Below, one piece after another: positions 1 to 33,216 of a stretch of 33,216 bases of DNA. A program made the translations under genes and the position numbers. Source of the DNA: Aquifex sp. (GTDB lineage Bacteria; Aquificota; Aquificia; Aquificales; Aquificaceae). Position 1 is the stretch's first letter, and each line of letters opens with the position of its first letter. The stretch covers positions 1 to 33,216 of the forward strand of contig QNXQ01000143.1 in NCBI GenBank assembly GCA_003978875.1, written 5' to 3'. The notes under the pieces were generated by a model. That model ran no database searches. It had not been told where the DNA came from and saw only the letters and a program-made list of their open reading frames with translations.

Positions 1-2
1 TA

Positions 3-131
3 AGAGTTGTTGAGAAAAAGAAAAGTAAAAAAAGTGTAGAGGTTGATTTCAAAGATAAAAACGTATACCTCAGAGTTTTCGATAAAAAGGGAAATATTTT
101 TGAAGAATTTAAGTCAAAAGAGACATTTTAG
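3..131 (+). CDS. C-terminal end of a protein truncated by the window edge (…EVDFKDKNVYLRVFDKKGNIFEEFKSKETF*), function unknown
   Basis: Open frame from the window start to TAG at 129-131, with lysine/glutamate-rich composition like the other proteins here. Confidence 0.5.
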   Translation, partial: RVVEKKKSKKSVEVDFKDKNVYLRVFDKKGNIFEEFKSKETF

Positions 132-288
132 TAATTATTCCCTCAATTATTTTCCCCATATTTTTCTTTCATTAGTATAGTTATTGGTTAAAACTATAAT
201 TTCCTCCGGATATCCTAAAAGATTCCTTCATCTAATTTAAAAAACTAAAAATAAAAACTAAAAATAAAGAATGATTAAAGATAGAGAT

Positions 289-308
289 CCTCCCCACGGA
301 GGGGGAGG
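289..308 (-). terminator. Hairpin CCTCCCC-ACGGAG-GGGGAGG, candidate terminator for the minus-strand carboxylase operon
   Basis: 7-bp GC-rich perfect stem with a 6-nt loop, just 3' of the minus-strand CDS ending at 323. AT-rich sequence follows in the minus direction, but the U-tract is not ideal. Confidence 0.5.
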
Positions 309-322
309 AACAATCCAGATAA

Positions 323-2290
323 TTACTGATAACTGTTGTCTTCCTTGTGAGGAACAATTCTCATTATTGCTTGGTCGGGATTTACCTGGTCTCCAGGTTT
401 TGCAAATATCTTCTTGACTATTCCGTCTATCGGGGCGTGTACTTCGTTTTCCATCTTCATCGCTTCAACGGTAGCAACAGTTTGTCCCTGCTGAACGGGT
501 TCTCCCTCTTTTACGAGTATTTTTACCACCTTTCCGGGCATAGGAGGAGTAACATCTCCTTCTTCAGTAGCTTTCGGAATACCTCCTTCTTCTTCCGCGG
601 TTTGAACGGTTTGAGCTCCGCCTCCTTGAGGAATTGCTTCTTTGAAAGGCTTGAGCTGTATTTCTTCCAGTTTGTTGTTAATTCTCACGTAATACTTTCT
701 GGGTTTTCCTGCTTCCGCATCTACGGATACACCTTCTATCTTTACTTTGAACTTTTCACCGTGGTAAGTGATTTCAAATTCTATAGGTGCAGCACCGGGT
801 ACCTCTCCGGGCTTGGTCTCCGCAACTTCGGGGAGTTCTGCATCCACGGGTTCCGGATGGAGTTCTCCCTTCTCTCTGAGTTCAAAGAACTCTTTGGCTT
901 GCATCGGGAAGAGTATGTAAAGCAGGATTTCTTCATCCGAAGGTTCTCTTCCAAAAAGCTCTTGAAGCTCTTTCTTTGCCTTTTCCCACTCTTGAGGATC
1001 TGCGTAATCTGCAGCTCTTGTGGAGAAGTCTGGTTCTTTTCCTGGACCGAGAATCTTTTCCACAAGTTCCTTAGATAGAGGTCCCGGTGGCTTTCCGTAC
1101 TTTCCTTCTACGTATTCTCTAACTTCCTTAGTGATTACTTTGTATCTTTCTCCTGTAATTACATTGAGAACCGCTTGAACACCTACTATTTGGGAAGAAG
1201 GTGTTAGGAGCGGTGGATATCCAAGGTCTTTCTCAACTCTTGGAACTTCTTCAAGAGCTTCTTCTATCTTATCGAGGGCATTAGCTTCCATAAGTTGTGC
1301 AACCATGTTGGATATCATTCCGCCGGGTATCTTGTGTATGAGAACTTTTGCGTTAACACCTGCATATTCGGTTTCGTACTTCTTATATTTCTTCTTAATC
1401 TTCTTAGCTATTTCCGCAGCTTCAGATACCTTTTGGAGGTCTAATCCTGTATCAAAGGGTGTTCCTTCAAGCGCCGCTATTATTGTCTCGGTTGCAGGGT
1501 GAGATGAACCGAATGCTAATGGGGATAGAACTGTATCTAGCATATCAACTCCTGCGAGAACCGCCATTATGTGGTTCATGGTAGCCATTCCGCTCATGTC
1601 GTGGTTGTGGAGAAGAACGGGAATTTTTCCTCCGGTAACTTCCTTTATTCCCTTGATTATTTGGTAGCATTCGAAGGGTTGCATTATTCCCGTTGCATCT
1701 TTGAAGGATATCCAATCGGGTTCAAGCTCTGCCAGTTCTTCCGCATATCTCATCCAGAGTTCATAGGTGTGGATGGGACTCCTTGTATAGGAAATTTCCG
1801 CGTGAACCTCTCCGCCGAACTCTTTTATAGCCTTTACCGCGGTTTCTATGTTTCTGTTGTCGTTCAAGGAGTCAAAAACTCTGAATACTGTAATTCCGTT
1901 CTCTATAGCCTTTTCAACGAATTTTTTAACGGTATAGTCACTTCTGGGTTTGTATCCTACTATGTTCTGTCCCCTGAAGAGCATCTGGAGTTTGGTATTG
2001 GGCATTACCTCTTTTATTCTTCTTAGTCTTTCCCAGGGATCTTCTTTGAGGTATCTCAGACAAACGTCGTAGGTTGCCCCTCCCCAAACCTCTACGGCAT
2101 AAAATCCACATTTGTCAAGGGCTTCACATAAAGGTAAAAGGTCATCGGTTCTCACACGGGTTGCCAGCTTACACTGTTGTCCATCTCTCGGAGTAAGGTC
2201 GGTAATTAAAATCTTCTTTTTAAAACCTTTATTTTTTACTTCCTTAAGTTTTTCCCTAATCTCCTCTATAACTTCCGGATTTACCACCAT
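323..2290 (-). CDS. Carboxyltransferase + biotin-carrier subunit of 2-oxoglutarate/pyruvate carboxylase (PycB/OadA/CfiA-type)
   Basis: DLTPRDGQQ…HNHDMSG carboxyltransferase motifs and a C-terminal biotin attachment motif VEAMKMENEV. Confidence 0.93.
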   Translation of the reverse strand: MVVNPEVIEEIREKLKEVKNKGFKKKILITDLTPRDGQQCKLATRVRTDDLLPLCEALDKCGFYAVEVWGGATYDVCLRYLKEDPWERLRRIKEVMPNTKLQMLFRGQNIVGYKPRSDYTVKKFVEKAIENGITVFRVFDSLNDNRNIETAVKAIKEFGGEVHAEISYTRSPIHTYELWMRYAEELAELEPDWISFKDATGIMQPFECYQIIKGIKEVTGGKIPVLLHNHDMSGMATMNHIMAVLAGVDMLDTVLSPLAFGSSHPATETIIAALEGTPFDTGLDLQKVSEAAEIAKKIKKKYKKYETEYAGVNAKVLIHKIPGGMISNMVAQLMEANALDKIEEALEEVPRVEKDLGYPPLLTPSSQIVGVQAVLNVITGERYKVITKEVREYVEGKYGKPPGPLSKELVEKILGPGKEPDFSTRAADYADPQEWEKAKKELQELFGREPSDEEILLYILFPMQAKEFFELREKGELHPEPVDAELPEVAETKPGEVPGAAPIEFEITYHGEKFKVKIEGVSVDAEAGKPRKYYVRINNKLEEIQLKPFKEAIPQGGGAQTVQTAEEEGGIPKATEEGDVTPPMPGKVVKILVKEGEPVQQGQTVATVEAMKMENEVHAPIDGIVKKIFAKPGDQVNPDQAIMRIVPHKEDNSYQ

Positions 2291-2338
2291 TTAAAACACC
2301 TCCTGAGGTATGTTTTATTTTACATATAAAACATCGTT

Positions 2339-3763
2339 TTACAACCCGTGATATGCAGCTATTGCTGCCGAAATAAATGCAACGAAATCTTCTTTATCCT
2401 TGTGTTCGGAGTATTCAAATACTTCGGGATGTTCTTCCAGGTACTTGGTGGTAAACTTACCACTTCTGAAGTCCTTATCCTTCATTATGTTTATGAGTAG
2501 AGGAATTGTGGTTTTTACTCCGGTAATTTCATAAGTTTCCAGTGCAGCTCTCATTCTATCCACAGCCTCTTCCCATGTAGGTGCCCAGGTAATAAGTTTT
2601 GCAATCATAGAGTCGTAGTAGGGAGTAACTTCAAATCCTCTTGCTGCAGCGTGTTCTACCCTTATTCCGAAACCTCCAGGAACGTAGTATCTTTCTATTA
2701 CTCCGGTAGAAGGTACGAAGTTGTTTTTGGGATCTTCGGCATTTATACGGCATTCTATAGCAAATCCGTTAAATTTCACGTCCTCCTGTTTTATGGTTAA
2801 AGGTTCACCTGCAGCTATCTTTATCTGCCACTTCACTATATCTATTCCCGTAATCATTTCGGTAACTGGGTGTTCAACTTGGATACGGGTATTCATCTCA
2901 ATGAAATAGAGGTTTCCTTCCTGGTCCGCTATAAACTCCATAGTTCCTGCGTTGTAATATCCAATTTCCTTTGCAGCTTTTGCCACTATGTTGCCGTAAT
3001 ATTCTCTTTTTTCGGGAGTGAGTATAAGAGAAGGTGCTATTTCTACGAGCTTTTGATTTCTCCTTTGTATAGAACAGTCTCTTTCTCCCAAGTGAATGAC
3101 ATTTCCGTGTTTGTCTCCGAGAACCTGATACTCTATATGTTTTGGATTTTCTATGTACTTTTCAAGGAGTAAGTCTCCGCATCCGAACGCCTTCTCTGCC
3201 TCTCTTGAAGCCTGGTCGTAGTTCTTAACGAGTTCTTCTTCGTTTCTACATATTCTTATACCTCTTCCTCCTCCTCCTGCTGTAGCCTTGAGAAGAACAG
3301 GGTAGCCTATCTCTTTAGCAAGGGCTTTTGCTTCTTCAACGCTCTTTAAAACTCCGTCGGAACCTGGAACTACGGGAACACCTGCTTTTTTCATAACTTC
3401 CTTCGAGCGGGCTTTGTCTCCCATAAGCTCTATTACTTTCCAGTGTGGACCTATAAAGGTTATTCCTGCTTCTTCACACATTTTTGCAAACTCTGCATTT
3501 TCCGCTAAGAATCCGTATCCCGGGTGTATAGCATCCGCTCCCACTTCAAGAGCTAAGTCTATAATCCTTTGCTTGTTGAGATAAGTATCTAATGGGTCCA
3601 CTCCTATCATGTAAGCTTCATCAGCAAGCTTTACATGCCTTGCGGTGCTTTCCACTTCGTTATAAATTGCAACCGTAGGTATCCCTAACTCTTTACAAGC
3701 TCTTATAATTCTTACCGCTATTTCCCCTCTGTTAGCCACTAAAACTTTATTGAACATCATCAA
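2339..3763 (-). CDS. Biotin carboxylase subunit of 2-oxoglutarate/pyruvate carboxylase (AccC/PycA/CfiB-type)
   Basis: MFNKVLVANRGEIAVRIIRA…, KATAGGGGRGIR ATP-grasp loop, EMNTRIQVEHPVTE. Confidence 0.94.
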   Translation of the reverse strand: MMMFNKVLVANRGEIAVRIIRACKELGIPTVAIYNEVESTARHVKLADEAYMIGVDPLDTYLNKQRIIDLALEVGADAIHPGYGFLAENAEFAKMCEEAGITFIGPHWKVIELMGDKARSKEVMKKAGVPVVPGSDGVLKSVEEAKALAKEIGYPVLLKATAGGGGRGIRICRNEEELVKNYDQASREAEKAFGCGDLLLEKYIENPKHIEYQVLGDKHGNVIHLGERDCSIQRRNQKLVEIAPSLILTPEKREYYGNIVAKAAKEIGYYNAGTMEFIADQEGNLYFIEMNTRIQVEHPVTEMITGIDIVKWQIKIAAGEPLTIKQEDVKFNGFAIECRINAEDPKNNFVPSTGVIERYYVPGGFGIRVEHAAARGFEVTPYYDSMIAKLITWAPTWEEAVDRMRAALETYEITGVKTTIPLLINIMKDKDFRSGKFTTKYLEEHPEVFEYSEHKDKEDFVAFISAAIAAYHGL

Positions 3764-4349
3764 ACCTCCTTAGAGTATTTTTCAAAATTTCGTTTAAGTT
3801 AACTTTTATTTTGTCAATTACTTCAAAATCATCTTTCCAGTTCTGAACTATCCACTTTTTACCTTTCTCGGCAATCATTACTTTTTTTGGTTTTGTAAAA
3901 ATCCATATTACTTTTTCAACCCCTGCGTCTATTAGCTCCTGAGTCTTTTCAAATGCGTAATTCTCTACAGACGCATAGTCTTTTAAATCAGCTTTTGTAT
4001 CTATTTCTATGGTTACTTTCGGAGGTGTTTTAGTATACCCTCCGCTAAATTTAAACTTTTCTTTTTCAAATATAGCAATATCTAAGAGCCTGAAGCTATC
4101 TTCTGAGGTGTAAAATCCGAGTTCTCCCGTTGCAACAATGTATTTACCAAGGTCTATTTCTTTGCCTATGAGAAAGGAAATTATAAATACTAAGAATGCG
4201 TGTAAATCACTGCTACCCATTATTGCCTCCGGAGAAAGTTCTCCCTTTAAGACTTTTTCGTAATTTCGGTAATATATGGGTTTTCCCTTTACTTTTTCGT
4301 ATATGAGGGTATTAAGTAGTTGTTTTTTAGATTCTTTTAGGGAGGTCAT
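3747..4349 (-). CDS. Uma2/DUF820-family PD-(D/E)XK-like nuclease paralog 1
   Basis: Shared YEKVxGKPIYYRxYxxVLKGELxPEAxMGSS N-terminus and LDIAIFEKEK…VTIEIDTKADL…GVEKVIWIFTK core. The 3' end overlaps the start of the biotin carboxylase gene. Confidence 0.75.
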   Translation of the reverse strand: MTSLKESKKQLLNTLIYEKVKGKPIYYRNYEKVLKGELSPEAIMGSSDLHAFLVFIISFLIGKEIDLGKYIVATGELGFYTSEDSFRLLDIAIFEKEKFKFSGGYTKTPPKVTIEIDTKADLKDYASVENYAFEKTQELIDAGVEKVIWIFTKPKKVMIAEKGKKWIVQNWKDDFEVIDKIKVNLNEILKNTLRRFDDVQ

Positions 4350-4924
4350 TTGTAGTCCTCCAAACTTATATAATTCCTAACAGCTGATATAAAAAATTTA
4401 AATGCTTCTGGTTCTAATAATGCTGCTGTTGGAAATCCTCTTCCTCCCCAATTCCAATCACCTACTAACCTATCTACCTTTATTCCACCTGTTAGATACA
4501 CGAACATATGAAGCCTTTCCCTATTCTCTAAATCTCTTGGTAGTGGAAATTTATTTTTAGTAAAATTCACTTTAGTCGCATCTTCATCAGCATATATGGC
4601 AATCAATTGAAGCATAATAGGAGTCCACGTTTCATAACTGTATCCCCATATGTTTGTCAGTTTATATAAGGAAATGTTATTTTTTACCGAAGGTTTTAAA
4701 TCTACTACCAGCATATACTCCTCATCGGGTGGAAAATTATACATTTTTATACTTTCGTTTATTAAATCCGTCTCAGGAATATGCCAACCAGTACTTCCCC
4801 CAGCAGGGTTAATAATATTTCTCTTCTTAAGAATGTTATAAATTAAATTGTAACCTGCAAGTTTTACATTATCGTTAACAAGTATTGCATTTCCATTTTT
4901 AATCTCATAAATATAAAACCCCAT
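4346..4924 (-). CDS. Uncharacterised 192-aa protein
   Basis: Intact ORF lying between Uma2 paralogs. Its stop overlaps the start of the downstream Uma2 ORF (ATGA, 4346-4349). No family recognised. Confidence 0.7.
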   Translation of the reverse strand: MGFYIYEIKNGNAILVNDNVKLAGYNLIYNILKKRNIINPAGGSTGWHIPETDLINESIKMYNFPPDEEYMLVVDLKPSVKNNISLYKLTNIWGYSYETWTPIMLQLIAIYADEDATKVNFTKNKFPLPRDLENRERLHMFVYLTGGIKVDRLVGDWNWGGRGFPTAALLEPEAFKFFISAVRNYISLEDYK

Positions 4925-4927
4925 TTC

Positions 4928-5533
4928 TCACTCCTCCCTCTTTAAAATTTCACTAATATTTAACCTTATTCCCTCCATCACCTCAAAATCATCTTTCCAG
5001 TCCTGAACTATCCATTTTTTTTCTTTTTCGGCAATCATTACCTTCTTAGTTTTGGTAAAAATCCATATTACTTTTTCTACACCTGCATCTAATAAATCCT
5101 GTGTTTTTTCATGGGCGTATTCTTCAATGCCTACATATCTTGAAAGGTCTGCCTTGGTATCCACTTCTATAACTACCTTGGGAGCTACAGGAATAAATTT
5201 GTCTTGCATGAGATAGGGTTTTACTTTCTCCTTTTCAAAAATAACTATATCCAAGTTTCTCCAAGAGCCTTTTTTGTAAGTAAATCCGAGTTCATTTGAA
5301 AGAAGTATAAATTTTTCCTCGTCAAGCTTGTTTAGCAAGAATTTAATCAAGAGTATTATTAAATAAGCCTGAATCCCGCTACTTCCCATTACAGCCTCCG
5401 GAGGTAATTCACCCTTTAGAACTCTTTTGTAGTCCCTGTAGTATATGGGCTTTCCGTTTACCTTTTCGTATGTTAGTATCTTCAGTAGTCTTCTCTTTTC
5501 TTCCTTTGAGAGTTTTCTTGCGGTAGTTACCAA
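4928..5533 (-). CDS. Uma2/DUF820-family PD-(D/E)XK-like nuclease paralog 2
   Basis: YEKVNGKPIYYRDYKRVLKGELPPEAVMGSS … VVIEVDTKADL … GVEKVIWIFTKTKK. Confidence 0.78.
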   Translation of the reverse strand: MVTTARKLSKEEKRRLLKILTYEKVNGKPIYYRDYKRVLKGELPPEAVMGSSGIQAYLIILLIKFLLNKLDEEKFILLSNELGFTYKKGSWRNLDIVIFEKEKVKPYLMQDKFIPVAPKVVIEVDTKADLSRYVGIEEYAHEKTQDLLDAGVEKVIWIFTKTKKVMIAEKEKKWIVQDWKDDFEVMEGIRLNISEILKREE

Positions 5534-6144
5534 AGTCTATACCCCCTTTCTTTAAAAAGTTGTGGTATTCTAAATTTAATATTCGCCAAAACCTCAATAT
5601 CTTCATCTATGTCTTGGGTAATCCATTTCCTTCCTTGCTCCGCTATTAATATCTTTTTAGGTTTCGTTACAATCCAAATAACTTTTTTTACACCCGCATT
5701 AAGGAGTTCTTGTGTCTTTTCATACATGTAAGCTTCAAAACTTTCGTATTTTGATAAATCCGCTTTTGTGTCCACTTCTATTACAACTTCGGGAACTACC
5801 GCTGTGTATTTAGGCTGGATTGATTTTAAATTTTCTCTCTTGAATATAGCTATATCAAGAGACCTTACACTACCCTTTGAAGGCTTAAACCCTATCTCGT
5901 TAAAGAGTATCTCATACTTATTCATGTTTAGATTTTTAAGTAGGAACTCTACAATCAGTCGTATTATTAAGGATTGTAGTTCACTACTTCCCATAACGGC
6001 CTCCGGAGGTAGTTCACCCTTCAGAACCTTTCTGTAATCCCTGTAGTATATGGGTTTCCCGTTTACCTTCTCATAGGTGAGAATTTTGAGCAGTTTTCTC
6101 TTTTCTTCTTTAGAAAGTTTTTTCTTTCTAACTGTTTTAACCAT
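5527..6144 (-). CDS. Uma2/DUF820-family PD-(D/E)XK-like nuclease paralog 3
   Basis: Same conserved N-terminus and EVDTKADL motif. Overlaps paralog 2 by 7 nt. Confidence 0.78.
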   Translation of the reverse strand: MVKTVRKKKLSKEEKRKLLKILTYEKVNGKPIYYRDYRKVLKGELPPEAVMGSSELQSLIIRLIVEFLLKNLNMNKYEILFNEIGFKPSKGSVRSLDIAIFKRENLKSIQPKYTAVVPEVVIEVDTKADLSKYESFEAYMYEKTQELLNAGVKKVIWIVTKPKKILIAEQGRKWITQDIDEDIEVLANIKFRIPQLFKERGYRLW

Positions 6145-6215
6145 TTTTAAGCTCCAATTTAAGAAAAATTAAGGAATAAAGTAAAAACATCGAAGAGAAA
6201 CAAAAAGCTTACATC

Positions 6216-6632
6216 CTACAGAATTTCAACTTTATACTCTATAGGAGCTATCTGATTCACCATGTAAGCTATTGAACAGGTGCCCGGATTGTAAATTACT
6301 TTGTCAAGAGCTTTTTTTACATCATCCTCAGTTACATCTCCTTTTACTTTTACAAATAGATATATCTTTGTAAAAACCTTAGGATACCTGTCCGTAATTC
6401 TTTCCGCATCCGTTTCTATCTCTATGTCTTCTACGTGTTTCCCTTCCTTGTGAAGAGCTTCATAGAGGTGTATTCCCACACATCCGGCTACAGAATGGAA
6501 TAAGAGTTCCGGAGGTCTTATTCCTCTTCCTTTACCTCCAACGTAATCTGCAGCATCAATAGGAACTTCCCTTCCTGCAGGTCCTATCCCTATAAAGTGA
6601 AAGTCTTCCTTTTGCTTAACTTTTACCTTCAT
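6216..6632 (-). CDS. OsmC/Ohr-family protein (peroxiredoxin-like)
   Basis: PPELLFHSVAGCVGIH…NPGTCSIAYMV, i.e. the two characteristic OsmC cysteines. Confidence 0.85.
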   Translation of the reverse strand: MKVKVKQKEDFHFIGIGPAGREVPIDAADYVGGKGRGIRPPELLFHSVAGCVGIHLYEALHKEGKHVEDIEIETDAERITDRYPKVFTKIYLFVKVKGDVTEDDVKKALDKVIYNPGTCSIAYMVNQIAPIEYKVEIL

Positions 6633-6645
6633 TAAAACACCTCCT

Positions 6646-7260
6646 TTAAATTTCTATTCCCTCTTCTTTTAAAAGCTTTTCCAAGTTTAATTTCACACCT
6701 TCTAAAACTTCAACATCACTAACCCAATCCTTAGTTATCCAATCTTTTTGCCTCTGGGCAATAAGAACTTTTTTAACTTTTGTTATATACCAGATTACTT
6801 TCTCAATTCCCGAATCTAATAAATCTTTTGTTTTTTCGTACATATATTCCTCAAAATTTTTATATCTAGATAGGTCCGCCTTTGTATCTATTTCAATAAC
6901 CACTATAGGTGTTTTCTTAGTATACTTATCCTGAGGTTTTAATAAATCTTTCTTCTTGTATACCGCAATGTCCAAACTCCTGAAACTTTTAGGAGCATAA
7001 ATAAATCCGAGTTCATTGGTTAAGATTATGTAATCATCGGGTAAAGTTTTAAATAAATACTTTAGTATTATCGCAATTATAACCGCCTGAAGTTCACTAC
7101 TACCCATAACGGCCTCCGGAGGTAGTTCACCCTTCAGAACCTTTTTGTAATCCCTGTAGTATATGGGCTTTCCGTTTACTTTTTCGTAGGTGAGAAGGTT
7201 CAGCAGTCTTCTTCTTTCTTCAGAAGAAAGTGCACTCTTTTCCTTTACTTTCATACCCAT
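6646..7260 (-). CDS. Uma2/DUF820-family PD-(D/E)XK-like nuclease paralog 4
   Basis: YEKVNGKPIYYRDYKKVLKGELPPEAVMGSSELQA … VVIEIDTKADL … GIEKVIWYITKVKK. Confidence 0.78.
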   Translation of the reverse strand: MGMKVKEKSALSSEERRRLLNLLTYEKVNGKPIYYRDYKKVLKGELPPEAVMGSSELQAVIIAIILKYLFKTLPDDYIILTNELGFIYAPKSFRSLDIAVYKKKDLLKPQDKYTKKTPIVVIEIDTKADLSRYKNFEEYMYEKTKDLLDSGIEKVIWYITKVKKVLIAQRQKDWITKDWVSDVEVLEGVKLNLEKLLKEEGIEI

Positions 7261-7306
7261 AATTTAATTCTCGGAAAAGAAAAAATTTTTAAAAGAAAAA
7301 AGGAAA

Positions 7307-8587
7307 TTACTCTATTCTACTTGCTATTTCTTGGGCAAATTCCATCGTTCCTACTTCTTTGGCTTCTATTCCTTGTTTTCTGAATCCGTTTGCGATGTCA
7401 GGTGTGCCTATTCTGGCATCCAAGGTTTTCTTGACGGCATCGTAAATCTTTTCAGCTGCTTCTTTCCATCCCAGATATTCGAGCATCATTGCACCAGAAA
7501 GGGTGAGGGATAAAGGATTAGCTATACCTTTACCTGCTATATCCCAAGCCGTTCCGTGTGTGCTTTCAAAGAGAGCATATCCGTCTCCTATGTTTCCGCT
7601 CGGAACAAAGCCGGGTCCTCCGATAAGTGCCGCAGCAAGGTCAGAAACGTAGTCTCCGTTTAAGTTTTGTGCAATTATAACATCGTAAGCTTCAGGCTTC
7701 AGAACCAACTGCATAAGCATTTGGTCGGTGATGACCTTTACAAGTTTTACCTGTCCGTCCTGTGGCTCAGCTTCCGGGTCTGTAATTACTCTTCCTTTAA
7801 ATTCAGGCTCTTCTGCTACTTCAAAAGCCCAATTGATGAAAGCACCTTCGGTTGCTTTCATGATGTTTCCTTTTCCTATCACGGCAACGACTTTTCTATT
7901 GTTCTCAAGGGCATATCTGAGAGCTTTCCTTACGTGCCTTTTGGTTTTGAATTCACTCATAGGCTTTACCGTAATTCCCACGTCTTCAGGAAAACCTTCT
8001 TCCTTTGCACCCATTTCCTTTATCAGGAATTCCCTAGCTTTTTTAGCTTCTTCACTGCCGGAGAAAAATTCAATTCCCGCGTAAACGTCATCGGTATTTT
8101 CCCTGAAAACTACAACGTTAACCCTCTCGGGATTGGGTATCGGAGTAGGTTGTCCCATCCAGTAAACAGGTCTGACCGCGGAGTAGTAGTCAAAAGCACG
8201 TCTTAGTGCCGAGTTTATAGAACGAACACCTTTTCCTACAGGAGTTCCGAGGGGTCCCTTTATACCCACTATGGATTCCTTCAAAACATCGAGAGTCTCC
8301 TGCGGAAGTCTTTCTCCGGTTTTTTCTTCCGCTTTATCTCCCGCTAAAAGCTCTACCCAGTAAATCCTCCTTGAACCGTTATAGGTCTTTTCAACAGCAG
8401 TATTTACGATAAGTAGCATAGCTTGAGTTATTTCCGGTCCTATACCGTCACCTTCTATGAAGGGGATAATCGGATTTTCGGGAACTTCCAAAGTTTTATC
8501 TTCCTTTAGCTTTATAAATTTACCTTCTTGAGGAATTTGAGCTTTTCCTTCCCAATAAAATACATTCTCAAACACTGTTTTATTCAT
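7307..8587 (-). CDS. icd: NADP-type isocitrate dehydrogenase (or oxalosuccinate reductase in a reductive TCA cycle)
   Basis: IPFIEGDGIGPEI, FRENTDDVYAGIE, ESTHGTAWDIAGKGIANP motifs. Confidence 0.95.
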   Translation of the reverse strand: MNKTVFENVFYWEGKAQIPQEGKFIKLKEDKTLEVPENPIIPFIEGDGIGPEITQAMLLIVNTAVEKTYNGSRRIYWVELLAGDKAEEKTGERLPQETLDVLKESIVGIKGPLGTPVGKGVRSINSALRRAFDYYSAVRPVYWMGQPTPIPNPERVNVVVFRENTDDVYAGIEFFSGSEEAKKAREFLIKEMGAKEEGFPEDVGITVKPMSEFKTKRHVRKALRYALENNRKVVAVIGKGNIMKATEGAFINWAFEVAEEPEFKGRVITDPEAEPQDGQVKLVKVITDQMLMQLVLKPEAYDVIIAQNLNGDYVSDLAAALIGGPGFVPSGNIGDGYALFESTHGTAWDIAGKGIANPLSLTLSGAMMLEYLGWKEAAEKIYDAVKKTLDARIGTPDIANGFRKQGIEAKEVGTMEFAQEIASRIE

Positions 8588-8651
8588 CTCCTACCTCCGC
8601 CGGGTATCTGGTAATTTTAAACATACTGAATTATTCTGTCAAGAATTTTAA

Positions 8652-8671
8652 AACAACTTTTTAAAATTGTT
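8652..8671. promoter_or_regulatory. Imperfect palindrome AACAACTTTTTAAAATTGTT between the divergent icd and iclR-like genes, candidate operator
   Basis: 8 of 10 base pairs are symmetric by eye. It lies in the 126-bp divergent intergenic region. Confidence 0.35.
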
Positions 8672-8713
8672 CTAAATTTAAAAACGCCCATACTTGACTT
8701 AAAATCAATCCTT

Positions 8714-9373
8714 ATGAAAACCTTAGAAAAGGCTTTCATGGTACTTGAATACCTCATGGAAACGGGGGAGGCTGGAGTTACTGAAATAAGCCAACATCTT
8801 AAATTAAGTAAAAACAACGTCTTTAGAGCGTTAATCACCTTTGAAGAACACGGTCTTGTTGAAAAGGACGAAGAAACGGAAAAGTACAAACTCGCTGTGA
8901 ACGCGGTGAGACTTGGTTACGGTTATACCCAGAAAAATCCATTTATAAAACTTTCAGAACCTGTTTTGAAGAATCTCAGATTTCAACTAAACGAAACCGT
9001 TAATCTTGCAGTTCTCGATGACAGAAAAGAGTACATAGTATACGTTGCGGAGGAAGAAACCATAAAACCTGTTAAGGTAAAATCAAGGCTCGGAAAGAGG
9101 TTCACCCTTGACTCTTCTACGGCTTCGGCTAAAGCCTTGAGAAAAGCTGTTTTGGGAGATGAAGGGTTTGTTTTCGATTACGAATACAGCACGGAAAGTG
9201 AACTGGCAGGCGGAGCATGCATAGTAAGGGATTATATGGGGAAACCTATAGGAGCTATAGAGGTTCTGGCTCCTATATACAGACTTCCTTTGGATAAGAT
9301 AGAAAAAGAACTAAAGCCGCTACTTAAAGAAGTAGCCCTTGAACTCTCGTTAAAATTAGGTTATTGGGATTGA
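8714..9373 (+). CDS. IclR-family transcriptional regulator
   Basis: MKTLEKAFMVLEYLMETGEAGVTEISQHLKLSKNNVFRALITFEEHGLVEKD winged HTH plus IclR effector domain (ACIVRDYMGKPIGAIEVLAP). Confidence 0.88.
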   Translation: MKTLEKAFMVLEYLMETGEAGVTEISQHLKLSKNNVFRALITFEEHGLVEKDEETEKYKLAVNAVRLGYGYTQKNPFIKLSEPVLKNLRFQLNETVNLAVLDDRKEYIVYVAEEETIKPVKVKSRLGKRFTLDSSTASAKALRKAVLGDEGFVFDYEYSTESELAGGACIVRDYMGKPIGAIEVLAPIYRLPLDKIEKELKPLLKEVALELSLKLGYWD

Positions 9374-10377
9374 GCCAGGCTATGCTCGGAATAAAATTTT
9401 CTCTATCCCTTATAGGTATCATTACCTTTCTAATAATCTTTGCGGATTTCTTTGCACCTTATCCTTACGATCTTCAAAACAGAGAAGCTCCTTTTCATCC
9501 TCCTACGAGAATTCATTTTATTAAAGATGGAAAGCTCACATTTCCTTATGTAAACAAATACGAGCTTACCGATCCGCTTTTTAAGGTTTACAGGGAAAAC
9601 AAAAATATATCCTGCAGGTTAAAGTTTTTTACCCGTACACCCTACGGCTTTAAATTCGTAAGTGTAGACGAACCTTGCAAACTTTACATATTGGGAGCTG
9701 ACAAACTGGGAAGGGATGTTCTTTCGAGGCTTCTTTACGGTGGAAGGTATTCTCTCGGCGTGGCTATAATAGGTACGCTCACAACCTTTCTTATAGGAGC
9801 CATTATCGGAGGAATCTCGGGATACTTCGGTGGATGGGTTGACACGTTTATTATGAGACTGGTTGAAGTACTGATGTCCATCCCAGCCTTTTATCTTCTC
9901 CTTTCTTTGAGGGCTGTATTTCCCTTGGAACTTTCCAGCGGGCAGATTTTTCTGATAATAGTTTTCATTCTTTCCTTTCTCGGATGGGCGTCTCTTGCGA
10001 GAGTTGTAAGGGGTATGGTTCTATCAATCAGAGAAAAGGAATTTGTATTAGCTGCAAAAACTTACGGGGCTTCTACTCTTAGAATTCTTTTTAAACACAT
10101 TCTTCCCAATACTTATTTTTATCTTATAGTTTCCGCAACTATGTCAATTCCAGCATTCATATTAGGAGAAGCTTCTCTTTCTCTTTTGGGATTGGGAATA
10201 CAAGAGCCAGAACCCAGTTGGGGTAATATGCTATCGGATGTAAGAAATGTCAATATATTAGCCTCATACCCTTGGCTGGTTGCTCCGGGTGTTGCAATAT
10301 TCCTTACTATTCTCGCATTCAATATTTTAGGAGACAGCCTTCTCAAAAAACAAAGGTATGAGAGTCAAGGTAAATAA
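9364..10377 (+). CDS. ABC transporter permease, DppC/OppC-like (ATG start may be at 9382)
   Basis: LGADKLGRDVLSRLLYGGRYSLGVAI … EASLSLLGLGIQEPEPSWGNML, typical of DppC/OppC. Confidence 0.9.
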   Translation: MGLSQAMLGIKFSLSLIGIITFLIIFADFFAPYPYDLQNREAPFHPPTRIHFIKDGKLTFPYVNKYELTDPLFKVYRENKNISCRLKFFTRTPYGFKFVSVDEPCKLYILGADKLGRDVLSRLLYGGRYSLGVAIIGTLTTFLIGAIIGGISGYFGGWVDTFIMRLVEVLMSIPAFYLLLSLRAVFPLELSSGQIFLIIVFILSFLGWASLARVVRGMVLSIREKEFVLAAKTYGASTLRILFKHILPNTYFYLIVSATMSIPAFILGEASLSLLGLGIQEPEPSWGNMLSDVRNVNILASYPWLVAPGVAIFLTILAFNILGDSLLKKQRYESQGK

Positions 10378-11221
10378 AACAGGAAAAATTTTTATAGGAG
10401 TAACAATCCTCCTGGGAGTTGCTGCGGTAAATACTGGAAATAATCTCCTCTACCTGATAGTCTCTTCCCTTTTATCGGGAATGCTTATAGCGGGGTTTAT
10501 ATCTCTTAAAAATTTAAGAAATCTTAGGTTAACACTTAATTTTCCTTATGAAGTTTACGCTTCAATTCCCATAAAAGGTAAAGTCGGCATAAAAAAGGAA
10601 GATAATTATTACTCTTTTTTAATAAGTATCGACAATGGTTTTTCAAAGGTACTTTTTCCTTACGTTGATAAGGAATTTCGCTTCAAGGAACTATCGTTTA
10701 TCTTCCCAGATAGGGGATATTATGAAAAGGTAAAACTAAAAATAAGCTCCGATTTTCCCTTAGGAATGTTTACAAGATTCTTTGAAACCGAAATAAAAGT
10801 AAACTTAATAGTTTTTCCCAAACCCATTAGAACTGATTTGAAGGAATTTATATCTGAAGAGGAAAGGGGTGAATCAAAATCTTTCTTTCAGGTAAAGGGT
10901 TATGAGGATATAAAAGATATAAGGGATTATAAAAATGAACCGATGAAACTCATTCACTGGAAACTTTCTGCCAAAAGTGAAAGTTTGAAAGTAAAAGAAA
11001 TGGTCAGAAATGAAAATCGTTCCGTAATTCTTTCCCTGAATTCAGTAGATGGAGATTTGGAAACAAAGCTTTCAAAACTCACTTACCTTATAAACGAACT
11101 AATAGACAGAGGCTTTTCAGTAGCTTTAAAACTGGACAATACTTTTATACCACCTTCCTTCGGACAAAAACACAAACTCAAACTTCTGAAGGAATTAGCT
11201 GTTTATGGAAAGAATTCATAG
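10358..11221 (+). CDS. DUF58-domain protein
   Basis: Two N-terminal TM segments, and VKGYEDIKDIRDYKNEPMKLIHWKLSAKSESLKVKE DUF58 signature. Confidence 0.8.
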   Translation: MRVKVNKTGKIFIGVTILLGVAAVNTGNNLLYLIVSSLLSGMLIAGFISLKNLRNLRLTLNFPYEVYASIPIKGKVGIKKEDNYYSFLISIDNGFSKVLFPYVDKEFRFKELSFIFPDRGYYEKVKLKISSDFPLGMFTRFFETEIKVNLIVFPKPIRTDLKEFISEEERGESKSFFQVKGYEDIKDIRDYKNEPMKLIHWKLSAKSESLKVKEMVRNENRSVILSLNSVDGDLETKLSKLTYLINELIDRGFSVALKLDNTFIPPSFGQKHKLKLLKELAVYGKNS

Positions 11222-11237
11222 GATTTTTTATTTATTT

Positions 11238-12263
11238 TTATTCTCTTTCTTTTTCTGTCTTTATCTCTTCATACTTTTTCCACAACCCTTCTTTTAATTC
11301 CTCTAATCCCTCTCCGGTTAACGCGGAAATTGCGAAAAACTCGTATCCTTTTTCTTTAAAGTAGTTCTTTAATTCTTCAATTAATCCCTTATCACTCAAA
11401 GCATCTATCTTATTGGCAACGACAATCTGCGGTTTTTTAACAAGTTCCTGGCTATAAAGAGCAAGTTCTTTATTTATAGCTTCAAAGGCATGTATAGGGT
11501 CTCTTTCCCTGAAATCGGAAACGTCTATTATATGGGCTAAAAATTTAGTTCTCTCTATGTGCCTTAAAAATTCATAGCCTAAGCCTGCACCTTTGTGGGC
11601 ATCTTCTATCAGTCCGGGGATATCGGCTATTATCAGTCTTCTGTCCCAATCAAGCTCCATAACTCCCAAATTTGGACTCAATGTGGTAAAGGGATAGTCC
11701 GCTATTTTTGGATTTGCTCTGGTTAATCTGGCAAGAAGTGTAGATTTTCCTGCATTAGGAAAACCTATTAAGCCTACATCGGCTATAAGTTTGAGTTCTA
11801 AAATTATCCATCTCTCTTCGCCCGGCTCACCCTTTTCCGCATAAGTAGGTGCTTGATTAGTAGGAGTTGCAAATCTGGCATTTCCTCTTCCTCCCTTTCC
11901 GCCTCTTGCCACTATACACGTTTGTCCATCTTTAACGAGGTCGCAGATAATTTCTCCCGTCTGGGCATCTTTTACTACGGTTCCAACGGGAACATAAATA
12001 ATAAGGTCTTCTCCTTTCTTACCGTGCATTTTCTTCCCTTTGCCGGGTTCACCGTCTTCAGCTATAAAGTGTTTTTTGTATTTAAAGTCAAGAAGTGTAT
12101 GCTTTGAAGATGTAGCTACCAAGATAACATTTCCACCTCTCCCACCGTCTCCGCCTGCAGGTCCTCCCTTCGGTCTATACTTTTCCCTCAGGAATGCAAC
12201 CGCTCCGTCTCCTCCTTTTCCTGCACGCACGTAGATTTTTACCCGGTCTATAAACTTTTCCAT
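11238..12263 (-). CDS. obg: GTPase Obg/CgtA
   Basis: Glycine-rich Obg fold (GGDGAVAFLREKYRPKGGPAGGDGGRGG), G1 GFPNAGKST, DIPGLIEDAHKGAGLG. Confidence 0.96.
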   Translation of the reverse strand: MEKFIDRVKIYVRAGKGGDGAVAFLREKYRPKGGPAGGDGGRGGNVILVATSSKHTLLDFKYKKHFIAEDGEPGKGKKMHGKKGEDLIIYVPVGTVVKDAQTGEIICDLVKDGQTCIVARGGKGGRGNARFATPTNQAPTYAEKGEPGEERWIILELKLIADVGLIGFPNAGKSTLLARLTRANPKIADYPFTTLSPNLGVMELDWDRRLIIADIPGLIEDAHKGAGLGYEFLRHIERTKFLAHIIDVSDFRERDPIHAFEAINKELALYSQELVKKPQIVVANKIDALSDKGLIEELKNYFKEKGYEFFAISALTGEGLEELKEGLWKKYEEIKTEKERE

Positions 12264-12333
12264 ACCAGAGAATTAAATATATCTCTTCCTAGTCTCTGAG
12301 AAAGTCTTGAATTTCAATAGCTTAAGGTATGTG

Positions 12334-12754
12334 TTATCCACAATTTATCCACATTTTGTCCACAATTTATCCACATTATTCACATGTTTTATCCACACAA
12401 TTTCACAAACGGTTGAAAATCAAGGGTTAAACAATTATCCACGTATGGCTACATAAATTATTTATAGCTCTGCATTTTTCCGACAGAATGTGGATAACCA
12501 TCTCTGTAGATGTGGATAGTTTATAAGTCATTTATAAATCTGAACATTTTTTACGGATAAAAATTCCGGGATATAAAGCACTTATGAAGCAAATGTGGAT
12601 AATGTGGATAAGTTTCGTAAATACTTCATAGTTCTGTACTTTTGTACTAACGAAAAATCACGCTTTATAAAACACTTACGATAACAATGTGGATAAAATG
12701 TGGATAAAATTTCTGCAAATGCCTGGAAATCAAAAAGTTTTATTTTTGTCCACA
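12334..12754. other. oriC: Candidate chromosomal replication origin (oriC): array of DnaA-box-like 9-mers
   Basis: + orientation TTATCCACA or close: 12334, 12345, 12356 (TTGTCCACA), 12367, 12376 (TTATTCACA), 12389, 12435 (TTATCCACG), 12746 (TTGTCCACA). - orientation TGTGGATAA: 12489, 12511 (TGTGGATAG), 12594, 12603, 12688, 12699. AT-rich spacers lie between. Confidence 0.82.
12525..12711. repeat. ~94-bp imperfect tandem repeat (2 units) in the candidate origin, each ending in a pair of TGTGGATAA boxes
   Basis: TATAAATCTGAACATTTTTTACGGATAAAAATTCCGGGATATAAAGCACTTATGAAGCAAATGTGGATAATGTGGATAA versus CATAGTTCTGTACTTTTGTACTAACGAAAAATCACGCTTTATAAAACACTTACGATAACAATGTGGATAAAATGTGGATAA. Offset is 94 bp at both TCTG (12539/12633) and the first box (12594/12688). 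Confidence 0.75.
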
Positions 12755-12802
12755 GGATTTTTGGAGCCTTATTATTTTTCTTTTAGATACAAAATAATAT
12801 TT

Positions 12803-13279
12803 ATGGAAATAAATAGAGAAGAAATAGAAAAGAAGATTAGGGAGATTGTGGAACCAATTATCAGAGGAATGGGGTTTAAACTTTTTGACGTTGAGTTTAA
12901 ACCTGAAGGTAGAGGATGGGTTCTGAGAATTATAGCTGATAAAGAAGGTGGAATTACTATAAAGGATTGTGAGACTATAAGCAAGAAAATAAGTGCACTC
13001 TTAGATGTTGAAGATATTATTCCGTTTTCTTACCTCCTTGAAATAACCTCACCGGGTCTTACAAGACCTCTTACTAAGGTAGAGCATTACGATTTTTTCA
13101 AAGGGAGACTGGTTAAGTTGATTCTTAAGGAGCCTATAGAGGGAAAGAGGGAAGTTGTAGGACTTATAGAAGATGTGAGAAACGGTATAATAGATATTCG
13201 CGATAAGGAAAAGGGTGATATCCTACATATTCCCTTTTCCGCTATAGCCAAAGGAAGACTGGAGATAGAGGGATGGTAA
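12803..13279 (+). CDS. rimP: Ribosome maturation factor RimP
   Basis: REIVEPIIRGMGFKLFDVEFKPEGRGWVLRIIADKEGGITIKDCETISKKISALLDVED…LEITSPGLTRPL. The ORF-track start at 12689 lies inside the DnaA-box array, so ATG 12803 is preferred. Confidence 0.93.
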   Translation: MEINREEIEKKIREIVEPIIRGMGFKLFDVEFKPEGRGWVLRIIADKEGGITIKDCETISKKISALLDVEDIIPFSYLLEITSPGLTRPLTKVEHYDFFKGRLVKLILKEPIEGKREVVGLIEDVRNGIIDIRDKEKGDILHIPFSAIAKGRLEIEGW

Positions 13280-14292
13280 AAGGTGCAATACAGAAACTCA
13301 TAGAACAGGTTGCAAAAGAGCACGATTTGCCGGAAAGAATAGTAGAAAGAGCATTAAAAAATGCTATAGCTATTGCTATAAAAAAGGACAAGAAGATTAG
13401 AGATGAGCTGGAAGTGGATTTTACGGATGAAGGGATAAAGGTTTATGTAATAAGAAGAAAAGGGAATAAAAAAATAAAATTTCCTCTCGATATTTCTCCC
13501 GAGGATGTAAATAGAATAGCAGCTTATGCTGCGAAAGAAGAATTTTTAAGGGAGATTGAAAAAGCCGAACAAGAAAGGGGATTTCTGGAATTTAAAGAAC
13601 TTGAAGGAGAAGTAGTCTACGGAATAGTGAGAAAGGTTTTAGAAAACGGTGATGTGATAGTAGACTTGGGAAGAATAGACTCAATTCTTCCAAAAAAGGA
13701 ACAATTACCCGGTGAGCAATACAAAACAGGGGATAAAGTCAAAGCTCTACTGCTTGAAGTCAGAAAGGTAAGGGGAGAGCCACTCTTGATTCTTTCGAGA
13801 ACTCATCCAAACTTCCTCAGAAAACTCATAGAACACGAAGTACCCGAGATTCAAGAGGGGCTTATAGAGATAAAAAATGTAGCCAGAATTCCGGGAGAAA
13901 GAGCCAAAGTTGCCGTAGATTCAAAGGAAATGAAGATGGATCCTGTGGGTATAGTTGTTGGGCTAAAGGGAATGAGAATACAAAGAGTTTCCGAGGAACT
14001 TGGCGGAGAAAAAATAGATGTGATAAGGTGGAGCGATGATATAGCGGAACTTATAAGGAGGGCTTTAGCTCCTTCACATCCACAGAAGATAAAGCTTTTT
14101 ACCTATGAAAAGAGAGCAGAAGTCGCTGTACCAGAAGACGAGCTTTCACTTGCCATAGGAAAAAGAGGTATAAACGTAAAGCTTGCATCGAAACTTACGG
14201 GATGGCACATAGATGTTCTTTCTACAAAGGATTTTGAAAAACTTGAGGAATTGAGACAGAAACAAAATGAGCAACAAGATTCTGAGGCTTAA
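13273..14292 (+). CDS. nusA: Transcription termination/antitermination factor NusA
   Basis: S1 and KH domains: EGEVVYGIVRKVLENGDVIVDLGRIDSILPKKEQ…LAIGKRGINVKLASKLTGWHIDV. Confidence 0.95.
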   Translation: MVKGAIQKLIEQVAKEHDLPERIVERALKNAIAIAIKKDKKIRDELEVDFTDEGIKVYVIRRKGNKKIKFPLDISPEDVNRIAAYAAKEEFLREIEKAEQERGFLEFKELEGEVVYGIVRKVLENGDVIVDLGRIDSILPKKEQLPGEQYKTGDKVKALLLEVRKVRGEPLLILSRTHPNFLRKLIEHEVPEIQEGLIEIKNVARIPGERAKVAVDSKEMKMDPVGIVVGLKGMRIQRVSEELGGEKIDVIRWSDDIAELIRRALAPSHPQKIKLFTYEKRAEVAVPEDELSLAIGKRGINVKLASKLTGWHIDVLSTKDFEKLEELRQKQNEQQDSEA

Positions 14293-15544
14293 TGTAGAAA
14301 AATTAGTTTACGGCGGTTACGGTTTTTCGAAAATTAACGGGAAAGCTGTATTTGTAAGATATGCAGCACCTAAAGAACTTGTGGATGCTGAAATTATAAA
14401 GGAAAAGAAAGACTTTTCCGAAGCGGTAGTAAGGAATATAGTTCTTTCATCTCCTTCGAGGCGTGAAGCTCCCTGTCCTTATTACGGAATTTGCGGTGGA
14501 TGTCAAATTCAGCATATAACCTATGAAGAACAACTGAATGCAAAAAGGGAAATACTTTTGGAAAGTTTACAGAGAATAGGTAAACTCAAGGAAATTGATT
14601 ATCGGGGAGAAATTCCCTCCAAAAAGGAATTTAACTATAGGGTAAGAGTTCAGTTCAAAATTCAGGACGGAAAAATAGGCTTTTTCAGATGGGATAAAAG
14701 GGAAGTAGTTGATATAGAGGAGTGTCTTTTAGCCCATGAAAAGGTAAACTATCTTATTCCCAATTTAAGAGAAATTATGAAGGCTATAAATGACCTTCAG
14801 GAGATTCACGTTCATTATTCTCCTACCAGAGATGAGGCTATTCTAAAATTCGTGAGTATAACCCATACCGATGAAGGACTCATTCAAAGTCTTCTGGAAA
14901 ACGTTTTACCGAAATGGGTTGTAGGTATAGGAAACTACGGAAAACTGGGAAATACTTTGGTGAAAAGGTATAAGGTAGGTAGAGAACATATATTCATGGA
15001 CGTAGGAAAATGGAAGTTTAGGGTAAGTAACGATAGCTTTTTTCAAGTAAATTACACGCTTTGGAAGGAATTTGTTAACGAAGTTATCGATTTAGCGGAA
15101 GGTTATAAAAAGGGAGTGGATTTACATAGCGGGGTTGGATTCTTTACCATACCATTATCGGAAAAAGGGAATTTCATCGAAGGAGCTGATGCTAATCCTT
15201 CCGCCATTAAGGATGCTGAATATAACGCAAAGCTAAACAACAGGGAAAATGTAATATTTACAGAAGCTACTGCTTATAAGTATTTGAAGAGGAGAATAGG
15301 TGAGATTATAGACCTTGTGGTTGTAGACCCTCCGAGAAGCGGTTTACTTAAAGAGGAGGTAGACCTTTTACTTAAAAACAAACCTGAAAAGGTCGTGTAT
15401 ATTTCTTGCAATCCTTCTACATTTGCACGGGATGTAAGAATGCTCGTGAAGGGAGGATATAAGCTCTCATTCGTAAAATTAATCGACAATTTCCCTCAAA
15501 CTTATCATATAGAGAGTATAGCCTTGCTGAAACTGTCGGAGTGA
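14267..15544 (+). CDS. 23S rRNA/tRNA m5U methyltransferase (RlmD/RumA/TrmA family) with TRAM and Fe-S cysteines
   Basis: N-terminal TRAM-like domain, CPYYGICGGCQIQH, DLHSGVGFFTIPL, VVDPPRSGL, YISCNPSTFARD. Confidence 0.93.
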   Translation: MSNKILRLNVEKLVYGGYGFSKINGKAVFVRYAAPKELVDAEIIKEKKDFSEAVVRNIVLSSPSRREAPCPYYGICGGCQIQHITYEEQLNAKREILLESLQRIGKLKEIDYRGEIPSKKEFNYRVRVQFKIQDGKIGFFRWDKREVVDIEECLLAHEKVNYLIPNLREIMKAINDLQEIHVHYSPTRDEAILKFVSITHTDEGLIQSLLENVLPKWVVGIGNYGKLGNTLVKRYKVGREHIFMDVGKWKFRVSNDSFFQVNYTLWKEFVNEVIDLAEGYKKGVDLHSGVGFFTIPLSEKGNFIEGADANPSAIKDAEYNAKLNNRENVIFTEATAYKYLKRRIGEIIDLVVVDPPRSGLLKEEVDLLLKNKPEKVVYISCNPSTFARDVRMLVKGGYKLSFVKLIDNFPQTYHIESIALLKLSE

Positions 15545-15970
15545 TTACTTTATATTGAACTCTATTAATCCCTTTTGTGCATTCAAAGGTCTTATAACTA
15601 TCTTATCGTTGGACATAAATTGAACAAATCCTTCTATTAAACCTGCTAGGAATAACACAACGGGGGAATTTGTGTTTACTTCTTCCCTCATAGCTTCGGT
15701 AAAAACATCGTTCTTCACGGTTATTTTATCTCCGGACAGAATTATATCTTCTGCAAATCCGAGTTCCTTCATAATATGTATAGTTCTCTTTATTGCGGTT
15801 TCTTTGTCAAGTACTTCGGGGAGTTTTCCTATTAAGGTTTCGAGAAGTTTGGGACCGCTGTGTTTTCCCGCCTCCCTTAAAACCGCCCCAGCTCCCTTTT
15901 CACCGATTAAACTTTTCACTCCCTCAATAGTGTCAACTAAGGCTATAAGTAAGATGTCTGCATCAACCAT
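15545..15970 (-). CDS. Conserved hypothetical 141-aa protein
   Basis: Intact ORF overlapping the upstream minus ORF by 8 nt. No firm family. Confidence 0.6.
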
Positions 15971-16460
15971 TAAGTTTACTTATATCCGATATTATGTAGG
16001 ATATTCCATAAGAATTTTTTAAAATCTTAAAAGTTTCGATTATACATTTTTCAAAGGAACGCTCGAGGCTTTTTATAAAGTAATAAACCTCCTTTTTGGG
16101 TATATAAGCTAACCCCTCCCATTTATTCTCCCTGATTAATAAAGAAGGAATATCGAAAACGGAAAGCTTTTTTAATTTTTCTTCTACTAATTTTTTCCCT
16201 GCGTCAATTATAAGAATATCATCTCCCTTTAATTTTCTTAAACCTTTATAAACTCCAAAATTTAACGTTCCTTTTGTATTGTTTATGAAACATATCTCGG
16301 GAAACTTTTTAAAAACTTCCAGAAAACCTTCAGTTATGGATGCGTATAGGTTATCTATACCTAGTTTTCTCCGTATAAATTCATAATTTAGTTCCATCAA
16401 ATTTAGCACTTTATCCTTTTCACTTTCTAAATCTGTATAGAATACCAGTAGGACTTTCAT
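15963..16460 (-). CDS. Hypothetical 165-aa protein
   Basis: Intact ORF coupled to the downstream CDS. Coding-like composition, no family recognised. Confidence 0.55.
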
Positions 16461-16487
16461 TATGAATAATTTTAAATGAAGAAGAAA

Positions 16488-16895
16488 TTAAACTTTGAGG
16501 AGTATACTTCGCAATTTTTCTGTTTCTTGTTCATTAGAATGCTCTACAAGGAGGCCCCTATCATGAATTTGTTTATCTACCCTGGAGGGTTGTAGATTGT
16601 TGATTATGTAGTCCATTGCTTTGTAAGCTTTGGAAGGGTCTCCGCATGTGTAAACGTCCACGGTTGCTATGCCGTGTTCGGGCCAAGTATGGATAGATAT
16701 GTGGGATTCCGCTAAAAGAACTACTCCGGTTGCTCCATGGGGTTGGAACTGATAATAATGAGAGGATATTTTGGTGAGGTTAGCGTACTTTACAGCTCCT
16801 TCAAGGAGCTCTCTGATATCTTCAACACGGTCAATCTTATCGGCATCTACACCGTAAAGGTCCGCTAAGATATGCAGTCCGAGGGTCTTTGCCAT
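16488..16895 (-). CDS. speD: S-adenosylmethionine decarboxylase proenzyme (SpeD/SpeH, prokaryotic class 1B)
   Basis: LLAESHISIHTWPEHGIATVDVYTCGDPSKAYKAM, including the processing site serine. Confidence 0.95.
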   Translation of the reverse strand: MAKTLGLHILADLYGVDADKIDRVEDIRELLEGAVKYANLTKISSHYYQFQPHGATGVVLLAESHISIHTWPEHGIATVDVYTCGDPSKAYKAMDYIINNLQPSRVDKQIHDRGLLVEHSNEQETEKLRSILLKV

Positions 16896-16989
16896 TTCAT
16901 ATCCTCCCTTGAGAAATTTTCAAAAAGTTTGGCAAAGATTACATATCGCATTATCGCCTCCTTAGGCAAAATAACAGTATAATACAATT

Positions 16990-17446
16990 TTGTGAAAAAA
17001 AAAGCCTGAATTATTTAAGACCAACCCAATCTATAGTAAAAAATGCAATATTTAATATCCTCGGTGATATCTCCGATTTGGTATTTGTGGACTTATTTGC
17101 CGGAACTGGACAAATAGGTTTAGAAGCGGAGAGAAAAGGTGCAAGGGTAATTTTCGTTGAAAAAAACAGGAAATTAGCCTTTCAAATTAAAAGAAAAACT
17201 GAGAAAGGTAAAGTTATAACCGGGGATGTGTTGAATTTTCTTAAAAAGTGGAAGGATAAATCCCACATAATTTTTGCCGATCCTCCTTACATTTACGATA
17301 AGTACGAAGAGCTTATAGAACTTGCTTTAAGTAGGTTGGAAAAAGGAGGAGTTTTTATTCTTGAACACGACAAGTGGAAAAGTTTTAATGCCCCCGAAGA
17401 AAGGAAATATGGTGATACAGTATTATCAATATGGGTAAAAGAGTAG
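16990..17446 (+). pseudogene. rsmD: RsmD-like 16S rRNA (guanine966-N2)-methyltransferase with its start separated by a frame change in an A9 tract (intact downstream frame 17078-17446)
   Basis: …SLNYLRPTQSIVKNAIFNILGDISDLVFVDLFAGTGQIGLEAERKGA…FADPPYIYDKYEEL. RPTxxxVxxAxFNIL lies upstream of the ORF-track start. GTG-A9-GCC-TGA at ~16992 is out of frame by one base. Confidence 0.7.
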
Positions 17447-17914
17447 TTTATCCCGGAACTTTTGACCCACCCCATTACGGGCACTTAGATATAGTTAAGA
17501 GAAGTGCTAGAATTTTATGAGGTCATAGTTGCTGTAGCTAAAAAACCGAGAAAGTATCTCCTTTTCGATATACACGAAAGGGTTGAGATGTTCCAAAAAA
17601 TGACTGAGGAAATTCCTAACGTAAAGGTCAAAAGTTTTGACGGCTTGCTTGTCGACTTTATGAAGAAGGAAGGTATAAATGTGATTGTAAGAGGAGTCAG
17701 ATTATTTACCGACTTTGAATACGAGCTCCAAATAGCCCTTACCAATTATAAGTTGGCGGGTGTTGAAACTGTTTTCATGATGCCTTCTCAAGAATACATT
17801 CACATAAGTTCCACTATTGTGAGAGATGTAGCATCTTACTGCGGAAATCTTGATGATTTAGTTCCCCCATTTGTGAGAGAAAAACTAAGGGAAAAGTTTA
17901 AATGCGGTTATTGA
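17431..17914 (+). pseudogene. coaD: Phosphopantetheine adenylyltransferase CoaD, frame-disrupted near 17510-17520 (N-terminal piece 17431-17520, C-terminal piece 17504-17914)
   Basis: N piece MGKRVVYPGTFDPPHYGHLDIVKRSARIL* carries the T/HxGH motif. C piece EVIVAVAKKPRKYLLFDIHERVEMF…RGVRLFTDFEYELQIA…EYIHISSTIVRDVASY continues in the +1 frame. Confidence 0.85.
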
Positions 17915-18333
17915 TTGTTATCTTCTTCTTATTGAGCTTTTCCTTCTCTAAAGAAATATGTCTCGATTTCTCCGAGGTAGATTTGGAAGATCCTTACGTA
18001 AAGAAAGCGGTCATTCAAAAATTGGAACAGTACGCTATGGAATCTGGCTTTACCTTAACATGTACCGAGAGCAGTAAAAGGATTAAAGTTTTCGTGAATT
18101 ACTCTGAGAAAGCTATCTCTATATCTGCACGCCAGAGGGTTTCTACTTATATCTTTAGCTTAAATATTCGAATAGGCAGTGAGAGCTTTTCTTCTTCCGT
18201 TCCCTACTCGCTTCCTTCCGGAGCCCTTGCCGAACTTCCCAGGAGAAAAGCTTTGGAAGAGATAATGAAAAGGTTGAAACTTCCCATAATTAAATACTTC
18301 TCTGAAATTTATTTAGGAAAAACAAAAATTTGA
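17902..18333 (+). CDS. Predicted secreted/periplasmic protein, possibly LptE-like (weak)
   Basis: N-terminal signal peptide MRLLIVIFFLLSFSFSK, small alpha/beta pattern, no lipobox cysteine evident. Confidence 0.55.
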   Translation: MRLLIVIFFLLSFSFSKEICLDFSEVDLEDPYVKKAVIQKLEQYAMESGFTLTCTESSKRIKVFVNYSEKAISISARQRVSTYIFSLNIRIGSESFSSSVPYSLPSGALAELPRRKALEEIMKRLKLPIIKYFSEIYLGKTKI

Positions 18334-18358
18334 ATTTTATACTTTAATTCTTATCATT

Positions 18359-19039
18359 ATGAAAGCCATAAAGGAGATAAAGAGTGTAATACCACATATA
18401 GAAAAATACGTTAAACGAAGAATGGAAGAATTTGAGAAATTAGGAATAGAAGGTCATACCCATTACGATTTTAGACCGTTTCTTGACGTGAGTTTCGAGG
18501 CGGGAATATTTTCGGAACTATCTTTCTGTATCCTTACCGCGAATTCGTCGGCTTCTCTTGGGATAAAGATACAAGCCTATCTCGGAGAAGAGGGTTTTAT
18601 GGGTAAAAGCTTAGAAGAGCTTACGAATATTTTTAAGAATTTCGGGCATAGGTATGCTCAGCAAAGAGCTGAAAGAGTAGTAGAAGCCAGGAGTAAATTT
18701 AATGAGATAAAAAAACTTTTGGAAAGAGAAAAAAATCCAAAGGTTATTCGACAGCTTCTTGCCGATACAAAGTCTCCTTACAAAATTAAAGGGTTTGGCT
18801 ATAAGGAAGCATCACACTTTTTGAGGAATATAGGCTTCAAAGAAGTAGCTATAGTAGACAGGCATATATCCCGATTTCTTATGGAAAATGGACTCCTCAG
18901 ACAGGTAAAAACAATTACACCTAAGGTTTACATTGAAGCCGAAAAGGCTTTAGAAGATTTAGCTTCTCATCTGAACCTTACTCTGGGTGAGCTAGACCTT
19001 TATATCTTCTACATAAAAACGAAAAAAGTTTTGAAATGA
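18359..19039 (+). CDS. N-glycosylase/DNA lyase, Ogg2-like 8-oxoguanine DNA glycosylase (HhH)
   Basis: FSELSFCILTANSSASLGIK … SPYKIKGFGYKEASHFLRNIGFKEVAIVDRHISRFL, HhH-GPD with catalytic Lys/Asp. Confidence 0.87.
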   Translation: MKAIKEIKSVIPHIEKYVKRRMEEFEKLGIEGHTHYDFRPFLDVSFEAGIFSELSFCILTANSSASLGIKIQAYLGEEGFMGKSLEELTNIFKNFGHRYAQQRAERVVEARSKFNEIKKLLEREKNPKVIRQLLADTKSPYKIKGFGYKEASHFLRNIGFKEVAIVDRHISRFLMENGLLRQVKTITPKVYIEAEKALEDLASHLNLTLGELDLYIFYIKTKKVLK

Positions 19040-19085
19040 AATTTTATTCAGGCTATATTTTTTTCCTTATTAAAAGGAGGAGGCT

Positions 19086-19523
19086 ATGGATAAAGAGCTT
19101 TTAGAAAAGTGCAAACAAAGACTTCTCGAGGAAAAGAGTAAAATACTCGAAAGGTATTTTGAAAAAGAAGAAACACAACAAAGACTGGGAGAGGAATCTA
19201 AAGAACCCAGAGACTGGGAGGATATAGGTCAAATAACTTACACGGAAGAATTACTTGATAGTTTATCCCAAGTTGAAATGGCAACGCTCAAAGAAATAGA
19301 TTACGCCCTTGAAAAAATAGATAAGGGCGTTTACGGAATATGCGAAAGGTGCGGAGAGGAGATTCCCGAACCGAGACTCTGTGCCATTCCTTGGACTAGG
19401 TACTGTGCGCAGTGCGCTGAAGAGGTTGAAAAAGAAAGCGGTACATTTATGCCTTATTACGGAATAGACATGTACAGTCCTGATAACATACAGGTGGAAA
19501 GAGAAGATATAGGAGAGGCGTGA
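19086..19523 (+). CDS. DksA/TraR-family zinc-finger protein
   Basis: ALEKIDKGVYGICERCGEEIPEPRLCAIPWTRYCAQCAEEVE C4 zinc finger. Confidence 0.9.
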   Translation: MDKELLEKCKQRLLEEKSKILERYFEKEETQQRLGEESKEPRDWEDIGQITYTEELLDSLSQVEMATLKEIDYALEKIDKGVYGICERCGEEIPEPRLCAIPWTRYCAQCAEEVEKESGTFMPYYGIDMYSPDNIQVEREDIGEA

Positions 19524-19535
19524 TAGAATACTCCT

Positions 19536-20975
19536 ATGCTCTGGAAAAAATCCCTCACGGAATTAAAAGAACTAATCCAAAAAGGAGAAGTAACAGTACA
19601 AGAGGTAATAGAAAGCTTTTACGATAGATTTAATAAAACCGAGGAGAAGGTAAAGGCGTATATAACTCCTCTTTACGAGAAAGCACTTGAGCAGGCAAAG
19701 AAACTTGATAAATACGATGACAAAGTTTTATTCGGTCTTCCTATAGCTATTAAGGATAACATTCTTGTAGAAGGAGAAAAAACAACCTGTGCTTCAAAGA
19801 TACTTGAAAATTTTGTCGCTCCTTACGATGCCACGGTTGTGGAAAGACTAAAAAAAGCCGGAGCTCTGATAGTGGGAAAAACTAATCTCGATGAATTTGC
19901 TATGGGTTCCTCTACCGAATACTCTGCATTTTTCCCTACGAGAAATCCGTGGGATTTAGAAAGAGTTCCTGGAGGTTCTTCTGGAGGTTCAGCTGCAGCA
20001 GTTGCCGCACTCTCCGCTCCAGTTTCTCTCGGTTCTGATACCGGAGGTTCTATTCGTCAGCCTGCTAGTTTTTGTGGAGTTATAGGCATAAAGCCCACAT
20101 ACGGTAGGGTTTCAAGATACGGACTTGTTGCATTTGCAAGTTCCTTAGACCAGATAGGTGTATTTGGAAGGAGAACTGAGGATGTAGCTTTGGTACTCGA
20201 AGTTATAAGCGGATGGGATGAAAAAGACAGTACTTCTATGAATGTACCCGTACCCAAATGGAGTGAAGAGATAAAGAAGGAGATAAAAAAACTGAAAGTT
20301 GGCATACCGAAGGAATTCTTTGAATTTGACCTTCAGCTGGAAGTTAAAGAAGCTTTCGATGATTTTATAAAAGAACTTGAAAAGGAAGGATTTGAAATAA
20401 AAGAGATATCCCTTCCGTATGTAAAATACGCAATACCTACATACTACATAATCGCTCCTTCGGAAGCTTCTTCTAATCTCGCCCGTTATGACGGCGTGAG
20501 ATACGGCTATAGAGCCAAAGATTATAAGAACATAATCGAGATGTACTCGAAGACTAGGGATGATGGATTCGGTCAGGAAGTAAAGAGAAGGATAATGCTC
20601 GGAACCTTCGCCCTTTCCGCCGGATATTATGATGCTTACTATCTTAAAGCTCAAAAAGTAAGGAGGCTTATTTACGAGGACTTTATGAAAGCTCTGAGCG
20701 ATGTAGATGTTATAGCTTCCCCTACAACGCCAACGCTTCCCTTTAAGTTCGGAGAAAAGACCCAGAATCCCATAGAGATGTATCTTTCGGATATATTAAC
20801 CGTTCCGGTAAATCTTGCGGGACTTCCCGCCATATCCATTCCTATAGCTTGGAAAAATAACTTACCGGTGGGAGGACAAATAATAGGAAAACCTTGGGAT
20901 GAAACTACCATACTCCAAGTTTCATACTTATGGGAACAAAAGTTTAAACATTTCGAGAAAATACCCCTTATCTGA
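19536..20975 (+). CDS. gatA: Aspartyl/glutamyl-tRNA amidotransferase subunit A
   Basis: Amidase signature PGGSSGGSAAAVAALSAPVSLGSDTGGSIRQPASFCGVIGIKPTYGRVSRYGLVAFASSLDQIG. Confidence 0.97.
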   Translation: MLWKKSLTELKELIQKGEVTVQEVIESFYDRFNKTEEKVKAYITPLYEKALEQAKKLDKYDDKVLFGLPIAIKDNILVEGEKTTCASKILENFVAPYDATVVERLKKAGALIVGKTNLDEFAMGSSTEYSAFFPTRNPWDLERVPGGSSGGSAAAVAALSAPVSLGSDTGGSIRQPASFCGVIGIKPTYGRVSRYGLVAFASSLDQIGVFGRRTEDVALVLEVISGWDEKDSTSMNVPVPKWSEEIKKEIKKLKVGIPKEFFEFDLQLEVKEAFDDFIKELEKEGFEIKEISLPYVKYAIPTYYIIAPSEASSNLARYDGVRYGYRAKDYKNIIEMYSKTRDDGFGQEVKRRIMLGTFALSAGYYDAYYLKAQKVRRLIYEDFMKALSDVDVIASPTTPTLPFKFGEKTQNPIEMYLSDILTVPVNLAGLPAISIPIAWKNNLPVGGQIIGKPWDETTILQVSYLWEQKFKHFEKIPLI

Positions 20976-21815
20976 ATGCAATATGACCATCTCCTCGGAG
21001 TATTTTTCTCTTTACTTTCCGCAGTATTCTGGGCGACCAACGATATTTTCAATAAAAGGCTGATTCAGAAGAAGTACGACGAAAACTTTATCCTGTGGAC
21101 ACGATTTCCCTTGGGAGCCATCTTTCTCCTTCCCCTCGGAATCTATTTTTGGGATATGAACAGCACCGTTATTTATACAACTTTTTTATGGCTTCCTCTC
21201 GAGATTCTAGCCTCAATTTTTTTCATAAGAGCTCTGAAATACTCCCCTTTATCTGTTGCGATGCCTTTTTTTGCTACTATGCCTGTATTTTCTGCATTGG
21301 CGGGATGGGTTCTATTGGGAGAAGGCTTGGATTTTAAGGGTATTTTGGGAATGTTTTTGATATTTTACGGGAGTACTATTTTGGTGGAGAGTGATTTTAA
21401 ATCTTTTTCTACCGCAAATAAAGGTGTCTTTTACGCATTACTTTCCTCTCTCTTGTTTGGTATAAATGTCGTTATAGGGAAGATTGCGGTAATAGGTAGT
21501 AATCAATTCTTTTTTGCATGGTACTATTGCTTGGTAATGAGCTTTGCTTTAATCCCCTTTGTTAAGAAATTCCCAGAGTTTAGAAAATCTATAAAAGAAT
21601 ATGAATTTACAATTGTCGGAATGTTGTTCTCACTAGGTATGGTATTTTACACATGGGCTTATATCTACACTTACGCTTCCTATGTTGCTGCTATTGAACG
21701 CCTTGCTATACTTCTTGATGTTATTTACGGGAGAATATTTTTCGGTGAAAAGATAAGAAATGCAGTAAAGGCAAGCTTTATTATGATACTGGGAGCTCTG
21801 CTTCTGAGCCTATAA
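20976..21815 (+). CDS. EamA/DMT-family transporter
   Basis: About ten hydrophobic segments in two EamA-like halves (FFSLLSAVFWATNDIFNKRL; GVFYALLSSLLFGINVVIGKIA). Confidence 0.85.
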   Translation: MQYDHLLGVFFSLLSAVFWATNDIFNKRLIQKKYDENFILWTRFPLGAIFLLPLGIYFWDMNSTVIYTTFLWLPLEILASIFFIRALKYSPLSVAMPFFATMPVFSALAGWVLLGEGLDFKGILGMFLIFYGSTILVESDFKSFSTANKGVFYALLSSLLFGINVVIGKIAVIGSNQFFFAWYYCLVMSFALIPFVKKFPEFRKSIKEYEFTIVGMLFSLGMVFYTWAYIYTYASYVAAIERLAILLDVIYGRIFFGEKIRNAVKASFIMILGALLLSL

Positions 21816-22878
21816 GGAGTTTAAGAACTTTTCCGACCTTTTCTTTTATTTCCTCGGTGGATTCCCCTACCAAGTTGATGTGTCCTACCTTTCTTTTAGG
21901 TTTCTTTCTTTTACCGTACCAGTAGAGTTTTGCCCCTTCAATACTTAAAATTTCCTTTACAGGAATTTCATTTATATCTACCCCGAGTAGATTTACCATC
22001 CCGGAAGGAAGTTTTAACTCTGTAGAACCTAATGGAAGCTCGGTAATTGCTCTAACGAGGTTTTCAAATTGCGATACAAATGCACCGTCTAAAGTCCAGT
22101 GGCCGGTATTGTGAACTCTAGGAGCAAATTCATTTATCAATATTTCTCCGTTTTTCAACAAAAAGAACTCTACGGTAAATACACCTACTATTTTGAGTCT
22201 TTCCATCAACTTCTGGGTAATTTCTTTAGCCTTTTCAAATTCTTTGAAGGGAACGTAATTGTATATAAGTATACCGCCCTCGTGTTTATTGAAAGGTTGA
22301 GGGTAGAAAAATACATTTCCGTCTTTATCCCTTACACCTATACAGGAAAATTCCGCGGAAAAATCTATAAACTCTTCAACTATAAAGCTTTCATCTTTGT
22401 CGTGGTTTCTAAAAATTTCTTCCACTTCTTTTAGGTCTTTTATCCTGTATTGTCCTTTACCGTCATAACCCAGTTTTTCCGCCTTTACTACTGCCGGTAA
22501 ACCTATTTTGTCCAGCGCTTGAGGTATTTCATCCCTTTTTACTATAAAGAATTCAGGAGTGGGAAAACCTTCCTTCTTCAGAAAACACTTTTCCTTTATC
22601 CTACTTTTTTTCAAAAGTAAAGCTTCGGGATTAGGAACTAGCTTGTCTTCTACTTTTTCTAAAATCTCATCTCTTATATGCTCAAATTCGTATGTGATTA
22701 CATCGCAAAGTCTGTAGAATTCCTCAACTTCATAAGAGCGAAAACATCTGTCTGCAATCCTGCAGGCGGGTGCATCTTCTTTGTCCTCTAAAACGAAAAA
22801 CTCAAATCCGAGCTTTTTTCCTTCGAGAATAGTCATCCATCCGAGTTGACCACCCCCGAGTATACCTACTCTTAGCAT
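21781..22878 (-). CDS. purK: 5-(carboxyamino)imidazole ribonucleotide synthase PurK
   Basis: MLRVGILGGGQLGWMTILEGKKLG, VVKAEKLGYDGKGQYRI, NEFAPRVHNTGHWTLDG. Confidence 0.93.
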   Translation of the reverse strand: MLRVGILGGGQLGWMTILEGKKLGFEFFVLEDKEDAPACRIADRCFRSYEVEEFYRLCDVITYEFEHIRDEILEKVEDKLVPNPEALLLKKSRIKEKCFLKKEGFPTPEFFIVKRDEIPQALDKIGLPAVVKAEKLGYDGKGQYRIKDLKEVEEIFRNHDKDESFIVEEFIDFSAEFSCIGVRDKDGNVFFYPQPFNKHEGGILIYNYVPFKEFEKAKEITQKLMERLKIVGVFTVEFFLLKNGEILINEFAPRVHNTGHWTLDGAFVSQFENLVRAITELPLGSTELKLPSGMVNLLGVDINEIPVKEILSIEGAKLYWYGKRKKPKRKVGHINLVGESTEEIKEKVGKVLKLLIGSEAELPVS

Positions 22879-22919
22879 TTGCTAAAATTTTAAATCATTC
22901 TAAAGTTTTCTGTATCCGA

Positions 22920-23759
22920 TTACTTCTTCTTAGCTTTCAACCTTTGTAATTGTCTCATAAATTCTTTTAGAGCTTTTTCCTCCTCTTCCTTATAAAAGAG
23001 TTCTTTTTGTATTGCATAATCCCAGTTTACTTTTGTTCCATCAAACCAAGGACCATCTATACAGGCGAGTTTTTCGCTGCCGTCTACGAGGACTCTACAA
23101 GCAAGACAGAGACCGTTCGCATCAAGGATGTGAGCGTTTACCATAGCTATATGGTTTAAACCTTTTTCTTTTGCTATCTCACTTACCATTTGAGAGTCAA
23201 GATTACTTCCCGCACTTACGATTAAATCCGGTTTTCCGAAATTTTCTATAAAGAACCTTACAGCCCAATCTGTATTTCCTTCTTCTCCTTTGGAGCCGTC
23301 TTCGGTAAAAAGAAGAAACTCCTCGGAAAACTCCGAGGCCTTCTCGGTTAAAAATACTTTCTCTTCATTTTCACCCACGTGTATAAAGTAGATTGTGTTC
23401 AGTTCTTCTTTAAGGGCCCTTCCCACGTTTATCAGCGGTGCTATTCCCCAATTTTTAGAAACTAAAAGTACTTTTCCGTAAGACTTTAAAGGAAATGGAG
23501 AACCGCAGGGAGCTTCTATAAACTTTATCCCATCTTCTAAGAGTTCAAATATTTCTAAGGTTGTTTTCCCTACAACTTCTACAAGGAAAGTGTAGGAGGA
23601 TTCATTTACGTCGAGAAAGGAAAGAGGGATAGGTTCTGAGTCATCACCGAGCTGCAGAAGGGCATACTGACCGGGCTTTACAAGTTTAGCACGTTCATCT
23701 TCTACTTCTATCAAAAGGGCAGAAGGAGTTATTGTTTCCTTTCTTAAAACCTTATACAT
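22920..23759 (-). CDS. FAD/NAD(P)-binding 2Fe-2S flavoprotein, NfnA/SudB/PyrK-like
   Basis: PCGSPFPL…, CLACRV…CIDGPWFDGTKVNWD, the cysteine cluster and VNWD tail of NfnA/SudB-type proteins. Confidence 0.8.
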   Translation of the reverse strand: MYKVLRKETITPSALLIEVEDERAKLVKPGQYALLQLGDDSEPIPLSFLDVNESSYTFLVEVVGKTTLEIFELLEDGIKFIEAPCGSPFPLKSYGKVLLVSKNWGIAPLINVGRALKEELNTIYFIHVGENEEKVFLTEKASEFSEEFLLFTEDGSKGEEGNTDWAVRFFIENFGKPDLIVSAGSNLDSQMVSEIAKEKGLNHIAMVNAHILDANGLCLACRVLVDGSEKLACIDGPWFDGTKVNWDYAIQKELFYKEEEEKALKEFMRQLQRLKAKKK

Positions 23760-25242
23760 TACCGCTTACCTTCATTATGTATTCGAGACAGGTTCTTACT
23801 CCGAAGCCTGTTCCACCTTTTGTATAGTAACCGTAATCTTCCTTAGACCATGCAGGCCCTGCTATATCCAAGTGAATCCATTTTATTCCTTTCCCTACAA
23901 ATTCTTCCAGGAACATGGCAGCGGTAATTGCACCTCCATACCTTCCGCCCGTATTGAGAACATCGGCAACTGTATTCTTTATTTTCTTTCTCAATCTTTC
24001 GTCATCCATAGGGAGTTCCCAAACTCTTTCTCCCGTTTTCTTAGCTATTTCCTTAAACTCCTGAGCAAAATCCGGAGCGTTGGTGAAAAGTCCTGCTGTA
24101 TACTCTCCGAGAGCTACCATACACGCTCCCGTGAGCGTTGCCATGTCAATTATTTTGTCGGGTTTAAGTTCGCTTGCATAAGATAGAGTATCTGCCATAG
24201 TAACTCTTCCTTCTGCATCGGTATTGTCGATTTCTATATACTTTCCGTTCTTAGCCCTTATCACATCATCCGGTCTATACGCATTGCCGCTGGGCATATT
24301 TTCCGCTGCACCTATTATTCCGTGAACTTCCACGTCAGGTTTTAGCTGGGCTATTGCTTTCATTATGCCGAGAACCGCACAAGCTCCGCTTTTGTCCATT
24401 TTCATATTTCTCATGTAGTCTCCGGGCTTTATGTTTAGTCCACCGCTGTCAAAGGTAAGTCCCTTTCCTACGAGGGCTATTTTTTCTTTCGGAGTGCCTT
24501 CGGGTTTATAAACGAGATGTATCAACCTCGGAGGATTTGCGGAACCTTTGCCTACCGAGTAAAGAGCCATCATTCCCATTTCTTGTATTTCTTTTTCATC
24601 GTAAATCTTACATTCCAATCCGTACTCTTTTGCAAGCTTTTGAGCTTCTTCCGCTAAAGTTATGGGATTTATAACGTTCCCGGGTTCGTTTACAAGATTT
24701 CTTGTATAATTTTGAGCTTCCGCAAAGATTTTTCCGAGCCTTATAGCCTCTTCGTCTCCTTTGTATATCAAAACCTCTTTAATTTCAAATTTTTCTTCCT
24801 TCTTTTTCTTATACTTGTCAAATGTATAATCTCCCAAAATTACCCCTTCGGTAATTGCCTTTGTAATTTCTCTACTGAGGTCTCCCCTCCTGGGAGTGAT
24901 AATCAGAACCGAGTCAACTTTATCCTTCTTTAATCTCTTTACAATATTTCCTGCAACTCTCCTGTAAGTATCTTCATTCACTTTCTCCTTTTTACCCAAG
25001 CCTGCTACGTAAACAAAATCAACTGCCAATCCTACTGTTGGAACCTTTATAATTTCACCTTCTTTTCCCTTAAAGTTTTCAACTTGAAGAACCTTCTTAA
25101 CTCTGTTTGCAAGTCCCTTTGAAAGTCTTCCTACGGTTTTTGTGGTCTCTTCGTAGACCAGAAGTGCTATGCTCTTACCTTTAAACTTTTTTATGTCATC
25201 TTTGTAAGCCTTCACTTCCATAGTTTTCACCTCTCTAAACAT
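23752..25242 (-). CDS. pepA: Leucyl aminopeptidase (M17, PepA)
   Basis: VGKGLTFDSGGLNIKP, NTDAEGRVTMADTLSYA. Confidence 0.96.
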   Translation of the reverse strand: MFREVKTMEVKAYKDDIKKFKGKSIALLVYEETTKTVGRLSKGLANRVKKVLQVENFKGKEGEIIKVPTVGLAVDFVYVAGLGKKEKVNEDTYRRVAGNIVKRLKKDKVDSVLIITPRRGDLSREITKAITEGVILGDYTFDKYKKKKEEKFEIKEVLIYKGDEEAIRLGKIFAEAQNYTRNLVNEPGNVINPITLAEEAQKLAKEYGLECKIYDEKEIQEMGMMALYSVGKGSANPPRLIHLVYKPEGTPKEKIALVGKGLTFDSGGLNIKPGDYMRNMKMDKSGACAVLGIMKAIAQLKPDVEVHGIIGAAENMPSGNAYRPDDVIRAKNGKYIEIDNTDAEGRVTMADTLSYASELKPDKIIDMATLTGACMVALGEYTAGLFTNAPDFAQEFKEIAKKTGERVWELPMDDERLRKKIKNTVADVLNTGGRYGGAITAAMFLEEFVGKGIKWIHLDIAGPAWSKEDYGYYTKGGTGFGVRTCLEYIMKVSGNV

Positions 25243-25261
25243 TTTATACTATATACTTTAA

Positions 25262-26935
25262 ATGCCTAAAAGGACTGATATAAGAAAAATACTGATTATC
25301 GGGTCAGGACCTATTGTAATAGGCCAAGCTGCGGAGTTCGACTACTCCGGAACGCAGGCATGCAAAGCTCTAAAACAAGAAGGTTATGAAGTAATTCTTG
25401 TGAACTCAAATCCTGCAACTATAATGACAGACCCCGAAATTGCCGAAAAAACGTATATTGAACCCCTTGTTCCGGAAATTGTGGAAGAAATAATAAAAAA
25501 AGAGAGACCCGATGCACTTCTCCCTACCTTAGGAGGACAAACGGGTTTAAATCTTGCCGTTGAACTCTATGAGTCCGGAGTGCTTGATAGATACGGAGTA
25601 GAGCTAATAGGTGCTAACTACGAAGCTATAAAGAAAGGTGAAGACAGAGAGCTGTTTAAAAAGGCTATGGAAAATATAGGTTTAAAAGTCCCGGAAAGTG
25701 CAATAGTGCGTTCCATGGAAGAAGGACTACACGCCATAGAAAAAATAGGTTTCCCCGTGATTTTAAGACCTGCTTTTACTCTGGGAGGAACGGGTAGCTC
25801 TATAGCTTACAATATCGAAGAGTTTAAAGAAAAATTAAAAATAGCCTTAGAGACATCTCCCATTCATGAGGTTCTTCTTGATAAATCCTTAATCGGTTGG
25901 AAGGAAATAGAATTTGAGGTTGTAAGGGATAAAGCGGACAACGTAATTATAGTTTGTGCAATAGAGAATTTTGACCCTATGGGAGTTCATACGGGAGATT
26001 CAATTACTGTAGCACCTACGCAAACCCTTACCGATAAAGAATACCAGATGCTCAGAGACGCGGCTATAGCCGTAATCAGAGAAGTAGGAGTAGATACCGG
26101 CGGGTCAAATATACAGTTTGCCCTTTCTCCAGAGAGCGGAGAGTTTTACGTGATAGAAATGAATCCGAGGGTTTCACGTTCTTCTGCCCTTGCCTCAAAA
26201 GCTACAGGATTTCCTATAGCTAAAGTTGCGGCTAAACTTGCCGTTGGCTATACCCTTGACGAGCTGAAAAACGACATAACCAAGTTCACCCCTGCGTCTT
26301 TCGAACCTTCAATAGACTATGTAGTAGTGAAAATTCCCAGGTTTGACTTTCCTAAGTTTCCCGAAGCCAATAGAACTCTCAATACTATGATGAAATCAGT
26401 CGGTGAAGTTATGGCCATAGGTAGAACCTTCAAGGAAGCACTTTTAAAAGCCATAAGAAGCCTTGAATTGGACAGGTACGGACTGGCTTTCCCGAAACTC
26501 AATAATGTGGATAAATTTGAACTTGAAAGAAACCTTATAAATCCTAACGACCAGAGGCTTTGGTATATAGCGGAAGCTTTCAGGAGGAATTATACGGTAG
26601 ATGAAGTGTATGAGCTTACGAAAGTGGACAAATGGTTTTTATACAATATAGAGGAAATAGTGAAGTTTGAAGAAATCTTGCAAAAGGAAGAGCTTTCCCC
26701 TGAAATACTGAGAGAAGCAAAAGAGATGGGTTATTCGGATTACGAGATAGCAAAAATAAAGGGTATGACCGAGGAAGATGTTAGGAATTTAAGGAAATCT
26801 TACGGAATAAGACCTTGCTTTAAAGGAGTTGATACCTGTGCAGGAGAATTCGTGGCTTACACACCCTACTATTACTCTTCCTATGAGGCACCCTACTATA
26901 CCATAGACGGTAAAGAAATTCTTGATGAAGATTAA
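25262..26935 (+). CDS. carB: Carbamoyl-phosphate synthase large subunit, N-terminal half (split gene)
   Basis: [44 protein letters not shown] … ends after the oligomerisation region (…YYYSSYEAP) at 557 aa, about half of normal CarB. Confidence 0.94.
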
Positions 26936-27659
26936 AAGATTTATTTACAGTCTTCCCGAAGAAGAATTTTTAGAGTTCGTTTACGAGAATTCAGTTCCGG
27001 TGGAGGTGGTAAAAAGGCAGGAGGGAGTGGTATATTTTGCGGTTTATAAAAAAATAGACCACCTAAAACCGGTTAAAGTAGATGAAATAAGTGATGATTG
27101 GAAAAACTGGAAAGAGAACTTCAAACCTATAGAGATAGAAGACTTTATTATACTTCCACCTTGGAAGAAGCCGGTGTTTATAAAACCCGGACTTGCCTTC
27201 GGAACTGGACTACACCCTACTACTCAACTCTGTATAAAAGCCCTTAAAAAGTATCTGAAAAGCGGAATGAGTGTTCTGGACGTGGGTACCGGAAGCGGAA
27301 TTCTTGCAGTAGTTTCAAAACTTTTAGGAGCATCTTACGTATTAGGGATAGACATAAGTGATGATGCGGTAAGGGAGTGTAAAGAAAACGCTGAGCTAAA
27401 CGGACTGAAAATAGAATGTTTAAAAGCCCAGCCTAAGGATATCTCTAAAAGTTTTGACCTTGTAGTGGCTAACCTTGAGATACAAATATTTGAAAAAGTT
27501 CTAAAGGATATTCTTCCGAAATTTAAGGAACTGGGAATATTTTCAGGGCTTTATAGAGAGGAAGATTTAGAAAATTTCAAATCAATGGTAAAAGATTATA
27601 AAATCTTGGAAGTACTTGAAAAGGAAGAGTGGTTTGCAATAGTTCTAAAAAAGGTATAA
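26922..27659 (+). CDS. prmA: Ribosomal protein L11 methyltransferase PrmA
   Basis: [20 protein letters not shown]…[13 protein letters not shown]…VVANLE. Confidence 0.93.
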
Positions 27660-27687
27660 AAAGAAGGAGAAAAAGCTGAGGGGGAAG

Positions 27688-29583
27688 TTATTCTTCGAGA
27701 GTTGAAACGTCTCCAACATCAAGACCGAGTTCTTCTGCCTTTAGAATTCTCCTCATAATCTTTCCGCTTCTTGTTTTGGGTAGTTTTTCTCTGAATTCTA
27801 TTTCATCGGGAACTGCAATAGGTCCAAGTTCGTTTCTGACGTGCAGTTTTAGTTCCTCTATAAGTTTTTCCGAAGGTTCTACTCCCTTCTTGAGGACTAC
27901 GAAAGCTTTTATGCTTTCTCCCTTTACCTCGTGAGGTTTTCCTATTACCGCGGCTTCCGCTACGGCAGGATGGCTTACCAATGCACTTTCTACTTCCATG
28001 GTTCCTATTCTGTGTCCCGCAACGTTTATAACATCATCTGCTCTACCGAGTATCATTATGTATCCTTCTTCATCGTAAGAAGCCAAGTCTCCGGCAAAGT
28101 AAACACCCTTTATTGTATTCCAGTATTTTTCGTATCTTTCGGGTTCTCCCCAACAGGTTCTCAGCATTGATGGCCAGGGAGATTTAATTACTAAAAATCC
28201 TACAGTGTTGGGAGGAACCTTGTTTCCATCTTTGTCTACTATTTCAGGCTCTATACTAAAGAAAGGTTTTCCGGCTTTTCCGGGTTTTGCAGGGTAAGAA
28301 GGTATAGTAGTTATCATGTGGGCTCCTGTTTCGGTTTGCCACCATGTATCAACTATTACACACTTTTCCCTTCCTATGTATTTGTAATACCAGAGCCATG
28401 CTTCCGGGTTTATAGGCTCTCCTACAGAACCTAAGATTCTTAGGGAGGATAAGTCGTATTTCATAGGCCATTCTTCACCGTATCTCATAAACATTCTTAT
28501 GGCGGTAGGAGCTGTGTAGAATACGTTTACTCTGTACTTTTCTATATACCTCCACCATCTTCCCGGGTCAGGATAATCGGGTGCTCCTTCCGTAATTACG
28601 GATGTAACTCCGTTTGCAAGTATACCGTACACTATGTAGGAGTGTCCCGTAATCCAACCTATGTCCGCCGTACACCAGTAGATATCATCTTCGTGAAGGT
28701 CAAAAACTATCTTTGCCGTGTAGTAAGTCTGAACCATATATCCCCCTGTTGTGTGCAGTACTCCTTTGGGCTTTCCTGTAGTTCCGGAGGTGTAGAGTAT
28801 AAACAGCGGGTCTTCTGCGTCCATAACTTCGGGTTCACACTCCGGTGAAGTATTCTTTATCATTTCATTAAAGTCTACGAACAACTCTCCTTTTTCACTC
28901 AAGACATCTCCGTCCCTGTCCCATACAACTACTTTTTCAACGAAATCAAGGCCATCTATGGCTCTTTCAACTACGGAAAGTAAGTCTATCTTTTTACCTC
29001 TTCTTTGGGTATAGCTTGCGGTAACGACAACCTTAGCTTTTGCATCTTCTATTCTGGTTCTGAGCGCCCCCTCGGAAAATCCTGCAAACACCACGCTGTG
29101 AATGGCTCCTATCCTTGCACAAGCGAGCATGGTGGCTATAGCTTCTATAGTTGTTGGCATATATATGGAAACTCTATCTCCTTTTTTTACTCCCAGGGAT
29201 TTCAAGCCGTTTGCTATTCTGTTTACGAGTTCTAAAAGTTCACCGTAGGTAATCTTCCTTTCATTGTCGTTTTCATCGACGTAAATGTAAGCCACTTTAT
29301 TTCTCTTTCCGTTTTTCACGTGTCTGTCAAGACAGTTGTAGGTTATGTTCGTTTTAGCTCCTACGAACCACTTGGCGTATGGAAAATTCCATTCCAAAAC
29401 CTTGTCCCACTTCTTAAACCAGTGGAGTTCTTCCGCAACCTTAGCCCAAAAACCTTCTCTATCTTTTATACTTTCTTCGTACACCTTTTCGTAATCTTTA
29501 ATCCAACATCTTTCAACTATTTCTTTCGGAGGATGATATTTTTCTTGAATTTTTAAAAGAACTTCAGATTTTTCATTGGTCAT
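27688..29583 (-). CDS. acs: Acetyl-CoA synthetase
   Basis: LFILYTSGTTGKPKGVLHTTGGYMVQ, WWQTETGAHMITTIPS, GRADDVINVAGHRIGTMEVESAL, PKTRSGKIMRRILK. Confidence 0.97.
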   Translation of the reverse strand: MTNEKSEVLLKIQEKYHPPKEIVERCWIKDYEKVYEESIKDREGFWAKVAEELHWFKKWDKVLEWNFPYAKWFVGAKTNITYNCLDRHVKNGKRNKVAYIYVDENDNERKITYGELLELVNRIANGLKSLGVKKGDRVSIYMPTTIEAIATMLACARIGAIHSVVFAGFSEGALRTRIEDAKAKVVVTASYTQRRGKKIDLLSVVERAIDGLDFVEKVVVWDRDGDVLSEKGELFVDFNEMIKNTSPECEPEVMDAEDPLFILYTSGTTGKPKGVLHTTGGYMVQTYYTAKIVFDLHEDDIYWCTADIGWITGHSYIVYGILANGVTSVITEGAPDYPDPGRWWRYIEKYRVNVFYTAPTAIRMFMRYGEEWPMKYDLSSLRILGSVGEPINPEAWLWYYKYIGREKCVIVDTWWQTETGAHMITTIPSYPAKPGKAGKPFFSIEPEIVDKDGNKVPPNTVGFLVIKSPWPSMLRTCWGEPERYEKYWNTIKGVYFAGDLASYDEEGYIMILGRADDVINVAGHRIGTMEVESALVSHPAVAEAAVIGKPHEVKGESIKAFVVLKKGVEPSEKLIEELKLHVRNELGPIAVPDEIEFREKLPKTRSGKIMRRILKAEELGLDVGDVSTLEE

Positions 29584-29887
29584 ACCACACCTCCTTTTTG
29601 AAATTAAATTTTATTCCTTTATATTCAAAAAATCCAGAAAAATTTTAGAAAAAATTTAAAAACCTGTTTTAAAAATTTTGAACCAATTTTATAAAGTTTT
29701 AAAAATATGAAGATAAATTAAAATCAACTTCTAATTGCATATCAGTTTTTCCTTATATATCAGTAGATTAAAAATTGGATTTTTCTTAAATAAAACACTG
29801 TTTTATTTTTAAAACCTTGAATTTTAAAACTATTTGTTCCAGTATTTTAAATTAACGAATTCCTTTTAATCTCTCGGGAGGTGGATC

Positions 29888-30145
29888 ATGGATAAAAGCA
29901 AACTTGAAGCTTATCACGGGTCTAATGTTTTAATCATTACGGTTCTTCTAATCATTTGGGCTTTGGTTTCCTATGGAGGAGCGTTAATAGCTAAAGCACT
30001 CTTTAAAGCAGGAGCAACGATATTCTGATTCCCTGCTCATTACTGGATAAGTGCTCAACTTTCGGTAATCACCTTTGTAATTGAAATCTTCGTCTACGCT
30101 TGGCTTATGAATAGGCTGGACCAAAAATACGGTGTGGAGAAATAA
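29888..30145 (+). pseudogene. DUF4212-type small membrane subunit of an SSS solute symporter, interrupted by in-frame TGA at 30026-30028
   Basis: MDKSKLEAYHGSNVLIITVLLIIWALVSYGGALIAKALFKAGATIF*FPAHYWISAQLSVITFVIEIFVYAWLMNRLDQKYGVEK*, a continuous frame apart from one TGA. Preceded by a GGGAGGTGG-type RBS. Confidence 0.82.
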
Positions 30146-30148
30146 GCC

Positions 30149-30427
30149 ATGGAGTGGATGGGATACGTAATAGTATTTGGAATAGTTATAGTGTTTATGG
30201 CTATTGCCGTATATAACAGGGCAACGGAGGCTGCGGAGTTCTACGTTGCAGGAAGGAGAATCCCTGCGTTCTGGAAAAAGATAAGAAGAGGAGAGGAACC
30301 CGATAACTATGTAAATCCCAGAGAACTTAGCAAGTTGGAAATAGATTTGCTCAAAGATGCCTTTAAGGTGGTCGAAGACTTCCAAAGCTTTATAGAACAC
30401 AGGTTCCTACCGTATCTGCCATCATGA
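30149..30427 (+). pseudogene. Fusion remnant: N-terminal ~40 aa of an SSS/ActP-like symporter joined to the C-terminal tail of a DUF294/CBS nucleotidyltransferase-like protein
   Basis: MEWMGYVIVFGIVIVFMAIAVYNRATEAAEFYVAGRRIPAF (symporter start) then KKIRRGEEPDNYVNPRELSKLEIDLLKDAFKVVEDFQSFIEHRF (DUF294 C-terminus). Junction at ~30268-30285. Confidence 0.78.
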
Positions 30428-31065
30428 AATTTTTAAACCTTATGAGAAAGCATTTCCTTTTAAAAAGAGCACAAAAATCTGCTTACTTTTTCCGGTTTTA
30501 CGAAGATGTGGATTTGAACAAGAAGGTTAAAGAGACGACCTTCATAGTGTTTGACTGTGAAGCGACAGATTTAAAGCCCAAAAAGGCAAGACTGTTATCT
30601 ATCGGAGCTGTTAAAGTGAAAAATCTCGAGCTGGAACTCAGTTCTTCCTTTTACAGATTGGTAAAGGAAAGTGAAGTAAAGGCTGCTGAAATTCACGGAA
30701 TTACTAAAGAAGATTTGGAAAAATACGGAAGTCCGCCAGAGGAAGTTATAAAAGATTTTTTGCTGTATATAAAGGGAAGTGTGTTGGTGGGTTTCTACAT
30801 GAAATTCGATATTTCCCTTATAGAGAAATATTCTTTGAATATTTTTAATTATCCAATAACAAATTATAAGATCGATGTTTTTAATCTCTATAAGGGAAGC
30901 TACTTAGGTCAAAAAAGTCTTGAAGAGATGGCAAACGAATTCGGTTTTTCAGTCAAAGGAAGGCATATTGCTATAGATGACGCTTATACTACAGCACTGA
31001 TTTTTCTTAAGTTGATTTATCCATACAGAGAGGAAAAACTCAAAAACATTCCTCTTTTTCTTTAA
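30424..31065 (+). CDS. DnaQ-like 3'-5' exonuclease (DNA Pol III epsilon-type)
   Basis: TFIVFDCEATDLKPKKARLLSIGAVKV … VGFYMKFDISLIEKY … HIAIDDAYTTALIFLKL (ExoI/II/III). Confidence 0.87.
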   Translation: MKFLNLMRKHFLLKRAQKSAYFFRFYEDVDLNKKVKETTFIVFDCEATDLKPKKARLLSIGAVKVKNLELELSSSFYRLVKESEVKAAEIHGITKEDLEKYGSPPEEVIKDFLLYIKGSVLVGFYMKFDISLIEKYSLNIFNYPITNYKIDVFNLYKGSYLGQKSLEEMANEFGFSVKGRHIAIDDAYTTALIFLKLIYPYREEKLKNIPLFL

Positions 31066-31070
31066 ATTAA

Positions 31071-32069
<999 letters not shown>

Positions 32070-32070
32070 G

Positions 32071-32415
32071 ATGCGACTGTACGGTATACCCTCCGAGGAT
32101 AGGGCGGAAGAAATTGCGGAGAACATAAAGGAGGGTGAATGGGTATTTCAGGATTTAAAGGAGGGAATAAAAAAACAGCTTTCTTCAGAAGAGGCTAAAA
32201 ATAAATTTAAAGAGCTCATTCAGCAGGTAAGAAAATGGAAGGAGGAGATGAGTACGCTTACCCAGTACACGGTATTTATCTTTGTAGATGATTCTCAAAA
32301 TCCAAATGCTATAAAGATATACGACACTTCTTCGCTCGGATGCGGGACAAATCTTATACCTGAAAGGTGGAGAATTTACAGAAAGGAGCTTGAGGGTGAG
32401 TTCGGTGATAATTAA
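32071..32415 (+). CDS. Conserved hypothetical 114-aa protein
   Basis: Intact ORF, 1 nt after the hemB stop and overlapping the next CDS. Confidence 0.65.
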   Translation: MRLYGIPSEDRAEEIAENIKEGEWVFQDLKEGIKKQLSSEEAKNKFKELIQQVRKWKEEMSTLTQYTVFIFVDDSQNPNAIKIYDTSSLGCGTNLIPERWRIYRKELEGEFGDN

Positions 32416-33040
32416 AGTAATTCCGGTAGGACCTATAGCGGTAAATTGCTCGGTAGTAGCTGACCAAACTTCAGGAGAAGCTGTAATAATAGATCCCGGA
32501 GCGGAAGTTGAGAAGATTTTGGAAAACCTGAATGATTTTAAGGTTGTAGGCATAATAGCCACCCACGGCCATATAGACCACGTGGGACAGGTGGGAAAGC
32601 TAAAGGAAATCTTTGATGTTCCCTTTTATATGAATCCTCTTGATAATTTTTTGATAAACGACGAAATATGGAGCGGTTTTGCCACTTATATAGGTGCGGT
32701 ACCTTGTCCCGAACCGGACGTGCCGATAAAGGAAGGAGATGAAATAAAGGTAGGGAACCTAAAGTTTAAAGTTTTGCATACACCCGGACATACACCCGGT
32801 CTTTGCTGTCTCTACAATGAGGAAAATAAAATTCTTATAGCGGGAGACCTACTGTTTAAAGGAAGTGTGGGAAGATGGGATTTACCCGGGGGTAATCTTG
32901 AAGAACTCAAAAAATCCGTAAAGAGAGTTTTAACTGAACTTCCCGAGGATACACTCGTTATATGCGGGCATTACGACGAGACAACTATAGGACAGGAGAG
33001 GACTTTTAATCCGTTTGCGGGAGAATTAATCGGTGAATAG
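32390..33040 (+). CDS. MBL-fold (glyoxalase II-like) metallo-hydrolase (GTG start near 32396/32405 possible)
   Basis: IATHGHIDHVGQVGKLKE … HTPGHTPGLCCLYNEENKILIAGDLLF. Confidence 0.9.
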   Translation: MRVSSVIIKVIPVGPIAVNCSVVADQTSGEAVIIDPGAEVEKILENLNDFKVVGIIATHGHIDHVGQVGKLKEIFDVPFYMNPLDNFLINDEIWSGFATYIGAVPCPEPDVPIKEGDEIKVGNLKFKVLHTPGHTPGLCCLYNEENKILIAGDLLFKGSVGRWDLPGGNLEELKKSVKRVLTELPEDTLVICGHYDETTIGQERTFNPFAGELIGE

Positions 33041-33216
33041 GGCAGTAGTGCTCGAACACGTTTACAAGGAAATAAACGGAAGAGAAATTCTGAAAGATAT
33101 AACCTTCGACGTAAGAGAAGGGGAGATTTTTTCAATAATAGGGGGAAGTGGTAGCGGGAAAACTTCTATAACCAAGTTAATAGTGGGACTTTGGAAACCG
33201 ACGAAAGGAAAAGTGT
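33033..33216 (+). CDS. ABC transporter ATP-binding protein (MlaF-like), truncated by the window end
   Basis: VNRAVVLEHVYKEINGREILKDITFDVREGEIFSIIGGSGSGKTSITKLIVGLWKPTKGKV, Walker A. Confidence 0.85.
   Translation, partial: MNRAVVLEHVYKEINGREILKDITFDVREGEIFSIIGGSGSGKTSITKLIVGLWKPTKGKV

Follow-up and report, generated by a model that had tools for sequence, protein, structure and literature searches.

The intergenic region upstream of rimP-nusA in an Aquifex species is very probably the chromosomal replication origin (oriC), lying away from dnaA. The window analysed, meaning the whole stretch of 33,216 nucleotides, is contig C18 of a 218-contig, 1.68-Mb draft genome (a MAG) with Aquifex as its nearest named relatives, and the candidate oriC occupies the gap between obg (- strand) and rimP (+ strand) at 12264–12802, assigned on the basis of DnaA boxes, gene calls, conservation in 7/7 Aquifex species, and its being the sole box-pair cluster. 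The region has the features of an oriC, namely a dense intergenic box cluster that is single per chromosome, conserved, and accompanied by a low-stability element. As an oriC, it would be a common type of element at a location that was not expected; the array of a second motif, M, and a joint switch of boxes and DnaA in one species go beyond the ordinary. Neither of these, nor the likely role of the 12746 box next to a DnaA-trio run, was part of the original prediction. No description of an oriC for Aquifex or Aquificales was found in the open literature searched.

DnaA boxes upstream of rimP

The gap, first put at about 540 bp, measured 539 bp. Its left neighbour is obg, encoding GTPase ObgE/CgtA (11238–12263, - strand; NF008955, TIGR02729), and its right neighbour is rimP (12803–13279, + strand), which adjoins the cluster in 7/7 Aquifex species. 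No gene was found inside the gap, and an ORF starting at 12689 was rejected as a separate gene, being a GTG extension of rimP. Because an Rfam scan gave two matches, both sub-threshold, the gap holds no known RNA element, and a scan for promoters and terminators gave nothing above chance expectation. A gene of the 8-oxoguanine DNA glycosylase family (Ogg-HhH) is also present in the window at 18359–19039.

All 14 DnaA-box-like 9-mers of the original prediction were recovered with the same positions and strands. Within 421 bp, nine were exact copies of TTATCCACA, at 12334, 12345, 12367, and 12389 on the + strand and at 12489, 12594, 12603, 12688, and 12699 on the - strand, and five carried one mismatch, at 12356 (TTGTCCACA), 12376 (TTATTCACA), 12435 (TTATCCACG), 12511 (CTATCCACA), and 12746 (TTGTCCACA). 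The predicted division into two opposed blocks was likewise borne out, the order being six + boxes, a weak + box at 12435, six - boxes, and one + box at 12746. The left block (12334–12397, + strand) comprised the boxes at 12334, 12345, 12356, 12367, 12376, and 12389, the first four at an 11-bp pitch. The weak box TTATCCACG (12435–12443, + strand) belonged to this species, the alignment giving it no counterpart even in the nearest relatives. In the box scan and alignment, the right block consisted of three inverted pairs on the - strand, at 12489–12519 (boxes 12489 and 12511), 12594–12611 (12594 and 12603), and 12688–12707 (12688 and 12699). The outer box TTGTCCACA (12746–12754, + strand) faced a DnaA-trio-like run across a 14-bp spacer and is a candidate loading box of an unwinding site.

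A box density above chance had also been claimed, and the window contained 25 sites with one mismatch or fewer. Shuffled windows averaged 7.8 +/- 3.0 such sites and never exceeded 19, so that 0/100 reached the observed count. The whole draft genome contained 44 exact boxes, nine of them in the obg-rimP gap; if the remaining 35 set the background rate, the gap should contain 0.011 exact boxes, and the Poisson P for at least nine was 7e-24. Elsewhere in the draft genome, there were never more than two exact boxes within 500 bp. A lone exact TTATCCACA on the - strand at 26506–26514 stood outside the cluster, without neighbours.

The box array was present upstream of rimP-nusA in 7/7 Aquifex species. 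Of the predicted site between obg and rimP, the rimP-nusA side thus proved constant, whereas obg adjoined the array in only 5/7 species; because G001 and G004 have other genes in its place, the array is independent of obg. Identity to the window was 84% in box columns, 72% in M columns, and 62% in the other columns of the gap. A repeated element at 12307–12317, 12413–12423, and 12725–12733 (TTGAATTTCAA, TTGAAAATCAA, and GGAAATCAA) flanked the box blocks, resembled the IHF consensus, and was conserved in most Aquifex species.

A paired-box pattern of two boxes within 30 bp (TTATCSACA, TTWTCSACA) was run on 61 genomes, and in every one of the seven from Aquifex its matches were confined to the region upstream of rimP. 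Six Aquifex genomes were also searched with a looser pair pattern modelled on the E. coli consensus, which matched the same single region, and reversed-pattern controls gave zero matches in the seven genomes. Equally dense clusters at other loci, named beforehand as a sign against an origin, were found in none of the Aquifex genomes with these two patterns, where G001 is a complete same-genus chromosome of 1,551,335 bp and the other six are drafts of 82–93% completeness in which a further cluster may have escaped detection. Samples of G001 away from the locus, 468 kb in total, had at most three one-mismatch boxes in any 540 bp, compared to nine at the locus.

The M motif and the candidate unwinding site

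Between the box pairs, in this region as in other Aquificota, a second motif, M, recurred (13-bp consensus TATCAATAACTTA). A matrix for M was derived from 47 sites taken from 14 non-Aquifex clusters; because the regular expression that collected these sites was modelled in part on Aquifex, its use on Aquifex is not an entirely blind test. At 7 bits, the matrix scored 5, 6, 2, 6, and 4 M sites in the gaps of G000, G001, G004, G005, and G006, respectively, where about 0.1 were expected. The distance from the 3′ end of M to a box was most commonly 4–9 bp. In the window, the same matrix placed M sites at 12312–12324 (TTTCAATAGCTTA, + strand, 12.2 bits), at 12454–12466 (TATAAATAATTTA, - strand, weak at 5.2 bits), at 12524–12536 (TATAAATGACTTA, - strand, 11.8 bits), just before and just after the 12594/12603 box pair at 12572–12584 (TATAAAGCACTTA, + strand, 10.7 bits) and 12618–12630 (TATGAAGTATTTA, - strand, 7.9 bits), and just before the 12688/12699 box pair at 12666–12678 (TATAAAACACTTA, + strand, 10.3 bits).

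The IHF consensus of E. coli is WATCAANNNNTTR. Outside Aquifex, the M consensus TATCAATAACTTA conforms to it, whereas the Aquifex forms (TATRAANNACTTA) miss one base, and there were zero strict matches to WATCAANNNNTTR in the gap of the window. The Aquificales genomes searched contained one to five HU/IHF-family genes each, and most had two or more besides an HU-like one. Two extra Aquifex proteins of this family were nearest to the IHF beta and alpha models, at scores below the cut-offs, and 'IHF-like' for a putative M-site binder is a lead and not a statement of membership. Five genomes with one HU/IHF gene had 0–2 M sites, and those with at least two genes had 2–14. The number of M sites thus appeared to track the HU/IHF gene count, a suggestive relation that is not independent of phylogeny and is broken by g15, with three HU/IHF genes and no M sites. 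The clearest case of the second motif was seen in a same-order genome, G052, the cluster of which (L189, 5293–6389) contained TTTTTCAATAACTTA-like sites about 12 times among its DnaA boxes.

The outer box at 12746 was followed by the 14-bp spacer GGATTTTTGGAGCC and then by the run TTATTATTTTTCTTT (12769–12783, + strand), which a pattern search located as 5′-YTD-3′ repeats (complement 3′-NAN-5′). Its trios read TTA TTA TTT TTC TTT, the one TTC departing from YTD. By nearest-neighbour energies, duplex stability in the 33-kb window was lowest over the 60 bp at 12768–12827, a stretch that overlaps the start of rimP (12803) and is a candidate duplex-unwinding element. The published search for the bacterial origin unwinding system (BUS) accepts a box with two or fewer mismatches, a spacer of 16 bp or less, and at least three 3′-NAN-5′ trios (PMC8287927); the box TTGTCCACA at 12746 has one mismatch, its spacer is within the limit, and TTATTATTTTTCTTT supplies the trios. 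Our own box-spacer-trio pattern, used to search clusters across Aquificota, found this arrangement in 17 of the 28 box clusters and in none of 726 kb of background (258 kb of flanks and 468 kb of G001). The trio run was visible in 7/7 Aquifex species, and a recognisable box stood beside it in four. Because this box is degenerate in G001, G005, and G006, the presumed unwinding mechanism would not be uniform. The incC/BUS region of Bacillus subtilis shares the succession of DnaA box, spacer, and trio run (PMC6669920; PMC8287927). In the species of the window, however, the spacer of 14 bp is longer than the usual 10–13 bp of BUS (maximum 16) and the first trios are TTA and not CTA; among Aquifex, the box is degenerate in 3/7 species, and the cluster is not beside dnaA.

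In many other Aquificota, the genome had a single main cluster, in most cases accompanied by the M motif. The clusters of other genera, with boxes and mostly with M sites and trios, adjoined unrelated genes and not rimP, and no box cluster was found at rimP-nusA in those genera. Conservation in other Aquificales, to which the original prediction had looked, thus held for the position upstream of rimP in all Aquifex, whereas other genera with a cluster carried it at other loci. In genomes where both were located, dnaA was not beside the cluster. The Aquificaceae genera g2, g6, g8, g9, g10, and g11 showed no cluster with pairs of TTATCSACA, TGTGNAWAA, or TTATNNACA, with not every genus run with every pair pattern. 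A different origin-like layout was observed in genus g12 (L202, L204, L205, and L206), with inverted pairs TTATCCACA N TGTGGATAA and repeats of TTGACAT and CTTACTCTCCCAA spread across about 1 kb; M sites were not clear in this layout, and these genomes have one HU/IHF gene. In genus g5 (L173, L174, and L175), an HU/IHF-family gene lay some 2 kb from the cluster, which stood upstream of a gene that, by eye, resembles an NtrC-type regulator.

Joint change in the box array and the DnaA of G005

The boxes of G005 read TTATCGACA and not TTATCCACA. The dnaA gene of this species is intact, and the recognition helix of its product reads KNHSTVVHA compared to KDHTTVIHA in the other species, with one residue fewer in the recognition loop, before the helix motif. 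The Asp replaced by N is equivalent to D433 of E. coli DnaA, a highly conserved residue that contacts bases (PMC8235120). D433 contacts box position 7 (PMC8235120; PMC5043019), and the base changed in the G005 boxes is the adjacent position 6. Paired TTATCGACA boxes were found in no other Aquificota genome (136 genomes searched). The joint change, which is one evolutionary event and hence one data point, provides good, though indirect, evidence that DnaA would bind the array. In G015 and G022, the D433 equivalent of DnaA (L166 and L165) is Ser (KSHSSVNHS), and the TTATCCACA cluster was not found there; the boxes of these two genomes may differ from TTATCCACA. The dnaA gene of G004 is apparently split, with parts on contigs C218 and C62.

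Position relative to dnaA and the proposed origin function

An origin away from dnaA, as originally predicted, is the best-supported reading: dnaA is on another contig of the draft genome, and in G001 it is 42 kb from the cluster, at 209 kb compared to about 167.0–167.3 kb. Adjacency to dnaA, which is common in oriC regions and does not define them, is absent here. As quoted in a 2011 paper (PMC3219657), DoriC places the oriC of A. aeolicus at 209 kb; this entry concerns the same genus and the same claimed function and differs in place (209 kb vs about 167 kb in G001), and the dnaA position of G001 agrees with the 209 kb quoted there for A. aeolicus VF5. At 200–212 kb around dnaA of G001, however, seven one-mismatch boxes were scattered over 12 kb without a cluster, and no boxes were found within a 3.5 kb stretch around dnaA in the genome of the window. 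The 209 kb place, in the form in which that paper quotes it, thus appears to be wrong. Sampling of G001 at 40 places showed no replication skew, whether GC skew was taken overall or at fourfold sites with the coding strands treated separately; earlier work likewise reported that A. aeolicus shows no such pattern (PMC3219657; PMC4070872). Because the sampled G001 has no replication skew, GC skew cannot decide the position of the origin.

Among the alternatives, the one that survives best, though improbable, is that the region is a DnaA-titration or recycling site of the datA/DARS type, which would bind DnaA and an IHF-like protein without initiation, the origin being elsewhere, perhaps beside dnaA. 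The datA and DARS2 sites of E. coli combine DnaA boxes with IHF sites, a pairing that resembles the one found here, and the 209 kb quoted from DoriC would agree with an origin beside dnaA. However, a titration site needs a second cluster as the origin, and two patterns revealed none in the complete G001, including the 200–212 kb stretch near dnaA; datA coexists with oriC and is additional to the oriC cluster, whereas no second box cluster was found in Aquifex. Furthermore, the trio run and the unstable DNA fit an unwinding site. It is less probable still that the region is regulatory, with DnaA controlling transcription of obg and rimP-nusA, although a secondary effect on promoters is possible. 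DnaA regulates some promoters, and the region sits between divergent genes, but the boxes far exceed the need of a promoter, the array survives the replacement of obg in two species, and in other genera the box-M-trio arrangement stands beside unrelated genes while rimP-nusA is without a cluster.

Repeat arrays also mark plasmid origins, and an origin of an integrated plasmid or mobile element would show them as well; such an origin is nevertheless very improbable, as the array occupies the same place by core genes in seven species, its repeats are chromosomal DnaA boxes that track the DnaA change in G005, no initiator gene was found among the scanned window genes, and a replication gene and element ends have so far been absent around the cluster. 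Chance clustering in AT-rich DNA is practically negligible, being refuted by the conservation in 7/7 species together with the shuffles and the Poisson P given above.

A chromosomal oriC thus remains the preferred reading, and it can be set beside known origins. Thermotoga maritima uses a divergent, longer DnaA box, whereas the Aquifex box is the E. coli-type TTATCCACA. The T. maritima oriC, likewise that of a thermophile, combines an unwinding element with a region on which DnaA oligomerizes directionally (PMC10316083). Like E. coli oriC, the Aquifex region has opposed left and right DnaA-box arrays, an AT-rich element at one end that would serve for unwinding, and a position not beside dnaA, and its IHF-like M sites may correspond to the IHF site of E. 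coli oriC (PMC10316083; PMC6669920). In contrast to E. coli oriC, its boxes, about 14 and for the most part strong, are packed into 421 bp and accompanied by a DnaA-trio run, and several IHF-like M sites stand beside box pairs where E. coli has one IHF site.

From these features we propose the following model of initiation in this Aquifex species. DnaA would bind the two opposed TTATCCACA arrays, on the + strand at the left and on the - strand at the right, and the 11-bp box pitch may allow filaments to form. DnaA may be loaded onto the adjoining trio strand from the outer + box at 12746, and the AT-rich duplex would open at about 12768–12827 for helicase loading. The M sites between box pairs may be bent, perhaps by an HU/IHF-type protein, folding the complex, and replication would fire at the locus upstream of rimP. 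We tentatively extend this model, with somewhat less than even confidence, to a twofold claim: that in the origins of much of the Aquificota a dedicated HU/IHF-type protein, in lineages beyond those with recorded IHF, recognises the TATCAATAACTTA array, and that the initiator and boxes of one Aquifex species have switched together (TTATCCACA to TTATCGACA, DnaA D433N). Among bacterial initiators, the DnaA of A. aeolicus serves as a structural model, and a defined origin fragment would let this model initiator be studied on its own origin. The switch in G005 is a natural experiment on the joint evolution of an initiator and its numerous binding sites.
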